DNA from: Candidatus Chloroploca mongolica | GTDB lineage: Bacteria > Chloroflexota > Chloroflexia > Chloroflexales > Chloroflexaceae | Assembly (NCBI RefSeq): GCF_004762035.2 | Contig: NZ_SIJK02000007.1 | Span: forward strand, 62,001-126,000 | Direction of reading: 5' to 3' | Length of the DNA stretch: 64,000 nt | In this document: one piece after another, positions 1-64,000 of the stretch | Position numbering within the stretch: position 1 is the first letter of the stretch | Layout of the letters: every line of letters begins with the position of its first letter | The notes under the pieces: model-generated | What the model was told of the DNA's origin: nothing | The model's input: only the letters and a program-made list of their open reading frames with translations | The model's database searches: none | Translations under genes and position numbers: made by a program

Positions 1-266
1 CAGTACAGGATTACCAGATCTACCGATGGAACGGTGCGCAACGTACCGAATTGATCCTGGCAGGCCAGCGTACAGGTGGCCTTGGTCAGACAGTGATGCA
101 AGGCAATCAACTTGCCTATGTGCTGACGAGCTCACCGGCAGGGCCGCGTGGTCCAGTTGCGCTCACTCCGCGCAACCCGGTTGAACTCTGGCTCTGGGAT
201 CTTGCCGAGGGTACGCGTGGGCGGTTGCTCGTCACCGAGCGTGGGATGGCTACGTTGCAGCGCTAA
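1..266 (+). CDS. C-terminal end of an unrecognised protein (truncated by window edge)
   Basis: An open frame runs in from the window edge (codons in phase with base 3) and stops with TAA at 264-266, so only about the last 87 residues are visible. The text includes QIYRWNGAQRTELILAG and a later PVELWLWDLAEG, an alternation of short beta-strand-like segments with Trp that resembles blades of a beta-propeller or WD40/TolB-like protein. I do not recognise the family and the start lies outside the window. It converges on the FHA gene across a shared hairpin terminator. Confidence 0.6.
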   Translation, partial: VQDYQIYRWNGAQRTELILAGQRTGGLGQTVMQGNQLAYVLTSSPAGPRGPVALTPRNPVELWLWDLAEGTRGRLLVTERGMATLQR

Positions 267-287
267 AGACCTGATGTTATGGTTGTA

Positions 288-324
288 CATGGAAAAAAGC
301 CAGCTACGCTGGCTTTTTTCCATG
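288..324. terminator. Bidirectional intrinsic terminator
   Basis: Perfect 17-bp inverted repeat (288-304 with 308-324) around a 3-nt loop. The core is GCCAGC-N3-GCTGGC and the arms contain A6/T6 runs, so it can act as a Rho-independent terminator in both directions. It sits between two convergent genes, which fits that role. Confidence 0.85.
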
Positions 325-339
325 ATCAGGCGTCAACGT

Positions 340-1812
340 TTAGGCGTGAAACGTTACGACGACTTTCCCAAACTGGACTTTCGCCTGGTCGGGGAGTGGG
401 GTTGGGACGTTGGGGAGCAAGCGCTCGCCGTTGATCCGTGTGTGGTTGGTGCTATCGAGATCGGTCAGCATCCACTGACCGTCTTTGTGCGTGATCCGTG
501 CATGCTTGCGGCTGACGCCACCTGTTTCACCGCCAAATGAGGTCAGGTCAATCTCGGGAAAGATACTACTCACCGGATCTTCGCGGCCGACGATAATTTC
601 GGCCCGATCAGTGGGCAAGGTCAGCATTTGCCCGCCGTCAGCGATGACAAAATGCGGTCCGAGCGGCGGCGGGGCGACCGGGGACGGCGGGGCGACCGGG
701 GCCACCGCAGCCGGGGCCGGTGGCGCAACGGGGGCCACCGCAGCCGATGCTGCATCTGGAGCAAGGCCGAGTTTATTCAATTCATCCTGGGCACGGATCA
801 GCACTTCACGTGCTTCAGCGAGACCAGCCGCGACGGACGCCGGTGTTGCTGCCCCAAAAGTGGCCTGCATTTGCTCAAACTGACTGATGATCTGTTGCTG
901 GCGGGCCACCGTTGCCTGCAAGGTACTGACCACCGCAGGGTCAACTGTTGGGGCAGGGGGAACAAGCGCTGCCAACGAAGCCTCGATCCGAGTATAGGCC
1001 TCACGTGCCTCGGCCAGACCAGCGACAACTGCGGCGGGCGTGGCGGCCCCAAAGGTGGCTTGCATTTGCTCAAACTGAATGATGATCTGGGCCTGGCGGG
1101 CAAGCTCGGCCTCGAGTTCGTTGCGCTGTGCTTCGTAGGTCGCGACATCCACTGGCGAAGGTGCGACCGGCGCGGACGCGCTTACGCTTGGCTCGGCCTC
1201 TAGCGCTGGTGCAGGAGCGACTGGCTCAGCCACGATGGGCATAGGGGACACTGGTTCGGGTTCAGGTTCATGGACAACCGGCACCGCTTCCATCACGGGG
1301 GCGACCGGCGCGGCCTCGATCGGGGCAGGGGCCACCGGCTCGGCCTCGACAGGCGCAGGGGCCACCGGCTCGGCCTCGACGGGTTGGGCCTCGGGTTCAC
1401 TTACAATCGGCACCGCCTCCATGACCGGCGCAGGGGCCACCGGCTCGGTCTCGACGGGCGCAGGAGCGACCGGCTCTGGCGTCGTTGCTGATGACTCGGG
1501 GGCGGCTGGAACCTCAAGGGGCACCTGAGGGAGCGAAGGAGGCGACGCTGGCTGAGACGAAGCAGCAGCAAGTTGCTGCCAGAGCATCTGCAAATCGGCA
1601 CCACAATTATCACAAAACGCCTCACCGGGCAAGACCGAAGCACCGCAACTCGGGCACACCGGTGCCGTCGGCAGGACTGGGGCAGGAGCAGCAGTCACAG
1701 CCACGGGAGGCGGAGGCGATGCTGGCTGATCATTGGTCAAACGAGCGCCACACTGGTCACAAAAGCGATTGGCTGGATCATTCAGCGCACCGCACGAGGG
1801 ACAGGTAATCAT
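340..1812 (-). CDS. Zinc-ribbon / coiled-coil / FHA domain protein
   Basis: About 490 aa. Two N-terminal zinc ribbons (CPSCG...CDQCG and CPSCG...CDNCG) are followed by a long Pro/Ala/Val/Glu-rich linker built of PVAPAPVEAE-like repeats. Two near-identical helical repeats follow, each containing QFEQMQATFGAATPA. The last ~110 residues form a forkhead-associated domain (GREDPVSS...GVSRKHARI...LDSTNHTRINGE), a phosphothreonine-binding module. The ATG at 1812 lies 5 nt after AAGGAG, which itself overlaps the stop of the upstream VWA gene, so it is the last gene of a four-gene operon with VWA and two PP2C proteins. Role inferred: reader of Ser/Thr phosphorylation. No kinase is present in the window. 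An ATG at 1815 is the alternative start. Confidence 0.85.
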   Translation of the reverse strand: MITCPSCGALNDPANRFCDQCGARLTNDQPASPPPPVAVTAAPAPVLPTAPVCPSCGASVLPGEAFCDNCGADLQMLWQQLAAASSQPASPPSLPQVPLEVPAAPESSATTPEPVAPAPVETEPVAPAPVMEAVPIVSEPEAQPVEAEPVAPAPVEAEPVAPAPIEAAPVAPVMEAVPVVHEPEPEPVSPMPIVAEPVAPAPALEAEPSVSASAPVAPSPVDVATYEAQRNELEAELARQAQIIIQFEQMQATFGAATPAAVVAGLAEAREAYTRIEASLAALVPPAPTVDPAVVSTLQATVARQQQIISQFEQMQATFGAATPASVAAGLAEAREVLIRAQDELNKLGLAPDAASAAVAPVAPPAPAAVAPVAPPSPVAPPPLGPHFVIADGGQMLTLPTDRAEIIVGREDPVSSIFPEIDLTSFGGETGGVSRKHARITHKDGQWMLTDLDSTNHTRINGERLLPNVPTPLPDQAKVQFGKVVVTFHA

Positions 1813-1822
1813 CATGACTCCT

Positions 1823-3076
1823 TCACACATCTGCTTCATCCAATTTCTGGGTCAACCGTCGGGTCGCATACCGCAACTCTTTCTGGCCTTCAGCACTCAA
1901 CCCGCTCCCCTGTTCAAGTTGATCGGCCTGAGCGGTCGTCTTCGCCGCAAGATCTAATTCGCCGAGGTCGAGCAGGCGCGTTGCGGCAGCACGAAGTTTC
2001 TGCGTTGCCCCAGAGAGATTGCCAAGCTCAGCCTCGGCGAGCGCCCGGGTCTGAAGCTTGAAGGCGGTGACTTTCTCGACAAGATTCATCACACGTGGGT
2101 CATAGGCCGAGGTCTCAACCTCGGCAGTGAAGGACAACAACAGATCCTGTTTTACCACCTCAGGCGCAGTTGCACCGGGAAGGGTAGCGTGCAATTCGGC
2201 CTGGGCAATACGGAAGGTACCAGCGGCACGTACGGGAACCATCAGATCGAGCACAACACTATTGACCTGTCCATGCACGAGATCGCCAAGTTTAACGGCA
2301 ACTTCGCTCTCGCCAATGGGCTGATAACCAAGATTAGCAATGGTTGGGGTTGCACGATGCACGGCGCGGGGAACAACTTCTTTGACGAGCCGGAGCAAGA
2401 GACGGGCATCCGTAGCGGCCGTACCCTGCGCACTACGTAGCGCACGCTGAAAGAAGGTTGCAATCTGTGCCGGTTCAGCGATATAGTCAGAGACCCCGCC
2501 GGTCGCGTCAGCGAGATCATCAAGCAACTTCTCATTCCACTCGGCCCCGAGCCCCAGGGCCGTCATGCGAACCCCGGCCTGCCCAAGGTCATTGGCAAGA
2601 GTACGACAGAGATCCTCATCACCCCAGGTCTGCCCATCAGTGAGGAGCACGAGATAGCTAAGGCGGTCGGGGCCAAGATATTTTTGCAACTCGGCCTGGC
2701 CGGCTTGCAGACCAAGGGACATCGCGGTGCCACCCGACTCGGTAATCGTATTGACCGCCGCAAGGAGGGCCGCAGGATCAGTTGCGGGCGTCGCCGGAAC
2801 AAGGGTCTGCACCGTATCATCAAAGATGACAATTGAAACCACATCCGCCGGGGTCAACGTCTCGATGACGCGGCTTGTGGCGGCCTTCATACTCTCAAGC
2901 TTGGCACCCTGCATCGAACCCGAGCGGTCAAGCACAAAACAGAAATTGAGGGGCACGGGCACCGAGGGTTTGGTCGCGGGGGTAGCCTCGACAAGCAAAT
3001 AGGCTACCTGGGGCGTACCGGTCACAGGTAACGGCGCACGCCCCCATGTACATGTCAACGTGACGGCATCAGCCAT
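1823..3076 (-). CDS. von Willebrand factor type A (VWA) domain protein
   Basis: About 417 aa. An N-terminal beta-rich segment leads into a VWA domain with an intact MIDAS start (VLDRSGSM, near residue 50) and a later LLTDGQTWGDED loop. VWA domains bind a divalent metal and mediate protein-protein contacts. The C-terminal third is helical (LVEKVTAFKLQTRALAEAELG...) and resembles the scaffold helices of VWA proteins found with FHA and PP2C genes. No signal peptide, so probably cytoplasmic. The start at 3076 is 6 nt after GGAGG; an ATG at 3079 is also possible. The start overlaps the stop of the upstream PP2C gene, indicating translational coupling. Exact role unknown; inferred member of a phosphosignalling complex. 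Confidence 0.88.
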   Translation of the reverse strand: MADAVTLTCTWGRAPLPVTGTPQVAYLLVEATPATKPSVPVPLNFCFVLDRSGSMQGAKLESMKAATSRVIETLTPADVVSIVIFDDTVQTLVPATPATDPAALLAAVNTITESGGTAMSLGLQAGQAELQKYLGPDRLSYLVLLTDGQTWGDEDLCRTLANDLGQAGVRMTALGLGAEWNEKLLDDLADATGGVSDYIAEPAQIATFFQRALRSAQGTAATDARLLLRLVKEVVPRAVHRATPTIANLGYQPIGESEVAVKLGDLVHGQVNSVVLDLMVPVRAAGTFRIAQAELHATLPGATAPEVVKQDLLLSFTAEVETSAYDPRVMNLVEKVTAFKLQTRALAEAELGNLSGATQKLRAAATRLLDLGELDLAAKTTAQADQLEQGSGLSAEGQKELRYATRRLTQKLDEADV

Positions 3077-4632
3077 CATATGCCTCCGGGAGTATCAGCA
3101 AAACGAACCAGAATCGACGCAATATTATCTTCGCCGCCGGCACGATTGGCTGCGGCGATCAGGCGTTCACAGATCACGTGGGGATCATCATCAGCGGCCA
3201 GCAACAGTTCCATCTCGGGATCGTGGGTCATCTCCCACTGCCCATCAGAGCAGAGGAGCAAGGCATCACCGGCGCGGACGCGCTCGTGAAAGATATCAAC
3301 TTCGACCTCACGGCGATCGCCGAGCGAACGCAACACGGCATTGCGTTGGGGATGGGTATAAATATCCTGATCGGCAATCTGACCAAGATCAACCAGGCGT
3401 TGCACCAGCGAATGGTCTTTGCTGATCCTGATAAGGCGTCCCTCGTGATAGCGATAGGTACGACTATCACCAATATTGCCGACGGTCACCCGATCACCAA
3501 CAACCAGCGCCATCGTAAGGGTCGCGCCCATATCATTGCCCTGGGTACGGGCCTCGTTGACCACCGCCTCATTCGCGGCCAGCACCGCACGGCGGACAAG
3601 ATCCCCAACTTCCACCTGGTTATAGGCGTGCTCAGGATCAAGCGCCTGGGTCAGGTACGCCTGCACCACAAGTTGCGCCGCAGCCCGCATCGCGAGGCCA
3701 CTGGCAAGCTCACCTGCCGCGTGGCCGCCCATGCCATCCGAGACAAGATAGAGGCCGATAGCCTGGAAGGAGCTATTATTATTTGCGGCGAGTTGCAAAG
3801 CCAGGTAACTATCTTCATTATGGTCACGCACCATCCCAACGTGCGTTGCGGCCCCAACAATCTGGCGCAAACAAACCGGCAAAGCACGTTCAGCCCGCAT
3901 CGCTTCGAGACGCGTGAGCAACGTCAGGGCATTGGTACACTCGCCGGTACGTACCTGACGCAACAGCAGAGGCAAGCCCGGCTGTTCGGCCTCGGCAGCG
4001 ACAGCAGCCTCTTCACTCAAGCGTCGGGTTGTGCGCGGCGTGACCGTCAACTGCTCGAGCAACTCAGCGAGGGTCATCAGATCAGCGCGCACCACCGTCG
4101 AGGCCTGGTCAGCCTCGACCCGACGCAACCCGGCGGCATCACGGAGGCGCACGCGACCACTGGGCATCACCTCGAGATCGGTCATTGCCAGCGAACCGAG
4201 CGCCATCGCGTGATCGTGCAAATAGACCAGCAACCTGGCGAGCGTTATTCCAAGATCAAGCGCCGCAAGTTCATCAAGCGGGGCCGCGAGCGTCGTTGGC
4301 CCGTGATCGTGCAAGAGCGTCAGGACGAGATCATCCTCGGTAACCTGGGCGACAACCTCGGGCAAGAGGAGGCGCACCTCTTCAGCATCAATCGTCGGCA
4401 CCAGGGCCGGGCCGATCAGGGCATCGGGAGTAGTCAAGATGGCCCGATAGCTCCGCTCATCAAGGGCTGCGCCACAATCATTGCAAAACGCATCACCAGA
4501 CTCATTAGAGAGCGAGCCACAGGCCCAGCAGCGTTGCCAGGGCATCGTATCCACCACACTGATCGTACCAGAGTGATCGCCCTCGGGAAGCACATAGCGG
4601 CCGGCAAACAGATTAGGGGCTGACTGGTTCAT
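3076..4632 (-). CDS. PP2C-type Ser/Thr phosphatase with zinc ribbon and pseudokinase-like region
   Basis: About 518 aa. A zinc ribbon (CWAC...CNDC, near residues 35-53) follows a short GRYVLPEGDHSGT stretch like the first strand of a kinase N-lobe. Residues ~130-200 (LARLLVYLHDHAMALG...SGRVRLRDAAGLRRV...DLMTLAELLEQL) match the layout of a kinase C-lobe, but the HRD and DFG signatures are gone, so it looks like a pseudokinase. The C-terminal half is a complete PP2C domain: MVRDHNEDS, LVSDGMGGHAAGE, GDSRTYRY, LCSDGQWEM and GGEDNIASILV supply the acidic metal ligands. It should dephosphorylate Ser/Thr residues. It is 39 bp downstream of the second PP2C gene and overlaps the VWA gene. ATG 4632 is 6 nt from AGGAG; 4635 is the alternative. 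Confidence 0.87.
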   Translation of the reverse strand: MNQSAPNLFAGRYVLPEGDHSGTISVVDTMPWQRCWACGSLSNESGDAFCNDCGAALDERSYRAILTTPDALIGPALVPTIDAEEVRLLLPEVVAQVTEDDLVLTLLHDHGPTTLAAPLDELAALDLGITLARLLVYLHDHAMALGSLAMTDLEVMPSGRVRLRDAAGLRRVEADQASTVVRADLMTLAELLEQLTVTPRTTRRLSEEAAVAAEAEQPGLPLLLRQVRTGECTNALTLLTRLEAMRAERALPVCLRQIVGAATHVGMVRDHNEDSYLALQLAANNNSSFQAIGLYLVSDGMGGHAAGELASGLAMRAAAQLVVQAYLTQALDPEHAYNQVEVGDLVRRAVLAANEAVVNEARTQGNDMGATLTMALVVGDRVTVGNIGDSRTYRYHEGRLIRISKDHSLVQRLVDLGQIADQDIYTHPQRNAVLRSLGDRREVEVDIFHERVRAGDALLLCSDGQWEMTHDPEMELLLAADDDPHVICERLIAAANRAGGEDNIASILVRFADTPGGI

Positions 4633-4671
4633 CATCTTCTCCTGGGGGCCTCGCGGAACTTCACCACAAGA

Positions 4672-5925
4672 TCAGACCACACGGGCCATCACAACCGTAA
4701 TATTATCCTTGCCCCCGCCCTCGTTGGCGCGAGCGACTAACTGCGCACACGCCTGAGCAACCGAGGAAGCATCGAGTACCATACGAGCAAGTTCTTCATC
4801 CTCAACATGGTTGACCAGGCCATCCGAGCAGAGCAAAAGTGTATCACCGGGAGCGAGCGCATGGCTACGCGTATCGACCTCCAGGGTCGCATCACCACCA
4901 AGCGAACGATAGACCACATTGCGTTGCGGATGCGTACGCGCCTGGGCGGGCGTGATCTGCCCAATATCAACCAGGCGGGCCACGAGGCTATGGTCAGTCG
5001 TCAGTTGCAACCAGGGCAACCGCTCGTTGACCACTCCGGCCGGATTGATCAGATAGGCACGACTATCGCCGACGTGCCCAAGATGCACGCGCCGACCGAC
5101 AACCAGTGCAACAGTCATGGTTGTGCCCATGCCCTGCTGATAGGAATGGTCCTGGGCGTGCTGATAGACGACCTGATTCGCCTGCAAGACTGCCCGTTGC
5201 AACAATGCATGCCAGCCGGCATCAGCGGTGGGCACCCCGTGGCTCAAGGCACTGGTAAGATAGGTTTTCAGCGTTGTCGTTGCCAGAGTTGACGCCACGT
5301 CGCCCGCCTGATGCCCACCCATCCCATCAGCGACAATCAGCAACGTGCCAATTGTATCATTAGCAGTAGTAAATTCACCAGTATAAAGCGTATCTTCATT
5401 AACTGGTCGCACCATCCCAATATCAGTACGTGACGCGATCTGCAACCGTGGCAAGGGTGGCACGCGGGGCACCGCCTGGAGATCAGGCCGCAGCGGGGTT
5501 CCGCAGGCAATGCAATACTTGGCGCTGGCGCGATTACCTCGGCCACAGACAGCGCATGGGAGCGGGAAGAGGCGCTGGGCGGGCAAACGCCCGGTCACCT
5601 GCACCGTCTCACGCCCGAGCGCGATCTGGGTCGCCAGACTATCAAGGATCTGCGAGAGATCCTTAATGGCTGCTGCGGCTGTCGTACGCGCCACCCCATC
5701 CGTCGACTCGAGGCGTTGCCGCCAGAACGTCACCCCCGACTCAACGACAGCCAGTAGTTCACGCAAACTAAGAGTATCAGCGGCCAGGTGGAGGCGTCGT
5801 CCCCCCGAGAGAGCGATCTCTTCGGGTTCATCGCCCACAACGGCACCGCAGCGGGTGCAGTAGCGTGCCCCCGGGCTAAGGCTTGTACCACAGACAGAAC
5901 AGGATCGGGAACCCACAGCGGTCAC
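4672..5925 (-). CDS. PP2C-type Ser/Thr phosphatase with two zinc ribbons
   Basis: 417 aa, GTG start preceded by AAGGGG. An N-terminal zinc ribbon (CSVCG...CTRCG, residues 9-26) is followed by a helical segment, then a second ribbon (CAVCG...CIACG, about residues 116-142). The C-terminal ~250 residues are PP2C: TDIGMVRPVNEDT, IVADGMGGHQAGD, GDSRAYLI, LLCSDGLVNHV and GGKDNITVVMA keep the metal-binding acids, so it should be active. First gene of the four-gene minus-strand operon. Two different PP2C proteins with zinc ribbons side by side suggest distinct targets or scaffolds. The partner kinase must lie elsewhere. Confidence 0.88.
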   Translation of the reverse strand: MTAVGSRSCSVCGTSLSPGARYCTRCGAVVGDEPEEIALSGGRRLHLAADTLSLRELLAVVESGVTFWRQRLESTDGVARTTAAAAIKDLSQILDSLATQIALGRETVQVTGRLPAQRLFPLPCAVCGRGNRASAKYCIACGTPLRPDLQAVPRVPPLPRLQIASRTDIGMVRPVNEDTLYTGEFTTANDTIGTLLIVADGMGGHQAGDVASTLATTTLKTYLTSALSHGVPTADAGWHALLQRAVLQANQVVYQHAQDHSYQQGMGTTMTVALVVGRRVHLGHVGDSRAYLINPAGVVNERLPWLQLTTDHSLVARLVDIGQITPAQARTHPQRNVVYRSLGGDATLEVDTRSHALAPGDTLLLCSDGLVNHVEDEELARMVLDASSVAQACAQLVARANEGGGKDNITVVMARVV

Positions 5926-6174
5926 TGGTTACGCCCCTTTGAGCTTGCACATCGCACTGAGTAGGACGTTGGGCAGGGTAAAAAGGATGCAGCCTAAAGC
6001 TATGCTGATTATAGCATACCCGCCATAGTATCTCCTGGGTATTGACTTGAAAACCAGGCGTTATTGTCTATAGTTCAAGATGATGCGCATAGGCCCTTTG
6101 CAAAAATACAAGCAGAGGGCAAAAAAAACCCATTATGATGCCAAATACATAACTAGGCAGGGGTGTGCACATCC
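5926..6174. other. Divergent intergenic region
   Basis: About 250 bp of AT-richer DNA between the divergent PP2C operon and the XRE-cupin gene. A TATAAT on the minus strand (6008-6013) could be the -10 of the phosphatase operon, but I see no convincing -35 at the right distance. No coding potential seen. Confidence 0.4.
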
Positions 6175-6203
6175 TTGACAGGCCAATTTGCTTTACGTAT
6201 AAT
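6175..6203 (+). promoter_or_regulatory. Consensus sigma-70 promoter for the XRE-cupin gene
   Basis: TTGACA at 6175-6180 and TATAAT at 6198-6203 with a 17-nt spacer: a perfect match to the vegetative promoter. The first convincing start codon downstream is at 6289, giving a leader of about 80 nt. Confidence 0.85.
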
Positions 6204-6240
6204 ACATGAAGGCTCTAGAAAGGTACCTACGTATAGTACC
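6194..6240. promoter_or_regulatory. Direct-repeat candidate operator overlapping the promoter
   Basis: TACGTATAATAC (6194-6205, covering the -10 box) recurs as TACGTATAGTAC (6228-6239), 11 of 12 bases identical and 34 bp apart. The second copy lies inside GGTAC-N9-GTACC (6222-6240). This could be the site where the downstream XRE regulator represses itself. Function is inference. Confidence 0.45.
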
Positions 6241-6288
6241 AGCCAAAGCCCTTCAAAACCATCCACTAGCCTCGGAAGGCGGTACACA

Positions 6289-6834
6289 ATGTCGCTCGGA
6301 CAAAAAATCGGTCGGCTCCGCCAGGAGCGTGGGCTGACCCTACAGGAAGTTTCAGAGGGTTCCGGGCTGACGCCTTCCTTTCTCAGCCGCCTGGAACGGG
6401 ACAAAGTCAATATTTCGGTAGCTAATCTGCGTAAACTAGCCCAGTTTTTCAGTGTGCAGATGACCCATTTTTTTGAAGGTGAAGATAATCAACAGGTTGG
6501 GCAGATGATGCGCACCAGCGAGCGCATCAGGCTGAGCCTCGATGAGGCACCCGTCCAGGTTTTTGCGCTGCTCCCACCTAATGGTGATCTTGAGGCCCGC
6601 TTGATCGAGGCCAGACCAGGCAGTGGGCAACAGAGTTTCTCGAGCCGTGGCAGCCAGATGGTGCTGGTGCTTGAGGGGGTCTTGAACTTTACCCTCGGTG
6701 ATGAAGAGTACGCGCTCAATACAGGTGATACGCTCTTTTATCGCGAAGATGTGCCCAATAGCTGGGTCAATACGGGGACAAACACAGCACACGTTTTGAC
6801 GATCAGTGTCCTCGGTGGACGCGAGGATCGGTAA
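6289..6834 (+). CDS. XRE-family transcriptional regulator with cupin sensor domain
   Basis: 181 aa. Residues ~5-60 form a helix-turn-helix (GQKIGRLRQERGLTLQEVSEGSGLTPSFLS). Residues ~105-175 form a cupin barrel (MVLVLEGVLNFTLGDEEYALNTGDTLFYREDVPNSW, written here in part as family evidence: VLEGVLNF, NTGDTLFY). This is the classic HTH_3 + cupin_2 architecture in which a small molecule bound by the cupin controls DNA binding. Start chosen at ATG 6289 because it begins the HTH and follows GGAAGGCGG; the frame is open further upstream but that part overlaps the promoter. Ligand unknown. Monocistronic or co-transcribed with the permease 47 bp downstream. Confidence 0.88.
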   Translation: MSLGQKIGRLRQERGLTLQEVSEGSGLTPSFLSRLERDKVNISVANLRKLAQFFSVQMTHFFEGEDNQQVGQMMRTSERIRLSLDEAPVQVFALLPPNGDLEARLIEARPGSGQQSFSSRGSQMVLVLEGVLNFTLGDEEYALNTGDTLFYREDVPNSWVNTGTNTAHVLTISVLGGREDR

Positions 6835-6881
6835 CGCAAACCCCGGCCTATCATGGGCAGATAGCCTGCTCCAGGGATGGT

Positions 6882-8126
6882 ATGAGAACTTTTTTAGCTC
6901 GCTTTACAGCACGCGATGTTTCGCGATGGGCGCTGGTGCTAGCTGCACTCTACATCATTGGATGGATGATCGTGCAGGCCATGTCAGCCCTGCTCCCCTT
7001 TATCTTTGGGGCGATCCTCGCCTATCTCTTCCTCCCGCTGGTCAATCGGTTCAACCCGCATATGCCGCGTTGGGTCGCCATTTTGCTGGTCTATCTGATT
7101 GTGCTTGGCTTCGTAGCAACCTTCTTTGGCTTCCTGGTGCCACCTCTTGTTGATCAGGTCGGGCAACTTATTCGTGCGATTCCCGATATTCAGGTTATTC
7201 AACGCTGGGTCACGACCCTGATTGATGAGTATGAACAGTTGCTCGCGAGTCTGCCGGAAGAAATGCGCAATGAAGTGCGGAGTTCGGTGACGGAGATTAT
7301 TGCGCAGGCAGCCACGACGCTTCGCACCAACTTTATCGGTTATGTCCAGGGGGTAGGCAACTTCCTTATTGACAGTGTCTTCTCAGTCGTCAATACGGTC
7401 TCATTTTTGCTTGGGTTCTTCTTGATTCCCTTCTGGCTCTTTTATGTGTTGATGGATCAGCAAGAAGGGCGCGATAAGCTTGATCGTTGGCTGCCCACCT
7501 GGATCCGTACCGATTTTTGGACGGTGCTGACGATTATTGATTATGATTTCAGTGGCTACCTACGGGGTCAGTTGTTGCTCGGGGCAGCCGTGGGCAGTGC
7601 GGCCGGGATCGGGTTGCTGGCACTGAATCTCGTAGGTTTTGAGATTCCGTATGTGCTGCTGCTCGCCGTGATTGCCGGTGTCACCGAACTTGTCCCGATC
7701 ATCGGGCCGATTCTTGGCTCGATTCCGGCGATTTTGCTCGGTTTTCTCGATTCGCCAACGACAGGCATCGCGGTCTTGATCCTCTATGTGGTTATCCAGC
7801 AACTCGAGAACAATTTCCTGGTGCCGCGCATTGTTGGTGAGAGCGTCGGGCTCCATCCGGCGATCCTGATGATCCTGCTGGTTGTGGGGGCGCAAGTCTT
7901 TGGCATTATCGGCGCAATCTTGTCGGCACCGGTTGGGGCTGTGGCCCGTGATACCTTCAGCTATATCTATGGTCGGCTGCAAGAACCGCCGCGTGAGGCC
8001 GGGCTGCTTCCCAAACGAATGCACCTCGCCGGGATGCCTCTGCTGGTACTTGGGCCTCAGCCCAAGCGTGTGCCTGAGCAAGAGCCTGCCGAAGTCGAGG
8101 CTGCGGAGGATGATAAAGAGGCGTAG
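6882..8126 (+). CDS. AI-2E family transporter
   Basis: 414 aa integral membrane protein. Six to eight hydrophobic segments, with the characteristic soluble helical domain between TM3 and TM4 (roughly residues 95-170) and the family motif region PIIGPILGSIPAILLGF plus LENNFLVPRIVGESVGLHP near the C-terminus. The family includes TqsA-like proteins but many members are Na+/H+ antiporters or have unknown substrates, so the AI-2 label should not be read literally. The C-terminal ~50 residues are charged and cytoplasmic (EQEPAEVEAAEDDKEA). Same strand as the XRE-cupin gene, 47 bp after its stop. Confidence 0.87.
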   Translation: MRTFLARFTARDVSRWALVLAALYIIGWMIVQAMSALLPFIFGAILAYLFLPLVNRFNPHMPRWVAILLVYLIVLGFVATFFGFLVPPLVDQVGQLIRAIPDIQVIQRWVTTLIDEYEQLLASLPEEMRNEVRSSVTEIIAQAATTLRTNFIGYVQGVGNFLIDSVFSVVNTVSFLLGFFLIPFWLFYVLMDQQEGRDKLDRWLPTWIRTDFWTVLTIIDYDFSGYLRGQLLLGAAVGSAAGIGLLALNLVGFEIPYVLLLAVIAGVTELVPIIGPILGSIPAILLGFLDSPTTGIAVLILYVVIQQLENNFLVPRIVGESVGLHPAILMILLVVGAQVFGIIGAILSAPVGAVARDTFSYIYGRLQEPPREAGLLPKRMHLAGMPLLVLGPQPKRVPEQEPAEVEAAEDDKEA

Positions 8127-8138
8127 GTTGTAGGTTTT

Positions 8139-8207
8139 GACGCAAAGGCGCAGAGGCGCAGAGGCGCAGAGAGGTAGACCAACTCTGCGCCTCTGCGTCT
8201 CTGCGTT
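8139..8207. terminator. Imperfect hairpin terminator between convergent genes
   Basis: Three tandem GGCGCAGA units (about 8147-8172) face a complementary TCTGCGCCTCTGCG arm (8183-8206), forming a long imperfect stem between the convergent AI-2E and HD-GYP genes. A short A-run follows on the plus strand. A terminator role is inferred from position. Confidence 0.6.
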
Positions 8208-8227
8208 AAAAAGCAGGGCCGCCGAGG

Positions 8228-11200
8228 TCAGGCTTCTTCGTTGAGGATGCGGAAGAAGAGCTCGACGACCTGCGGATCAAAGTGAGTGTCTGAGAGGCCT
8301 GCGAGATGCTCACGCACGCGTCCTTCAGGCCATGCCTTGCGGTAGGGGCGATCCGAGCGCAGGGCATCCCAGACATCAACAATCGCAAAGAGGCGCGCCG
8401 CCAGCGGGATCGCTTCGCCCTTGAGGCCCCGAGGGTAGCCCGTGCCGTCCCATTTTTCGTGGTGGCAGTAGGGAATAGCGAGGGCCGGGCGCAAGTAGGT
8501 AATGGGATAGAGCAACTCGTAGGCATAGGTCGGGTGACGCTTCATAATCTCCCACTCTTCGGGCGTCAGCGGCCCAGATTTGAGCAAGATCGCGTCGGGG
8601 ATGCCCATTTTGCCAATATCGTGGAGCAACGCACCCCGTCGAATATGGACAAGTTCCTCATCGCTCATCCCGACGGCACGGGCCAGATGCAGCGTTAATT
8701 CAGTGACCCGCAGCGAATGGCCTTCCGTCTCTTTATCACGTAAATCAAGAGCATATGACCAACCCTCGATCGTCTTATCGTAGGCAAGGGCAAGTTCCGT
8801 ATTGGCCCGTTGCAGATTTTCAAACATCGTCGCATTATCAATGGCAATCGCCGACTGACCGGCAATCACCTCGAGGAAGTTCATCCAGTTCTGATCTTCG
8901 GGGATCGGCTTGCGGTCAAAAATCTCGAGCACGCCTTGCACCTGACCTTTGGCGATCAGCGGCAAAGCCAGGTAATGCGTAAAGCCTTCACGCTCATAGA
9001 AACGGTCACCGATCCAGTGCGCGCTGATCTCCTCAGTACTATAGGCACGGACAGAGCATTGTTCGAGCGCAGCCGTGCCAGAGAGCCCTCCGCCGATCTT
9101 GACCAGCGAGTGTTTGACCGCATCGGTTTGAAAACCATATCCTGCGGCAAAGCGCAGTTCATGGGAATAGGGCTGGAGCAGCAAAATAGTTGCCGCGGCC
9201 ACATCTTGCAGCGTCGTGACCCGGTTGAGGATAAGATCAAGCGTAATGCTGAGATCCATACTCGACGTAATCGCCATATCAATCATGCGCAGGGCTTGCT
9301 GCTGCTCGATCTTCTTGAGCGTTTCGCAGAAGAGTTCAGCATTATGCAGCGCAATTGCCGTAGTATTGGCAACCCAGGTCAGCAATTCAGCATCGGTCTC
9401 GCCAAAACGATTGACCTGACGATCCTGCAGCGCCAGCACACCAACAACAGCATCCTTGGCGAGCATGGGCACAAAGATCGCCGACTGGATCAACTCAGCA
9501 CCTGTATTGCTAAGGGTTGATTTGACGCGACTGATAGCCTCTTGATAATGAGGAAGAATCACCGGTCGCCTGGTATGGATCGCCTCGCTATGGGTGCCCC
9601 AACCAGGTGGCTCAAGGGCAACAGGAGGAACGTGCGTGAGGTCTTCGGTTTGCCCATCATGGTAGATATGCGCCGGGATGATGATGTGGCGCTCGGCATC
9701 ATAGCGACTCAACAGAATAGCTTCGACATCAGGAAAGAGTTTCTGCACGGTCGCACTGACGGTCGCATAGATCGTCGGCAGATCAAACGTACTCGAGAGA
9801 TCGCGACCAAGTTGATTGATCAGCGCAAGGTGTTCGGCGCGCATCTGCGCATCCTGCTGGAGGCGCACCCGATGCAACGAATTGCCAAAAATATCGAGCA
9901 AAGTGGCAAAGAGATGGGGGCTATAAGAGCGCTCACCAGATCCAACCGGTGTAGCAAGGATGAGAATCCCCTCGATCAGATTGCTTGACTCGACCACGGC
10001 ACAGATGCCCTGCCACCCCGGCGGCATCTGGTGACGCAATGAACCATCAATGCGCGGATCGGTCTGAAAATCGTCCACCAAGAGGATTTCGCCCGCATTG
10101 ATCAAGGTTTGAACGACCGCCTCACCCTGTTCGAGGGGGAGCAAAGACAAATCAGCAAAGTCACCTGACATTGCCATCGGGACGAGTTGATACGCGTTGA
10201 GATCGCGCCACAGGAAGAAACTGGCCGTAAAACCCAGGATCGTGCGTGATTTTTCCAGAAAGAGATCAAGTAACTCGCGGTAGGTCGGCACCACGCGAAG
10301 TGAACGGACAACCGCATAGACCGCTTCGAGTTCATTGAGCCGCTGGCGGGTCACTTTGAGCAACCAGTCTTGCTCAACCACTCCTGCAACCATCTGGTTG
10401 ATCTGGATCAATACGGCTTCATCGTCAACGCTAAACGCACCCGAAGAAGCACGCGAGAGCATGACACAACCCAGAGGTTCGCCATTGTTGCCAGGCAGCA
10501 AGGAAGCAAGCAGACCATCCCAGAGCAGGCACGGCTCGGTGTGGCTAACGAGTTGACGCAACATGGATAACTTTTCAAGCTCGGCCTGCGTCAGACGCAC
10601 CAAATGGTGATGCGACTTCAAATAGGCCAGCACCGCTGAACCAAGCGCGGCATGATCCATCTGTTGACACTGTGCATCGTCAGCACCGAAGGACGGCATG
10701 AGCAGAGGACGCGTCAGACTGCGCTGGGCGGCGAGAAACGTAAGCGCTATCTGGGCACCAATGGCCTCACGGAGACCATCCGTCAGGATCTGCAACTTTG
10801 CTTCGAGCGCCATCGGCGCAGAAATTTGCACACTGAGGCGGGCCAAAATCTGATGACGCCGGGCATTTTCTGCAATGCGCTGCTCATCTTCTTTGCGTCT
10901 GGTAATATCCATCAAACTTACCAGCACCGTACCTGTGTCACTGTCGAGCGAGGGAAAGACCATCGTCTGCAAGACATAGAGGCGTTCGAGGGAGGCTGTC
11001 GAAAGCATCATTTCCGTTGCAAAGACAGTCTCGCCATTGGCCAGGGCGAGTAACTGCTGCACAAAGCCTGGCATGGTTTCGGGGATGGCAAACTTGGTCG
11101 CAATCGACTTGAGCATCTGCGATTTCGACTGCGCCTTGAAGATCTTGAGGGTTGCATCATTGACATCAAGGACACGAATCTGATGCAGCGCCTCGTTGAC

Positions 11201-11968
11201 ACGGTCGGAATGCTGAGCAAAGTAGTCCTGGAAATCAGTAACCCCGGCCTGGCGCAATGCTCTGATCATCGCGATGACTGCCGTCCAATCTTCTTCCCAG
11301 ATCGAAACCGGGACAAACTGGAAGATCGACTGGTAGCGTGAGCGGATGCGCTTCTGGTCTTCGAGCAGACTGAGCAGGGTACGCCGGGCACGTTCGGACT
11401 GTTCCAGTTCCACGCGCGCCTGATGTTCCACTTCGAGGGAGAGTTGATGGCGTCGTTGTTCCGTCAGATCCGTGGCAATAACACACAACAGGTGTTCGCC
11501 ATCAGCCAGTTGCACCTCACTCGACGAGAGCAACACCGGCACCTTCACCCCGCCATAGCCTTCGAGGAGAAACTCACCACGCCCACCGCCATAGAGAAGC
11601 GACTGAAAGAACTTGCGACCCGTGGGCGTCACCCAATCTTGCAGACGTGAAGCCGTCACCCGTTCGGCAATAGTCATCAGCATCTCGGCGAAACGCCGAT
11701 TGCAATAGATCACAATGCCTTGCGCACTCACCAAGAGGGCACCCTCACTCATCGCCTCAATGAGCGTGCGATAGGTCTGATCGGCTGTTCTGGCGGTAAA
11801 GATCTGCTTGCCCCAGGCACCACTCATGACCAGGGCATCAACCTTGCGATCACGGACTGCGCCAATGACCTCTTCGAGTTCAAGCAGACGGGCACGCAGA
11901 TCAGCATTCTCGCGTTGTAATTGAGCAATGGAATCGACATCAACGCTCGTGAGGGGCTTATCTTCCAT
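8228..11968 (-). CDS. PAS/GAF multi-sensor HD-GYP c-di-GMP phosphodiesterase
   Basis: 1246 aa, no transmembrane segments evident. An N-terminal coiled coil (QLQRENADLRARLLELEE) leads into a PAS domain (~residues 60-180), a second divergent PAS (~210-350), then four GAF-like domains (~365-530, 545-690, 710-870, 880-1040), each introduced by linker helices. The C-terminus is an intact HD-GYP domain: HDIGKMGIPD begins near residue 1116, followed by HHEKWDGTGYPRGLKG and DVWDAL. This domain hydrolyses cyclic di-GMP in a metal-dependent reaction. The protein should couple several sensed signals to c-di-GMP breakdown. It lies 21 bp downstream of the PAS-KaiB gene and is probably co-transcribed with it. 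Confidence 0.9.
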   Translation of the reverse strand: MEDKPLTSVDVDSIAQLQRENADLRARLLELEEVIGAVRDRKVDALVMSGAWGKQIFTARTADQTYRTLIEAMSEGALLVSAQGIVIYCNRRFAEMLMTIAERVTASRLQDWVTPTGRKFFQSLLYGGGRGEFLLEGYGGVKVPVLLSSSEVQLADGEHLLCVIATDLTEQRRHQLSLEVEHQARVELEQSERARRTLLSLLEDQKRIRSRYQSIFQFVPVSIWEEDWTAVIAMIRALRQAGVTDFQDYFAQHSDRVNEALHQIRVLDVNDATLKIFKAQSKSQMLKSIATKFAIPETMPGFVQQLLALANGETVFATEMMLSTASLERLYVLQTMVFPSLDSDTGTVLVSLMDITRRKEDEQRIAENARRHQILARLSVQISAPMALEAKLQILTDGLREAIGAQIALTFLAAQRSLTRPLLMPSFGADDAQCQQMDHAALGSAVLAYLKSHHHLVRLTQAELEKLSMLRQLVSHTEPCLLWDGLLASLLPGNNGEPLGCVMLSRASSGAFSVDDEAVLIQINQMVAGVVEQDWLLKVTRQRLNELEAVYAVVRSLRVVPTYRELLDLFLEKSRTILGFTASFFLWRDLNAYQLVPMAMSGDFADLSLLPLEQGEAVVQTLINAGEILLVDDFQTDPRIDGSLRHQMPPGWQGICAVVESSNLIEGILILATPVGSGERSYSPHLFATLLDIFGNSLHRVRLQQDAQMRAEHLALINQLGRDLSSTFDLPTIYATVSATVQKLFPDVEAILLSRYDAERHIIIPAHIYHDGQTEDLTHVPPVALEPPGWGTHSEAIHTRRPVILPHYQEAISRVKSTLSNTGAELIQSAIFVPMLAKDAVVGVLALQDRQVNRFGETDAELLTWVANTTAIALHNAELFCETLKKIEQQQALRMIDMAITSSMDLSITLDLILNRVTTLQDVAAATILLLQPYSHELRFAAGYGFQTDAVKHSLVKIGGGLSGTAALEQCSVRAYSTEEISAHWIGDRFYEREGFTHYLALPLIAKGQVQGVLEIFDRKPIPEDQNWMNFLEVIAGQSAIAIDNATMFENLQRANTELALAYDKTIEGWSYALDLRDKETEGHSLRVTELTLHLARAVGMSDEELVHIRRGALLHDIGKMGIPDAILLKSGPLTPEEWEIMKRHPTYAYELLYPITYLRPALAIPYCHHEKWDGTGYPRGLKGEAIPLAARLFAIVDVWDALRSDRPYRKAWPEGRVREHLAGLSDTHFDPQVVELFFRILNEEA

Positions 11969-11989
11969 GATAGACTCAGATTCTGTGGA

Positions 11990-13663
11990 TTAGAGATCGA
12001 GGGCAATGAGCACACGTGCCGTATCAGAGAGATCACCAACAATGCGACAGGCAGGCAGTGGTTGCTGACGCACCAGCGTCGGCACCGCAATGATACGCTC
12101 TTTTTCGGCAAGCTGGGGCTGCTGATAGAGATCAATAATCTCTAATTCATAGCGTCCCTTGAGGTATTCTTCACAGATCGCTGTAATATTGGTCACCGCA
12201 CGGAAAGAATGGGTCGTCATCCCGGTAATATAGAGACAGAGGATATACCGCTCGTGCTCCTGCGCAACCACAGGGTGCAGATCGACACTTGCATAACGTG
12301 GGGGTTTGCCAGCGTCTTGCAGCAGATGGTTGATTTCACGCTTGAGAGCGATGATGCGCTCTTCATTATCGAGGGTCAACAGATGCCAGCGTTGCAACTC
12401 GGCCAACTGGGTGCGCTGTTTTTCCTCGGCCTTACGGCGCTCGCTGATATCCTGGAACGCCCCATGCACCAGGATAATCGTACCATCAGCATCGCATACC
12501 GCCTCACCAATGGTACGCACCCAGACCCGGTGACCTTTGGCGGTGATGATCTGCAATTCTTCGTCGTAGGGCGTACCATCGCGGGCGCAGGCCCCGAAGA
12601 CTTTGGCAATGCGCTCGTGATATTCGGGGGCATAATAGTTGAGGCCCTGATCGAGCGAAGGTGAAATGCCAGCGGGTTCATCGTGGATATGAGCAACCTC
12701 GTCGGACCAGATCACCCGATTGCGGCTCAGATCGACTGACCAACCACCGAGACGTGCCATACGTCCTGCGATGTGCAGGAGGAGGTTCCGATGATAAAGA
12801 TCCTCCTCAGCCTGTTTGCGTTCAGTGATATCACGAAAATTGATCAAGAGCCCGGCAACACTCGGTTCGGCAAGAAGATTGGTAAAAGTTGTCTCGATCC
12901 AGCGCCACGATCCATCACGGTGCTGAGCGCGATACTCAATGGTCGGGTGAAGCTCAGGATGATTGATTGCCTGGGTGCGCGCCTCAACGACACGCGGGAG
13001 ATCATCAGGATGCGTCGCCTGGATGGGTTTGAACTCAAGCGCTTCATCTTCAGCATAGCCAAAAGTACGCCGAGCCGAAGGGCTGGCAAAGATCAGTGTG
13101 CCATCTTCTTTGACCAGCACAATGCCATCAACCGCGTGCTCGATCAACGCACGAAAGTACTTTTCACGCAACTCAAGCTGCCGACTACCCGCCTCGACAG
13201 AGTTAAGGTACGCTTGCTGGGCCGTCTCGCGCGCCTGTTCAGCCAGGATCTGCTGGGTAATATTTTCGTGGGCGGTGATCAGGTGACTGTCATCGGCAAA
13301 CCGGGTCACACGTAACCGAAACCAGCGCAACTTGGTGGGTGAATGGCATGGATAGACGTGGATAAACTCATCAAGTTCGCCTGCAATGACCTCGCGAATG
13401 CCTTGGGGGATTGTCTCATCACATGCATCGGTGAGGGCGTAGATATGCGGATCAGGCCGAGATTCGCAGATCGCAAAGTAGTTTGCGCCCAGGCCATAGT
13501 TGACTGGAACCGGCGGATTTTCATCGGCGAAAGTACACCAGGCCTTATTGACGGCAACAATACTGCCGTTCAGATCCAGGACAGCAATATGGGCGGAAAG
13601 ACCGTCCAGAGCAGCCTGAATAAAGTCCTGGCCCTCTGTTGTCACCGAAGATGTCGTGCGCAT
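11990..13663 (-). CDS. PAS sensor protein with C-terminal KaiB-like domain
   Basis: 557 aa. Three PAS domains (~residues 10-135, 165-290, 300-425; linker motifs FRDITERKQAEEDL and FQDISERRKAEE) are followed by a short coiled coil (LALQR-type, DNEERIIALKREINHLL) but by no histidine kinase or GGDEF domain. Instead the last ~90 residues match KaiB of the cyanobacterial clock: YILCLYITGMTTHSFRAV, YELEIIDLYQQPQLAEKERI, AVPTL, RIVGDLSDTARVLIALDL correspond segment by segment to the KaiB thioredoxin-like fold. KaiB normally binds KaiC; no kaiC is in the window. Probably an adaptor that relays PAS-sensed signals through the KaiB-like surface. Likely in one operon with the downstream HD-GYP gene. KaiB assignment is strong; the role is inference. 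Confidence 0.88.
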   Translation of the reverse strand: MRTTSSVTTEGQDFIQAALDGLSAHIAVLDLNGSIVAVNKAWCTFADENPPVPVNYGLGANYFAICESRPDPHIYALTDACDETIPQGIREVIAGELDEFIHVYPCHSPTKLRWFRLRVTRFADDSHLITAHENITQQILAEQARETAQQAYLNSVEAGSRQLELREKYFRALIEHAVDGIVLVKEDGTLIFASPSARRTFGYAEDEALEFKPIQATHPDDLPRVVEARTQAINHPELHPTIEYRAQHRDGSWRWIETTFTNLLAEPSVAGLLINFRDITERKQAEEDLYHRNLLLHIAGRMARLGGWSVDLSRNRVIWSDEVAHIHDEPAGISPSLDQGLNYYAPEYHERIAKVFGACARDGTPYDEELQIITAKGHRVWVRTIGEAVCDADGTIILVHGAFQDISERRKAEEKQRTQLAELQRWHLLTLDNEERIIALKREINHLLQDAGKPPRYASVDLHPVVAQEHERYILCLYITGMTTHSFRAVTNITAICEEYLKGRYELEIIDLYQQPQLAEKERIIAVPTLVRQQPLPACRIVGDLSDTARVLIALDL

Positions 13664-13753
13664 CCGAGCCTCCCCACCCAGCGTCTATAGCTATCTATTA
13701 TACGTCAGGTATGTAACAGACGCTAGAGGTTATAACTTGTGGTGCTTGACGCC

Positions 13754-13816
13754 CATGTTGAGAGGACGCATAGTTTGCGGGTCATAGGCCCGCAAACTAT
13801 GCGTCCTCTCAACATG
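13754..13816. repeat. 28-bp perfect palindrome in a divergent gap
   Basis: Arms 13754-13781 and 13789-13816 are exact reverse complements with a 7-nt loop. It lies between two divergently transcribed genes, so a simple terminator role is unlikely. Could be a REP-like element, a protein-binding cruciform, or a block against antisense read-through. Confidence 0.8.
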
Positions 13817-13840
13817 ATCTTCATCAGTTCTAAACATGAG

Positions 13841-13873
13841 CAAGCTATGCTGGCAGTATTGAAGCATAGCTTG
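13841..13873. repeat. 11-bp palindrome just upstream of the DUF4405 operon
   Basis: CAAGCTATGCT (13841-13851) pairs with AGCATAGCTTG (13863-13873) across an 11-nt loop. It ends 17 bp before the ATG at 13891, so it would fold in the 5' leader of that operon and could affect translation or act as an operator. Confidence 0.6.
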
Positions 13874-13890
13874 ATATCAGTGAGGCCTGT

Positions 13891-14418
13891 ATGGAAACAA
13901 AACGAACCCCAGTGCGTCGGACAACCATCAATCTGTTGATTGACGGGGCCATGTTTCTCGCGTTTCTGGTCGCCACAGCCCCGCATCTCTCTGGGCTTGC
14001 CATTCACGAATGGCTCAGTCTGGCCCTCGGGGCTGCCCTGATCACCCACTTGCTTTTGCACTGGAACTGGATTGTGCAGGTAGCCCGTCGCTTTTTTGGC
14101 AAAGCATCCTGGACAGCACGGCTCAACTATCTACTGAACAGTCTGCTCTTCATCGCTTTCGCAACAATCATTGTCACTGGCATCATGATTTCCGAGGTGG
14201 CTTTGCCGTTCATCGGGATCAGCATTGCGCGCGATGATTTCTGGCTCGGCCTGCACCGCATGGCAAGTGATGCAACGATCGTGATCCTCGGGTTGCATAT
14301 TGCTTTGCATTGGAGTTGGCTTGTCAATACGACACGTCGGCTGTTTGCACGCAGTACGCGCAAAGCGGGAAGGTCTGGTGCTACGCAACCAGCCACGTCA
14401 CAGGAGAGCACACTATGA
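13891..14418 (+). CDS. DUF4405 (cytochrome b-like) membrane protein
   Basis: 175 aa, four hydrophobic helices. Two similar halves each contain a His-pair motif at the end of a helix: THLLLHWNW (about residues 48-56) and LHIALHWSW (about 131-139). The arrangement is like the heme-ligating helices of small cytochrome b561/FdnI-type proteins, and DUF4405 proteins are predicted to be of that type. First gene of an operon with a small membrane protein and a MacA/MacB-like exporter; its stop overlaps the next start (ATGA). A redox- or heme-related sensing or electron-transfer role for the exporter system is inference. Confidence 0.8.
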   Translation: METKRTPVRRTTINLLIDGAMFLAFLVATAPHLSGLAIHEWLSLALGAALITHLLLHWNWIVQVARRFFGKASWTARLNYLLNSLLFIAFATIIVTGIMISEVALPFIGISIARDDFWLGLHRMASDATIVILGLHIALHWSWLVNTTRRLFARSTRKAGRSGATQPATSQESTL

Positions 14419-14819
14419 AGCTGATCACACGGATACTGCTTATTCTGGCGGCTGGTCTGCTTGTTGCCGCAACCCTCTTTGGCTTGAGCCAATCGCCCAC
14501 GATGAGCCAGTTGATCGAAGCAAAGGCCCACGAAGACCATGGTGAACGTGGTGCGCTCCCTGAACAAACCGTCGAAGGTTCGCATGAAGAGGGCGAAGGT
14601 AACTTCGCCAGCCGTCCGGGGCGAGGCATGCGTGGTCGTCCTGAAGGGGAGAGCGGCGAAGGTGGGGGCCACGGCAATTGGGAACCGAGCCTGGCTGGCT
14701 TTACCAATGTTGGTGTGACTCTGCTCAAGATCGGTGCCATCATCGCCATCTTTGCCCTTGTCACGCGGCTTTGGAAGATGCGTCAACGCAAACAGCCTGC
14801 GGCAGGAGGATCAGCATGA
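14415..14819 (+). CDS. Small membrane protein with Glu/Gly/His-rich extracytoplasmic segment
   Basis: 134 aa. An N-terminal hydrophobic helix (ILLILAAGLLVAATLFGL) and a C-terminal one (VTLLKIGAIIAIFALVTRLW) flank about 70 residues rich in Glu, Gly, His and Arg (AHEDHGERG, SHEEGEGNF, GRGMRGRPEGES). The acidic and His-rich loop could bind metal, but no known domain is recognised. ATG 14415 overlaps the DUF4405 stop, and its own stop overlaps the adaptor start, so the three are translationally coupled. Confidence 0.75.
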   Translation: MKLITRILLILAAGLLVAATLFGLSQSPTMSQLIEAKAHEDHGERGALPEQTVEGSHEEGEGNFASRPGRGMRGRPEGESGEGGGHGNWEPSLAGFTNVGVTLLKIGAIIAIFALVTRLWKMRQRKQPAAGGSA

Positions 14820-16678
14820 GTACAATATCACCAACTCAGCGTCTGGCAGGGCAGAAGCTAGGCCGAAAGGCGCGGCAACGCAAACGAATCTGGTGGATCG
14901 GTGCCCTGATCGTGGTGGTCGCAGCAGGCAGCTTTGGCCTCTGGCGTTTGTCTGGGCGTGCGGCCACCAGCACTGTTATGTCTACAGGCACTGTTCAGCA
15001 GGGCACGCTACGTATCACCGTTGCGGGAAGTGGCACGGTTGAGCCTGCGGAGAGTCGTGCGGTCGCTTTTGCGGTTTCAGGCACGATTGCCGAAGTACTG
15101 GTAGATAGTGGCGATGCAGTGAGCGCAGGGCAGACTCTCGCGCATCTCGACACCACTGAACTGGAACTGGCGGTGCGGCAAGCCGAAGCCAACCTTGCCT
15201 CGGCGCGGGCCGGGTTTGCCGCCGCCAATGGCGAGGGCGCAACGCCTGAGGAGCTAGCCGCTGCCGCAACGCAGCTGCGCTCGGCGCAAGCGCAGTATGC
15301 GCAGACAAGCAATGGCGGCGTCACCGCAGCGCAGCTTGCCAGTGCCGAGGCACAACTCACCAGTGCGCAAGCGAATCTGGCGACCCTGCTGGCCGGGCCA
15401 ACCACCGAGAACCGTGCTGCGGCGCAGGCGAGTGTAGACCAGGCCCGTCTGAGTCTCGCAGCGCAACAGGCAAGCCTCGCGACCGCCAAGACCCGCGCCG
15501 AGAGCAATGTCACCACTGCCGCCAATTCGCTGCGTGATACACAAGAAGCGTACAGCACAATTTACTGGCAAAATCGTGAGCTTGAGCAACGGCCCAGCGG
15601 TTTGTCACAGGCAAACATTGACAACGAAGCAGCGGCGTTACGCGCCGTCAGCAATGCCGAAGAGAGCCTGCATCAGGCCCAAATCGCGTTTGAACAGGCC
15701 AAGCAAGATGAGGTCATCGGGCTACAGCAGGCTGAAGCAACGCTGCGCAATGCCGAGATCCAACTTGCAGCCGTTGAAGACGGGGCGACCACAGCCGAAA
15801 TCGCCTCGGCCCGCGCAAGTGTCGCCTCGGCCCAGGCGAATCTGGCCTCACTGCGACAACCCGCAACCGCCGAGCAACTGACGATTGCCCAGGCAAGTGT
15901 TGAGCAAGCGCAGCTGAGTCTTGAGCAACTGAGTAGCCCCGGTTCGGCGAGCAGTGTTGCCAACGCCGCAGCCAGCCTTGCCCAGGCTGAAGTTGCGCTT
16001 GAGACCGCGCAACTCAATCGGGAGCGGGCGACGCTCACCGCTCCATTCGCAGGTGTGATTGCCGACGTCACGATGAATGCTGGCGATAGTGTCAGCGCCA
16101 ATGCCACCGTCACCATCATTAACCAATCAACCCTGTATGTCGATCTGAGTTTGAGTGAGAGCGATATTGCCGACGTGACCGTCGGCCAGACTGTGGAGCT
16201 TACCTTTGATGCGCTGAGCGAGATTGCGATCGAGGGCACAGTCGAGCGGATTGCCCCAGTGGCAACCGTGACCTCGAATGTCGCAACGTATCCGGTACGC
16301 GTCGCGTTTGCCGCAGGTGAAGCACCGGTCAAGATCGGGATGAGTGCCAGTGGCACGATCATCATCGAGGCACGCGACGATGTGATCCTCGTACCGAGTC
16401 GGGCCGTGCAAACCGGCGGTCGCGCCTCATTCGTGCAGGTGCAACAGGCTGAAGGGCAGGAACCAGTGGTGGTACGCGTTGAGACCGGAGCGACAAGTGG
16501 CGGGCAGACCGAAATCGTGCGCTGTCTTGAGACTGGTGAGATGTGTCTGCAAGAGGGCGATACGCTCCTGATGACCACTGCCACGAGTAGCAGCACAACG
16601 ACCAATGCCGACACGCTCCGTCCTGGGATGCTCGATGGCGGCGGTATGGGCGGGCCGCCGCCAGGCATGGGGAGATAA
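14816..16678 (+). CDS. Periplasmic adaptor subunit of a MacAB-like efflux system (HlyD/RND family)
   Basis: 620 aa. One N-terminal transmembrane helix ([18 protein letters not shown]), then a lipoyl half-motif ([34 protein letters not shown]), a very long Ala/Gln/Ser-rich helical hairpin of ~300 residues made of AQA-N-LASL-like heptads, the second lipoyl half ([21 protein letters not shown]), a beta-barrel and a membrane-proximal domain. The hairpin is longer than in E. coli MacA. The C-terminal tail is Gly/Pro/Met-rich. RBS AGGAGG before ATG 14816. Works with the ATPase and permease encoded next. Confidence 0.88.
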
Positions 16679-17448
16679 TGATGCAAACGATGATCAAAGT
16701 ACGGGATCTGGCGCGCACCTACCAGATGGGCGACATCGAGATTCACGCGTTACGCGGGGTCAGCTTTGACATCCACCGTGGTGAATTTGTCGCCATCATC
16801 GGCCCTTCGGGTTCAGGCAAGAGTACCCTGATGAACCTGATTGGCTGTCTCGATGCACCCTCCGAGGGGAGCTACGAACTCGATGGGTTGCCGGTCGAAC
16901 TGCTTGATACGGAACTGCTAGCCGCCATGCGCAACCGCAAGATTGGCTTTGTCTTTCAACAATTTCACCTACTGGCACGAGGAACTGCGCTGGCGAATGT
17001 GGCGCTGCCGCTGGCCTACCGGGGCGGCATTTCGTCAAACGAACGGATGGAACGCGCTGCGGCGGCACTCGAACGGGTCGGGTTGGGCAATCGGCTTGAT
17101 CATCGTCCGCACCAGCTTTCTGGTGGTCAGCAGCAACGCGTTGCCATCGCCCGAGCCCTGGTGAACGACCCGGCGCTCTTGCTCGCCGACGAACCAACAG
17201 GCGCACTCGATACCGCCACCAGCGCCGAAATCCTGGGCCTCTTTAGCGACCTGAACCGTAGTGGCATGACCGTCGTGCTGGTAACCCACGAACCAGATGT
17301 CGCCCGCGCCACCCGGCGGCTGCTCGAAATCCGCGATGGTCGGCTGATGCGTGACGTGCCAACAAGCGAAGCCTGGGCGAGCCAGCCGACGCCAACCCAA
17401 CGCCGACGGCGGCTACCGGTGCGCCAACAATGGAGGATAGCGCCATGA
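16678..17448 (+). CDS. MacB/LolD-like ABC transporter ATPase
   Basis: 256 aa nucleotide-binding subunit. Walker [10 protein letters not shown], signature [15 protein letters not shown], Walker [13 protein letters not shown] and switch His in VTHEPD are all intact, so it should hydrolyse ATP. The MacB/LolD family mark is the spacing and [10 protein letters not shown]-loop. ATG 16678 shares its A with the TAA of the adaptor gene; GGGGAG is the ribosome binding site. The extra ~30 C-terminal residues are Arg/Thr/Pro-rich and not part of the domain. Confidence 0.93.
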
Positions 17449-18782
17449 CAGCACACGATAGCGCAGGTGAGCCAAGCGCGGTACGGACGCACGAGGCAGC
17501 GGCCCTTGATGCCGCCATTGACGACCTGCTCGCCGGGGGCATCAGTTGGCGTGAAACAGCGCACTTTGCGTTTGAGACGCTGCGCACCAATCCAGTGCGA
17601 ACACTCCTAACCGCCCTTGGTGTCTTGATTGGCGTTGCGGCAGTGATTGCCCTGCTCGCCATTGGACGTGGTTCGCAAGAATCGATCACCAGCAGCATCA
17701 CCGCCAACGGGGCCAACCTGATCACGCTTCGGCCAGGTGCCTCAACGAGTGGCGGCGTACGCGGTGCCGTCGGCGAAAGCGACAGCCTGACCATGAACGA
17801 TGCCGAAGCGCTGGCCGATCCTTTGCGCGCACCAAACATCGCCCTAGTCTCACCGGAATATGCTGGCTCAGCGCAGCTTGTTACGGGTAGCAACAACGCC
17901 AACGCCCGCGTCACCGGGGCCACCCCAGTCTACGCCGAGGTACACAATACCACCGTCGAAGAGGGTGGGTTCCTCAGTGAAGCCCAGAACCGCAGCGCCG
18001 AGAACGTCGTCATCCTTGGCGCAACCATCGCAACCACGCTCTTCCCTGATGGCGGAGCGGTCGGCGAACAGGTGCGGCTGAACGGGCAGAACTTTACCGT
18101 GATTGGTGTGCTCAAAAGCAGTGGCGGCACTGGCTTTGGCTCGGTCGACGACGGCGTCATCGTACCACTAACGACTGCGCAGCGTAAACTCTTTGGCGCA
18201 CGGGCAATTGGCGGCAGCTGGAGCGTCTCGACGATTGTGGTGCAGGCAACCAGTGCGGAAACAGTGGATGCAGCCGCCGAAGAAGTCGCAACGATTCTCC
18301 GTGAAGATCACAGCCTGCCCGCCGACGGCAGCGGCGACACCTTTAGCGCGATTAACCAGCAAACAATCCTGGAGACCGTAACGCAGACGACGCAACTGCT
18401 CACGCTCTTTCTTGGCGCTATCGCAGCAATCTCGCTACTCGTTGGTGGCATTGGCATCATGAACATCATGCTCGTCTCGGTACGCGAACGCACCCGCGAG
18501 ATCGGGCTACGGAAAGCGTTGGGGGCCAAAGAGGGCGACATTCTCTTGCAATTTCTCTTCGAGTCGCTGGCCCTCAGTGGCGTAGGCGGGCTGGCGGGAC
18601 TGATCCTTGGCAGCGCGATCGCGCTTTCGGTCAACCTGACGGGCCTCGTCACCGTCAGCCTGAGTTGGGACGTTGCGCTGCTTGCGTTTGGCTTTGCTCT
18701 GGCGGTCGGGCTCTTCTTTGGCATCGCGCCAGCCCGCAGCGCAGCCCGACTCGACCCGATTGTCGCGCTACGCTATGAGTAG
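17445..18782 (+). CDS. MacB-like ABC transporter permease
   Basis: 445 aa. A cytoplasmic N-terminal stretch, TM1 near residues 45-65 ([21 protein letters not shown]), a large extracytoplasmic MacB_PCD domain, then three C-terminal TM helices with the FtsX signature [23 protein letters not shown]. Belongs to the mechanotransmission-type exporters that drive a periplasmic adaptor rather than pump through the membrane. GGAGG lies 8 nt before ATG 17445, which overlaps the ATPase stop; an upstream in-frame ATG at 17430 is less likely. Substrate unknown. Confidence 0.9.
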
Positions 18783-18860
18783 GTTATGCAACTGATCCTG
18801 GAGTATACTGCACACATACACGTCAGCAACCTTACGAATCCCTGGAAAACGAAGTAGCCT

Positions 18861-19556
18861 ATGCGCGCAACAATCTTGATTATTGATGACCATCAGAGTG
18901 TGCGAACACTGGTGGCTGAGTATCTCGCCGAACAAGATTATCACATCCTGACGGCGGCTGATGGTGAGGAAGGGCTCGTCGTTGCCCGTCAGGGCAAACC
19001 AGATCTCGTCTTGCTTGATATCATGATGCCAAAGCTAGATGGGTTAGGTTTTCTGCAAGCCTTTCGTCGCGATTATACAGCCCCGGTGATTATGCTGACC
19101 GCACGAGTGGAAGAGACCGACAAAGTTGTGGGGTTAGAACTCGGGGCCGACGATTACCTGACCAAACCCTTTAGCATGAAAGAATTGCTCGCACGGGTAC
19201 GGGCCCATTTGCGCCGGGCCAGCCTGGTTCAACAGACGCTTGTGGCCGAACTGCTGCGTGTCGGTGACCTGAGCCTTAACCGGGGGACGCGGGAAGTGCT
19301 TGTCGGCAACCAGCCAGTGAGTCTCACGCCATCGGAATTTAGTTTGCTCGAGGCGATGATGGCGGCCCCGGGGCGAGTCTTCAGCCGTGAGCACCTGCTG
19401 GAACTGCTGCAGGGCAATACGTACGAAGGCGTCGAGCGCACGATTGACGTTCACATTCGCAACTTGCGACGCAAAATCGAAGCCGATCCGACCCATCCAT
19501 GCTACATCGAAACCGTCTTTGGTGCAGGGTACCGCTGTCGTCACCGCCCCGCCTAG
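18861..19556 (+). CDS. OmpR/PhoB-family response regulator
   Basis: 231 aa. Receiver domain with acidic pocket D9-D10, phospho-acceptor D53 (LVLLDIMMPK) and K102 (LTKPF). The C-terminal winged helix (TPSEFSLLEAMMAAPGRVFS, VERTIDVHIRNLRRKIE cited as separate motifs) is typical of OmpR/PhoB. It lies 78 bp after the MacB-like permease and 89 bp before a histidine kinase, so it probably controls the exporter operon in response to the kinase. Confidence 0.93.
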   Translation: MRATILIIDDHQSVRTLVAEYLAEQDYHILTAADGEEGLVVARQGKPDLVLLDIMMPKLDGLGFLQAFRRDYTAPVIMLTARVEETDKVVGLELGADDYLTKPFSMKELLARVRAHLRRASLVQQTLVAELLRVGDLSLNRGTREVLVGNQPVSLTPSEFSLLEAMMAAPGRVFSREHLLELLQGNTYEGVERTIDVHIRNLRRKIEADPTHPCYIETVFGAGYRCRHRPA

Positions 19557-19600
19557 CGGGTAGGTGGGGCCTACAGCTCCTAGCTAAAAAAACGAGTTGC

Positions 19601-19614
19601 AGGGCGGCAGCCCT
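19601..19614. repeat. AGGGC-N4-GCCCT mini-hairpin
   Basis: One of five copies of this 14-bp palindrome in the window (others at 36439, 38611, 44662, 56468), all outside coding sequence or just at its edge. Here it lies between the response regulator and kinase genes. Confidence 0.6.
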
Positions 19615-19645
19615 ACACTATCTCAGCCGCCCGCAGGGCATAAAC

Positions 19646-21040
19646 ATGAAATCCCTTACCACACGCCTTGTGCTTGCCTTTGCCATCACCAGCCTGGCCT
19701 CGATTGGCCTTGCGGCGATCTTTGTGCGTCAATTTGTCACGACGCAGTTTGATGCGTATGTGCTTGAACAGCGCCGCGATGCGTTTGTCACCCGGGTCGC
19801 CAACTACTACGCGACCCACGGAAGCTGGGAAGGTATGACACCTGCGACCTTTTTCGAGAACCGCAGCGACGACCTGTCAAGGCCGGGCGGATGGCAGCCT
19901 GATGGAAATCACTTTGAGCGCATCGCGTTTTTTATTGCCGATGCCGAAGGGCGCATCGTCCTGTCACCGAATCCGCTCTGGCGGGGAGAACCAGCGCGGG
20001 CTGAAGATCTCGCTCGGGGCACGCCGATTCTGGTCAACAACGAGCAGGTTGGCACCTTTGTCCTGCTCGAGCCACCGCTCGAGCGCAACCCTGCCGAAGA
20101 AGCGTACCTGGTGCGTACCGATCTTGCGCTTGGTGCCGCCGCGCTCGGCGCGGTGCTTGTCGCCCTGAGCCTGGGGTTTATCTTGGCCCGCCTGATCACC
20201 CGCCCGATCCAGGATCTCACCAGCGCGACCCGGGCACTTGGCGCGGGTGAACTTGGGCAACAAGTCCCTGTTCGCTCACGCGATGAACTGGGCCTACTCA
20301 CCACCCAGTTCAACACGATGAGCGCTGATCTTGCCCACGCCACCGAATTGCGTCGGCGCATGACCGCCGACATAGCCCACGATCTACGCACGCCGCTCAC
20401 GGTGCTTTCAGGCTATCTCGAAGCCATGCGTGACGAGAGCCTGCGCCCTACCCCGGCCCGCTTTGCCGCGATGCACGACGAGACCCAGGTACTCTTGCGG
20501 CTCGTCGAAGACCTGCACACCCTCTCGCTCGCCGACGCGGGCGAATTGAAGCTCAAGCGCCAACCCACCGAACCAAAGGCCTTGCTTGAGCGTGTCGCCA
20601 CGAGCTATCGGCACACCGCCGATCAGCAGGGCGTCGCGCTGATCCTCAATGTACCCGACGGCTTGCCAGCCATCGAGGTAGACATCGAGCAGACGATCCG
20701 CGCCCTCAACAACCTCGTCGGCAACGCCCTGCACCACACCCCATCAGGTGGCGAAGTGATGCTCGCCGCCCATCGCGAAACAGCGCATCTCGTCTTCGAG
20801 GTCTCAGACACTGGAACTGGCATCGCACCCGAGCACCTGCCCAACATCTTCGAGCGCTTCTACCGCGCCGACGCCTCACGCCAGCAAACCACCGGCGGCT
20901 CGGGCCTTGGCCTCGCCATCGTGCGCTCGATCATCGAAGCGCATGGCGGCAAGGTCAGTGTCGACAGCGCCCCCGGCGAAGGGACAATCTTTAGGGTACG
21001 CGTACCCTTCGCATCTCACCGACGCTTGATCAATTCGTAG
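19646..21040 (+). CDS. Sensor histidine kinase (HAMP / HisKA / HATPase)
   Basis: 464 aa. TM1 at residues ~8-28, an extracytoplasmic sensor of ~130 residues, TM2 near 160-180, HAMP (ARLITRPIQDLTSATRAL), then HisKA with H245 in ADIAHDLRTPLTVLSGY, N box NNLVGNALHHTPSGG, G1 DTGTGIAPEH, F box NIFERFYRAD and G2 GGSGLGLAIV. All catalytic motifs intact. ATG 19646 was chosen because it begins the first membrane helix; the frame is open further upstream but overlaps the regulator gene. Its last 25 bp overlap the 3' end of a convergent gene. Confidence 0.93.
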   Translation: MKSLTTRLVLAFAITSLASIGLAAIFVRQFVTTQFDAYVLEQRRDAFVTRVANYYATHGSWEGMTPATFFENRSDDLSRPGGWQPDGNHFERIAFFIADAEGRIVLSPNPLWRGEPARAEDLARGTPILVNNEQVGTFVLLEPPLERNPAEEAYLVRTDLALGAAALGAVLVALSLGFILARLITRPIQDLTSATRALGAGELGQQVPVRSRDELGLLTTQFNTMSADLAHATELRRRMTADIAHDLRTPLTVLSGYLEAMRDESLRPTPARFAAMHDETQVLLRLVEDLHTLSLADAGELKLKRQPTEPKALLERVATSYRHTADQQGVALILNVPDGLPAIEVDIEQTIRALNNLVGNALHHTPSGGEVMLAAHRETAHLVFEVSDTGTGIAPEHLPNIFERFYRADASRQQTTGGSGLGLAIVRSIIEAHGGKVSVDSAPGEGTIFRVRVPFASHRRLINS

Positions 21041-21447
21041 CTCGTAATCGTCAATAGGTAGAAGATGGCGTCGGCAGCCAGTTTACCAACAATAGTGCCG
21101 AACAGGGGCGAGGGGAAGATCACGAGGGCAAGGGCAAGTACCGCAGGCCCTACGAGTAAGCTATCGAAGAGTTCCGCAGGACCAAATTCCACCAGCATCG
21201 CCGTGAACGTCGCACGCAAGGACGACCAAGAGGCCCCTCCGCGTCGCTGGAGATCGCGCCAGAAGATGACACTATAAAAACCCAGACTCTCGGTCCAGGT
21301 ACCAACGAGCGCCGCAAGCAGAATATTGCCACTCCATTCGAGGGCGAGTAGGGTGCAGACAACCGTGGCAACGAGGCCAGCAGCTTCAGCTGGGAGGTAG
21401 CGGTGTAGCCAGACACGCGGTCGTCCGGTCATCTCCATCAGTGCCAT
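21016..21447 (-). CDS. Conserved four-helix membrane protein of unknown function
   Basis: 143 aa. Starts with a short amphipathic stretch (RPRVWLHRYLPAEAAG), then about four hydrophobic helices and ends YELIKRR. RYLPAEAAG, VGTWTESLGFYSV, EFGPAELFDSLLVGP and GKLAADAIFYLLTI form a recognisable recurrent pattern that I have seen in uncharacterised bacterial membrane proteins, but I know no function. GGGGAG precedes ATG 21447 by 4 nt. Its 3' end overlaps the histidine kinase 3' end by 25 bp, so the last codons of both genes use both strands of the same DNA. Confidence 0.75.
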   Translation of the reverse strand: MALMEMTGRPRVWLHRYLPAEAAGLVATVVCTLLALEWSGNILLAALVGTWTESLGFYSVIFWRDLQRRGGASWSSLRATFTAMLVEFGPAELFDSLLVGPAVLALALVIFPSPLFGTIVGKLAADAIFYLLTITSYELIKRR

Positions 21448-21583
21448 AGATCTCCCCAATGCATTCAGGTATGCACTGAGTATAACGAGCCAGCGTCTGA
21501 TGCGTGTCCCAAACGAGGGCACTTTCTTCCCAGGTTTGCGTGAGGTGGGAAGATGACCGTAAGGCCCAGTTGTGCATGACAAG

Positions 21584-21628
21584 GCTGGGGCGCACGATGC
21601 CAGCGTTGCTGTCATTGTGCGCCCCAGC
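21584..21628 (-). terminator. Hairpin downstream of the small PLDc_N protein
   Basis: 12-bp perfect arms (21584-21595 and 21617-21628) around a 21-nt loop. Lies just after the stop of the 73-aa minus-strand gene, so it probably ends the P-type ATPase transcript. No clear T-run. Confidence 0.5.
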
Positions 21629-21649
21629 TTGGGCAGAGAACCGAAAACC

Positions 21650-21871
21650 CTATTCCGCTTGCTTCCGCCCAAAGCGCAAATACGCCAGTGGCCCGACAAA
21701 GCTCACGAATGAGGCCAGTGCCCACGCCCAACGCGGGCCGTTGACCTGCTCGGGCGGGCGGAAGAAGAGGTCCACCAGTGCTGTCGCCAGCAAACTCAAC
21801 TGGACACTCGTCAGCACAAGAAGGAGACCCCGTTGTTTGGGGGAGAGTTCGCTCCAGGCCATTTTTTTCAT
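21650..21871 (-). CDS. Small two-helix membrane protein, PLDc_N-like
   Basis: 73 aa with two hydrophobic helices separated by RPPEQVNGPRWAW and ending AYLRFGRKQAE. This matches the small phospholipase D-nuclease N-terminal (PLDc_N) domain proteins, in which the domain stands alone. Function unknown. ATG 21871 overlaps the stop of the P-type ATPase gene (ATGA), so the two are coupled. Confidence 0.75.
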   Translation of the reverse strand: MKKMAWSELSPKQRGLLLVLTSVQLSLLATALVDLFFRPPEQVNGPRWAWALASFVSFVGPLAYLRFGRKQAE

Positions 21872-24693
21872 GATCGCCTCCGTTGGATCAGTTTTTCAAC
21901 TTCGATCAAAACAAAGAGGAGCATGCCCATGCCCACACAGATCAGCATGTCGTTGAGTGTCAAGGGCAACAGGCCAAGAAAGAGACCCAGTGGGCTAAAG
22001 AGGGCAAGCACCTGTAACCCGACTACAAGAACAATGATACCCCACATAACGCGATTCGAGAAGACCCCGATGGTGAGAATCGACTCGGTATTCGAGCGGG
22101 TCGCCAGGGCTTGAAAAACTTGCAAGAGGGTTAGGCTCACTACCATCATCGTCTGCCATTGCGCCAGACCGTCCTGGTAATACCAGAAACCTACCCCCAG
22201 GGCGAGCACGCCAATCACCACCCCAACCCACGTCACCTGCCATCCCATACCGCCCGCAAAGATGCCCTCGGTCGAAGAGTGGGGCGGACGGTGCATCACA
22301 TGCCGCTCGGCAGGCTCCATGCCCATGCTCAACCCGAGCAGTCCGTCGGTCATCAGGTTGAGCCAGAGCAACTGCAGGGGCAAGAGCGCGACGGCAGACT
22401 GTGTCGGCATACCAACCACAAAAAAGAGCAACGGCCAGAGTAACATGACCAGCACTTTGCCGATATTGCCCGCGACCGCGAACTTGACAAAGCGGCGCAG
22501 GTTATCATAGATCACCCGGCCCTCTTCGACAGCAGCAACGATCGTGGCAAAGTTGTCGTCGCGCAGCACCATCGCCGATGCTTCTTTGGAGACATCGGTG
22601 CCAGTGATGCCCATTGCCACGCCGATGTCGGCTTTTTTCAAGGCTGGCGCGTCGTTGACTCCGTCGCCCGTCATCGCAACAACGTGCCCCTGGCGTTGCA
22701 GTGAGGCGACGATTCTGAGTTTATGTTCGGGGCTGACCCGCGCAAAGACGGCGGTCGAAGCAGTCGCTTGCACAAGTTGCGCATCATTCATTGCGCTCAG
22801 TTCGCTGCCGGTGACGACGGTCTCGTCAGTAGCAATGCCAAGCGTCCGCGCAATATAGCTCGCGGTCAAGGGATGGTCGCCGGTAATCATGACGGGCCGA
22901 ATACCAGCCTCGCGACAGGTTGCGACGGCCGCACGCACCTCGGCACGCGGTGGGTCGATCATGCCGAGAAGACCGAGGAAGATCACATCGCGCTCGACCT
23001 CGTGGATCCGTTCGGTCGAAACGAGAGGCCGAAAAGCCACCCCCAGCACCCGAATCCCATTGCGGGCCAGCCGTTCATTATCGGTCAAAATCGCCTGACG
23101 CCACGTCTCGGTCAGCGGTTCAGGCCCACCTTCAGTCCAGACCTGACTTGTGATTTCCAGCAAGCCATCGGCAGCCCCTTTGGTCACCGCAACATAGGCC
23201 ATCTCAGGCGCATACCCCTCAACCCCCCAGATCGCACCGAGATGGGCATCAATGATCTTCTGGGGACGGTGATGCACAGTGGTCATACGCTTGCGGTCGC
23301 TATCAAAGGGCAACTCGGCGACCCGAGGCATCGCGTGCTCAAGATCATGCTTGAGCAACTGCCCATTGGCAGCCGCCACCAGCAACGAGCTCTCGGTTGG
23401 ATCACCCACCAATTCATACTGACCTGTAGCGGGATCAAGGCTCAGCGTTGCATCATTGCAGAGCGCTGCCCCGGCAAGCAAGAGCGCCGAGCCGATGGGT
23501 TTCTGGGTGCGCAATTCCTGCATAGCCGCATCAGGATTCAAGAGCGCAACCGGGCCGTGGTGGCCATTCTTTAGCTCAACCAGCATCCCCGGCAGCACCA
23601 CCATCGTTACGGTCATCCGGTTCTCGGTGAGCGTCCCGGTCTTATCCGAGCAGATCGTCGTCACCGAACCGAGCGTCTCGACGGCAGGCAACTTGCGAAT
23701 CAGCGCATTGCGTTTGAGCATACGTTGGGCACCAAGCGCCAGCGTAAACGTCACCACAGCCGGCAGACCCTCGGGGATCACCGCGACAGCCAGCGAGACG
23801 GCGGTAAGCAGCATGATCGTCACCTGCTCACCCATCCAGAGGCCAATGCCAAAGATGAGCACCGCCACAATCACGCCCGCAAAGGCCAGTTGCTTGCCAA
23901 CCATATCGAGGCGCATCTGCAGTGGCGTCGCCTCGTTGGGCACGGCCTGCAGCAGATCGGCAATCGTGCCAAGCTCGGTCTGCATACCCGTTGCCACCAC
24001 CAGCGCACTCCCCCGGCCATAGGTCACCGTTGTCCCAAGGTAGGCCATATTGCGACGATCAGCAAGGGGCACCTCAGCGCGGGTCAGCGCTTCGGCAACC
24101 TTCTCAACCGGTTCCGACTCACCGGTGAGGGCCGACTCTTGAATGCGCAGGTTAATGCTCTCGATAATGCGCACATCAGCGGGCACCAGATTGCCCGCTT
24201 CGAGCGCAATCACATCGCCGGGCACCAGTTCACGTGCGGGCAACTCAAGCAGTTTGCCATTGCGATAGGCACGAACACTGGGCACAGCAAGTTTCTTGAG
24301 CGCCGCGATCGCCTTCTCGGCGCGGTACTCTTGAAAAAAGCCGAGCACCGCAAAGAGCACCACAATCGCCAGAATCGCCCCCGCCTCAAGGAATTTGCCA
24401 AGGAAGAGCGAAAGCACTGCCGCAGCAATCAGGATCAGTACCATCACATTGGTAAACTGCTCCCACAGGATCTTTGCGGGATGTTTGCCACCACGCTCGA
24501 TGAGTTCATTGGGGCCATACTGGGCCAGACGAGCCTGGGTTTCACCCTGATCAAGGCCGGTTGAGGCGCTCGATAACATCTCAAGGGCCGCCTCGGGCGC
24601 TAAGCAGTGCCACATCTGATCCTGCGGCTTGGTAGGCATTGTGTCAGGGGAACCTTTGCCCTGATCGTGGGAAGGGGGGAGCGAAATATTCAT
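21868..24693 (-). CDS. Cation-transporting P-type ATPase (Ca2+/SERCA-PMR1 type)
   Basis: 941 aa. Cation ATPase N-terminal domain, then TM pairs; A-domain TGES (ALTGESEPV), M4 motif PEGLPAVVT typical of P2-type Ca2+ pumps, phosphorylation site [37 protein letters not shown] hinge and six C-terminal helices. M6 carries [17 protein letters not shown], with the N/D pair expected for Ca2+ coordination. Probably expels Ca2+ (or Mn2+) from the cytoplasm. GAGG precedes ATG 24693. A terminator-like hairpin lies 50 bp upstream of the start on the same strand. Confidence 0.92.
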
Positions 24694-24742
24694 CGGGGAA
24701 CCTCATCACTACAGGTGATGGTGCGCACAATCATGCACAAAA

Positions 24743-24772
24743 ACCACCACGATACCTTGTTATCGTGGTGGT
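24743..24772 (-). terminator. Terminator-like hairpin in the ATPase leader
   Basis: Perfect 12-bp arms (24761-24772 with 24743-24754 on the minus strand) and a 6-nt loop, followed on the minus strand by TTTTTG. It is about 50 bp upstream of the ATPase start, so it is either the end of an upstream transcript or an attenuator of the ATPase gene. Confidence 0.65.
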
Positions 24773-24951
24773 CTTGCCAATCGTGTCGAAACACGAATCG
24801 ATTGCCGAGCGGGGGCACCGCTGTCTTGACGACAATCGAACCTGCGAGCAGGTGGCTACTCCCCAACCAGGATCTAACAGCCCTCATACACAGTATACTT
24901 CATTGGCTCATTGTTGATCTAGAGGAGAAGATCTTCACCATACGTTATGGA

Positions 24952-25002
24952 ATCTTCTCTGCGGGGGACACCAACTGAGTTGGTGTCCCCCGCAGAGAAG
25001 AT
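24952..25002. repeat. 25-bp near-continuous palindrome
   Basis: Arms 24952-24976 and 24978-25002 are exact reverse complements around a single base. On the plus strand it is followed by a T-run (25006-25011). It sits right after the stop of the minus-strand HRDC-like gene and can terminate that transcript. An extruded cruciform is also conceivable. Confidence 0.8.
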
Positions 25003-25017
25003 AATCTTTTTGACGAC

Positions 25018-25272
25018 TCAGGCGATCAGGCAGAGTGAAGCTTTATCAGGGCGCGGATGTTTGCGTGCGCCTGAAAAGGTTGCAGCGAGTTCGGGTGACA
25101 TATGGTGGCGGGCAATCTCACGCAGGGTAGCATCATCAACCAGCATTTGCTCGGGGCAACCCCGGCGTGCAGCACGTTGATGACGCCAGACACACAGATG
25201 GGCATAAATGGTCTGTTCGAGAACGACGGATGGCGAAGCGTTGGACATCTGATGATGGGTAGCGACAGTCAT
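25018..25272 (-). CDS. Small HRDC-like domain protein
   Basis: 84 aa. LEQTIYAHLCVWRHQRAARRG, then CPEQMLVDDATLREIARHH and a SPELAATFSG segment follow the pattern of the HRDC domain found at the C-terminus of RecQ helicases and RNase D (helix, P-x-x-V/L-x-x-D-x-T-L-R-E-I-A, then a G-x-x-K loop). Here it is a stand-alone protein without a helicase or nuclease. HRDC domains bind nucleic acid or partners. AGGGGG precedes ATG 25272 by 5 nt; an upstream ATG at 25305 gives a longer Arg-rich N-terminus but lacks support. Domain call moderate. Confidence 0.6.
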   Translation of the reverse strand: MTVATHHQMSNASPSVVLEQTIYAHLCVWRHQRAARRGCPEQMLVDDATLREIARHHMSPELAATFSGARKHPRPDKASLCLIA

Positions 25273-25441
25273 AACAACCCCCTGGCCCTGTGAACGTCGG
25301 CGCACGATGCATCTGTCAAGGCTATGATTTCACAGAGCATCCACCAAGACAACGTTTATAGTGAGTGAACCGTACCAACCTGCCAAAAGTTACGGGGCAC
25401 CCGTGTGGTTCTTGGGGAAGGCCGCAGGCTCCGTATCTGTT

Positions 25442-25490
25442 CACACAGCCTGAGAGCGAGGTCGTCCCGCCCTCGCTCTCAGGCGAAGTG
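25442..25490. repeat. Bulged long palindrome in a divergent gap
   Basis: CCTGAGAGCGAGG (25449-25461) pairs perfectly with 25471-25483, and the outer TTCACAC / GTGTGAA segments extend the stem past a small bulge. It lies between the divergent HRDC-like and moaB/mogA genes. Confidence 0.65.
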
Positions 25491-25588
25491 TGAACACGTA
25501 CCAAACCCCCAACGGACAGCTACTTCATCCCTCCTGTGTTTGTGGTACCATCCTTGATACACCGGTGCAAAGCAGAAACGAGGAGACT

Positions 25589-26104
25589 ATGGGACATCAG
25601 GAACATGAAGCACAGGCACAACGTGAAGGTCCGCTGACGATTCGGTGTGGGGTGCTGACGATTAGCGATACGCGCACACCTGACAATGACACCAGTGGAA
25701 GCACCATTCGCACGGCACTCACTCAGGCAGGGCATGATGTGGTAAGATATAGCGTAGTTCCCGATGAACCTGACCAGATCGTCGCACTGGTACGCAGCTA
25801 TACCGCTGACGGTTGCAAGCTGATCATCACCAACGGTGGCACAGGCATTGCCCGTCGCGATAGTACGGTTGATGCCATTGACACGCTGCTCGAGAAACGT
25901 CTGCCCGGGTTTGGCGAGTTGTTTCGCATGCTTTCGTACGACGATATCGGCCCGGCGGCAATGCTCTCACGGGCAATCGCTGGTGTCTATGGTGGGGCGC
26001 TGATCTTCTGTCTCCCTGGCTCAACTGCAGCCGTCAAGCTCGCGCTTGATAAGCTGATCATTCCACAGACAGCCCATCTGATCTGGGAGACAGTACGCCA
26101 GTGA
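25589..26104 (+). CDS. Molybdenum cofactor biosynthesis protein MoaB/MogA family
   Basis: 171 aa. MoCF_biosynth domain: GVLTISDTRTPDNDTSG, then GCKLIITNGGTGIARRDSTVDAI and LPGSTAAVKLALDKLI. The NGGTG and LPGS loops form the molybdopterin-binding site. Family members adenylylate molybdopterin before metal insertion. ATG 25589 follows GAGGAG by 5 nt; the 33 upstream in-frame codons lack a ribosome binding site. The N-terminal ~20 residues are charged and not conserved. No other moa/moe genes are nearby. Confidence 0.9.
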   Translation: MGHQEHEAQAQREGPLTIRCGVLTISDTRTPDNDTSGSTIRTALTQAGHDVVRYSVVPDEPDQIVALVRSYTADGCKLIITNGGTGIARRDSTVDAIDTLLEKRLPGFGELFRMLSYDDIGPAAMLSRAIAGVYGGALIFCLPGSTAAVKLALDKLIIPQTAHLIWETVRQ

Positions 26105-26125
26105 TGCGAAGGAGCATGCACGCCA

Positions 26126-26761
26126 ATGACCTCTGTAGATGCTTTTCGTAATCTGCATTATCCTAATCGCATCGGTCGTCTCTGCTTTCTATCATTGGAA
26201 GAGGTGATGGGCGAAAACGGGGTCAAGGCGTTGCTGCGCCTCGCCGATCTCCATCAATATATTGATGCGTATCCGCCCAATGACCTGAAACGCGAGTTCC
26301 CCTTCGAGGCGATTGCGGCCTATTCGGTGGCGCTTGGCACCATGTATGGGCCGCGCGGCGCACGTGGCCTAGAGTTACGGGCCGGGCGCGTCGCGTTTTC
26401 GTTGGGCCTTAAAGAGTTTGGGCCGTTGCTCGGGATGGCTGATCTGGCGCTCAAGTTGATGCCAGTCACCATGAAGTTGAAGATTGTGCTCAATGCCACG
26501 GCCCAGACGTTTGACCGCTTCAGTGACCAGTCAAGCCATGTCGAAGAAGAGCGCGGCCAGTTTAGCTACCATATCACCCGCTGCTCGAATTGTCTTGATC
26601 GCCCCGAACCGGGGCCGGTCTTCTATATTGCCCGTGGCATCATTGAAGAGGCGACGTTCTGGGTCTCGGGTGGGCGTCATTTTGCCGTGGAACAGTGTAG
26701 TTGCATCGCTCAGGGCGCTCCATCCTGTCGTTTTACCATTAGCAAGGAGCCGCTTGAATAG
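26126..26761 (+). CDS. V4R (4-vinyl reductase type) domain protein
   Basis: 211 aa. The C-terminal ~90 residues are a V4R domain: [12 protein letters not shown], a [18 protein letters not shown] helix and the Cys-rich end [21 protein letters not shown]4R proteins bind small hydrophobic ligands; the family is named from BchJ, linked to vinyl-group reduction of bacteriochlorophyll precursors, and is common in green phototrophic Chloroflexota. The N-terminal half ([20 protein letters not shown]) is helical and typical of bacterial V4R proteins. 21 bp after moaB/mogA; AAGGAG is 11 nt before ATG. Involvement in pigment synthesis is only a possibility. Confidence 0.8.
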
Positions 26762-26762
26762 T

Positions 26763-26975
26763 ATGATCCGCTGGTTATTGCTGAAATTGATTCGCTTTTA
26801 TCAGCTCGCCATTTCGCCATGGCTCCCTCCAAGCTGCATCTATCAGCCAACCTGTTCGCAGTATGGCCTTGAGGCGATCAGCAAGTATGGAGCCGTACGT
26901 GGGGGCTGGATGGCGATCAAACGCATTTCACGCTGCCACCCCTGGGGGCCAGGTGGGCACGATCCTGTCCCATAG
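26763..26975 (+). CDS. yidD: Membrane protein insertion efficiency factor YidD
   Basis: 70 aa. Contains the full YidD signature: [30 protein letters not shown] and a final [17 protein letters not shown] with the three conserved cysteines. YidD is a small peripheral inner-membrane protein that assists YidC-dependent insertion. ATG 26763 starts one base after the V4R gene's stop codon, so translation is probably coupled. yidD is usually found beside rnpA and yidC; here it is detached from them. Confidence 0.92.
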
Positions 26976-27147
26976 AATAGACTGCAACTTTTGACCCAGG
27001 TCGTACGTCCTACTTTGTGACGGGAAACCTCCAACCAAAGTTGAGGCCCGCACTCTGTCGCATGAGCGATGCCCGTTGGCCGTAGTTGTGCGATACTCTC
27101 TCTAGCACAATCAGCGACGGCGCATACGCGCCAGGGAAAGGTGTACG

Positions 27148-27819
27148 GTGGCTGAACCATCTCGTGAGTTGATTGAACAGGCCCAGCAGGGCGACCCGCA
27201 AGCCTTGACACAACTGGTGTTGAGTCAGCAACATTATGTCTATAGCATTGCGATGAGTGTCCTGAAACATCCCGAGGATGCGGCAGATCTCACGCAAGAG
27301 TCCTTTATCCGGCTGTTTCGGGCGCTGCCACAATATAATGGTGAGAGCAGGTTTACTACCTGGCTCTACCGGCTCGTCGTTAATCTGGGGCGCGATGAGT
27401 TGCGACGGCGCGGGCGTCAGGTTCCTCTGACCCCGCCGGCACTCGAAGAAGACGAGGCCGACCAGTTGGCAAGTGTGGCTGATGATGACCGCTGGACGAG
27501 TCCCGAGCATGCCCTTGATTCGCAAGAGGTGCGGAGTCAGGTACGGCGTGCGCTTGATCAACTTGAAGAACACTATCGCCTAGTCTTAACGCTCTACTAT
27601 TTCGATGATCTGAAGTATGCCGATATTTCCGAGATCCTCGATATTCCGCTCAACACCGTCAAAAGCCATATTCGCCGGGGCAAGGATCGTCTGGCCGCCA
27701 TCCTGGAAGCAGAAGAGCAACCTCCTCCTGCCCAGGCTGTGCCCCGCCAGCCGCGCCATGATGCCGATGGCCCCCGGACGGGTGCGGTGCCAGTGCGTTT
27801 GATGTTTGGCGGTGCATAG
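27148..27819 (+). CDS. ECF-type RNA polymerase sigma factor
   Basis: 223 aa, GTG start after GGGAAAGG. Sigma region 2 (YVYSIAMSVLKHPEDAADLTQE, SFIRLFRALPQYNGESRFTTWLYRL cited as separate motifs) and region 4 (LEEHYRLVLTLYYFDDLKYADISEIL, DIPLNTVKSHIRRGKDRL) are both complete; region 3 is absent as expected for ECF sigma factors. The C-terminal ~30 residues are Pro/Arg-rich. Followed 10 bp later by a single-pass membrane protein that is the likely anti-sigma factor. Confidence 0.92.
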   Translation: MAEPSRELIEQAQQGDPQALTQLVLSQQHYVYSIAMSVLKHPEDAADLTQESFIRLFRALPQYNGESRFTTWLYRLVVNLGRDELRRRGRQVPLTPPALEEDEADQLASVADDDRWTSPEHALDSQEVRSQVRRALDQLEEHYRLVLTLYYFDDLKYADISEILDIPLNTVKSHIRRGKDRLAAILEAEEQPPPAQAVPRQPRHDADGPRTGAVPVRLMFGGA

Positions 27820-27829
27820 AGGTGAACAG

Positions 27830-28297
27830 ATGAACGATCTGATGAAAACTCCTTCCCGTGATCCTGACGACCGCCTCGATGCGGTGTTACGTCAAGAGTT
27901 GCACTGGGAAACGCCTCCAGAGGTATCAGCACGCCTGCTGGCTCTGGTGCCTGGCAACCAGGTACCCGCTCCGGCTGTGCCAGCACCACCGCGTCCGCAG
28001 TCGTGGTACAGCATGCTCGTGCTGGTGCTGACGGCAGCGGCGGTTGGCCTTTCGCTGGGGATAGCCTGGCAGTTTTATGGTACGGTTGGGGCTGAGCTCG
28101 GGCTGATCGCGATGGTTGAGCAGTTGCGCTACGCGCCGCTGATCGGGTTGCAACGGATCTACGATGCGTTACCTGCCTCGCGTCAGGTGGTAGCCATCCT
28201 GCTGGTGATCCGCGACCAGATCCACTGGCTCCTCCTGGCAATTATGCTCTGGCTCGCTTTTGACCAGCAACCCCAACGCCAGACGGTACGGAATTGA
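27830..28297 (+). CDS. Putative membrane anti-sigma factor
   Basis: 155 aa. A cytoplasmic N-terminal ~60 residues with DDRLDAVLRQELHWETPPEVSARLLAL, a Pro-rich linker, a TM helix (MLVLVLTAAAVGLSLGIAW) and a second hydrophobic segment near the C-terminus (LLLAIMLWLAF). The zinc-binding H-x3-C-x2-C of ZAS anti-sigma factors is absent. The call rests on its position directly after the ECF gene and on topology. GAGGTG precedes ATG 27830. Confidence 0.6.
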   Translation: MNDLMKTPSRDPDDRLDAVLRQELHWETPPEVSARLLALVPGNQVPAPAVPAPPRPQSWYSMLVLVLTAAAVGLSLGIAWQFYGTVGAELGLIAMVEQLRYAPLIGLQRIYDALPASRQVVAILLVIRDQIHWLLLAIMLWLAFDQQPQRQTVRN

Positions 28298-28307
28298 GTC
28301 GTAGCTC

Positions 28308-28347
28308 AACCAAAAAGGCCGCCCCCATTGGGGCGGCCTTTTTGGTT
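28308..28347. terminator. Bidirectional intrinsic terminator
   Basis: Perfect 18-bp arms (28308-28325, 28330-28347) with a CATT loop and flanking A5/T5 runs. Lies between the convergent anti-sigma and PLP decarboxylase genes. Confidence 0.9.
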
Positions 28348-28373
28348 GTTCGGATGTAGACGCAAAAGGATGC

Positions 28374-29897
28374 TTATTCCAGGTGGGCACTCGCACGCGC
28401 CAGTCGTGGCGGGCGTTGCACCATGCGCCGCCGCGCCATGACGGGAACCGGCGTGCGACGCTCGATCTCCAGCGGAACCGGGAAGCGTTGGGGTTGATAG
28501 CCGAGCAACTCCATGATTGACGCCTGATCCTGCTGCGGAACATACCGGGTCTGCAAGCGCCCATCAAGTTCGCTGATAATGACCCGCCCCGGCTCGGGGC
28601 TGAGGCAGTGATGCGCCCCGCCACGCCCCGAGATCATCTGCTGATAGGCACCGACACCACAAATGGCAATGACCAGGCCAGCCCCGGTGTCGGGCAACAT
28701 CAACGGGGGAGCGTCGGGTCGCGGGTAGACATCGTCGCTATCGCAAGTACGCCGCCCAGCCAGGCGCACCGGGCGCACCGGGCGATCCCAGTCGGTCAAG
28801 GGAAAGATGACAAACTCCTGACCTTCGACCAACAACGCATCGGGCAAGGTCACCATCATGCTTCCGTTGATCAGGTACCAATCAGGCTCACCCGGCTGAC
28901 CAGCTTTGACGGCCCCAACTTCGAGCAGGTAGACACTGTGCGTTGCCACCGTATAGCGGCCAAACTCACCAATCAGATCGGGCGGTGGAACATCGTAGGC
29001 GGCACAGGTAGCCTTGATTTCATGCATCAAACGCGTGAGAAAACCGGCATAATCAAACGCAAAATCGAGACGATAGCCGGCGGTTGGAATCCCGCCACCG
29101 AAATTGAAATAACGCAGACTCGGCACCCGACGGCGCAGCCGACAATAGCCGGCCACCGACTCGCGCAGCGTCGCCAGGAAATGCGCCTCGTCCTCGATCT
29201 GGCTCCCAACCATCGCATGGTAGAGCACGAGATCGTGCTGGCTGTTGGCGATCCGCTCAGCGGCGACCTCGATCTCCGCACTCGTCAAGCCAAAGCGGTC
29301 ATTGCCAGGATGCCGTCCATCCCGATTGCCGGCTGCACGCTCACGCACGCCAAAGCGCAGCGGGGCCGACGTCTCAAGCAGCGCCTCTAGTTCGGCAAGA
29401 TCATCGAGTACCGGGATCACATTGGTGCAGCCATCAAGACGCAGACCACGGATAGCCTCAAGATAGTTTGGTTCTTTCGAGCCATTGCAGCAGATCAAGC
29501 GATCAGTCGGCAGCAACCCCTGACGGTAGAGACTGCGCGCAATGGTCACATCGGCAGCCGCCGATGTCTCATAGTGAACCCCGGCCCGCAACGCTGTCTC
29601 GACGGCCTCGGCAGCAAAATTTGCCTTGGTCGCATAGGCGTACAGAAACCGACCGGGATAGGCACTGCTTGCCCGTGCCTGGGCCGCCCATGCCTGCATC
29701 CGGGAAACCTGAGTAGTAATCTGGGGCGTATAGACGACCTCTAAAGGAGCGCCATACTGCTGCGCCAGCACATTCAAATTGACCCGTCCACCCAACATAA
29801 GCTCGCCACGTTGACGCGTCATAAAACTGGTCAACGCACCATCACCATCAAGATCGAACTGATTCTGAAGATAGGTGGTATATGTCTGCTGCTTCAA
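28374..29897 (-). CDS. Type III PLP-dependent decarboxylase (arginine/diaminopimelate decarboxylase fold)
   Basis: 507 aa. Alanine racemase-like barrel with the PLP lysine in FLYAYATKANF, ETSAAADV, LICCNGSKEPNYL, FGLTSAEIE, the phosphate loop YFNFGGGIPTAGY, then a C-terminal barrel with GEFGRYTV and RRTCDSDDVYP. The CDSDD motif and overall order resemble biosynthetic arginine decarboxylase more than diaminopimelate decarboxylase, but the protein is shorter than SpeA (~630-660 aa) and lacks its insertion. It would decarboxylate a basic amino acid, possibly toward polyamines. The listed start is a TTG without a clear ribosome site; an ATG at 29822 is an alternative. Confidence 0.8.
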   Translation of the reverse strand: MKQQTYTTYLQNQFDLDGDGALTSFMTRQRGELMLGGRVNLNVLAQQYGAPLEVVYTPQITTQVSRMQAWAAQARASSAYPGRFLYAYATKANFAAEAVETALRAGVHYETSAAADVTIARSLYRQGLLPTDRLICCNGSKEPNYLEAIRGLRLDGCTNVIPVLDDLAELEALLETSAPLRFGVRERAAGNRDGRHPGNDRFGLTSAEIEVAAERIANSQHDLVLYHAMVGSQIEDEAHFLATLRESVAGYCRLRRRVPSLRYFNFGGGIPTAGYRLDFAFDYAGFLTRLMHEIKATCAAYDVPPPDLIGEFGRYTVATHSVYLLEVGAVKAGQPGEPDWYLINGSMMVTLPDALLVEGQEFVIFPLTDWDRPVRPVRLAGRRTCDSDDVYPRPDAPPLMLPDTGAGLVIAICGVGAYQQMISGRGGAHHCLSPEPGRVIISELDGRLQTRYVPQQDQASIMELLGYQPQRFPVPLEIERRTPVPVMARRRMVQRPPRLARASAHLE

Positions 29898-30415
29898 TTG
29901 TACCAGAACCCTCCCTCGGGATAAAGATCAAGACGCAACGAGTCAGACCGTGGGGCATTCAGACCCTCACGGCTTGCGAACAAGCATGGCAAGCGACACA
30001 ATGGGGAAGCACAAAAAAACCCCTGCGCCGATGGCAGGAGTCGTTGGGGGAAGAGGCGTCCGTCAGGACGCCTCAGAAGCGCGTCATGACATTACCAGGG
30101 TAGGCGGATAGACCAGCCCCCAGCGATCTGCAGATCGGTACGATCAACTTTTTTGTGCCGCACACAGGTGCGTATATTGTCACTACCGTCCATAGACCCT
30201 CACCATAGCCCGCTCGGCACCCTGGGGACAGAAGCGGCAACCCACAATGGTTACGCTTCTCAGAGCGACATCCGTTTCGTGTTCGATGTTGCGTGTTGCG
30301 CAGTGCCGGGTGCCTTCCCGGAACGCGAAACCCGTCACCAAAACGTAACGAGGGGCGCGAATAAACTGGCTGGTTGGCCCAGCGTGTTACATTATACACC
30401 CATCAGTACCCTGTG
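29898..30415. other. Long non-coding stretch with structured segments
   Basis: About 520 bp between two minus-strand genes with no credible protein. It holds several potential stems: 30053-30074 (9-bp arms, GTCA loop), 30230-30260 (7-bp stem plus an inner AACC/GGTT), and an 11-bp near-perfect outer stem (GTTTCGTGTTC with GAACGCGAAAC) enclosing a GGG/CCC hairpin at about 30274-30330. On the minus strand the set ends with a terminator at 30013-30040. A leader or independent structured RNA is possible; no known RNA family was recognised. Confidence 0.4.
30013..30040 (-). terminator. Intrinsic terminator upstream of the PLP decarboxylase
   Basis: On the minus strand CTCCTGC (30040-30034) pairs with GCAGGGG (30026-30020) across a 7-nt loop, followed by seven T. 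It lies ~115 bp upstream of the decarboxylase start, so it ends a preceding transcript or attenuates the decarboxylase. Confidence 0.75.
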
Positions 30416-31900
30416 TCAATACGCGTTTTCCTGCTTGCCAGTGAGGAAATTCGCGATTGTGCGCAGAATGATCTTGAGATCAAAGAGGAGCGACCAGTTC
30501 TCGATATAGTAAAGGTCATAGCGGGTACGTTCTTTGATGCTGGTATCGCCGCGGAGACCATTGACTTGGGCCCATCCGGTGAGGCCAGCCTTCTCTTTAT
30601 GACGTCGCATATAGCGCGGGATCTCCTGGCTAAACTGTTCAACCCAGCGCGGCTGTTCGGGGCGGGGGCCAACGATGCTCATTTCGCCGATCAGCACATT
30701 GATCAACTGGGGCAACTCATCAAGGCTCGTGCGGCGCAAAAAACGGCCCACACGGGTGACGCGGGGATCATTTTCGGTTGTCCATGTGCCTAGCAACTCG
30801 GCATCGGGGCGCATCGTGCGGAACTTGATCATCCAGAAGGGCTGTTTATCCATCCCAACCCGTTCCTGGAGAAAAAAGACCGGCCCCGGCGACTCGAGAC
30901 GGATCGCGAGCGCAATAAGCATGAAGATCGGTGCGCCAAAGAGGAGGATAAGCGATGCCACCACCAGATCAAGGGTGCGTTTCAAGATCCGGTTCCACGG
31001 ATTATCGAGGGCTGCATTTTTGACGCTGACGAGGGGGAGGGCACTGAGATCGCCAATCGAGAGCTCGTTATTGGTGATCAACTGAAACGTGTCGGGATAG
31101 ACCTTGATCGTGACCGCCTCATCCTCTGCCAGCGCAATAATTTCCAGCAGATCCTGGGTCGAGCGGGCTGAAAGCGCAATAATGACCTCGTCGGCACGGG
31201 TTGCCCGCACGACCCGCCCGAGCTGAGGGGTACGGCCAAGTACCGGCAGATCGAGCACCATGCTCCCAATCGGGGCACTATCCGAGACAAAGCCCTGCAC
31301 CCGGTAGCCCAGTTCGGGGCGGTGGCGAATAATATTCCAAACGAGTTGGCCGGGATCGCGTGCTCCCACAATCAAGACACGCCGGGTGTCAATCCCATGG
31401 CGACGCAGCCAGATCACGACTGATCGATGGAGCGCCCGCAGCATCACACATGCCGCAATCGCCATCGTCCAACTCCAGGCCAGCACGTCGCGGGTAAAGG
31501 GCAACTCATCAGCCCCAATCTGGGGCAAGAGCGTATTGATCACAATCGCACCGATCGCGACCAGCGAGATAGCGGTAAAAACCTTGAACGCCTCATCGAC
31601 CCGTGACGCCCCACGGCGCATCTCGTAGAGACCGTTGAAGGTAAAGACCGCGAGCGCCATCAGATTAAAAAACAGCAAGAAGCGGGCGACCACAACTGGA
31701 TCAGAGGGCATAATGGCCCCCGAAGTCTCGATTGCGGGCGCAAAGAAACGATAGGTGCCAATCAACGCACCATTCAGGGCGAGCAGATCGCCAGCGATCA
31801 ACATCAAAAGCAGCAACGCCCGCCAGGTGCGTGATCGCAAGTGTGGACGCACCTTAGCCGACGCGGCGTGCGGCTGGGGGGAGGAGGAGATTGCGGCCAA
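30416..31900 (-). CDS. Polyprenyl glycosylphosphotransferase (initiating sugar transferase)
   Basis: 494 aa. Four N-terminal TM helices, a CoA-binding-like/Rossmann segment (RRVLIVGARDPGQLVWNII), a fifth TM (LDLVVASLILLFGAPIFMLIAL) and the catalytic bacterial sugar transferase domain: ERVGMDKQPFWMIKFRTM, DELPQLINVLIGEMSIVGPRP and KAGLTGWAQVNG. Members move a sugar-1-phosphate onto undecaprenyl phosphate to start exopolysaccharide or O-antigen repeat units. The start is TTG 31900, overlapping the upstream glycosyltransferase gene by 47 bp; a GTG at 31849 just after that gene's stop would avoid the overlap but lacks a ribosome site. Confidence 0.9.
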   Translation of the reverse strand: MAAISSSPQPHAASAKVRPHLRSRTWRALLLLMLIAGDLLALNGALIGTYRFFAPAIETSGAIMPSDPVVVARFLLFFNLMALAVFTFNGLYEMRRGASRVDEAFKVFTAISLVAIGAIVINTLLPQIGADELPFTRDVLAWSWTMAIAACVMLRALHRSVVIWLRRHGIDTRRVLIVGARDPGQLVWNIIRHRPELGYRVQGFVSDSAPIGSMVLDLPVLGRTPQLGRVVRATRADEVIIALSARSTQDLLEIIALAEDEAVTIKVYPDTFQLITNNELSIGDLSALPLVSVKNAALDNPWNRILKRTLDLVVASLILLFGAPIFMLIALAIRLESPGPVFFLQERVGMDKQPFWMIKFRTMRPDAELLGTWTTENDPRVTRVGRFLRRTSLDELPQLINVLIGEMSIVGPRPEQPRWVEQFSQEIPRYMRRHKEKAGLTGWAQVNGLRGDTSIKERTRYDLYYIENWSLLFDLKIILRTIANFLTGKQENAY

Positions 31901-32750
31901 GTGCCATGAACTCCTTCAAACTAATACCAACTTCAATCAAGAGATTGAGTGGGGCAGCGGTTGTAGCCGCGTAATGTTTTCGATGAAAAATGCGCATCGC
32001 ATCATAAAAAGCACGGATCGACGGGATGGCGCGGCGGGTACTCGAAGCCCGCTTGTAGTGATGAACGATCACCTGTGGATAATAGACAATGCGCCAACCA
32101 TACGCTTTGATGCGATAACACCAGTCAAGATCCTCACCATACATAAAAAACTGTTCGTCAAGCAACCCGACCTCATCAATCACCGACGCCCGCAAGAGCA
32201 TGCACGCCCCAACAACCGCATCAACCTCGGTTTCACAGGCCGGATCAAGATAGGTAAGGTTATAGCGCCCGAAACGGCGACTACGGGGAAAGAGCGTCGC
32301 CAGCCCTGACATGCGATAAAAGGAGATCTCGGGGCTAGGAAAGCTGCGCCGACAGGCCAGATCAAGGCTGCCATCGGGCAAGAGCAAGCGCGGCCCGACA
32401 ACCGCCACTGCGGGATTGGCGACAAGATAATCGACCAACCCATCGAGGGCACCTGCCGGTACAACCGTATCATTGTTGAGCAGCAACACATAATCAGCCG
32501 ACTGCTCGGCACTGATCGCCCGTAAGGCCAGGTTATTGCCATAGGAAAAGCCGCCATTGATCGGGCTGACGATCAGGCGGGCCTGAGGAAAGCGGTCGCG
32601 AACGATCGCGACACTCGCATCACTGGAGTCATTGTCAACCACCCAGACCGTCAGATCACAACGGGTGGGGGCAGCATAGAGCGAAGCCAAGCAATCAGCC
32701 AGCAAGTCAGCCCGATTATAGTTCAGAATGACAACCGCCAGGCGCGACAT
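31854..32750 (-). CDS. Family 2 glycosyltransferase (rhamnosyltransferase-like)
   Basis: 298 aa, GT-A fold. RLAVVILNYNRADLLADCL opens the nucleotide-sugar site; VVDNDSSDAS and LLLNNDTVVP supply the acidic DxD-like metal motif; VDAVVGACMLLRASV and DEQFFMYGEDLDWCYRIK are hallmarks of the WbbL/GT2 rhamnosyltransferase group. It should add a sugar to a lipid-linked glycan with the initiating transferase encoded downstream. GGAG is 8 nt before ATG 32750. The frame is open upstream but that part crosses a palindromic repeat. Confidence 0.9.
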   Translation of the reverse strand: MSRLAVVILNYNRADLLADCLASLYAAPTRCDLTVWVVDNDSSDASVAIVRDRFPQARLIVSPINGGFSYGNNLALRAISAEQSADYVLLLNNDTVVPAGALDGLVDYLVANPAVAVVGPRLLLPDGSLDLACRRSFPSPEISFYRMSGLATLFPRSRRFGRYNLTYLDPACETEVDAVVGACMLLRASVIDEVGLLDEQFFMYGEDLDWCYRIKAYGWRIVYYPQVIVHHYKRASSTRRAIPSIRAFYDAMRIFHRKHYAATTAAPLNLLIEVGISLKEFMALGRNLLLPPAARRVG

Positions 32751-32881
32751 AGCTTGCTCCACGGCAACAGGGCCAGCAATCAAAAAGCGTGTATAGTATA
32801 CCATACTGGCTTTGCTCACAACAAAGCCAGAGAGTTTGCCTCCGGCGGTGGGGGTTGGGGCCTGCGGCCCCCAAGAATCTC

Positions 32882-32934
32882 GCTTGTGCTGGCGAAAACG
32901 GTCAGCTGCGCTGACCGTTTTCGCCAGCACAAGC
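32882..32934. repeat. 25-bp palindromic repeat, copy A
   Basis: Arms 32882-32906 and 32910-32934 are perfect reverse complements with loop TGC. The arm differs from copy B (44686-44738) at two of 25 positions, and both differences are matched on the opposite arm so base pairing is kept. Located between divergent genes, so it is not simply a terminator. Confidence 0.85.
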
Positions 32935-32951
32935 ATGGGTGAGGAAGGTGT

Positions 32952-33494
32952 ATGGTTTCATCGCTTGCCCGCTTGATTGTCTATGCGTGCCCGTTGGGGC
33001 CAATGGCCGAGCAGATCGCGGCGTTTTACGATGCCAGTCGTGCCCAGTTTGGGCCAAACAAGGCGCACACGTATCCACCCCATATCACGCTAACGGGTTT
33101 CTTTCACGACGAGGCCACGGCTCTTCCTATCTATACCAGCGCCCTCACGGCGGCCTGGACAACAGCCATGGCGCAACGACCAGATCAGCCGGTCATCATC
33201 ACGGAACTGGCCTGCACTGAGGCCTTTCACGGCCTCTTGATCGTTTCGCCGTGGCTCGAGAACCTGGCCGCCAACTTTGCGGCGCGGGCGGTGTCGCCAA
33301 GCAGACGCGAGACCATCCGGCTCAAAAGCCAGCTGCATCTGAGTCTGGCCTATGGGTTCAACGCCACCGAAGGCCCAGCACTTGGGGGCATGGCCCAGGC
33401 CATGGTCGATCCAACAGCACCAGTGCAATGGGAGTTGCGGTTGTATGAGCAGAGTGAGGTGTGGAAGATGCACGGACTGGCCCACGGCTTATAA
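32952..33494 (+). CDS. 2H phosphoesterase (2'-5' RNA ligase-like) family protein
   Basis: 180 aa. Two H-x-T/S-x motifs define the active site: PPHITLTGF (H44) and LHLSLAYGF (H129). The 2H superfamily opens or processes 2',3'- or 1'',2''-cyclic phosphates; the substrate here cannot be told from sequence. ATG 32952 is preceded by GAGGAAGG. Divergent from the glycosyltransferase gene with copy A of the palindromic repeat between them. A role with the nearby C-P lyase product (a cyclic phosphate) is tempting but unsupported. Confidence 0.78.
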   Translation: MVSSLARLIVYACPLGPMAEQIAAFYDASRAQFGPNKAHTYPPHITLTGFFHDEATALPIYTSALTAAWTTAMAQRPDQPVIITELACTEAFHGLLIVSPWLENLAANFAARAVSPSRRETIRLKSQLHLSLAYGFNATEGPALGGMAQAMVDPTAPVQWELRLYEQSEVWKMHGLAHGL

Positions 33495-33548
33495 CACGCA
33501 TATCAACGAAACTGGGGCCTGTATAATAGGAATGGATCGGCTTGTTTT

Positions 33549-35174
33549 ATGAGCCGTCCCGTTGATAACCATTTTCGTTGCCCCCCCCTCAGTGAGCAGG
33601 TTATGAGCAGACAGTTCCAGATGTACCTTGGTGACTGGCTTGGACGGCGAGCGCAACTTTCGCCCGAACGTACGGCACTCTACGACGCTCAGGGTGATAT
33701 GCGCCAGATCAGTTACGATGAGTGGAATGCGACCGCGACGCGTACGGCAGCTTTGCTCCGCTCGCTCGGGATTGAACGGGGCGATCGCGTGGCTGTACTT
33801 GCCCACAATAGTCTCGCGTTTCTCGATCTCTGGTTTGCCTGTGGCAAACTTGGGGCGATCATGCAACCGTTGAACTGGCGCTTGACCCCGGCTGAATTGG
33901 CTGGTCTGATTGATGACGCGAACCCTTGCGTACTGGCGTATGGGCCAGAATTTGCGGCCACAACGCTCACGCTACGTACCACGGCCACGTCGGTACGCCA
34001 TTGGATCGCCATCGAGACAGCGACCGTGGCGCATGCTGCTGATGTGCCTTTGATGGCCCGCGATGAGCACCACGAACCCGTTCCGCCAATCGAGCTTGGG
34101 TTTGATGATCCGTGGGTGATCTGCTATACCGGCGGTACCACCGGGCTGCCCAAAGGTGCCATTTTGACCCACGGCAATCTGACCTTCAATGCGATCAATA
34201 CCGTGATGAGCTGGGGACTCAATGCCGATGATACGACGATCCTGAATATGCCCCTCTTTCATACAGGCGGCCTCAATGTCTTTACGGCACCCCTGGTCAT
34301 GGTAGGCGGGGCTTCGATTGTCTGCAAGAGTGTTGATGTCAATCAGATCTTTGATTTGATCGCCAGTCGACTCGTCAGCATCTTTTTTGGCGTGCCGACG
34401 ATCTTTCTCGCTCTGCAACAACACGAGCGCTGGAGCCAGGTTGATTTTAGCCCCTTGAAACTGGTAATCAGTGGCGGCGCACCTTGCCCACAGCCCGTGT
34501 TTGAAGAGTTTTGGCGTCGTGGGGTTGATTTCAAGACGGGCTATGGTCTCACCGAGGCTGGCCCCAATACGTTCTGGCTCCCCCCCGAAGATGTGCGGCG
34601 CAAGCCGGGTTCCGTCGGTTTTCCGCTCCTTTTCATTGATATACGCATTACCAACGAACAAGGGAGCGAATGTGAATCCGATGAGGTCGGTGAACTCTGG
34701 GTACGCGGTCCTCATGTGTGTCGTGGGTACTGGGGCCGACCTGAAGAGACCGCCCGGGCCATTACGCCCGATGGATGGCTACGGACAGGCGATCTCGCCC
34801 GCCGCGATGCCGAAGGGTACTATACCATCGTCGGGCGGCTGAAAGAGGTGATCATTTCAGGGGGCGAGAATATTTATCCTGCTGAGGTCGAGAGCGTACT
34901 TGCAGGCCATCCGGCGGTCGCCGAGACTGCCCTGGTGGCTGTGCCTGACCCGCACTGGGGCGAAGTCGGCTGGGCAGTGGCCGTGCCCCGGAAAGGATAT
35001 AATTTGCAGAGCCATGACTTGCTAGACTTTGCCGGAACACGCCTCGCCCGCTATAAATTGCCCCGTCAGGTGATTATCCAAGCTGAACCGTTGCCTAAAA
35101 CGGCGGCAGGCAAAGTTGATAAGCATGCGCTGCTCCGCACGTATCTGGACAATGATGCGCATCATGAAAGGTGA
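33549..35174 (+). CDS. Acyl-CoA synthetase / AMP-dependent ligase
   Basis: 541 aa member of the ANL superfamily. P-loop motif YTGGTTGLPKGAILTH, GYGLTEAGPN, GWLRTGDLARRDAEGYYTIVG, GRLKEVIISGGENIYPAEVE and the C-terminal catalytic lysine in LPKTAAGKVDKHALL are intact, so it should form an acyl-adenylate and transfer the acyl group to CoA. Substrate probably a medium or long chain acid; not determinable. A second in-frame ATG at 33603 (MSRQFQMYLGDWL) may be the true start since it begins the conserved part. Confidence 0.9.
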   Translation: MSRPVDNHFRCPPLSEQVMSRQFQMYLGDWLGRRAQLSPERTALYDAQGDMRQISYDEWNATATRTAALLRSLGIERGDRVAVLAHNSLAFLDLWFACGKLGAIMQPLNWRLTPAELAGLIDDANPCVLAYGPEFAATTLTLRTTATSVRHWIAIETATVAHAADVPLMARDEHHEPVPPIELGFDDPWVICYTGGTTGLPKGAILTHGNLTFNAINTVMSWGLNADDTTILNMPLFHTGGLNVFTAPLVMVGGASIVCKSVDVNQIFDLIASRLVSIFFGVPTIFLALQQHERWSQVDFSPLKLVISGGAPCPQPVFEEFWRRGVDFKTGYGLTEAGPNTFWLPPEDVRRKPGSVGFPLLFIDIRITNEQGSECESDEVGELWVRGPHVCRGYWGRPEETARAITPDGWLRTGDLARRDAEGYYTIVGRLKEVIISGGENIYPAEVESVLAGHPAVAETALVAVPDPHWGEVGWAVAVPRKGYNLQSHDLLDFAGTRLARYKLPRQVIIQAEPLPKTAAGKVDKHALLRTYLDNDAHHER

Positions 35175-35300
35175 TACCCGGTTTGTGTGTGTGTGTCAGC
35201 AAGCAATGGTTGCGTCACCTGGATGCACTCCCCTGCTAATGTGTTCGCTACGCACGCAGATACCGGATTGAAGAGAAACCATATCTGGAAAGGTTGTCCG

Positions 35301-36368
35301 ATGATCAATCTCCCCACTATGCCGGGCATAACAACTCAGCAGGTCGCCACCAGTCGGCTGCTCCAACACGTCCGCCTGAGCGGCCCTGAGTCCGGCGAGC
35401 CCGTGATCTTCATTCATGGCAATGTGTCATCCGGCACATTCTGGGAAGAGACAATGTTGGCATTGCCCGAAGGTTTTCGCGGGATCGCCCCCGATTTGCG
35501 AGGGTACGGCGAGAGCGAATTCAAGCCCGTCGACGCGACCCGTGGCCTCGGCGATTTTGCTGATGATATCCTGGCCCTTGCTGATGCGCTGGGGTGTGAC
35601 CGTTTCCATGTTGTTGGTCATTCGATGGGCGGCTCGGTCGTCTTCCAGTTGTTGGCGACGGCACCTGAACGCCTGCAGACGATCACCCTCGCCGCACCTG
35701 GCTCACCGTATGGGTTTGGGGGCACCAAGGATCTCGAAGGCACACCATGCTGGCCTGATTTTGCCGGCTCGGGGGGTGGTCTGGTGAGCCCTGAATTTGC
35801 TGGCCTCCTGGCTGCGCAAGACCGTGGCATTGACAATCCCCGCGCCTCGCCCCGCTTGGTGATGAATAGTTTCTATTGGAAAGTGCCGTTCCGCACTGAC
35901 CGCGAAGAGGTGCTGCTGTCGAGCATGTTCACGATTCGCGTGAAGGCAGATCACTATCCCGGCGATATGGTCAAATCAGCCAACTGGCCCGGGGTCGGGC
36001 CGGGTGTGATTGGCCCGAATAATGCGTTGTCACCCAAGTATGTGGGCGATTTGGTCGAACGCATCCTCTCCGCCGAGCATAAACCGCCGATCCTCTGGAT
36101 CCACGGGGCCGATGATCAGATCGTCAGCGATATGAGCTTCTTTGATCTCGGGACGCTCGGCAAGATCCAGGCTGTCCCTGACTGGCCCGGCGAAGAGGCC
36201 TTTCCGCCCCAGCCAATGAAGGGGCAGACACGACGTGTCTTGCAACGTTATATCGAAGCTGGTGGCTATTTCCACGAGATCGAATTGGCCGATTGCGGGC
36301 ATAGCCCCTACCTCGAAAAGCCCAAGGCGTTTAATAGCGCATTCCACACGCTCTTGCACAAGAAGTGA
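35301..36368 (+). CDS. Alpha/beta hydrolase
   Basis: 355 aa. Oxyanion-hole strand VIFIHGNVSSG, nucleophile elbow HVVGHSMGGSV (Ser), acid in HGADDQIVSD and catalytic His in DCGHSPYLEKP. The cap domain is large (about residues 130-260). Reaction unknown; esterase, lactonase or peptidase-like. GGAAAGG precedes ATG 35301. It lies 126 bp after the acyl-CoA synthetase on the same strand and may act in the same acyl metabolism. Confidence 0.88.
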   Translation: MINLPTMPGITTQQVATSRLLQHVRLSGPESGEPVIFIHGNVSSGTFWEETMLALPEGFRGIAPDLRGYGESEFKPVDATRGLGDFADDILALADALGCDRFHVVGHSMGGSVVFQLLATAPERLQTITLAAPGSPYGFGGTKDLEGTPCWPDFAGSGGGLVSPEFAGLLAAQDRGIDNPRASPRLVMNSFYWKVPFRTDREEVLLSSMFTIRVKADHYPGDMVKSANWPGVGPGVIGPNNALSPKYVGDLVERILSAEHKPPILWIHGADDQIVSDMSFFDLGTLGKIQAVPDWPGEEAFPPQPMKGQTRRVLQRYIEAGGYFHEIELADCGHSPYLEKPKAFNSAFHTLLHKK

Positions 36369-36375
36369 GCTGTGT

Positions 36376-36430
36376 GCGTGCCTCTGCTGTTCCAACAACC
36401 AACAAGGCTGTTGGAACAGCAGAGGCACGC
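36376..36430. terminator. 22-bp hairpin between convergent genes
   Basis: Perfect 22-bp arms (36376-36397 and 36409-36430) with an 11-nt loop between the hydrolase and phnM, which converge. Probably terminates both; no long T-run. Confidence 0.75.
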
Positions 36431-36438
36431 TGAAGTTT

Positions 36439-36452
36439 AGGGCTAACGCCCT
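36439..36452. repeat. AGGGC-N4-GCCCT mini-hairpin
   Basis: Copy of the short palindrome family, touching the last base of the phnM stop codon. Confidence 0.55.
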
Positions 36453-37630
36453 CACCCCCGGCTTGCTCGCTCCCACATCACCTTATCCCAGTAAATCGGC
36501 GTGCCATTGCGGATCGTCCCCCGCATGCGAGGCAAGCGACCATCTTCGACCAGGCAAAGATCAGCACGCAGGCCGGGGGCAATACGCCCGTGTTCGGCCA
36601 TGTTGAGGGCAGCAGCAGGCCCGGCAGTCACCAGGCCAATGCTGGTGGGAAGATCGGTGATGCCCTCGCGGGCAAGACCAAAGGCCGCATGGAGGAGTGT
36701 GCCGGGGTGGTAGTCGGTCGCCAGACAATCGACAAGACCCGCGGCAACGGCTTCACGAGCACTCAGATTTCCCGAATGGGAGACGCCGCGCAGCGCATTG
36801 GGGCCACCCATCACGATCGCCATGCCCTGTAGGCGGGCCTCCTGGGCCGCCTCAAGCGTCACGGGAAACTCGGCGATGGTCGCACCGAGGGTGGCGACGA
36901 GATCAACTTTCGCCGACGTATCGTCGTCGTGCGAAGCAATGGGCAGGCCCATTTCTGCGGCCAGCGCCGCAATGTCACGCGCCAGCGCCCATCGTTCTTC
37001 CAGGCTTCCTGCCTGCGCAAGACGTTGCCCTAATTCCTCTTCGACATGATCACGCGGAATGCGTCGCCATTGCGACATTGATGTGACATAGCGCTCGATG
37101 TTACGGTACTGCCCCTGCCCCGGCGTGTGATCCATCAGCGAGAGTAACTCGATCTGTCCGGTCTCAAGCAGATCGCCAAGCATCGGCGAAACAATCGGCG
37201 TTGAGACTTCAAAACGTGCATGCACACGTAGATCGATCAACAATTGTGGTCGCAACTGGTGAATATGTTCCGTCATCAGGCGCACGGTATCGAGGCGGCG
37301 GGTATTATCGTGGCTATCATGATCCCAGAATGAAAGGGCCGCGTAGGCGGTGGTAATGCCTGCCGCAGCAAGGCGCTTGTCAAGTTCAAAGATCGCCATA
37401 TCAATCGGAAAATCGGCCCCGAGGCGCGGTTCGATCTCGCGTTCGAGCATATCGCCGTGGATGTCGATCATGCCAGGGATGAGCGTTAGCCCACGCCCCT
37501 CAACAATTGGCATATCGCCAACAACGGCGTCACCTTCATCAAACGCCGCGATCTGCTCGCCCTCAATGCGAAGCCAGCCACGCTCAATGACCATCGTAGG
37601 GAGGACGATACGAACATTCGTGATCAACAT
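36452..37630 (-). CDS. phnM: Ribose 1-methylphosphonate 5-triphosphate diphosphatase
   Basis: 392 aa amidohydrolase. PGMIDIHGDMLEREIEPR carries the metal-binding HxD-like motif; further metal and substrate residues lie in SFWDHDSHD, HARFEVS, SLMDHTPGQGQY, IASHDDDT and DYHPGTLL. PhnM removes pyrophosphate from the phosphonate-loaded ribose triphosphate, just before C-P bond cleavage. It is the last gene of the phn cluster, 193 bp after phnL. The start at 37630 begins the conserved MLITNVRIV. Confidence 0.93.
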   Translation of the reverse strand: MLITNVRIVLPTMVIERGWLRIEGEQIAAFDEGDAVVGDMPIVEGRGLTLIPGMIDIHGDMLEREIEPRLGADFPIDMAIFELDKRLAAAGITTAYAALSFWDHDSHDNTRRLDTVRLMTEHIHQLRPQLLIDLRVHARFEVSTPIVSPMLGDLLETGQIELLSLMDHTPGQGQYRNIERYVTSMSQWRRIPRDHVEEELGQRLAQAGSLEERWALARDIAALAAEMGLPIASHDDDTSAKVDLVATLGATIAEFPVTLEAAQEARLQGMAIVMGGPNALRGVSHSGNLSAREAVAAGLVDCLATDYHPGTLLHAAFGLAREGITDLPTSIGLVTAGPAAALNMAEHGRIAPGLRADLCLVEDGRLPRMRGTIRNGTPIYWDKVMWERASRG

Positions 37631-37718
37631 AGACCGCTTGCTCCTCTAGGACAATTACAGCTTTTGCCGTTTGCACACATCATTGGTCTGTAACAAAAGT
37701 TTTCTGCTCTCGGTATTG

Positions 37719-37787
37719 GCTTCGACAAGCTCAGCCAACGGCGGACGATGGGCGGTGCGAACGGACGGAGGCTGAGCCTGTCGAAGC
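37719..37787. repeat. Spaced inverted repeat GCTTCGACAxGCTCAGCC
   Basis: 18-bp arms (37719-37736, 37770-37787) with one mismatch and a 33-nt spacer, between phnL and phnM. This CTTCGACA-GCTCAGC unit is a type of dispersed intergenic repeat seen in many bacteria; function unknown. Confidence 0.65.
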
Positions 37788-37823
37788 TCCCGCTGGGATC
37801 AAGAAACGTAGGTTACACACTAA

Positions 37824-38498
37824 TCATGCTACATGAAATTCTACATCAATCAATCCTGCGATATCTTCGGGGTGATGAAAGACACCGATCATCGCAACGC
37901 CAGCAGCCTTGAGGGTCTTGATCCGCGAGCACAGCGCAGCGCGGGCGTCGGGGTCAAGGGCGGACGTTGGCTCGTCGAGTAGCAGCAGGCGCCGCGGGGC
38001 GATCATCGCACGCGCCAGGTTGATCTTCTGTTGCTCGCCCCCCGAGAAGGTGCTCGGATAGGCCTGCCAGATCGCTGCCTTGAGCCCCAGCGACCCAAGC
38101 CAATCCGCTGCTGCCTCACGCGCTTCGGCGAGGCTATGCCCCGCCACGAGCAATGGCTCAGCGACAAGGTCAAGCGCCGTCACTCGTGGACGTGGGCGCA
38201 GGAACTGGGTGACATGGCCGATTTCGGTCCGGCGCAAGAGGGCTATGTCTACATCAGCGGCCGAGGCAAGATCAATTGTTCCGTCAGCCGCCGCAAAGAG
38301 CGCCTGACCCCGCTCAGGCAGGTAAGTGCGGTAGAGGCAACGCAAAAGCGACGATTTGCCGGCCCCGTTCGGCCCACGGATCAGCAACAGACTGCCCGCT
38401 TCAAGCGTAAAGCTAACGCCTTGAAAGGCTGGAATGGTGCGACCCAGGGCGTGAATGACAAAGTTCTTGCTCAGATCTTCGACGTGAAGAAGCGGCAT
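37824..38498 (-). CDS. phnL: Phosphonate C-P lyase system ABC-type ATPase PhnL
   Basis: 224 aa ABC protein without a transmembrane partner. Walker A RGPNGAGKSS, VTQFLRPRPRVTALDLVAEP (the PhnL Q-loop region), signature FSGGEQQKINLARAM, Walker B LLLLDEPTSALD and switch FHHPED. Required with PhnGHI for attaching the phosphonate to the ribose C1 position and it can stack on PhnK on the C-P lyase core. 129 bp downstream of phnK, with a hairpin between them. Confidence 0.92.
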   Translation of the reverse strand: MPLLHVEDLSKNFVIHALGRTIPAFQGVSFTLEAGSLLLIRGPNGAGKSSLLRCLYRTYLPERGQALFAAADGTIDLASAADVDIALLRRTEIGHVTQFLRPRPRVTALDLVAEPLLVAGHSLAEAREAAADWLGSLGLKAAIWQAYPSTFSGGEQQKINLARAMIAPRRLLLLDEPTSALDPDARAALCSRIKTLKAAGVAMIGVFHHPEDIAGLIDVEFHVA

Positions 38499-38548
38499 AC
38501 GTTCAGCCTCCGGCTGCGAGTGTGAGGCTTACGGCCTCCTGGAAAAGG

Positions 38549-38599
38549 CTGCTTCTGGCAAAAACTACCAACCTTGCTGGCAATTTTTGCCAGAAGCAG
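38549..38599. terminator. Hairpin between phnK and phnL
   Basis: CTGCTTCTGGCAAAAA (38549-38564) pairs exactly with 38584-38599 around a 19-nt loop. On either strand the stem ends in an A/T5 run at the loop. Located inside the phn gene run, it may set different levels of phnGHIJK and phnLM transcripts. Confidence 0.6.
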
Positions 38600-38610
38600 T
38601 ATGGGCTTTT

Positions 38611-38624
38611 AGGGCGACAGCCCT
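38611..38624. repeat. AGGGC-N4-GCCCT mini-hairpin
   Basis: Copy of the short palindrome family just after the phnK stop. Confidence 0.55.
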
Positions 38625-38627
38625 CCA

Positions 38628-39464
38628 TCAGAGACGGGCCGAGACGAGTTGCTGGGTGTAGGGATGTTGGGGATCATCAAGAATCTGATCGGTCAGGCCG
38701 CATTCGACAACTGCACCATGGCGCATGACGAGTACCCGGTCGGCCAGGGTACGAATGACGCCCAGGTCGTGCGAGACGATGAGCGTGGTGATCTGGCGCT
38801 CACGCCTCAGACGGAGCAGGGTGTCAAGGACGAGGGCTTGAATCGAGACATCGAGGCCGGTTGTTGGCTCGTCAAGCAGCAGCAAGGCCGGTCGCAGCGC
38901 AATGGCTTTGGCGAGTTGCACCCGCTGTTGCATCCCGCCCGACAGCACCGCTGGCGGATCATCAATGCGATCAGCCGGAAATTCGGAACTTGCCAACGCG
39001 TCGCTTGCAGCCCGCCGCAGCGTCGCAAAACGACGCTCGCCCGCCATGATGAGCCGTTCGGCCACATTGCCGCCACTGGTCGCCTGCATCCGCAAGCCCA
39101 TATGCGGCTGCTGGTAGACAATGCCAATCTGCTGGATGCGCAGTTGCCGCTGATGAAAGCGATCGAGCGCAAAGAGGTTCTGCCCCGTGAACCCTGGCAC
39201 AGCCAGGTGGTACGTGCCTGTGTCGGTTGCCTCTTCCAGGTTGAGCATCCGCAAGACGGTCGATTTGCCCGAGCCCGACTCACCGACAATGCCCACTGTT
39301 TCGCCAGGGTAGAGTTCGAGGTTCACGCCCTGCACCGCAACAATGCGCCCATAGCGCTTGCTCAGGCCGCGTAGTTCCAGCAGGGGTGCCTGTCGAACCA
39401 GGCGCGGCGGTAGCAGGCGCCGCTGGTGTGGCTGCGGTTGAGGCGTCACAGGCTCGATGTTCAT
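38628..39464 (-). CDS. phnK: C-P lyase ABC-type ATPase PhnK
   Basis: 278 aa. Walker A GESGSGKST, NLEEATDTGTYHL, IGIVYQQPHMGLRMQATSGG (typical PhnK Q-loop region), signature LSGGMQQRVQLAKAI and Walker B LLLDEPTTGLDVS are all present. PhnK docks on PhnJ of the core complex and is needed for phosphonate breakdown. The N-terminal ~30 residues are Pro/Gln/Arg-rich. ATG 39464 starts 7 nt after the phnJ stop; upstream codons in the same frame overlap phnJ and are not coding. Confidence 0.92.
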   Translation of the reverse strand: MNIEPVTPQPQPHQRRLLPPRLVRQAPLLELRGLSKRYGRIVAVQGVNLELYPGETVGIVGESGSGKSTVLRMLNLEEATDTGTYHLAVPGFTGQNLFALDRFHQRQLRIQQIGIVYQQPHMGLRMQATSGGNVAERLIMAGERRFATLRRAASDALASSEFPADRIDDPPAVLSGGMQQRVQLAKAIALRPALLLLDEPTTGLDVSIQALVLDTLLRLRRERQITTLIVSHDLGVIRTLADRVLVMRHGAVVECGLTDQILDDPQHPYTQQLVSARL

Positions 39465-39471
39465 ACCTGGC

Positions 39472-40410
39472 TCACTCTGCACGGATGACCCCTGGCTGAT
39501 AAAAATGGCCCTCATCATCAAAATAGGTCGCGCCAAGGGTGGCTGCGTCGCCGCGTGCGCGACGTAGCAATTTGGCGGCATACCCAGTGTCGGAAAGGCG
39601 GAACTGTGAACCACCTTCGGCAACTGGTAGTTCATCCATAAATTTGTTGCGCGCCCCGGTAAGCATACAGATTCGTCCGGCCATGTTCTCGACCTGGAAA
39701 AAGACATCTTCAAATTCAATCGGGCGCACGTCGGTATACGGCGGCACCGCATAGAGTCGCTTTTCACGTCCCGCCGAGAGCAGCGTGAGATGAGCAGCCT
39801 GGTGCAGCGCAGGCGTATCCCAGCGTGGAATGGGGCTAGGACTCATCAGATAGCGCCCGTGGACAAGAACAGGGTAGCTGGCCCCCTGCATGAACCGTCC
39901 GAAGCGCACCAGTTGTTCATAGAGCGTCAGCCACATCTGGGCATAGTCAGCATCGGCGTGCATCTCGCGGGCACGTGAACTATCAGGTTGCACCTGGCGC
40001 AGAGGTTCTGGATCGGGCACCTGCAAAACGAGCACCTGCCCCTCGCGCAGACGTTCCTCGGGCACGCGATGGCGGCTCTGGATCACCGTGGCGGCCAGGG
40101 TATCGGTTGTCGTAGCGACACTCGTCATGCGGGCAATGAAGCGGCGCAGGTTAGCCGCGTTGACCGAATCGTCGGCACCCTGGTCGATCACCTTGAGCGT
40201 ATCAGTTGGACTCACGATGCTCAGCGTCACCTGGAGGCCGCCGGTGCCCCAACCGCGGGCAATCGGCAACTCGCGGCTGGCATAGGGCACCTGGAAGCCG
40301 GGAATGGCAATGGCCTTGAGCATGCGCCGACGCAATTCACGCTTCGCGAACGCATCCAGAAAACCGTAGCTGAAATCCTGACGAGGATGGGCAAGCGAGG
40401 CAAGGCTCAT
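39472..40410 (-). CDS. phnJ: C-P lyase subunit PhnJ lacking the canonical Fe-S and catalytic cysteines
   Basis: 312 aa. Most of the protein aligns well to PhnJ: LKAIAIPGFQVPYASRELP, GWGTGGLQVTLS, DTLKVIDQGADDSVNA, ATVIQSRHRVPE, VPDPEPLR, SPSPIPRWDTP and GREKRLYAVPPYT. In known PhnJ the C-terminal region holds C-x2-C-x21-C binding a 4Fe-4S cluster, and a further Cys that forms the thiyl radical which breaks the C-P bond. Here the region reads RICMLTGARNKFMDEL and QFRLSDTGYAAK: only C248 remains (E. coli C241), and the other positions are T251, L272 and A278. C248 is the only Cys in the whole protein. The frame is unbroken and flanked by conserved residues, so this is not a frameshift. It overlaps phnI (ATGA) and precedes phnK. 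Either another chemistry or cofactor is used, or the subunit is structural. Confidence 0.9.
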   Translation of the reverse strand: MSLASLAHPRQDFSYGFLDAFAKRELRRRMLKAIAIPGFQVPYASRELPIARGWGTGGLQVTLSIVSPTDTLKVIDQGADDSVNAANLRRFIARMTSVATTTDTLAATVIQSRHRVPEERLREGQVLVLQVPDPEPLRQVQPDSSRAREMHADADYAQMWLTLYEQLVRFGRFMQGASYPVLVHGRYLMSPSPIPRWDTPALHQAAHLTLLSAGREKRLYAVPPYTDVRPIEFEDVFFQVENMAGRICMLTGARNKFMDELPVAEGGSQFRLSDTGYAAKLLRRARGDAATLGATYFDDEGHFYQPGVIRAE

Positions 40411-41516
40411 TGCGCGTCTCCTGGCTCTGTGGGGGCGTCGGCAGCGGTTGCGCGTGCCTCGCGAAGGGCATCGAGGCCACTCTGGAATGTGACATAGTGA
40501 GGGAGTTTGTAGTGGATGCAGAAGCCGGACGCTTCGACGGGTTCAGTATGGTAGAGCACAAACTCTTCGCTGTGGGCCGGATGCGGCTGCGGGGCATCCA
40601 TCTCGAGATCGAGCATCGCCCCGGCGATGCATTTGACCTCATTCCAGCCCAGGGTTGCCGTGTAGCCGAGGCGCAATTCGGTGGCCTGCGTATTGACGAC
40701 CTCGCACTGGCTGACCCGCACCCGCCCGATGCTAAAAGCTTCGCCGGTGACGGGATGGCGCAGCCGCACATCGGCATAGGCCAGCCGCAACTCGTTGACG
40801 GTCGGGTGAGCGAGGCCATAGCCACGCATACTGGCATAACCAAGTGCCAGCACGCCCCCCGTATCGGCGCGTGCCAGGGCTTGCAGGCGATGCGCACGAG
40901 GGGCCGGAAAATCGGCCGGCTCGCGGGTCAGATCAGGTAAAGAGGCCGGATCGGTGGGCGGGACTTCAGGCACTGCCGCAAGCAAACCTTCGCTACGTTG
41001 CCAATCAGCGACCGCCAGCGGCGATGGATCGTACGAGGGAGGAGCCTCGCCCGCTGGTGCATCAGATGACACGGTAGCCGCAGGAGGCGCGGATGCACTG
41101 TGCTCCTGATTGTCCTGATCGAGCAGATCAAGCCGCAGCAAGCGATGGCTATAATCAAGACTTGGCCCGAGGATCTGCCCCCCCGGGATATCCTTGAATG
41201 AGGCCGAAATGCGGCGCACGGTCAGCAACTCAGTCTGCGTCACCGGCTCGGCATACGCAAGGCGGGGTTGCGTCGAACGATAGGCCCGCAAGAGCAAGAC
41301 CGCCTCGTAGAGATCGCCGCCCGTTTGGGCGAGCGCAAGTGCAGCCAATTCAGGCGCATAGAGTGAACCTTCGCCCATCACGCGATCAACAAGATACGGC
41401 AGGCTCGCTTCGATCATCCGCACCGTCGCGAGGCTCAACGGAGCATTGAGCAACTGATGCAACTGCTCGGATTGAAGGATCGCCGCCTCGCCGCCGCGTG
41501 CTGCCACATACGCCAT
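40407..41516 (-). CDS. phnI: C-P lyase subunit PhnI
   Basis: 369 aa (E. coli PhnI ~354). MAYVAARGGEAAI at the N-terminus, EGSLYAPELAALALAQTGGDLYEAVLLLRAYRST (cited as two motifs EGSLYAPELAALALAQ and YEAVLLLRAYRST) and LGYASMRGYG, HPTVNELRLAY, GWNEVKCIAGAMLD are diagnostic. PhnI is the nucleosidase-like subunit that with PhnG, PhnH and PhnL displaces adenine from ATP by phosphonate. A ~30-residue Pro/Ser/Ala-rich insertion lies near residues 165-200. ATG 41516 overlaps the phnH stop (TGATG). Confidence 0.93.
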   Translation of the reverse strand: MAYVAARGGEAAILQSEQLHQLLNAPLSLATVRMIEASLPYLVDRVMGEGSLYAPELAALALAQTGGDLYEAVLLLRAYRSTQPRLAYAEPVTQTELLTVRRISASFKDIPGGQILGPSLDYSHRLLRLDLLDQDNQEHSASAPPAATVSSDAPAGEAPPSYDPSPLAVADWQRSEGLLAAVPEVPPTDPASLPDLTREPADFPAPRAHRLQALARADTGGVLALGYASMRGYGLAHPTVNELRLAYADVRLRHPVTGEAFSIGRVRVSQCEVVNTQATELRLGYTATLGWNEVKCIAGAMLDLEMDAPQPHPAHSEEFVLYHTEPVEASGFCIHYKLPHYVTFQSGLDALREARATAADAPTEPGDAQ

Positions 41517-42064
41517 CAACCCACCTCCACCCTGGTCGTCCGTGGCAAGCCAATGACCTGATCGCCATCCACGAGATAGAGATCCCAGCCAAGCGGATAG
41601 ACAGCCACCGTCGCACGGGCACGCCAAAGTTCGTCAGGCAACCGAGCAACCGTGATCGTCAATGGCTGGGCAAGACCGGGGCCACTGAGGTGCAACGGCG
41701 TTCCATGCGCAAAACCACAGCCGAGCACCAGGGTTGCCCCACGATCCGGCTCGGCGTAGGTACCAAGCGGTGCCGTCACGAGCAGATCAAGCTCGGCGAG
41801 CGTGAGTTGAGGATAAAATTGGTAGGGTGCGTGGATCGGCGGAAGTGGACGTCCGCCGGTTGCGGCGAGGGCAGGAACAAGATCGTCATGCGGCGTAAAA
41901 AAACCGGTCTCGAGATCAAGCAACGTCTCACCGATGGCAACAAAGGCGGCCAGGCCAGCGGCGGGGAGGCGCTGAGGGCGTCCAGGGTAACTGAACGCCC
42001 ACATCAACGCCGTAAAGGTCGCGTGCTGACGGAGTTCGGCGGGAGTCATGTGCGGCATAGACAT
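41516..42064 (-). CDS. phnH: C-P lyase subunit PhnH
   Basis: 182 aa. TFTALMWAFSYPGRPQ near the N-terminus, FYPQLTLAELDLLVTAPLG, a GPGL turn and the C-terminal YPLGWDLYLVDGDQVIGLPRTTRVEV, which matches the PhnH end RYPLGVDL...LPRTT. PhnH is a PLP-transferase-like fold without the catalytic lysine and forms part of the PhnGHIJ core. ATG 42064 overlaps the phnG stop (TGATG), the same junction type as phnH-phnI. Confidence 0.9.
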   Translation of the reverse strand: MSMPHMTPAELRQHATFTALMWAFSYPGRPQRLPAAGLAAFVAIGETLLDLETGFFTPHDDLVPALAATGGRPLPPIHAPYQFYPQLTLAELDLLVTAPLGTYAEPDRGATLVLGCGFAHGTPLHLSGPGLAQPLTITVARLPDELWRARATVAVYPLGWDLYLVDGDQVIGLPRTTRVEVG

Positions 42065-42483
42065 CAAAACGTCTCCAGATCAACCCTGGTTTGCCCAACC
42101 GCACGCATCAAAGCTTCATCGGTCTCCACCAGATCAGCAGCCTGGACACGGGCAAAATCGGCGATAGCAGGGCCAGCGATCCCGGCACGATGGGCGGCAT
42201 CGATAAGCGCAAGGGCAAGCGCCTGTTCAAGATCGCGCCCAAGACAGGCTGCATACCCTTCAACCCCAGCGACACGGACATGAGCCTCGGCCAACAAAAT
42301 CTCGCCCAGGTAAAAACTGCTCTCCTGGGCCGTTTCACGAAATGGCAACATCGCCAATCCTGTTCGGTTGCGCAACACCTCTACCGGCTCAAGGCGCGGC
42401 AGCAGATCCTCCGCAAAGCGCTTGACCGCATCCGCAGGGGAGCGGGTCAAGATATCCAATAGCTCGTGTGCTTGCATCAGCAT
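42064..42483 (-). CDS. phnG: C-P lyase subunit PhnG
   Basis: 139 aa. RNRTGLAMLPFRETAQESSFYLGEILLAEAHVRV (motifs TGLAMLPFRETA and FYLGEILLAEAHVRV) and GYAACLGRDLEQALALALIDAA align to the PhnG core; typical PhnG is ~150 aa. First gene of the phnGHIJK run. 70 bp separate it from the TIM-barrel gene upstream, so the run may begin further up. Start codon ATG 42483 or 42477. Confidence 0.87.
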   Translation of the reverse strand: MLMQAHELLDILTRSPADAVKRFAEDLLPRLEPVEVLRNRTGLAMLPFRETAQESSFYLGEILLAEAHVRVAGVEGYAACLGRDLEQALALALIDAAHRAGIAGPAIADFARVQAADLVETDEALMRAVGQTRVDLETF

Positions 42484-42553
42484 AGCCTACTGCATTGAGA
42501 TTAAGCCGGCGTTAACTTCGTGAAAAGATTACGTAAAAGAAGCCCGGACAGGT

Positions 42554-43378
42554 TCAACACGCAAAACCGCACCTCGTCAGATAGGCCATCCCACGGGGGA
42601 TGTGCGCATGATCTTCGAGTTCAAGCAACAGACGTGGCTGATGGGACAAGGTTTGCAGGGCGGTAAAAAAGGCATACCAGTTGATCGCGCCATCACCGGG
42701 CGCCCAATGACGGTCAAGGTGCCCATCGGTATCCTGAAGATGCACATGCGCAAGCAGATCGCCGGCTTCGCGCACCCACTGATCAGGGGTAGGGCCACCG
42801 ATTTGCTGCATCATGCACACATGGCCTACATCAATGCTGAGCCGTACGAGAGGCGTATCGAACGAACGCACCAGATCAAGCAGGGGGGCCACACTGCCAT
42901 CGGCAATCGTCTCGATCACCAGCATGCAATCAAGCGCCTCGGCCTGGGGCAACAGTGGCTCGATGACCGCATGGGCCTCTTTGATTGTCCACTCACGACG
43001 CGCAAACGGGGTAAAGACGTGGGCCGGGGTGCCAAAGCAGAGAAAGGGACTATGCAGCACCATATGGGTCGCGCCAACCGCCTCGGCAAACGCGAGGCCC
43101 TGGCGCAGCCGTTCGATGACCACCTGGCGCACCTTTGGATCGTAGGGGGCCAGATCGAGGCCAAGAAACGGCCCGTGGATGCCCAGACGCCCGGTATAGC
43201 CGCGAAGCATCTCGCGAGCATGGCGAGCGGCGGTGCGCCAATCACCATCAAGGACTTCGGGCGCAATCGGATCCTGGATTTCAAGATCACGTGGACCATC
43301 GAGCAACCAGTCGCGATAGACTTCAAGGTCTTTGATCTGTAAGGCCGCCCCAATCAGCGGCACCGTTTGCTGGATCAT
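42554..43378 (-). CDS. Xylose isomerase-like TIM-barrel protein (sugar phosphate isomerase/epimerase family)
   Basis: 274 aa. AP_endonuc_2-type barrel: LGIHGPFLGLDLAPYDP, GATHMVLHSPFL, CMLVIETIADGS, VRLSIDVGHVCMMQ, LLAHVHLQDTDGHLDRHW and LLLELEDH supply the His/Glu/Asp metal-binding set of the family. Members are isomerases, epimerases or endonucleases. 3 bp after the upstream PLP enzyme and 70 bp before phnG, so it may be transcribed with the phn genes. A part in handling the ribose phosphate released by C-P lyase is inference. Confidence 0.82.
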   Translation of the reverse strand: MIQQTVPLIGAALQIKDLEVYRDWLLDGPRDLEIQDPIAPEVLDGDWRTAARHAREMLRGYTGRLGIHGPFLGLDLAPYDPKVRQVVIERLRQGLAFAEAVGATHMVLHSPFLCFGTPAHVFTPFARREWTIKEAHAVIEPLLPQAEALDCMLVIETIADGSVAPLLDLVRSFDTPLVRLSIDVGHVCMMQQIGGPTPDQWVREAGDLLAHVHLQDTDGHLDRHWAPGDGAINWYAFFTALQTLSHQPRLLLELEDHAHIPRGMAYLTRCGFAC

Positions 43379-43381
43379 CGT

Positions 43382-44578
43382 TTACTCCTTTGCAGCAGCG
43401 GCAAACCCACGGGCGAGATCGGCCTGAATATCAACCGCATCCTCAATACCAACCGAGAGGCGCAGCAAACCATCGCCAATACCAAGGGCATGGCGGCGCT
43501 CAACCGAGAGTGAGCGGTGGGAAGAGCAGGCCGGATAGAGGATCTGACTGGCGACACCGCCGAGCGTCGTGACAGGCAAGATCATCTGCAGGGCATCGAG
43601 AAAGCGCAGCACAGCGGCTTCGTTGGCCTGCACCAGATCAAACGCAACCATCCCGCCTGCACCATTCGGCAACAGTTGGCGCGTCAGGTGATGCTGGGGA
43701 TGTGACGGCAAGCCGGGATAGTAGACCTGGGCCACGCCGGGTTGCTCGACGAGCCAACTGGCAACCTCGGCGGCATTGCGACAATGCTCACGCATGCGCA
43801 GGGGCAGCGTGCGCAGGCCACGCAACGCAAGATAGGCGGCATGCGGATCGAGCAGGCCGCCAGTCAGGATTGTCAGAGTGCGCAACTCGGCGACATACGA
43901 CTCGCCAGCCAGCACAATGCCACCAAGCACATCATCGTGACCAGCAAGATACTTGGTCAAACTATGCAACACAATATCGGCCCCCAGTTCGAGTGGCCGC
44001 AACAGATACGGCGTCGCAAAGGTCGCATCAACCACCAATTGCACATCGTGTTCGTGACAGAGCCGAGCCGCTGCCGAAACATCACAGAGGCGGAGCAACG
44101 GATTGGAGATCGGCTCGAGGATCAGCGCCCGGGGACGATGCTCGGCCAGCGCCGCCGCGAGGGTGGCGCGGTTCGTTGCGTCGACAAAAACCGGACAGAC
44201 CCCCATGCGGCGCATGATCGTATCAACCAGGGCAAACGTCGCACCATACGAGTCCTGGGCCACCAGCAGCGTATCGCCGGCCTGTAACCCGGTGAGCAAC
44301 AGGGCGAGATGGACGGCAGCCATACCCGAAGCACACGCACGCGCCACCGCTGCCCCTTCCATCTGACAAAGAGCCGCTTCGAGCGCAGCATTGGTCGGGC
44401 TACCATAGCGCGAATACGAAAAGCCTGGCGCATCGCCCCCGAGCATCGCGTGGAGGGTGGCAGCATCAGCGGCCCGGTAACTCACCGCCAAGTCAATACC
44501 GGGAACAGACGGAATCGAAGGATTGCCTTCATCGGGACGGCCAGCGTGGACGGCGATGGTAAAGAGACTCTCAGGCAT
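43382..44578 (-). CDS. Cys/Met-metabolism PLP enzyme (cystathionine gamma-synthase/lyase family)
   Basis: 398 aa. FSYSRYGSPTNAALEAALCQMEG, SGMAAVHLALLLTGLQAGD, EPISNPLLRLCD, VVDATFATPYLLRPLELGAD and PLP lysine in HSLTKYLAGHDDVLGG define the trans-sulfuration family. The C-terminal ATLGG-type loop is VTTLGGVASQILYPACSSH. Could be a cystathionine synthase/lyase, methionine lyase or O-acyl-homoserine sulfhydrylase; family sequence does not decide. Heads a minus-strand run with the TIM-barrel protein and phnGHIJK. Confidence 0.87.
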   Translation of the reverse strand: MPESLFTIAVHAGRPDEGNPSIPSVPGIDLAVSYRAADAATLHAMLGGDAPGFSYSRYGSPTNAALEAALCQMEGAAVARACASGMAAVHLALLLTGLQAGDTLLVAQDSYGATFALVDTIMRRMGVCPVFVDATNRATLAAALAEHRPRALILEPISNPLLRLCDVSAAARLCHEHDVQLVVDATFATPYLLRPLELGADIVLHSLTKYLAGHDDVLGGIVLAGESYVAELRTLTILTGGLLDPHAAYLALRGLRTLPLRMREHCRNAAEVASWLVEQPGVAQVYYPGLPSHPQHHLTRQLLPNGAGGMVAFDLVQANEAAVLRFLDALQMILPVTTLGGVASQILYPACSSHRSLSVERRHALGIGDGLLRLSVGIEDAVDIQADLARGFAAAAKE

Positions 44579-44601
44579 AACAGGCTCCTGGTGGCTACAA
44601 C

Positions 44602-44627
44602 GCGTACGTGTGCTGACACACGTACGC
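44602..44627. repeat. 11-bp palindrome
   Basis: GCGTACGTGTG and its complement (44617-44627) with a CTGA loop, 24 bp upstream of the PLP enzyme start (minus strand). Possible operator or leader hairpin. Confidence 0.5.
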
Positions 44628-44661
44628 TTCCTGGGGGATGCGCCCCATTCGCATGAACGGT

Positions 44662-44675
44662 AGGGCTGCCGCCCT
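44662..44675. repeat. AGGGC-N4-GCCCT mini-hairpin
   Basis: Copy of the short palindrome family, 11 bp from copy B of the 25-bp palindrome. Confidence 0.55.
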
Positions 44676-44685
44676 CAAAACCCGT

Positions 44686-44738
44686 GCTTGTGCTGGTGAA
44701 AACGGCCAGCGAAGCTGGCCGTTTTCACCAGCACAAGC
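44686..44738. repeat. 25-bp palindromic repeat, copy B
   Basis: Arms 44686-44710 and 44714-44738 are exact reverse complements with loop GAA. Arm is 23/25 identical to copy A at 32882, and both changed positions are compensated on the other arm. Located after the stop of the DUF123 gene in minus orientation. Confidence 0.85.
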
Positions 44739-44775
44739 GAGCTTCAGAGAAGCGTAGCGGATGCATGGTAACGAT

Positions 44776-45237
44776 TCAATCAAAGAGATGGATATCGAGT
44801 TGGACATGCGCACTCTGGGTTGGATCAAGCGAACCGAAGATGACCTCGGCCAGCAACGTAGGGTGAGGTGCCGTAGCAAGCGCAAAGAGATGAGTAGAGC
44901 AGGGGCTATCACTGGCACCAAACCCCGGCACAGGCATTGTAACACCAGAAACAGATGCAAGCGCACGACACCAGGCATGCTCCATCCGCCCGGTGCCAGT
45001 CAAGGTCCAGGCGGCGCGGAGATGGGCTTGTGCCCGGAGATAATCAATATGCCAGTGCAGACGAGGTTTGTGGGGGTTTGCGTGATGCTTGAGGCGCGCC
45101 GCCAACCCACCCGAACCAAAGGCACTGCCGACATAGAGGTAAAAACCCGGTGCAAAGGCAAAAGAACCCAGACGCCCAATCTGAAGTTGAGTGAGCGTCT
45201 GGTCAAGTTGGAGTACCAGGATATAGGTACCCTTCAT
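44776..45237 (-). CDS. DUF123 (GIY-YIG-related) protein
   Basis: 153 aa. MKGTYILVLQLDQ, GRLGSFAFAPGFYLYVGSAFGSGGLAARLKHH (motifs APGFYLYVGSAFGSGGL and ARLKHH), HWHIDYLRAQA and PVPGFGASDSPCSTHLF match the DUF123 domain, a GIY-YIG-like module found alone or fused to endonuclease III. GFYLYVGSA corresponds to the GIY-YIG strand pair, so a nuclease role is possible. ATG 45237 begins the domain; it has only a weak ribosome site, and the frame is open upstream into the VKOR gene end. Confidence 0.82.
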   Translation of the reverse strand: MKGTYILVLQLDQTLTQLQIGRLGSFAFAPGFYLYVGSAFGSGGLAARLKHHANPHKPRLHWHIDYLRAQAHLRAAWTLTGTGRMEHAWCRALASVSGVTMPVPGFGASDSPCSTHLFALATAPHPTLLAEVIFGSLDPTQSAHVQLDIHLFD

Positions 45238-45265
45238 TGGTAGGGGTCGAAGTGGTGTAGCATCG

Positions 45266-46348
45266 CTAGCGATTAGCTGCCACGGGGCGACGATTGACTT
45301 TGCCCCGCCCCCGTTGCACAGGCGGTGCCCCACGGGGAGTCGTCACCCAGAGCAGACCCGTCATAATTGCAGCCGAGGCAATGCACCACATGCAGGTTGC
45401 GCCAATGACAAAGGGTTCGAGAAACGTCAGGTAGATTGAAAAGATCGTCCCGCCGAAGGCCATGAGGGGCATCGCGAGCCTGGCATAGTGGGCGGCCTGA
45501 CCTGCGCCAAAACGATACACAAGCCACGCGATCAGGAAGAGGGCATAACCAGCAACCCCCAGCACCCCAACCGGGATACCAAGGAACGTCGCATAGACAC
45601 TCTGTTGCACCGCATTGCAATCACCAACAGGGCCACAGACCGCCTCGGCACCACTCACTTCCACAAACGCAAGATAAGCCGAGACGATGATGCCAGCGAC
45701 GGCAAGGATTGGCACCGCCAGATTGCGCCACCCAAGCAGCGGGCGATCAAAGGGCGGGCGTGTGGTAATGCCCAGCACAAAGACGGAAACTGTCATCAGC
45801 AAGAGCATCAAGACCGCAATGCTATTGCCCAGCGGATCGCGCTGAAACGGGCTCACCGCAGGTTCAGGTTGTGGCACCACGGCAACCTCGCCCGCTTCAG
45901 TCGTGACCACCTGCGCCGCAATGACCGGTTCGATCCCCGGAATAGTGGGCCAGGCATTGCCGCCAGCCGCAAGCGCCTGTTCAATCAAACCAGGCAACAT
46001 CGCCGGAATCTCGCCACTGCCAACCATCACTGTCTCGCCAAAGACCATGGTGGGCACGCCGAGGCGATTGTCGGGAATATTGAAGGCCGTAATCGCCGCC
46101 TGATAAAGGGTCTGACCAGCAGGCTGACTGACGTCAATCCGGACAATCTGGAGTTGTGAACCATAGCGCGCCTGAAGCGGCGGAAAGACCTCGTCCATGA
46201 CCGTATGGCAATGGGGGCAACTCGGCGAATAGAAAAAGACGGCGCGTGCAGCTGGATCAGCCGCAGCAACGCGCCCAGCAAAAACGAACATCAGCAAGAG
46301 CGTCGCCACCCCAAGGAGCGACCAGCGTGAAACATTTCTACGTATCAT
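45266..46348 (-). CDS. Thioredoxin-VKOR fusion (vitamin K epoxide reductase family)
   Basis: 360 aa. An N-terminal signal/TM helix (LLGVATLLLMFVFAGRVAA) is followed by a thioredoxin-like domain with SPSCPHC (C44, C47), then four to five TM helices of a VKOR domain with CGPVGDCNAVQQSVYATFLG and the quinone-side CMWC. Such fusions oxidise cysteines of exported proteins and pass electrons to quinone. In many bacterial fusions VKOR comes first and Trx last; here Trx is N-terminal. AAGGAG precedes ATG 46348. Divergent from cydABDC, whose oxidase could re-oxidise the quinol. Confidence 0.9.
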   Translation of the reverse strand: MIRRNVSRWSLLGVATLLLMFVFAGRVAAADPAARAVFFYSPSCPHCHTVMDEVFPPLQARYGSQLQIVRIDVSQPAGQTLYQAAITAFNIPDNRLGVPTMVFGETVMVGSGEIPAMLPGLIEQALAAGGNAWPTIPGIEPVIAAQVVTTEAGEVAVVPQPEPAVSPFQRDPLGNSIAVLMLLLMTVSVFVLGITTRPPFDRPLLGWRNLAVPILAVAGIIVSAYLAFVEVSGAEAVCGPVGDCNAVQQSVYATFLGIPVGVLGVAGYALFLIAWLVYRFGAGQAAHYARLAMPLMAFGGTIFSIYLTFLEPFVIGATCMWCIASAAIMTGLLWVTTPRGAPPVQRGRGKVNRRPVAANR

Positions 46349-46441
46349 CAACGTACTCCTTCGTTCGAACCCTCGCGGGAATGCCAACCCAGACCACCAG
46401 CAGAGCAGCAAGCCATATCTAGGAGCGGCACCCCATCAATC

Positions 46442-46496
46442 GTTGCTTCGCTGGCACAACCGCCAGCAAAACTGACGGTTGTGCCAGCAAAGCAAC
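46442..46496. repeat. 25-bp palindrome with two mismatches
   Basis: Arms 46442-46466 and 46472-46496 pair at 23 of 25 positions around CAAAA. The stem core (GCTGGCACAACCG) resembles the 32882/44686 repeats. Lies in the divergent VKOR-cydA gap. Confidence 0.7.
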
Positions 46497-46640
46497 ACCC
46501 TTATTGTACCCAACCAGAGTAGACAACAAAATTGCATTGCCTGAAAACCCGGTTATCAGCCGACAACCCGAACCACAAGTATCAAGCCTTCATTGCCAGT
46601 TATACGATCATAACCGCACCAGGGGTGGAACCTGATACGA

Positions 46641-46658
46641 TTGTGTATATTGGCACAA
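46641..46658. promoter_or_regulatory. Rex-like operator upstream of cydA
   Basis: TTGTG-N8-CACAA, extended to ATTGTG/CACAAT (46640-46659). This is the half-site sequence and spacing of the redox regulator Rex, which responds to NADH/NAD+ and often controls cyd genes. It contains a TATATT that could be a -10 box and ends 40 bp before the cydA start. Assignment is by motif only. Confidence 0.5.
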
Positions 46659-46698
46659 TCTCTTGATGCCAAGGCTTTGGCCTGGCTCGGAGGCAATG

Positions 46699-48093
46699 AT
46701 GGACGTCACCATTCTCGCACGTTGGCAGTTCGCAATTACGACGGTCTACCACTTCTTTTTTGTTCCCCTCTCGATTGGCCTCTCGCTCCTTGTCGCCATT
46801 ATGCAGACGGTCTACTTCCGTAGTGGCAATGAAACCTACAAACGCATGACAAAATTCTGGGGCAAGTTACTCTTGATCAATTTTGCGATCGGGGTAGCTA
46901 CTGGAATTGTGCAAGAATTTCAGTTTGGCATGAACTGGGCTGAATATTCACGGTTTGTCGGGGACATCTTTGGGGCTCCGCTGGCAATCGAGGCATTGAT
47001 GGCCTTTTTCCTCGAATCGACCTTCCTTGGTCTCTGGCTCTTTGGCTGGAACAAGCTCTCTAAAGGCGTTCATCTCGCCTGCATCTGGATGGTCGCCATC
47101 GGGTCAACGATTTCGTCGTTCTGGATCCTGGTGGCGAATTCGTTTATGCATCAGCCGGTTGGCTATGTGATCCGCAATGGCCGCGCCGAGATGGAGAGCT
47201 TTGGGGCGCTGATTGCCAACGGGCATGTCTGGGTGCAGTGGCCGCATACGATGATGGCGGCGATCTGCACAGCGGCCTTCTTTGTGCTGGGTATCAGTGC
47301 CTACCATCTGCGCCGCCCACTCAGCGAGGCTGGGCACGACATGTTCCGCCGCTCGTTCCAGATTGGGGCCATTGCCGCCGTTATCGGGGTGGTCGGCGTC
47401 ATTCTGGCAGGCCATGCCCAGGCGCAATATATGATCCAAGTGCAGCCGATGAAAATGGCGGCAGCCGAGGCAATCTGGGAGACCGAGGATCCCGCACCGA
47501 TGTCGCTCTTTACCATAGCAAGCACGCCAGAACAACGCGATCTCTTTGTGATCAAGGTTCCGGGTCTGTTGAGTTTCCTGGCCTACAATCGGTTTGAGGG
47601 TGCAGTTCCGGGGATCAAAGATCTGCAAGCCGAAGCCGAAGCAACGTATGGGCCTGGCAATTATACGCCCAATGTTTTTCTCGCCTACTGGACCTTCCGG
47701 GCAATGGTTGGCGCAGGCTTTGCCATGCTTGGCCTGGCTGTAGTGGCCCTCTACTCTGTCTTGCGCAATCGCATTACGAGTAGTACGGCTTTTCTCTGGT
47801 TGCTGATCCCTGCGATCGGCCTGCCCTACCTGGCGAATGCGACCGGCTGGATCTTCACCGAGATGGGTCGCCAGCCCTGGATCGTCTATGGCGTGATGTT
47901 GACGAGTGAAGGCGTCTCGGCGACTGTTGGCGTCGGGTATGTCTTGATGAGTTTGATTGGCTTCACCCTGGTCTATCTAGGCTTGATCGCCGCCACAGTC
48001 TTTTTGATGCTGAAATATGCCCGTCAGGTACCCGGCGAAGAACCTCAGCCGAGCAAACAACCTTCGCTGCGCCCTGCTCCCGCTGGCGACTGA
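46699..48093 (+). CDS. cydA: Cytochrome bd-type quinol oxidase subunit I
   Basis: 464 aa, nine or so TM helices. ARWQFAITTVYHFFFVPLSIG holds the heme b595 ligand His18; FLESTFLGLWLFGWNKLSKG, NSFMHQPVGY, and GWIFTEMGRQPW are CydA signatures. The periplasmic Q-loop is short, as in CIO-type oxidases. CydA binds quinol and hemes b558, b595 and d and reduces oxygen to water. GGAGG is 5 nt before ATG 46699; an ATG at 46696 is also possible. First of cydABDC. Confidence 0.93.
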   Translation: MDVTILARWQFAITTVYHFFFVPLSIGLSLLVAIMQTVYFRSGNETYKRMTKFWGKLLLINFAIGVATGIVQEFQFGMNWAEYSRFVGDIFGAPLAIEALMAFFLESTFLGLWLFGWNKLSKGVHLACIWMVAIGSTISSFWILVANSFMHQPVGYVIRNGRAEMESFGALIANGHVWVQWPHTMMAAICTAAFFVLGISAYHLRRPLSEAGHDMFRRSFQIGAIAAVIGVVGVILAGHAQAQYMIQVQPMKMAAAEAIWETEDPAPMSLFTIASTPEQRDLFVIKVPGLLSFLAYNRFEGAVPGIKDLQAEAEATYGPGNYTPNVFLAYWTFRAMVGAGFAMLGLAVVALYSVLRNRITSSTAFLWLLIPAIGLPYLANATGWIFTEMGRQPWIVYGVMLTSEGVSATVGVGYVLMSLIGFTLVYLGLIAATVFLMLKYARQVPGEEPQPSKQPSLRPAPAGD

Positions 48094-48107
48094 AAGGACA
48101 CCCTGCA

Positions 48108-49121
48108 ATGGATCTCAATATCCTCTGGTTTATACTCGTCGCCGTGCTCTTTATCGGCTTCTTCATCCTCGAAGGCTTTGATTATGGGGTGGGCATTCTC
48201 TTGCCAATTATGGGCAAGACCGATACCGAACGGCGGGTGGTGATCAATACGGTCGGCCCGGTCTGGGATGGCAATGAGGTCTGGGTGCTGACCGCTGGCG
48301 GCGCGATCTTTGCGGCCTTTCCGCACTGGTATGCGACCCTCTTTAGCGGCTTCTATCTTGCGCTCTTTTTGATGCTGGTCGCTTTGATCATCCGAGCCGT
48401 TGCCTTTGAGTACCGCAGCAAGGCCGAAGATCCCAAATGGCGCGCCTGGTGGGATCGGGGCATTGTCTTTGGTAGTCTGATCCCCGCGATCCTCTGGGGG
48501 GTCGCACTCGGCAATATGCTGCGTGGGGTGCCCATTGATGCCGATATGCACTACGTCGGTACCTTCTTTGACCTGCTGAACCCGTATGCAATCATCGGCG
48601 GGTTGACGTCGCTCTCGATGTTTCTCCTGCACGGGGCGATCTTCTTGAACCTGAAGACAAGCGGTGAACTGAGCGAACGGGCGCTGCACCTGACCCGGCG
48701 CATTGGCCCGGTGACAACGGTGATGGTTGCGATCTTCATTGTGTCAACGTATCTGATGACCGATTCATTCAGCCGCCTCGGCGTCAATCCCGGCCCGATT
48801 CCCATCGCTTCCCTGGGCGCTCTCTTTGCCGCCGCCTATTTTGTGCATATCGGGCGCCTCGGCTGGGCCTTCTTGATGACCAGCGTCAATATTGGCCTCT
48901 CGGTCATTACCATCTTTATGGCGCTCTTCCCCAGGGTGATGGTCTCAAGCCTCGATCCCGCCTGGAGCCTGACGATCTACAATGCGTCGTCAAGCCCGAA
49001 GACCCTGACGATTATGAGCATCGTCGCCCTGATCTTTATTCCGATCGTGCTGGCGTATCAGACCTGGACCTACTGGGTCTTTCGGCATCGTATAAGCATT
49101 GAGAGTGAGTTGACGTATTAG
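48108..49121 (+). CDS. cydB: Cytochrome bd-type quinol oxidase subunit II
   Basis: 337 aa, eight or more TM helices. FFILEGFDYGVGILLPIMGK, VINTVGPVWDGNEVWVLTAGGAIFAAFP (motifs GPVWDGNEVW and TAGGAIFAAFP), AFEYRSKAEDPKW and SLSMFLLHGAIFL are diagnostic of CydB. It forms the oxidase with CydA. Starts 15 bp after cydA; AAAGGA ribosome site. Confidence 0.94.
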   Translation: MDLNILWFILVAVLFIGFFILEGFDYGVGILLPIMGKTDTERRVVINTVGPVWDGNEVWVLTAGGAIFAAFPHWYATLFSGFYLALFLMLVALIIRAVAFEYRSKAEDPKWRAWWDRGIVFGSLIPAILWGVALGNMLRGVPIDADMHYVGTFFDLLNPYAIIGGLTSLSMFLLHGAIFLNLKTSGELSERALHLTRRIGPVTTVMVAIFIVSTYLMTDSFSRLGVNPGPIPIASLGALFAAAYFVHIGRLGWAFLMTSVNIGLSVITIFMALFPRVMVSSLDPAWSLTIYNASSSPKTLTIMSIVALIFIPIVLAYQTWTYWVFRHRISIESELTY

Positions 49122-49160
49122 CATCGCAGGGGCGGGACTGTCGTCCCGCCCCTGCGATGC
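49121..49160. terminator. 18-bp hairpin after cydB
   Basis: Arms 49121-49138 and 49143-49160 are perfect complements with a TGTC loop; the first base is the last base of the cydB stop. It could reduce read-through from cydAB into cydDC, giving more oxidase than assembly factor. Confidence 0.65.
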
Positions 49161-49196
49161 TTGGGAATATGGCCCGGTTTGGGAATATGACCCGGT
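49161..49196 (+). repeat. 18-bp tandem duplication at the cydD start
   Basis: Units 49161-49178 and 49179-49196 are 17/18 identical (TTGGGAATATG then A/G, CCCGGT). Each unit holds an ATG (49169 and 49187) in the same frame, so the duplication doubles the potential start codons of cydD. Confidence 0.7.
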
Positions 49197-50887
49197 CAAG
49201 ACGATCAAACCTGATGACAACGCAGCGCCCCTGGTTATGGGTGACGATTGCGCTGGGGGCGTTGACGGCGGTGGTGGCCGTTGGTCAGGCGTTGCTCTTG
49301 AGCAGGGTGATTGCGCAGGTCTTTCTGGGTGGGGCCGATCTGGCCGATGTGCAGGCGCTGCTGCTTGGCCTGGTCGCCCTGGCGCTGCTGCGCGCAGCGC
49401 TGAGTTGGGCAGGCGAGATGACGGGGCAACGGCTCGCCAGTCTCGTCAAGCAGGCGCTCCGTGAACGTGTACTGACACATCTGGTGGCCCTCGGACCGAC
49501 GTTTGTCCGGGGCGAGCGCAGTGGCGAACTGGCGAATACGACGCTCGGGGGCGTCGAGGCACTTGATGAGTACCTGAGTCAGTATCTGCCCCAGGTGACG
49601 CTAGCAGCGCTGATGCCCTTGATCGTGCTGGTCTTTGTCCTCCCCTTCGACCCCCTCTCCGGGCTGGTCTTGATGCTGACGGCTCCGCTTATCCCGCTCT
49701 TTCTCTGGTTGATTGGCTCGCTCGCCAAAGAACTGACGGCACGCCAATGGGCCGATATGAGCCGGATGAGTGCCCATTTTCTCGATACACTCCAGGGCTT
49801 GACGACGCTCAAGCTTTTTGGGCGCAGCCGCGAACGCCTGCAAGAGGTTGCGACGATCAGTGCGCAGTTTGGCGATGTGACGATGCAGGTGCTGCGCATT
49901 GCGTTTCTTTCGGCCTTTGCCCTCGAATTGATTGCGAGCCTCAGTACGGCGATCATTGCGGTCGAGATCGGGCTACGGTTGCTCTATGGGCGCATGGCCT
50001 TCGAGCCAGCCCTGACGATCCTGATCCTCGCGCCAGAGTTCTACCTGCCGCTGCGTCTGCTCGGCCAGCGCCACCACGCCGGCATGGCGGGCAAAGAGGC
50101 GCTCGGGCGGATCGAGGCGATCCTGGCAACCCCAGTGGCTGTGCCACCCTCGCCAATGCGACAGGCACCACCTACGCACGGAGACCTCGAACTCAAGGGG
50201 GTTTCATTTGCCTATGACCACGGTGCCCGTCCGGTCTTGCACCAGTTCGACCTGCGCATTCCGGCGGGGCAGACGGTTGCGCTGGTTGGGCCAAGTGGCG
50301 TCGGCAAGAGCAGTGTGGCGGCGCTGTTGATGGGCTTTGTTCAACCCGACGAAGGCAGCATTTCTGTTGGCGGCGTCCCCCTGACCGAGGTCGATCTGGG
50401 CGCGTGGCGGCAGCAGGTGGCCTGGGTCAGCCAGCATCCGGCACTCTTTTATGGCAGTGTCGCCGAGAATCTGCGCCTGGCGCGCCCCGACGCTTCCGAT
50501 GAGGCGCTGGAAGTGGCCGCACGTGCCGCCGGTGCGCACGCTTTCATCACGGCGCTGCCGCAAGGGTATGCCACCCCCATCGGCGAAGGCGGAACACGGC
50601 TCTCGGGAGGGCAACGCCAGCGTCTCGCGCTCGCCCGCGCCTTGCTCAAAGATGCGCCTTTTGTGATCCTCGATGAGCCAACCTCGCACCTTGACCCGGC
50701 CAGCGAATTGGAGATCCGCACAGCGTTGCGTGAGTTGCTGCGCGGTCGGACAGCGCTGATCATCACGCATAGCGCATCACTGCTAGCTGAGGTCGATCAC
50801 GTGGTGCAACTCGAACCGCTTGGCGACAAGGAGACGATGGTAGCGCAGGGTTCGCCATCAGCCATGCTGCGGGAGGCCCCGCGATGA
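49187..50887 (+). CDS. cydD: Heterodimeric ABC transporter CydD (cytochrome bd assembly)
   Basis: 566 aa from this start. Six TM helices, then an ABC domain with Walker A GPSGVGKSS, WVSQHPALFYGSVAENL (CydD Q-loop), signature LSGGQRQRLALARAL, Walker B FVILDEPTSHLD and switch His ITHSAS. CydDC exports thiols such as glutathione or cysteine, or senses heme, and is needed to mature cytochrome bd. The start is uncertain (ATG at 49169, 49187 or 49214; no strong ribosome site). Overlaps cydC by 4 bp. Confidence 0.9.
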   Translation: MTRSRRSNLMTTQRPWLWVTIALGALTAVVAVGQALLLSRVIAQVFLGGADLADVQALLLGLVALALLRAALSWAGEMTGQRLASLVKQALRERVLTHLVALGPTFVRGERSGELANTTLGGVEALDEYLSQYLPQVTLAALMPLIVLVFVLPFDPLSGLVLMLTAPLIPLFLWLIGSLAKELTARQWADMSRMSAHFLDTLQGLTTLKLFGRSRERLQEVATISAQFGDVTMQVLRIAFLSAFALELIASLSTAIIAVEIGLRLLYGRMAFEPALTILILAPEFYLPLRLLGQRHHAGMAGKEALGRIEAILATPVAVPPSPMRQAPPTHGDLELKGVSFAYDHGARPVLHQFDLRIPAGQTVALVGPSGVGKSSVAALLMGFVQPDEGSISVGGVPLTEVDLGAWRQQVAWVSQHPALFYGSVAENLRLARPDASDEALEVAARAAGAHAFITALPQGYATPIGEGGTRLSGGQRQRLALARALLKDAPFVILDEPTSHLDPASELEIRTALRELLRGRTALIITHSASLLAEVDHVVQLEPLGDKETMVAQGSPSAMLREAPR

Positions 50888-52581
50888 GCACGCCACGCCT
50901 GTTCTTACGCCTGCTCGTGCTGATCGCGCCTTATCGTGGCTGGTTTGCCATCGCGGTCTTGCTCGGTTTTGCGACGGTGGGCAGCAGCATCGGCCTGATC
51001 GCAACGTCATCCTACCTGATCGCCAGTGCCGCCCTGATGCCCTCGATTGCCGTCTTGAGTATACCGATTGTCGGTGTCCGCTTCTTTGGCATTGCGCGGG
51101 CGCTCTTTCGGTATGCCGAGCGTTATACGGCGCATACGGCTACCTTCCGGCTGCTCGCAGGGATGCGGGGCTGGTTTTATGAGACAGTCGAACCGCTGGC
51201 CCCCGCCGGTCTCATTGATCAGCGCGGGGGCGACCTGCTCGCACGAGCCGTCGGCGATGTTGAAACGCTTGAGCAATTCTACCTGCGTGTGCTCGCGCCG
51301 CCTCTCGTCGCGCTGCTCGCCGGCCTGCTCGCCTGCGGACTGATGCTCGCCTTTGATCTGCGCCTGGCCCTTATGCTCTTGCTGCTCCTCGGGCTTGCTG
51401 GCCTTGTCGTCCCCCTGCTTGTCCACGTCCTGAGTCGCCGTTCTGCCGGGGCAAGCATCGCCCACCGTGCCGCCCTCTCGACAAACCTGGTCGAAGGCGT
51501 GCAAGCGCTTGACGACCTGCTAGCGCTTGGGCGAGAGGATCTGCTGCTGGCACGGGTGCGCGAAGATAGTCGCCGCCTGGCGCAGGCCCAGGAACACCTG
51601 GCGACGGTACGCGGCCTCGGCAACGGCCTCGTACTGTTGCTGAGCCACCTCGCGGCACTAGCAATGCTGCTGCTTGCCATCCCCCTAGTGCGCAACGGCG
51701 AGCTCGACGGGGTCTACCTGGCCCTGCTTGCGCTGACCGCCCTTGCCTCATTTGAAGCCGTGACCCCACTCGCGGTCGCCTTACAGAGCCTCGAAACAAG
51801 CCTGGCGGCGGCACGCCGGATCTTCGCCATCACCGACACCCCAGCGCAGATCAGCAACGAACCAGCCACCTCACCAGAGCCACAAGATTACAGTCTCGAA
51901 CTGCGCAACGTCAGCTTCAGCTATCCCGGCCAGTCCCAGAACGTCCTGGAAAACCTGAGTTTGCGCATCGAAGCGGGGCAGCAACTCGCCCTGATCGGCC
52001 CAAGCGGGGTAGGCAAAAGCACCCTGGTGCAGTTGATTTTGCGCTTCTGGGAAGGATGGAGCGGCGAGATTCTGCTTGGTGGTGTTCCGCTCCGGGCGTA
52101 TCGCGCCGAAGACGTACGGCAGATGATTGGCGTCGTCGCGCAGCACACACACCTCTTCAACGGCACGATCGCCGACAACCTACGCATCGCCCGCCCAATG
52201 GCAAGCCAGGCCGAACTGGACGAAGCGTGTCGGCGCGCCCACCTGAGCGACCTGATCAACCGGCTACCCAACGGCTACGACACCTGGATCGGCGAACAAG
52301 GCATGAAACTCAGTGGCGGCGAACGTCAACGGCTCGCCATTGCCCGCGCCCTGCTGAAAGACGCCCCGATTCTCATCCTCGACGAACCAACGGCTCATCT
52401 CGACCAGACCACCGCCAGCGACGTCGTCGCCGCACTCGAAGAACTACGCCAGGGGCGCACCACACTCACAATCACCCACCGCCACGAACACCTCGCCAGC
52501 GTAGAGCGGATTGTGGAGCTATACCAAGCCCGCTGCGGAAACGATGCGGATCATCCCACGACGAAAGGCGCTGAGTCATAA
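50884..52581 (+). CDS. cydC: Heterodimeric ABC transporter CydC (cytochrome bd assembly)
   Basis: 565 aa. Six TM helices; ALFRYAERYTAHTATFRLLAGMR (cited in part: RYAERYTAHTATFRLL) is a CydC mark. ABC domain with GPSGVGKST, GVVAQHTHLFNGTIADNLRI (Q-loop), LSGGERQRLAIARAL, LILDEPTAHLD and ITHRHE. Pairs with CydD. ATG 50884 overlaps the cydD stop. Confidence 0.92.
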   Translation: MSTPRLFLRLLVLIAPYRGWFAIAVLLGFATVGSSIGLIATSSYLIASAALMPSIAVLSIPIVGVRFFGIARALFRYAERYTAHTATFRLLAGMRGWFYETVEPLAPAGLIDQRGGDLLARAVGDVETLEQFYLRVLAPPLVALLAGLLACGLMLAFDLRLALMLLLLLGLAGLVVPLLVHVLSRRSAGASIAHRAALSTNLVEGVQALDDLLALGREDLLLARVREDSRRLAQAQEHLATVRGLGNGLVLLLSHLAALAMLLLAIPLVRNGELDGVYLALLALTALASFEAVTPLAVALQSLETSLAAARRIFAITDTPAQISNEPATSPEPQDYSLELRNVSFSYPGQSQNVLENLSLRIEAGQQLALIGPSGVGKSTLVQLILRFWEGWSGEILLGGVPLRAYRAEDVRQMIGVVAQHTHLFNGTIADNLRIARPMASQAELDEACRRAHLSDLINRLPNGYDTWIGEQGMKLSGGERQRLAIARALLKDAPILILDEPTAHLDQTTASDVVAALEELRQGRTTLTITHRHEHLASVERIVELYQARCGNDADHPTTKGAES

Positions 52582-52921
52582 GCGAACCGCATCTATAGCT
52601 GCCAGCCGCTCATCCGGCTGCACCGTGGCGCTTGCTGATCAACGTACCGAATATCCGTTGCTCGTTACCGATGCGCTTCTGCGCGAAATATGACCGAAAA
52701 CTCGCATAGACGGCGCATGGGCGGTGTGGCACGGGTATGGCGGGTGGAGGTGGCAAAAGCGCGGTGTGGCACGGGTATGGCGGGCGGAAGTAGCAAAAAC
52801 GCCGTCTAATTCATGTTCGTTAGGTCGCCGTAAGCGCGCATCCCTCCCATCGTACCCGCTATGCCCTGTGATACAATAACGATGTCTGTGAATGCTGCGC
52901 ATCGAAGGAGCGACTGACGTC
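52582..52921 (+). other. Intergenic region between cydC and the PIN remnant
   Basis: 340 bp with no credible gene. It holds a two-copy 40-bp tandem repeat (52721-52800) and a possible -10 box TACAAT at 52872-52877 without a clear -35. GAAGGAG at 52904-52910 is the ribosome site of the interrupted PIN gene. Confidence 0.5.
52721..52800 (+). repeat. 40-bp tandem repeat, two copies
   Basis: Units 52721-52760 and 52761-52800 share 36 of 40 bases, starting GCGGTGTGGCACGGGTATGG. Purine-rich on the plus strand. No function recognised. Confidence 0.8.
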
Positions 52922-52946
52922 ATGCGGGTCTATCTTGACCTTCGGG

Positions 52947-52993
52947 AACCCGCCGCAAGCCGCCGCCCTTTAGGGCGTGCGGTTAGGCGGGTT
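52947..52993 (+). repeat. Left-end hairpin of the IS element
   Basis: AACCCGCC (52947-52954) pairs with GGCGGGTT (52986-52993); the interior has a CCGC/GCGG and GCCC-TTTA-GGGC stem. TnpA recognises such imperfect hairpins near the left end. Confidence 0.75.
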
Positions 52994-53090
52994 TCTCGCT
53001 GGCTTTAGCCAGAACATCGAACATCCTTGCGGTTGTTGTCATTCTATGCTATCCTGTCAACATAGAAATCAACAACTGCAAGGCAGGGCG

Positions 53091-53480
53091 ATGGAGTACC
53101 AGCGCGACGAACACCGGGTTCATCTCATCCTCTATCACCTCGTCTGGACGCCGAAGCGCCGCAAGGCTGTCCTCAAAGATGCGATTGCCGTAGACTGTCG
53201 GCGGCTGATTGAGCAGAAGTGCGCCGAGCAGGGATGGGAGATCGTGGAGCTGGCGATCCAACCCGATCATATCCATCTGTTCGTGCGCGTTTGGCCGAGC
53301 GTTTCGGCTGCCGACGTGGTGAAGGCGGTGAAGGGTCTCACCTCTCACGAGCTACGCGAACGTTATGCCGTCTTGCGGAAACTTCCGTCATTGTGGACGC
53401 GCTCCTCCTTTGCCGCGACGGTCGGGAACGTCGCGAATGAAACCGTGCAGCGGTACATCGCCGCCCAAAAGGGACTCTAG
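53091..53480 (+). CDS. tnpA: IS200/IS605 Y1 transposase TnpA
   Basis: 129 aa. HUH motif at H60-I-H62 (IQPDHIHLFVRV) and the nucleophile Tyr122 in NETVQRYIAAQ. LYHLVWTPKRRKAVL is the family N-terminus. It cuts single-stranded DNA at both element ends by a 5'-phosphotyrosine intermediate. Complete and not frameshifted. Followed 3 bp later by tnpB. Confidence 0.93.
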   Translation: MEYQRDEHRVHLILYHLVWTPKRRKAVLKDAIAVDCRRLIEQKCAEQGWEIVELAIQPDHIHLFVRVWPSVSAADVVKAVKGLTSHELRERYAVLRKLPSLWTRSSFAATVGNVANETVQRYIAAQKGL

Positions 53481-53483
53481 CCA

Positions 53484-54698
53484 ATGGAGCGCAAAGCCTT
53501 TCGCTACCGGCTCTATCCCTCCCGCGCCCAGGAGCGGCTGCTTGATGCCACGCTTGAAACGTGTCGTCGCTTCTATAACGATTGCCTCGCAGAGCGCAAG
53601 CAGGCGTGGGAGGACGAGCAGCGCACGGTGGGGAAGGTGGCGCAACTGCGCCAGGTGAAGGAGCGGAAGGCCACAAACCCGTGGGCGAAGGACGTGCATA
53701 GCCATGTCTTGCAGATCGTGGTAGACGATCTGGATAAAGCCTTCCAAGCCTTTTTTCGGCGGCTGAAGGCGGGCGAAGAACCGGGCTACCCGCGCTTTAA
53801 GGGGCGCCACCGCTGGCGTTCGTTCGGCTTCAAGGAGTACGGGAATGGCTTTCGCCTCGACGGGCGACGCTTGAAACTATCAGGTATCGGGCGGATCGCC
53901 GTTCGCTGGCATCGTCCGATTGAGGGTCAGATCAAGACGCTCCGTATCAGCAAGCAGGCGGGGAAGTGGTTCGCCAGTTTCTCCTGCGTGGTAGACGAGC
54001 CGACGCCGCTTCCTGCGACCGGGCAGGATGTGGGGATTGATGTGGGGCTGGCGAGCCTGATTACCACCAGCGCGGGTGAACAGGTTGCGCATCCCCGGTT
54101 CTATCGCAAGGCCCAACGGAAGCTGCGCGTCTGCCAGCGCCGGATCGCACGACGGAAGAAAGGTGGGAAGAACCGCCGTAAGGCCGTGGTGATGCTGCAA
54201 CGGCAGCATGAGCGGATGAGCAATCAGCGCAAAGACTACCTGAACAAGCTGGCGCACGATCTGATAGCGCGCCACGACCGGATCGCGCTCGAAGACCTCA
54301 CGATCACGCGCATGGTTCATGGGAACCTCGCAAAGAGTATTCTGGACGCTGGATGGGGCTACTTGGTTCAGCGACTCACGCACAAGGCTGCAAGCGCCGG
54401 TCGTGTGGTCGTTCTGGTAGACCCACGGCAGACCTCCAAACGGTGCTCTTCTGGTTGCGGGCATGTCTTCGAGACGCTTTCGTTAGCCGACCGATGGGTT
54501 GATTGTCCCCGTTGCGGCCTCTCGCTCGATAGAGATCACAACGCGGCCATCAACATTCTCAACCGGGGCGGACAGCTCCGTTGGTCGTTAAGCTCGCCAG
54601 AAGGCGGGTTGGGCCAAGAAGCCGCGCGGCTTGAGCCGCTGCGGAGTGTCACAATTGTAGCCTCCAGCGGCCACTTGACGATGATGACCGACTCATGA
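53484..54698 (+). CDS. tnpB: RNA-guided nuclease TnpB of the IS element
   Basis: 404 aa. N-terminal helical region, then the split RuvC: D186 in GIDVGLASL, E270 in IALEDLTI and the DRDHNAAINI motif near 349-356. Zinc finger cysteines in RCSSGCG and CPRCG. Seems catalytically intact. The last ~14 residues (from IVASS) are read from host DNA beyond the proposed right end, so the native protein would end elsewhere. The overlapping 3' region is expected to encode the omega RNA, with guide from the flank after 54652. Confidence 0.92.
   Translation: MERKAFRYRLYPSRAQERLLDATLETCRRFYNDCLAERKQAWEDEQRTVGKVAQLRQVKERKATNPWAKDVHSHVLQIVVDDLDKAFQAFFRRLKAGEEPGYPRFKGRHRWRSFGFKEYGNGFRLDGRRLKLSGIGRIAVRWHRPIEGQIKTLRISKQAGKWFASFSCVVDEPTPLPATGQDVGIDVGLASLITTSAGEQVAHPRFYRKAQRKLRVCQRRIARRKKGGKNRRKAVVMLQRQHERMSNQRKDYLNKLAHDLIARHDRIALEDLTITRMVHGNLAKSILDAGWGYLVQRLTHKAASAGRVVVLVDPRQTSKRCSSGCGHVFETLSLADRWVDCPRCGLSLDRDHNAAINILNRGGQLRWSLSSPEGGLGQEAARLEPLRSVTIVASSGHLTMMTDS
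54622..54644 (+). ncRNA. Right-end hairpin and likely 3' part of the omega RNA
   Basis: CCGCGCGGC (54622-54630) pairs with GCCGCTGCGG (54635-54644) with one bulged base and a TTGA loop, 8 bp inside the right end. In TnpB systems this hairpin belongs to both the RE and the end of the omega RNA scaffold. Only the hairpin is directly visible; the RNA is inferred. Confidence 0.55.
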
Positions 54699-54771
54699 AG
54701 CGCTTGAAGGTGATTGCATCAATAACCATAGCGATCGTAACGCCGTTGGAGTTGATTCAGGAGGTGCTCCC

Positions 54772-54993
54772 GTGAGCAGCATACAACCGTTACCGCTGGC
54801 TGAGTTGAATACGCGGGCACTACGCGTGCTTATTCAAGAGATGGGTGTGGTAAACACGGCGCGTTTCATTCATCAATATACGCACGGCTTTGGGGACTAT
54901 ACCCAAGAGCGAGAACAGCTTTTCACCGATCTTACCATTGATGATATTGTTGCCGCCGTAGAGCGCGACCCGAAGAGTGGGCGCGACTTTTGA
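54772..54993 (+). CDS. Small protein paired with the PIN gene (possible antitoxin)
   Basis: 73 aa, GTG start overlapping the TGA of the PIN remnant, AGGAGG ribosome site. LPLAELNTRALRVLIQEMGVVNTARFIHQY is followed by GFGDYTQEREQLFTDLTIDDI. Similar small helical proteins occur beside PIN genes and are likely partners or antitoxins. Here it is intact while the nuclease is broken, as often seen in decaying toxin-antitoxin loci. Role inferred. Confidence 0.65.
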   Translation: MSSIQPLPLAELNTRALRVLIQEMGVVNTARFIHQYTHGFGDYTQEREQLFTDLTIDDIVAAVERDPKSGRDF

Positions 54994-55224
54994 AGGCGGT
55001 ACTATAAACCATAGATGAGTGGAAAGCTGCCCTGACGGTTGCAAAGGGCGTACTTGGATTGCCGAAGCGTCATCGTTTGGCTAGGTATGTTTCGTTTGTT
55101 CTGGCAGTACTGCTGTGCTACCATTACCAAAGTACAGAACTGTCAGGCATTAAAATGAGGCACGCAGGCCATGCCGCGCCTCGCTGCGCCATGGCGTCAA
55201 CGAAACCCACATCCAGCATAGGCA
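54994..55224. other. Intergenic region without recognisable genes
   Basis: About 230 bp between the small PIN-partner gene and the converging Bcr/CflA exporter. No clear terminator hairpin, ribosome site or protein seen. Confidence 0.5.
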
Positions 55225-56442
55225 TTACGCCTCGGGCTGAGGACGAGGCACCGGCACATCCATCGGGCGCAGATGAAACACTCCAAGCCCCACGAGACAG
55301 CATGTCGCCATAACTGCCGCCATCGGCAGAGCCGTGCCATTGTGCAGCACCCCGACGATCACACCGGCGAGCGCCCCGATGCTAAACTGCAACATACCAA
55401 GCAACGCCGCCGCACTGCCCGCTACCCGCCCGTGAGGGGCCATTGCTTCAGCGGCGGCATTGGGGGCCACGAGGCCATAGCCCGCAATGCAGATAAAGAG
55501 GAAGGGCAACAAGCCCAAAAGGCCCCCGAAGCCAGTCGCGGCAACCGCAACGAGCATCACGCCCGAGGTGGCAATGACGGCCAGGGCGACACTGAGGATC
55601 GTGGTGCTGGTGAACGAGCGCAAGAGCCGACGATTGAACTGTGAAGCCGCAATCAAACCAGCGGCATTCGCCCCAAAGATCCAACCGTACAACTCGGGCG
55701 ACACGCCAAAGAGTTCAATGAAGACAAAGGGCGACCCGGAAATATAGGCAAACATGCCCGCCGAAATAAAACCACCTGTCAGGGCGTAACTGACAAAATG
55801 CCGATCCCGTAGCAATAGACCATACACGCGCAGCACAGCCACAAAGCCATCGTGACTCCGGCGCTCGCGGGGCAGTGACTCCTGGAGTGCAAAGAGCACC
55901 AGCGCCACACAGATCATGCCAAAGACGGTCAGCACCCAGAAGACCGAGCGCCAGCCAAAATGAACGATGAGTTGCCCACCAAGCACCGGCGCCGTAATGG
56001 GCGCAAGGCCCATCACGAGCATCAAGAGCGAATACATCCGCGCTGAACCCTGGGCATCAAAACGATCGCGCACAATCGAGCGTGCAATCACAACGCCGGC
56101 ACACCCACCAAGCGCTTGGAGCAGACGCAACCAGACCAGACTGCCGAGCGTCGGCGCCAGCGCACACCCCACCGACGCAACCGTATAAATGATCGCCCCA
56201 ACGAGCAACGGCTTGCGACGACCAAAACGGTCAGAAAGCGGCCCATAGACAATCTGCCCAAAGGCCAACCCCAGAAAAAAGACCGTCAGGGTCAACTGAG
56301 CCGCCGCCGTATCAGTGCCAAACTCGGCCCCGATCGCGGGCAAACCCGGCAAATACATATCAATCGAAAGCGGTCCAAACGCCGACAAAATACCAAGCAC
56401 CAGGGCAAGTCGCCCGACCGATAAAGGGGGTTGGGTTTTCAT
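55225..56442 (-). CDS. Bcr/CflA-type MFS drug efflux transporter
   Basis: 405 aa, 12 TM helices. LSIDMYLPGLPAIGAEFG in TM1 and motif A-like YGPLSDRFGRRKPLL after TM2, plus RLLQALGGCAGVVIARSIVRD and the antiporter motif region GLAPITAPVLGGQL, place it in the DHA1 Bcr/CflA group, proton-coupled exporters of bicyclomycin, chloramphenicol and related drugs. Substrate not determinable. Divergent from thrS, with a 20-bp palindrome between the genes. Confidence 0.92.
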   Translation of the reverse strand: MKTQPPLSVGRLALVLGILSAFGPLSIDMYLPGLPAIGAEFGTDTAAAQLTLTVFFLGLAFGQIVYGPLSDRFGRRKPLLVGAIIYTVASVGCALAPTLGSLVWLRLLQALGGCAGVVIARSIVRDRFDAQGSARMYSLLMLVMGLAPITAPVLGGQLIVHFGWRSVFWVLTVFGMICVALVLFALQESLPRERRSHDGFVAVLRVYGLLLRDRHFVSYALTGGFISAGMFAYISGSPFVFIELFGVSPELYGWIFGANAAGLIAASQFNRRLLRSFTSTTILSVALAVIATSGVMLVAVAATGFGGLLGLLPFLFICIAGYGLVAPNAAAEAMAPHGRVAGSAAALLGMLQFSIGALAGVIVGVLHNGTALPMAAVMATCCLVGLGVFHLRPMDVPVPRPQPEA

Positions 56443-56452
56443 GGGTTCTATA

Positions 56453-56496
56453 GTACCACGGTAGGGCAGGGCTAGCGCCCTGCCCTACCGTGGTAC
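56453..56496. repeat. 20-bp palindrome in the MFS-thrS divergent gap
   Basis: Perfect arms 56453-56472 and 56477-56496, loop TAGC. An AGGGC-N4-GCCCT mini-hairpin (56468-56481) forms its centre. Begins 11 bp upstream of the MFS start, so it could be an operator or leader hairpin. Confidence 0.75.
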
Positions 56497-56532
56497 ACCG
56501 GTTTTGCCGAGAACTATGCCGCTAGAAAAAGC

Positions 56533-56561
56533 TTGACGCAACAAAAACAGAGCGGTACAAT
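56533..56561 (+). promoter_or_regulatory. Sigma-70 promoter of thrS
   Basis: TTGACG (56533-56538), 17-nt spacer, TACAAT (56556-56561). Transcription would start near 56568, directly before the T-box leader. Confidence 0.8.
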
Positions 56562-56569
56562 ACGGCAAG

Positions 56570-56830
56570 ATAATCGAAAGCAATGACGAGGACGAGTACC
56601 TCGTAGCCTGGTTGCCAGGGAGGGTGCGTCAAAGACTGCAAGCGCACCTCAATCAGCACGAGCGAAAACCACCTCTGAGCGGCCTCCTCAACGCGCTACG
56701 CAAGTATGGAGGCACGGTTTGCGCCCGTTAACGCGCCGCAAGGATGCCTGTCTGCGCGTGCAGTTGTGCATCAAAGTTGGGTGGAACCACGAAGCAACCT
56801 TCGTCCCATAGTGGAACGAAGGTTTTTTGT
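56570..56830 (+). promoter_or_regulatory. T-box riboswitch controlling thrS
   Basis: Leader RNA between the promoter and thrS. Stem I begins AATGACGAGGACGAGTACC (56583 on); ACC in GAGTACC is a candidate threonine specifier codon. The conserved T-box antiterminator bulge reads TGGGTGGAACCACGAAGC (56778-56795). The competing terminator pairs AACCTTCGT (56796-56804) with ACGAAGGTT (56816-56824) and ends in T6. Uncharged tRNA-Thr should bind and favour read-through, raising ThrS when threonine is scarce. Confidence 0.85.
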
Positions 56831-56855
56831 CGTCTTTGCAGATGTGAGGTATGTG

Positions 56856-58628
56856 ATGCCAGTCGATCCAAATAGTGATCCGTATTACCGTCTTCGCCAT
56901 TCACTGGCCCATGTGATGGCCCAGGCCGTGCTGGAAATCTTTCCTGAAGGCAAGGTTGCCATCGGTCCGCCCATCGAGAATGGTTTTTACTATGACTTCG
57001 ACCTGCCTCGCGCCCTCACCCCCGATGATCTGAGCACCATCGAAGCCGGGATGCGCCAGATCGTCGCCCGTGATGTGCCCTTTCTCTTTCGGGAAGTGAG
57101 TGCTGATGAGGCCCGCCAATTTTTTCATGACCAGCCCTACAAGCTCGAATTGATCGACGGGCTTGCCCAGGGCCTCGATGAATATGGTGAAACGGCCAAA
57201 GGTGACACGGTCATCTCGACCTATCGCCAGGATACGTTTGAAGACCTCTGTCGTGGGCCGCATCTCGAGCGAACCGGCCAGATTGATCCGACGGGCTTCA
57301 AGTTGATGAGTATCGCCGGGGCCTACTGGCGCGGCGATGAGAAGCGCCCCCAGTTGCAACGCATCTATGGCACCGCCTGGAATGATCAGGCTGAACTGGA
57401 ACAACATCTCTGGCGTCTCGAGGAGGCCAAAAAACGTGACCATCGCCGCCTCGGTAAAGAGCTTGATCTCTATAGCATCTCCGATGAGGTCGGCGCAGGT
57501 CTGATCCTCTGGCACCCCAAGGGGGCCATGGTTCGCGTGATCGCCGAGGATTTCGCCCGCCAGGCCCACCTCAAAGCTGGCTACGAGTGGGTCTTCTCGC
57601 CCCACATCGGGCGTGCGCACCTCTGGGAGACCTCGGGCCACCTCGAGTTCTACAAAGATAGCATGTACGCCCCAATGGATATTGATGGCGAGGACTACTA
57701 TGCCAAGCCGATGAACTGTCCTTTCCATATCCAGATCTACCAGACGCACATGCGCTCCTACCGCGACCTACCGCGGCGCTACGCCGAGTATGGCACGGTC
57801 TACCGCTACGAACTGAGCGGAGCGCTGCACGGCCTCACGCGCGTGCGCGGCTTCACCCAGGACGATGCGCATATCTTCTGTCGGCCCGACCAGGTCGAGG
57901 AGGAGATCGGGCGTGCGCTCGAGTTCTCGCTCTATGTGCTGCGCGCCTTCGGCTTGAGCGAATTCACGGCCTACCTCTCGACCCGCCCCGAGAAGTACGT
58001 TGGCGCACCTGAAGACTGGGAACGGGCCACGGCCGCGCTCGAGCGCGCCGTCGAGACCCATCAACTACCCTACCAGGTTGATGAGGGCGGCGGCGCCTTC
58101 TACGGACCCAAGATCGACCTCAAAGTCTACGATGCGCTGGGGCGCGAGTGGCAGTTGAGCACCATCCAGTTCGACTTTAACCTGCCCGAACGCTTTGGGC
58201 TCGAGTACATCGGCGAGGATAACCAACCCCACCGGCCCTACATGGTACACCGCGCCCTGATGGGCAGTATGGAGCGCTTCTTCGGCGTCCTGATCGAACA
58301 CTACGCCGGCGCCTTCCCGCTCTGGCTGGCCCCGGTACAGGCCGTGCTGATTCCGATCACCGACGCCCAAATCGCCTACGCGGAAAGCGTCCAGAAGCGC
58401 CTCGTCGAGGCTGATCTACGGGTCGAGATTGATACAAGTCGCGACCGAATGCAAGGCAAGATTCGGCGTGCCCAGTTGCAGAAGATTCCATATATGCTTA
58501 TAATCGGAAAGAAGGAAGAAGAAGCCAGCGCTGTTGCCGTACGCCTGCGGTCGGGCGAAGACCTTGGGGCGATACCCATTGATGCGTGTCTCGCACGCAT
58601 GCAAGAAGAGATCGCCAATCGTACGTAA
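56856..58628 (+). CDS. thrS: Threonyl-tRNA synthetase without TGS domain
   Basis: 590 aa. Starts directly with the editing domain (YYRLRHSLAHVMAQAVLEIFP, HxxxH, and DLCRGPHL), then the class II core: zinc ligand Cys in PMNCPFHIQIY, motif 2 RVRGFTQDDAHIFC, motif 3 GSMERFFGVLIEHYAGAFP, and the anticodon-binding domain with KIPYMLIIGKKEEE. The usual ~60-residue N-terminal TGS domain is missing. ATG 56856 follows the terminator of the T-box and GTGAGGTATGTG; the open frame upstream runs through the riboswitch and is not coding. Confidence 0.94.
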   Translation: MPVDPNSDPYYRLRHSLAHVMAQAVLEIFPEGKVAIGPPIENGFYYDFDLPRALTPDDLSTIEAGMRQIVARDVPFLFREVSADEARQFFHDQPYKLELIDGLAQGLDEYGETAKGDTVISTYRQDTFEDLCRGPHLERTGQIDPTGFKLMSIAGAYWRGDEKRPQLQRIYGTAWNDQAELEQHLWRLEEAKKRDHRRLGKELDLYSISDEVGAGLILWHPKGAMVRVIAEDFARQAHLKAGYEWVFSPHIGRAHLWETSGHLEFYKDSMYAPMDIDGEDYYAKPMNCPFHIQIYQTHMRSYRDLPRRYAEYGTVYRYELSGALHGLTRVRGFTQDDAHIFCRPDQVEEEIGRALEFSLYVLRAFGLSEFTAYLSTRPEKYVGAPEDWERATAALERAVETHQLPYQVDEGGGAFYGPKIDLKVYDALGREWQLSTIQFDFNLPERFGLEYIGEDNQPHRPYMVHRALMGSMERFFGVLIEHYAGAFPLWLAPVQAVLIPITDAQIAYAESVQKRLVEADLRVEIDTSRDRMQGKIRRAQLQKIPYMLIIGKKEEEASAVAVRLRSGEDLGAIPIDACLARMQEEIANRT

Positions 58629-58637
58629 AAATGTTAC

Positions 58638-58680
58638 ATCCTGGGACATAAGCCAGCTTAGCTGGCTTATGTCCCAGGAT
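58638..58680. terminator. 20-bp hairpin after thrS
   Basis: Perfect arms 58638-58657 and 58661-58680 with a TTA loop and GCCAGC-N3-GCTGGC core, like the stem at 288. Just after the thrS stop. Confidence 0.8.
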
Positions 58681-58710
58681 CGCAACCGAAGTTAGCGGAA
58701 TGAGGAGACT

Positions 58711-59148
58711 ATGACCGTAGAGACCGATATGCTCACCGATGCGGCTCTGCGCTTTAGCGAAGCCATCCGCGCTGAACGCGCCAGCACCCTTGATGCACTT
58801 GCCAACGAACGGCAAGCGGCCCTCCAGATCATCCAGGCGCTCCGCAACGAGACAAAACGCCGGACACGGCAATCAACAGGCCGATTTGCCTTTGGGCTCT
58901 TACTCGGCACAGCGATGGGCAGCGCAGCAATCTATGTGCTGCATCAACGCGCCAGCGAAGAGATGCGGCTTGGGCTTACGGCACGCGCCGAGAGCACCGG
59001 TGTCTCGCTGCAGGAACGAGTGAAACAGGCGATTGAAGCCGGCAAGCGTGCCGCCGCCAATCAAGAACAGGCTATGTGGGACGATTATCGTCGTCGTATG
59101 ATCGAACAGGCCAAACCGAAACCACGACAAGAAGATCCGCTCTTTTAA
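58711..59148 (+). CDS. YtxH-like single-pass membrane protein
   Basis: 145 aa. Helical N-terminal ~50 residues (ERASTLDALANERQAALQII), a TM helix at ~65-85 (FAFGLLLGTAMGSAAIYVL), then a charged amphipathic helix with RVKQAIEAGKRAAANQEQAM. The AFGLLLGTAMG-type helix and following charged helix resemble YtxH-type proteins. Function unknown. GAGGAG precedes ATG 58711; cinA follows 2 bp after its stop. Confidence 0.7.
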   Translation: MTVETDMLTDAALRFSEAIRAERASTLDALANERQAALQIIQALRNETKRRTRQSTGRFAFGLLLGTAMGSAAIYVLHQRASEEMRLGLTARAESTGVSLQERVKQAIEAGKRAAANQEQAMWDDYRRRMIEQAKPKPRQEDPLF

Positions 59149-59150
59149 CT

Positions 59151-60338
59151 ATGCAAGCAGAAATCATTGCCATCGGCTCAGAGTTGCTGCTCGGGACGAC
59201 GGTTGACACCAATAGCGCGTACCTTGCCCGCCAACTCGCCCGCGCCGGGGTGGAACTGGTGCGCAAGAGTTCGGTTGGGGATGATACCGAACGCATTGCC
59301 GCGATGGTTAGCGAGGCGCTGGTACGGGCAGATCTCGTGATCTGTACCGGGGGCCTCGGGCCAACGCTCGACGACGTTACCCGCGAAGGGGTCGCCCTGG
59401 CAATGGAACGCCCACTTGAATTTCATCAGACCCTGCTTGACCAGATCGAGGCCCGTTTTACCGCGATGGGTCGCACGATGAGCCCAAGTAACCGACGCCA
59501 GGCCTTTGTCCCCACTGGGGCGCGCATTGTCGAAAATCCGCGGGGCACGGCGCCTTCGTTTATCGTCGAGGATGATCGAGGCACAGTGATTGTGTTGCCT
59601 GGCGTGCCCTATGAAATGCGCTATCTCTTCGAAAATGCCGTCATGCCCTACCTGCGTGATGAACGAGGGATCACCGACGCTATCCTGGTCAAGACGGTCC
59701 ATGCGACTGGGCTTGGTGAAAGTGTGATTGGCGAGATGATCGCCGATCTGATGGAACAGGCCAATCCGAGTGTCGGCATCTCAGCCAAGCAGGCCCGTTA
59801 CGAAATTCGGATCACGGCGCATGGAGCCTCGCAGGCCGAAGCCGAGGCCATGCTTGCCACGACCGAGGCGACCATTCGCGAACGCCTCAAACAGCACATT
59901 ATTGGCGATGAACCGTTACCAGCAACGGTTGCTCGCTTGCTCAAGGAACAGCAACTGACCCTTGCGCTCTACGAAACGAGCACGTTCGCCCCGATCTTCC
60001 GGGCACTCTCAGCGGTCAACGGAGGCACCGAATGCATCAGCGGGGTCTTGATCCATCCACTTGATCGGGCAGCCAACGAGGATGCTGCCGCCATTCTGTC
60101 GCAGACGGGGGCGTTTGGCATTGTTGATCGCTGGCGCGCCGATCTCGGCCTCGCGTTTCAGGTGGCTGATACCAGCGACCAGAGCGGCCTCACCGCAGTG
60201 AGTGTAACCCTGGTCACACCCAAGGGAAATCGCCAGGTCACCCGTAACTATGACTTGCGTCAGACCGAAGGATGGGAATTTGTTGCGACCCTAGGGCTTG
60301 ATTTGATCCGGCGCTACCTGGTTGGAGAAGCAGCGTGA
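59151..60338 (+). CDS. cinA: CinA-family protein with degenerate C-terminal domain
   Basis: 395 aa. The N-terminal MoCF-like domain is well kept: AEIIAIGSELLLGTTVDTNS, ICTGGLGPTLDDVTREGVA and VLPGVPYEMRYLFENAVMP, the site associated with ADP-ribose pyrophosphatase activity. The C-terminal domain normally deamidates NMN and carries AESCTGG; here the matching stretch is LYETSTFAPIFRAL, without TGG, so that activity is probably lost. It is tightly spaced after the YtxH-like gene and overlaps the next gene by 4 bp. Confidence 0.87.
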   Translation: MQAEIIAIGSELLLGTTVDTNSAYLARQLARAGVELVRKSSVGDDTERIAAMVSEALVRADLVICTGGLGPTLDDVTREGVALAMERPLEFHQTLLDQIEARFTAMGRTMSPSNRRQAFVPTGARIVENPRGTAPSFIVEDDRGTVIVLPGVPYEMRYLFENAVMPYLRDERGITDAILVKTVHATGLGESVIGEMIADLMEQANPSVGISAKQARYEIRITAHGASQAEAEAMLATTEATIRERLKQHIIGDEPLPATVARLLKEQQLTLALYETSTFAPIFRALSAVNGGTECISGVLIHPLDRAANEDAAAILSQTGAFGIVDRWRADLGLAFQVADTSDQSGLTAVSVTLVTPKGNRQVTRNYDLRQTEGWEFVATLGLDLIRRYLVGEAA

Positions 60339-61066
60339 CCTTTTTTGGCCGCACCGAGCCCGGGCCGCTCTCCCTCCGTCACGCGCTGGCAACCGTACAC
60401 CGCGATCAATTCTGGTGGTTGCACTGTGGTGGCTACGGGCTTGCCACCCTTGTGGGGCTTGGCCTACCCCTGGCCGCTGGTTTTGTGATGGAGAGCCTCG
60501 ATAATAGTCGGCGCGGCTTCGCTAGCCCCTTGCCGCCGCCCGGCAATGTCACGGTTCGATCATTGACCGGTCTCTTTGCCCTGCTCATTGACTTTGCGTT
60601 TCTGATTCTACCAATCTTGATCGGAACGATGCTGTTGTTTGTCACCGGCATTGTCATGTTGCTCGCTGGCGTCACCGACGAACTGATCATTCAGAGGATC
60701 ACGAGCTCGGTCGTGTTTGGCACAGGGATGGTTGTCGTGCTGCTTTTTTTGAGTAGTGTCGCCCCGGCTGGACGGCTTCGCTTTGCGCGTGAGGGCCACA
60801 TCGAAGATGCCCTGAGGAGCGCAACGCTCCGCTGGACGCTGGGGCGTGCGAACCGCCGCACCTTTTTCCAGGCTCGTCTGCTCTCACTGGTGGCCTATCT
60901 CCCCGCGGTGCTCTTGAGCGCACTCACCCTCGGGTTCGCACGGATCACCTTTCCAGGGCACATGGTCGTGCTTGGCCTCGGTCTCTGGCTAATCCTCAGC
61001 GCCACCATCTATGCCCACCTCGTCGTCGTGCAACTCTATGTCAGCGCCGAACGTCAGATTCAATAG
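60335..61066 (+). CDS. DUF4013 membrane protein
   Basis: 243 aa, about five hydrophobic helices (LCGGYGLATLVGLG-type near 30-50, LIDFAFLILPILIGTMLLFV, VVFGTGMVVVLLFLSSV, LLSLVAYLPAVLLSALTLG and a C-terminal one). ARTFFQARL-like and RFAREGHIEDALRSATLRW fit DUF4013 proteins. GTG 60335 overlaps the cinA stop. Forms a pair with the next DUF4013 gene. Function unknown. Confidence 0.7.
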   Translation: MTFFGRTEPGPLSLRHALATVHRDQFWWLHCGGYGLATLVGLGLPLAAGFVMESLDNSRRGFASPLPPPGNVTVRSLTGLFALLIDFAFLILPILIGTMLLFVTGIVMLLAGVTDELIIQRITSSVVFGTGMVVVLLFLSSVAPAGRLRFAREGHIEDALRSATLRWTLGRANRRTFFQARLLSLVAYLPAVLLSALTLGFARITFPGHMVVLGLGLWLILSATIYAHLVVVQLYVSAERQIQ

Positions 61067-61127
61067 CACCGAGTGCCGCAAGATACGTTACAATGCGAAG
61101 TCTAGACGCATAACAAGGAGAATTCTC

Positions 61128-61811
61128 ATGGACATCGGCAAAGCCTTTTCGTTTGTCTTCGATGATGAACAGTGGCTTACAAGCATCCTGATCGCTGGAT
61201 TGCTGGCCTTGATTCCGCTGGTTGGGCAGATCCTGATCATCGGCTACATGCTTGAGACCGCGCGCCGTCTGGCGGCAGGCAATCCACGCCCACTGCCCCA
61301 ATGGGATAACTTTGGCGAGAAATTCAATCTCGGGCTCGTCGGCCTAGGCATTGCGATCGTCTACGCGGTACCGGTGATTGTGATCGCGCTTCTGTTTGCG
61401 TGTGTGCCCATCTTTGCTTCCACTGGTGGCGATGCTGTTGCCGGGATTGCAGCTTTGCTCGCTCTGTGCCTGATTCCACTCATTATGATCGTCGCCCTGG
61501 CGACTCAGCCTCTCCTGATCGCCGGTACGGTACGCTACTTGCAGACGAACAGTTTCAGTGAAGCGATCAACTTCAGTGCGGTCATCACGATGGTACGGGG
61601 CGACCTGGGTGGCTGGGTTGTGCTCTGGCTGCTCCAGATTTTGTGTGGGCTTGTCGCTGGTGCAGGCGGGATCATCGTCATCGGCATTCTTTTCACCCTG
61701 CCCTACAGCCAAGCTGTCTTTGGGCATCTGATGGGGCAGAAACTCATCGCCTTGCGGACGCAGAACGGCTACAACTCTAATTTTGCCCCACCTGCCTCAC
61801 CGATGGTGTAG
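61128..61811 (+). CDS. DUF4013 membrane protein
   Basis: 227 aa. MDIGKAFSFVFDDEQW is a textbook DUF4013 start, then WLTSILIAGLLALIPLVGQILIIGYMLETARRLAAGNPRPLPQWDNFGEKFNLGL (cited motifs: IGYMLETARRLAAG, LPQWDNFGEKF). Four to five TM helices, C-terminal GYNSNFAPPASPMV. AAGGAG precedes ATG 61128; no support for upstream starts. Probable paralogue of the neighbour. Function unknown. Confidence 0.85.
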   Translation: MDIGKAFSFVFDDEQWLTSILIAGLLALIPLVGQILIIGYMLETARRLAAGNPRPLPQWDNFGEKFNLGLVGLGIAIVYAVPVIVIALLFACVPIFASTGGDAVAGIAALLALCLIPLIMIVALATQPLLIAGTVRYLQTNSFSEAINFSAVITMVRGDLGGWVVLWLLQILCGLVAGAGGIIVIGILFTLPYSQAVFGHLMGQKLIALRTQNGYNSNFAPPASPMV

Positions 61812-61821
61812 AAGGATCAGT

Positions 61822-62379
61822 ATGGCTTCAACGCGACTCTTCGAGCCACGCGAATTGCTCTATCCATCGAACATGCTGACAATCGCTCGGCTGCTGCTCA
61901 TTCCACCAACCTTTCGCTACCTGCGGCAGCCCGAGCGGCGGCGCGAAGCCCTTGCCTGCCTGGGGCTCGCAATGCTCACCGATGCCATTGATGGCCCATT
62001 GGCGCGTGCGCGTGGCGAAGTTTCGCCGCTCGGGGAACTACTCGATCCGGTGGCTGACAAGATCTTGATCAACGGAACCGCGATCATCCTCTCAAAGACC
62101 CGCGACTTTCCGTGGTGGATTACGGGGTTGTTGCTTTTTCGCGACCTTGGCATTATCGCTGCTGCCCTGGTGGTCATCAAACGTCGCAGCCAGATCACCG
62201 TTGCCGCCAGCACCGGCAAACTCACCACGGCGCTCTTGACTGCGGCTGCACTGCTCTACGTTGCCGACGGGCCACGCAGTGGCAAGCCGGCGCTCTACGT
62301 GGCAATGGTGCCATTTCTGCTCTCGTTCGTTCAGTATGGCAAACGGTTTCTAGCCGTCATGCGCAACGAGGGTGAATAA
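61822..62379 (+). CDS. CDP-alcohol phosphatidyltransferase
   Basis: 185 aa membrane enzyme. The catalytic motif is complete: DAIDGPLARARGEVSPLGEL and DPVADK give D-x2-DG-x2-AR-x8-G-x3-D-x3-D. It should transfer a phosphatidyl group from CDP-diacylglycerol to an alcohol; PgsA-like (glycerol 3-phosphate) is the nearest known type but the acceptor cannot be fixed. 10 bp after the DUF4013 gene, AGAAGGA before ATG 61822. Last gene of the plus-strand run and convergent with the NarL-type regulator. Confidence 0.88.
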   Translation: MASTRLFEPRELLYPSNMLTIARLLLIPPTFRYLRQPERRREALACLGLAMLTDAIDGPLARARGEVSPLGELLDPVADKILINGTAIILSKTRDFPWWITGLLLFRDLGIIAAALVVIKRRSQITVAASTGKLTTALLTAAALLYVADGPRSGKPALYVAMVPFLLSFVQYGKRFLAVMRNEGE

Positions 62380-62388
62380 AGGCCACGC

Positions 62389-63159
62389 TTATGTCTGGGC
62401 TTCTGATGTATCGGCAGGGGGTTCGAGAGGCCCCTGCCGAATCTCTTGAGGAGTCTCGATCCAGCCACGGCGCAAAGCAAAGAGTACCGCCTGGGTGCGG
62501 TCATTCAGCGACAGTTTGCGCAAAATAGACGAGATATGGTTTTTGACCGTCTGCGTACTAATATGCAACGAGTCAGCAATCTCTTTGTTACTCCCGCCAG
62601 CCGCGATACGTTCAAGCACCTCGATTTCACGGTCGCTGAGGGGCGTAAAGATCGGCACATCAACCGCTTCGGGGTCAGTGGGCAACGCTTCGGGCAAACT
62701 ACGAAACTGCGTCAAGACCCGACTGGCGACCCGCGGTTCTTCCAGAAGAACATCATTAATCACATACTCGCCACGCGCGACACGACGCAAGATCTCGATC
62801 AACGCCTGTGGCTTGACATCCTTCGAGCGATACGCGGCGGCACCTGATTGCAACGCGTGAAACGCTTGCTCGTCGCTCTCGTGCATGCTCAACATCACCA
62901 CCCCGAGCCCCGGGTACTGACGACGCACGTGCCGCGTCAACGCAAGGCCATTCATACCTGGCAAATTCATATCAACCAGCATCACATTCGGTTCATCGTG
63001 TGAGCTAGCCTGGGCAAGCCACTCGAGAGCGGCTTCACCACTCGCAACATCACCGACGATCACGATATCATCCTCACCACTCAAGGCCCAGCGAACCCCC
63101 TGGCGAAAGAGCGGATGATCATCAACAACGAGCAATTTTATGGTAATGTGGGAGGCCAT
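62389..63159 (-). CDS. NarL/LuxR-family response regulator
   Basis: 256 aa. Receiver domain with VVDDH, phospho-acceptor D63 (VMLVDMNLPGMNG) and conserved Lys in YRSKDVKP; LuxR-type HTH near residues 180-245 (LSDREIEVLERIAAGGSN, KEIADSLHISTQTVKNHISS). The linker is long (~35 residues). No partner kinase is next to it. ATG 63159 overlaps the 3' end of maf by 22 bp, so both are co-transcribed; an ATG at 63192 gives a longer but less likely form. Confidence 0.9.
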   Translation of the reverse strand: MASHITIKLLVVDDHPLFRQGVRWALSGEDDIVIVGDVASGEAALEWLAQASSHDEPNVMLVDMNLPGMNGLALTRHVRRQYPGLGVVMLSMHESDEQAFHALQSGAAAYRSKDVKPQALIEILRRVARGEYVINDVLLEEPRVASRVLTQFRSLPEALPTDPEAVDVPIFTPLSDREIEVLERIAAGGSNKEIADSLHISTQTVKNHISSILRKLSLNDRTQAVLFALRRGWIETPQEIRQGPLEPPADTSEAQT

Positions 63160-63929
63160 GGCAAAGGTTCCTTCTGTTGGCGTGCCAGCCATGCATAATA
63201 ACTTGCCGTCGCGTCAGATAGCCCGGTGACACCTGCACCACGTAGCAAACGCACCACCGCAGCGAGCGGAAAGCCCACTACCGCAGTGTAACTTCCATAG
63301 ACCGCTTTGATCAACTGACCACCCATGCCCTGCAAACCATAGGCACCCGCCTTATCACGCGGCTCACCAGTGGCAACATACGCCGTGATCTGGGCTTCGG
63401 TCAAAGGCGCAAAGACGACCTCGGACATTTCGATATCCAGCCAGAAAGGACGCCGAGCCGCTGTCGCTAGAACGGCATGAGGAGCTTCGTGGTGCAACGG
63501 CAACCAGATTGGCTCTGGCAGAGCCTCATAAAGTGTGGTCTGAGCGGATTCAGGCGTGGTCGCTGACGCAAAGGCCCCCGCGACACACAACCCGGTATAA
63601 ACACGATGGGTACGTCCTGACAGACGACGCAGCATCAGATGAGCTTCAGCTTCATCCCGAGGCTTATTCAACACCTCACCATCAATCACCACCACCGTAT
63701 CCGCGCCCAACACGACGGCATCCAGGGCGTGTTCAGCCACAGCGTGGGTTTTACGCCAGGCAAGCAATGTCGGATGGTAGCGCAGCGGCATTTCGGCAGT
63801 TGGCAACGCCCCCAGCACCTCGGGTGGCACATCGGTCTCGGCCTCCTCAGCATCAGTGGTCATCACAGTAAAGGACGCACCAAGCGCAGCCAGTAACTCG
63901 TAGCGACGCGGTGAAGCTGAGCCCAGCAC
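63138..63929 (-). CDS. Maf family nucleotide pyrophosphatase (start possibly outside window)
   Basis: About 263 aa as bounded here. LGSASPRRYELLAALG is the signature nucleotide-binding start; DAVVLGADTVVVIDGEVLNKPRDEAEAHLMLRRLSGRTHRVYTG (motifs GADTVVVIDGEVLNKP and LSGRTHRVYTG), and GAYGLQGMGGQLIKAVYGSYTAVVGFP (GAYGLQGMGG, GSYTAVVGFP) are typical. Maf proteins hydrolyse nucleoside triphosphates, often modified ones. A ~40-residue insertion near residues 120-155 separates the two halves. The first in-frame candidate is GTG 63929, but the frame stays open to the window edge, so the true start may be beyond 64000. Confidence 0.88.
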   Translation of the reverse strand: MLGSASPRRYELLAALGASFTVMTTDAEEAETDVPPEVLGALPTAEMPLRYHPTLLAWRKTHAVAEHALDAVVLGADTVVVIDGEVLNKPRDEAEAHLMLRRLSGRTHRVYTGLCVAGAFASATTPESAQTTLYEALPEPIWLPLHHEAPHAVLATAARRPFWLDIEMSEVVFAPLTEAQITAYVATGEPRDKAGAYGLQGMGGQLIKAVYGSYTAVVGFPLAAVVRLLRGAGVTGLSDATASYYAWLARQQKEPLPWPPTLP

Positions 63930-64000
63930 AAGACGGGGCTGACCCGCCTGTTGATGAGCAAGCGTCTGACCATTATTTCCAGTTGGAGAAACTCTTATCA

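Follow-up and report, generated by a model that had tools for sequence, protein, structure and literature searches.

A conserved class of PhnJ proteins without the cysteines of the radical SAM site, encoded in phnGHIJKLM operons

The phn operon of Candidatus Chloroploca mongolica

The window, that is, the whole stretch of 64,000 nucleotides of Candidatus Chloroploca mongolica analysed here, carries the genes phnG to phnM together on the minus strand. PhnG (42064..42483) scores above the Pfam cut-off and reaches 83.8 bits against the NCBIfam value of 89, while PhnH (41516..42067) is above both cut-offs. The phnI gene (40407..41516) lies in a listed reading frame of 40407-41627; alignment with its E. 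coli counterpart places the predicted start at the methionine of MAYVAARGG. The RPnTP diphosphatase PhnM (36452..37630) is above the NCBIfam cut-off. The ABC proteins encoded at 38628..39464 and 37824..38498 have PhnK and PhnL as their best NCBIfam matches, at 225.6 and 229.9 bits, under the cut-offs of 302.85 and 256.3, respectively; the start of phnK is also a predicted one, the listed frame beginning at 39767, within phnJ. With these two assigned as best matches under the NCBI cut-offs, the presence of the other core genes, phnGHIKLM, agrees with an earlier note made from the letters of this DNA.

Directly upstream of phnG a xylose-isomerase-like TIM-barrel protein is encoded (42554..43378, minus), which gives a weak match to the CbiR phosphodiesterase (31 bits, cut-off 105). 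Genes annotated as sugar phosphate isomerase/epimerase are also found in the phn clusters of Thermus plasmid pVV8 and of Haloarcula. The best match to PhnP in the genome has 113.8 bits, under the cut-off of 272, and the TIM-barrel protein may be a downstream enzyme acting in place of PhnP. Residues 243-357 of PhnI (40410-41627, minus) weakly match the PhnG profile (26.5 bits, cut-off 32.4; NCBIfam PhnG 29.9 bits, cut-off 89), so that an internal relation between PhnI and PhnG is possible. The three PhnD-family proteins of the genome are all encoded on other contigs, and none was found on the contig of the window.

The phnJ gene (39472..40410, minus), identified by the PhnJ profile and by residue alignment, encodes 312 amino acids in an unbroken frame, and its product belongs to the PhnJ family, the match to Pfam PF06007 reaching 409 bits against a cut-off of 25. 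In the alignment to E. coli PhnJ (PDB 4xb6_D, E 9.8e-83) the cysteines C241, C244, C266 and C272 correspond to C248, T251, L272 and A278, C248 being the sole cysteine of the protein, as the note had stated. The CX2CX21CX5C motif, which provides the cluster ligands and the thiyl radical, is thus absent. The four positions lie in the C-terminal domain (residues 236-312; 39472..39705, minus), together with P262 and a T-Y-F/Y motif at the tail. In the AlphaFold2 model of the protein the mean pLDDT is 68.8, with values of 81-90 for residues 241-300 and mostly below 50 for region 131-180, which contains the central insertion. Residues 7-284 of the model superpose on E. coli PhnJ (7z19_D) with a Z score of 25.6 and an rmsd of 3.1 over 258 aligned residues, and the model predicts the PhnJ fold including both the central insertion and the C-terminal domain.

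Extent and descent of the Cys-less class

PhnJ is encoded in 19 of 41 genomes (that of the window included), in 13 of them as a Cys-less protein (73-100% identical) and in six as the canonical one (55-57%). Two genomes of the same genus, with PhnJ proteins 98.7-99.4% identical, carry the Cys-less pattern and so do ten more of the 41; the pattern is not an error of sequencing or a frameshift. A scan of genome contigs confirmed at least 515 relatives, and the best 80 are all Cys-less, as expected since the query itself is Cys-less. Their titles name Oscillochloris, Chloroflexaceae, Anaerolineae, Caldilineaceae, Deinococcales and Trueperaceae, followed, from locus L053 onward, by Rhizobium, Agrobacterium, Devosia and Rhodobacteraceae; among them are also oddly labelled bins (Gracilibacteria L024, Bacteroidetes L040, Gammaproteobacteria L045 and Pleurocapsa L046). 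Further Cys-less members are those of Thermus thermophilus HB8 plasmid pVV8 (L132), Haematobacter (L130) and Nitratireductor (L180), whereas the proteins of Sinorhizobium meliloti pSymB (L131), Shinella (L178), Proteus (L179), Martelella (L181) and Haloarcula (L182) are canonical. The Cys-less group therefore spans titles from Chloroflexota, Deinococcota and Alphaproteobacteria. The note had not foreseen its occurrence in Thermus and in many Alphaproteobacteria. Annotated members from Rhizobium, Agrobacterium, Rhodobacteraceae and Thermus are labelled as ordinary C-P-lyase PhnJ, although they belong to the same class as the window protein.

The loss of the cysteines is all-or-none. Among 181 distinct PhnJ sequences from 211 loci, 92 have the four cysteines (CCCC) and 89 have three or four of them missing, with no intermediate; because these were gathered both with a Cys-less query and by PhnJ-profile searches, the proportion 92:89 should not be taken as a census. 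In the 89 Cys-less sequences the first position is C (86) or D (3), the second is S or T throughout, the third is V, L, I, A or M, and the fourth is chiefly G, A, V or M. The known cluster ligands are gone from the whole class, and other ligands or partners could take their place. In L038 and L043, both metagenome bins, PhnJ has no cysteine at all, and for such Cys-free members a PhnJ thiyl radical or a Cys-held cluster, as in E. coli, is excluded. The class has conserved residues of its own. P262 is found in 89/89 Cys-less sequences and is not one of the three commonest canonical residues at that site; E241 and K280 are each present in 89/89, against 48/92 and 26/92 canonical sequences, respectively; and the tail motif [TW][YWF][YF] occurs in 83/89 Cys-less and in 1/92 canonical proteins. 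In Chloroflexota HMM bits fail to split the classes, as G203 and G395 score low and yet are CCCC, and they do not always separate them in Alphaproteobacteria either (G169, L245). For that reason class was assigned from the residues wherever the sequence was fetched.

Ninety-five representatives were placed in a quick maximum-likelihood tree, calculated without the columns of the C-terminal domain and rooted only at the midpoint. A single branch (SH-aLRT 95) separates the 39 Cys-less rows from all the others, which requires one change; this pattern fits one origin of the class. The group has as its neighbours canonical proteins from the Chloroflexota samples and from Haloarcula (99 for the branch that joins them), and the Thermus protein is a long branch at the base of the group. 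Median pN/pS for residues 236-283, in a range where pS is close to saturation, is 0.41 (40 sequences, mainly Chloroflexota) and 0.35 (47 alphaproteobacterial) for the Cys-less sets, and 0.33 (18), 0.34 (24) and 0.39 (29) for the canonical ones. The core gives 0.16-0.25 in all five sets and is under stronger constraint than the C-terminal domain, whichever the class. A subset of 13 Cys-less sequences reaches 0.46 for residues 236-312, above every canonical set, with 0.19 in the core. Since the values are similar, the Cys-less C-terminal domain evolves much as the canonical one does and does not decay freely. Nothing was found in favour of gene decay, a frameshift or an assembly error, and the open frame, purifying selection, the 89 distinct sequences and the single group in the tree all speak against them; the probability of this explanation is negligible. 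The alignment and tree that the earlier note had called for hence gave a conserved group, and its view that decay is unlikely is borne out.

Occurrence alone or beside canonical PhnJ

A single PhnJ was found in the genome of the window, an assembly of 6.3 Mb in 160 contigs that is 99.84% complete; a second, canonical phnJ, for which the note had asked, did not appear there. In the sample of the taxonomic class of the window, 46/158 genomes encode PhnJ; by residues it is Cys-less in 18 and canonical in 28, and none has both. One genome (G085) encodes two PhnJ proteins that are both canonical, the respective phn operons, each with phnG to phnM, being divergent on one stretch (L220), while in another (G076) the second copy is an N-terminal fragment that cannot be classed. 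The phylum sample, which overlaps that of the class, contains PhnJ in 36/400 genomes, 11 Cys-less and 25 canonical, again with no genome having both. For 34 of the 80 best relative loci we then considered the genomes. In those of Chloroflexota and Deinococcales the Cys-less PhnJ is the single one (10/10), but in those of Alphaproteobacteria a canonical copy, read from its sequence, is also present (24/24). For Thermus, plasmid pVV8 was covered. No probability is given for the alphaproteobacterial co-occurrence because the species are related and not independent. In the taxonomic class of the Agrobacterium genome G168 (L053) PhnJ is found in 48/289 genomes and the Cys-less form in two of them, the centre genome G168 and G559, both with a second copy, canonical by sequence in the former and by score only in the latter. 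The 287 genomes without the Cys-less form include 46 with PhnJ, one copy each of at least 467 bits, and the 29 that were read are all CCCC. In Rhizobium miluonense (G177, L065) six PhnJ matches are found, one of them a 24.6-bit fragment with a stop, and three canonical PhnJ lie within ~42 kb of one contig.

Where a canonical copy accompanies the Cys-less one, as in Alphaproteobacteria, the pairing suggests that the two copies divide the work by substrate; the 24/24 co-occurrence would also fit a dependence on canonical PhnJ in that group. The latter could mean that canonical PhnJ or another activating enzyme supplies the radical in trans, with Cys-less PhnJ as a partner subunit. The frequency of canonical PhnJ in those 24 genomes, compared with PhnJ in 46/287 genomes without the Cys-less form, and the invariance of Gly32 speak for it. 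Nevertheless, the window genome and the ten of Chloroflexota and Deinococcales have no second copy, both kinds are found in 0/46 PhnJ-bearing genomes of the class of the window (the G076 fragment being unclassable), no extra gene recurs in the operons, and a radical obtained from elsewhere would still leave the PhnJ thiyl missing. We consider this explanation improbable, and in the window genome and its class the Cys-less system is most likely an autonomous variant, judging from gene content.

The operons of both classes are much alike. All seven genes phnG-M are present in 23/33 non-alphaproteobacterial Cys-less loci and in 13/19 canonical Chloroflexota loci. Nine of the ten incomplete Cys-less loci are cut by the contig end, and L035 has no detected phnM; among the incomplete canonical loci, five have no detected phnG or phnH and one ends after phnL. 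The class-to-class comparison of neighbours covered a marker set, and some neighbour-gene clusters are antisense noise. Transporter genes (C, E, D) and a DapH-like gene recur in both classes, and phnF recurs in alphaproteobacterial loci. The DapH-like acetyltransferase was considered as a class-specific extra gene and rejected, since it also stands beside canonical operons. Apart from the phn and DapH-like genes, every cluster is limited to 7 or fewer of the 33 non-alphaproteobacterial Cys-less loci, hence a separate catalytic subunit, one of the options of the earlier note, finds no support. Its reading accordingly stands as to conservation instead of decay, and is unsupported as to the additional subunit.

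The retained zinc site and possible functions

Relative to E. coli PhnJ (PDB 4xb6, 7z15-7z19), the Cys-less class shares the fold, the functional residues, the partner subunits and the operon, and differs in the lack of the CX2CX21CX5C motif and in its own tail motif. In E. coli, Arg107, His108 and Gln124 of PhnJ touch a ligand modelled as PRcP at a zinc site formed with His328 and His333 of PhnI (PMC9947105). The equivalents of these three PhnJ residues and of Gly32 are present in 89/89 Cys-less proteins, His108 being replaced by Q in 2/92 canonical ones. They are R113, H114, Q130 and G38 in the window PhnJ, and the window PhnI contributes H372 and H377 in the places of His328 and His333, with the equivalents of all three zinc ligands (His219/His328/His333) present, which predicts a metal site and the residues of the PRcP site. 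The triad is HHH in 55/58 aligned PhnI proteins of both classes, with two DHH and one incomplete.

Given that the radical site is lost while the other functional residues and the partner genes are kept, the machine is probably put to a different, non-radical use. We propose, with an even chance in our estimate, that the Cys-less proteins form a second, conserved class of PhnJ proteins in which the radical SAM site has been lost and which would still work within PhnGHIJKLM, non-radically, at the zinc site. In the model, PhnI would attach the ribose of ATP to the phosphorus compound, PhnM would take off pyrophosphate, and Cys-less PhnJ would then act by non-radical means at the zinc site shared by PhnI and PhnJ. 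The simplest route would be an attack of the ribose 2'-OH on the phosphorus, expelling a stabilised leaving group and giving rise to the usual 1,2-cyclic phosphate, a mechanism drawn by chemical analogy. Activated phosphonates or other P-X compounds would serve as substrates. Reading the substrate from PhnD was rejected as too weak, the three operon-linked PhnD proteins having PtxB (two) or E. coli PhnD (one) as best match. The accepted C-P cleavage in E. coli is a SAM-dependent radical step (PMC9947105, PMC7916636), which counts against a non-radical reading. A bolder claim, which we put forward tentatively and at less than an even chance, is that of a second C-P lyase class, present in at least three phyla, that would break C-P bonds at the shared zinc site without a Cys-held cluster, a SAM radical or a PhnJ thiyl. 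Between the different chemistry and the function other than C-P cleavage that the note had offered, the present data do not separate.

Methylphosphonate and other unactivated alkylphosphonates might still be cleaved by the Cys-less system through a different chemistry, in which, for instance, O2 and a redox metal at the His site would take part; C-P cleavage as such would then not require the radical SAM site. An ordinary operon, often with phosphonate-type transporter genes, is in keeping with this. To our knowledge, the known C-P oxygenases have other folds, which counts against it, and no methane or growth record was found. The E. coli structures have zinc at this site, a further argument against. 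In its favour, Gly32 and the Fe4S4 site are ~30 Å apart in E. coli, and the structure is described as unreconciled with the radical mechanism (PMC9947105). Altogether we regard alkylphosphonate cleavage as unlikely. Slightly less probable still, yet ahead of a radical supplied in trans, is that Cys-less PhnJ is a structural pseudo-enzyme and that the complex makes ribose-1-phosphonates, or acts as a nucleosidase or transferase, for another pathway to finish. The proposed catalytic site is indeed lost amid an otherwise ordinary operon, and E. coli PhnH, a PhnJ homologue without the Fe-S site and the C-terminal domain (PMC9947105), provides a precedent (Z 13.5 to the window model). PhnH, however, also lacks the central insertion, whereas Cys-less PhnJ retains both parts, with a C-terminal domain about as constrained as the canonical one and with the product-binding residues kept in 89/89.

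In the literature searched, subscription papers aside, no description of a Cys-less or variant PhnJ class and no activity or growth record for any Cys-less-only organism was found. The four cysteines are called conserved or taken as marks of function (PMC11978286, PMC12413358, PMC7916636, PMC4389238), and two major PhnJ clades have been reported, one of which may be the Cys-less class (PMC11978286). Methane is produced from methylphosphonate by Sulfitobacter HI0054 (PMC5649143), whose PhnJ may be of either class and which is evidence neither way. The phnJ gene is in use as a marker of methylphosphonate use, and if the Cys-less class makes no methane such counts pool two things. In E. coli the radical glycine is ~31 Å away from the zinc ion in the open state, and ~30 Å from the cluster site (PMC9947105). 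A natural class with the glycine and the zinc site but without the cluster means that evolution separates these parts, and is directly assayable. In L037 and L040 the Cys-less phn operon is adjoined by a HAD-like gene, which we take from its motif to be phnX (phosphonatase).
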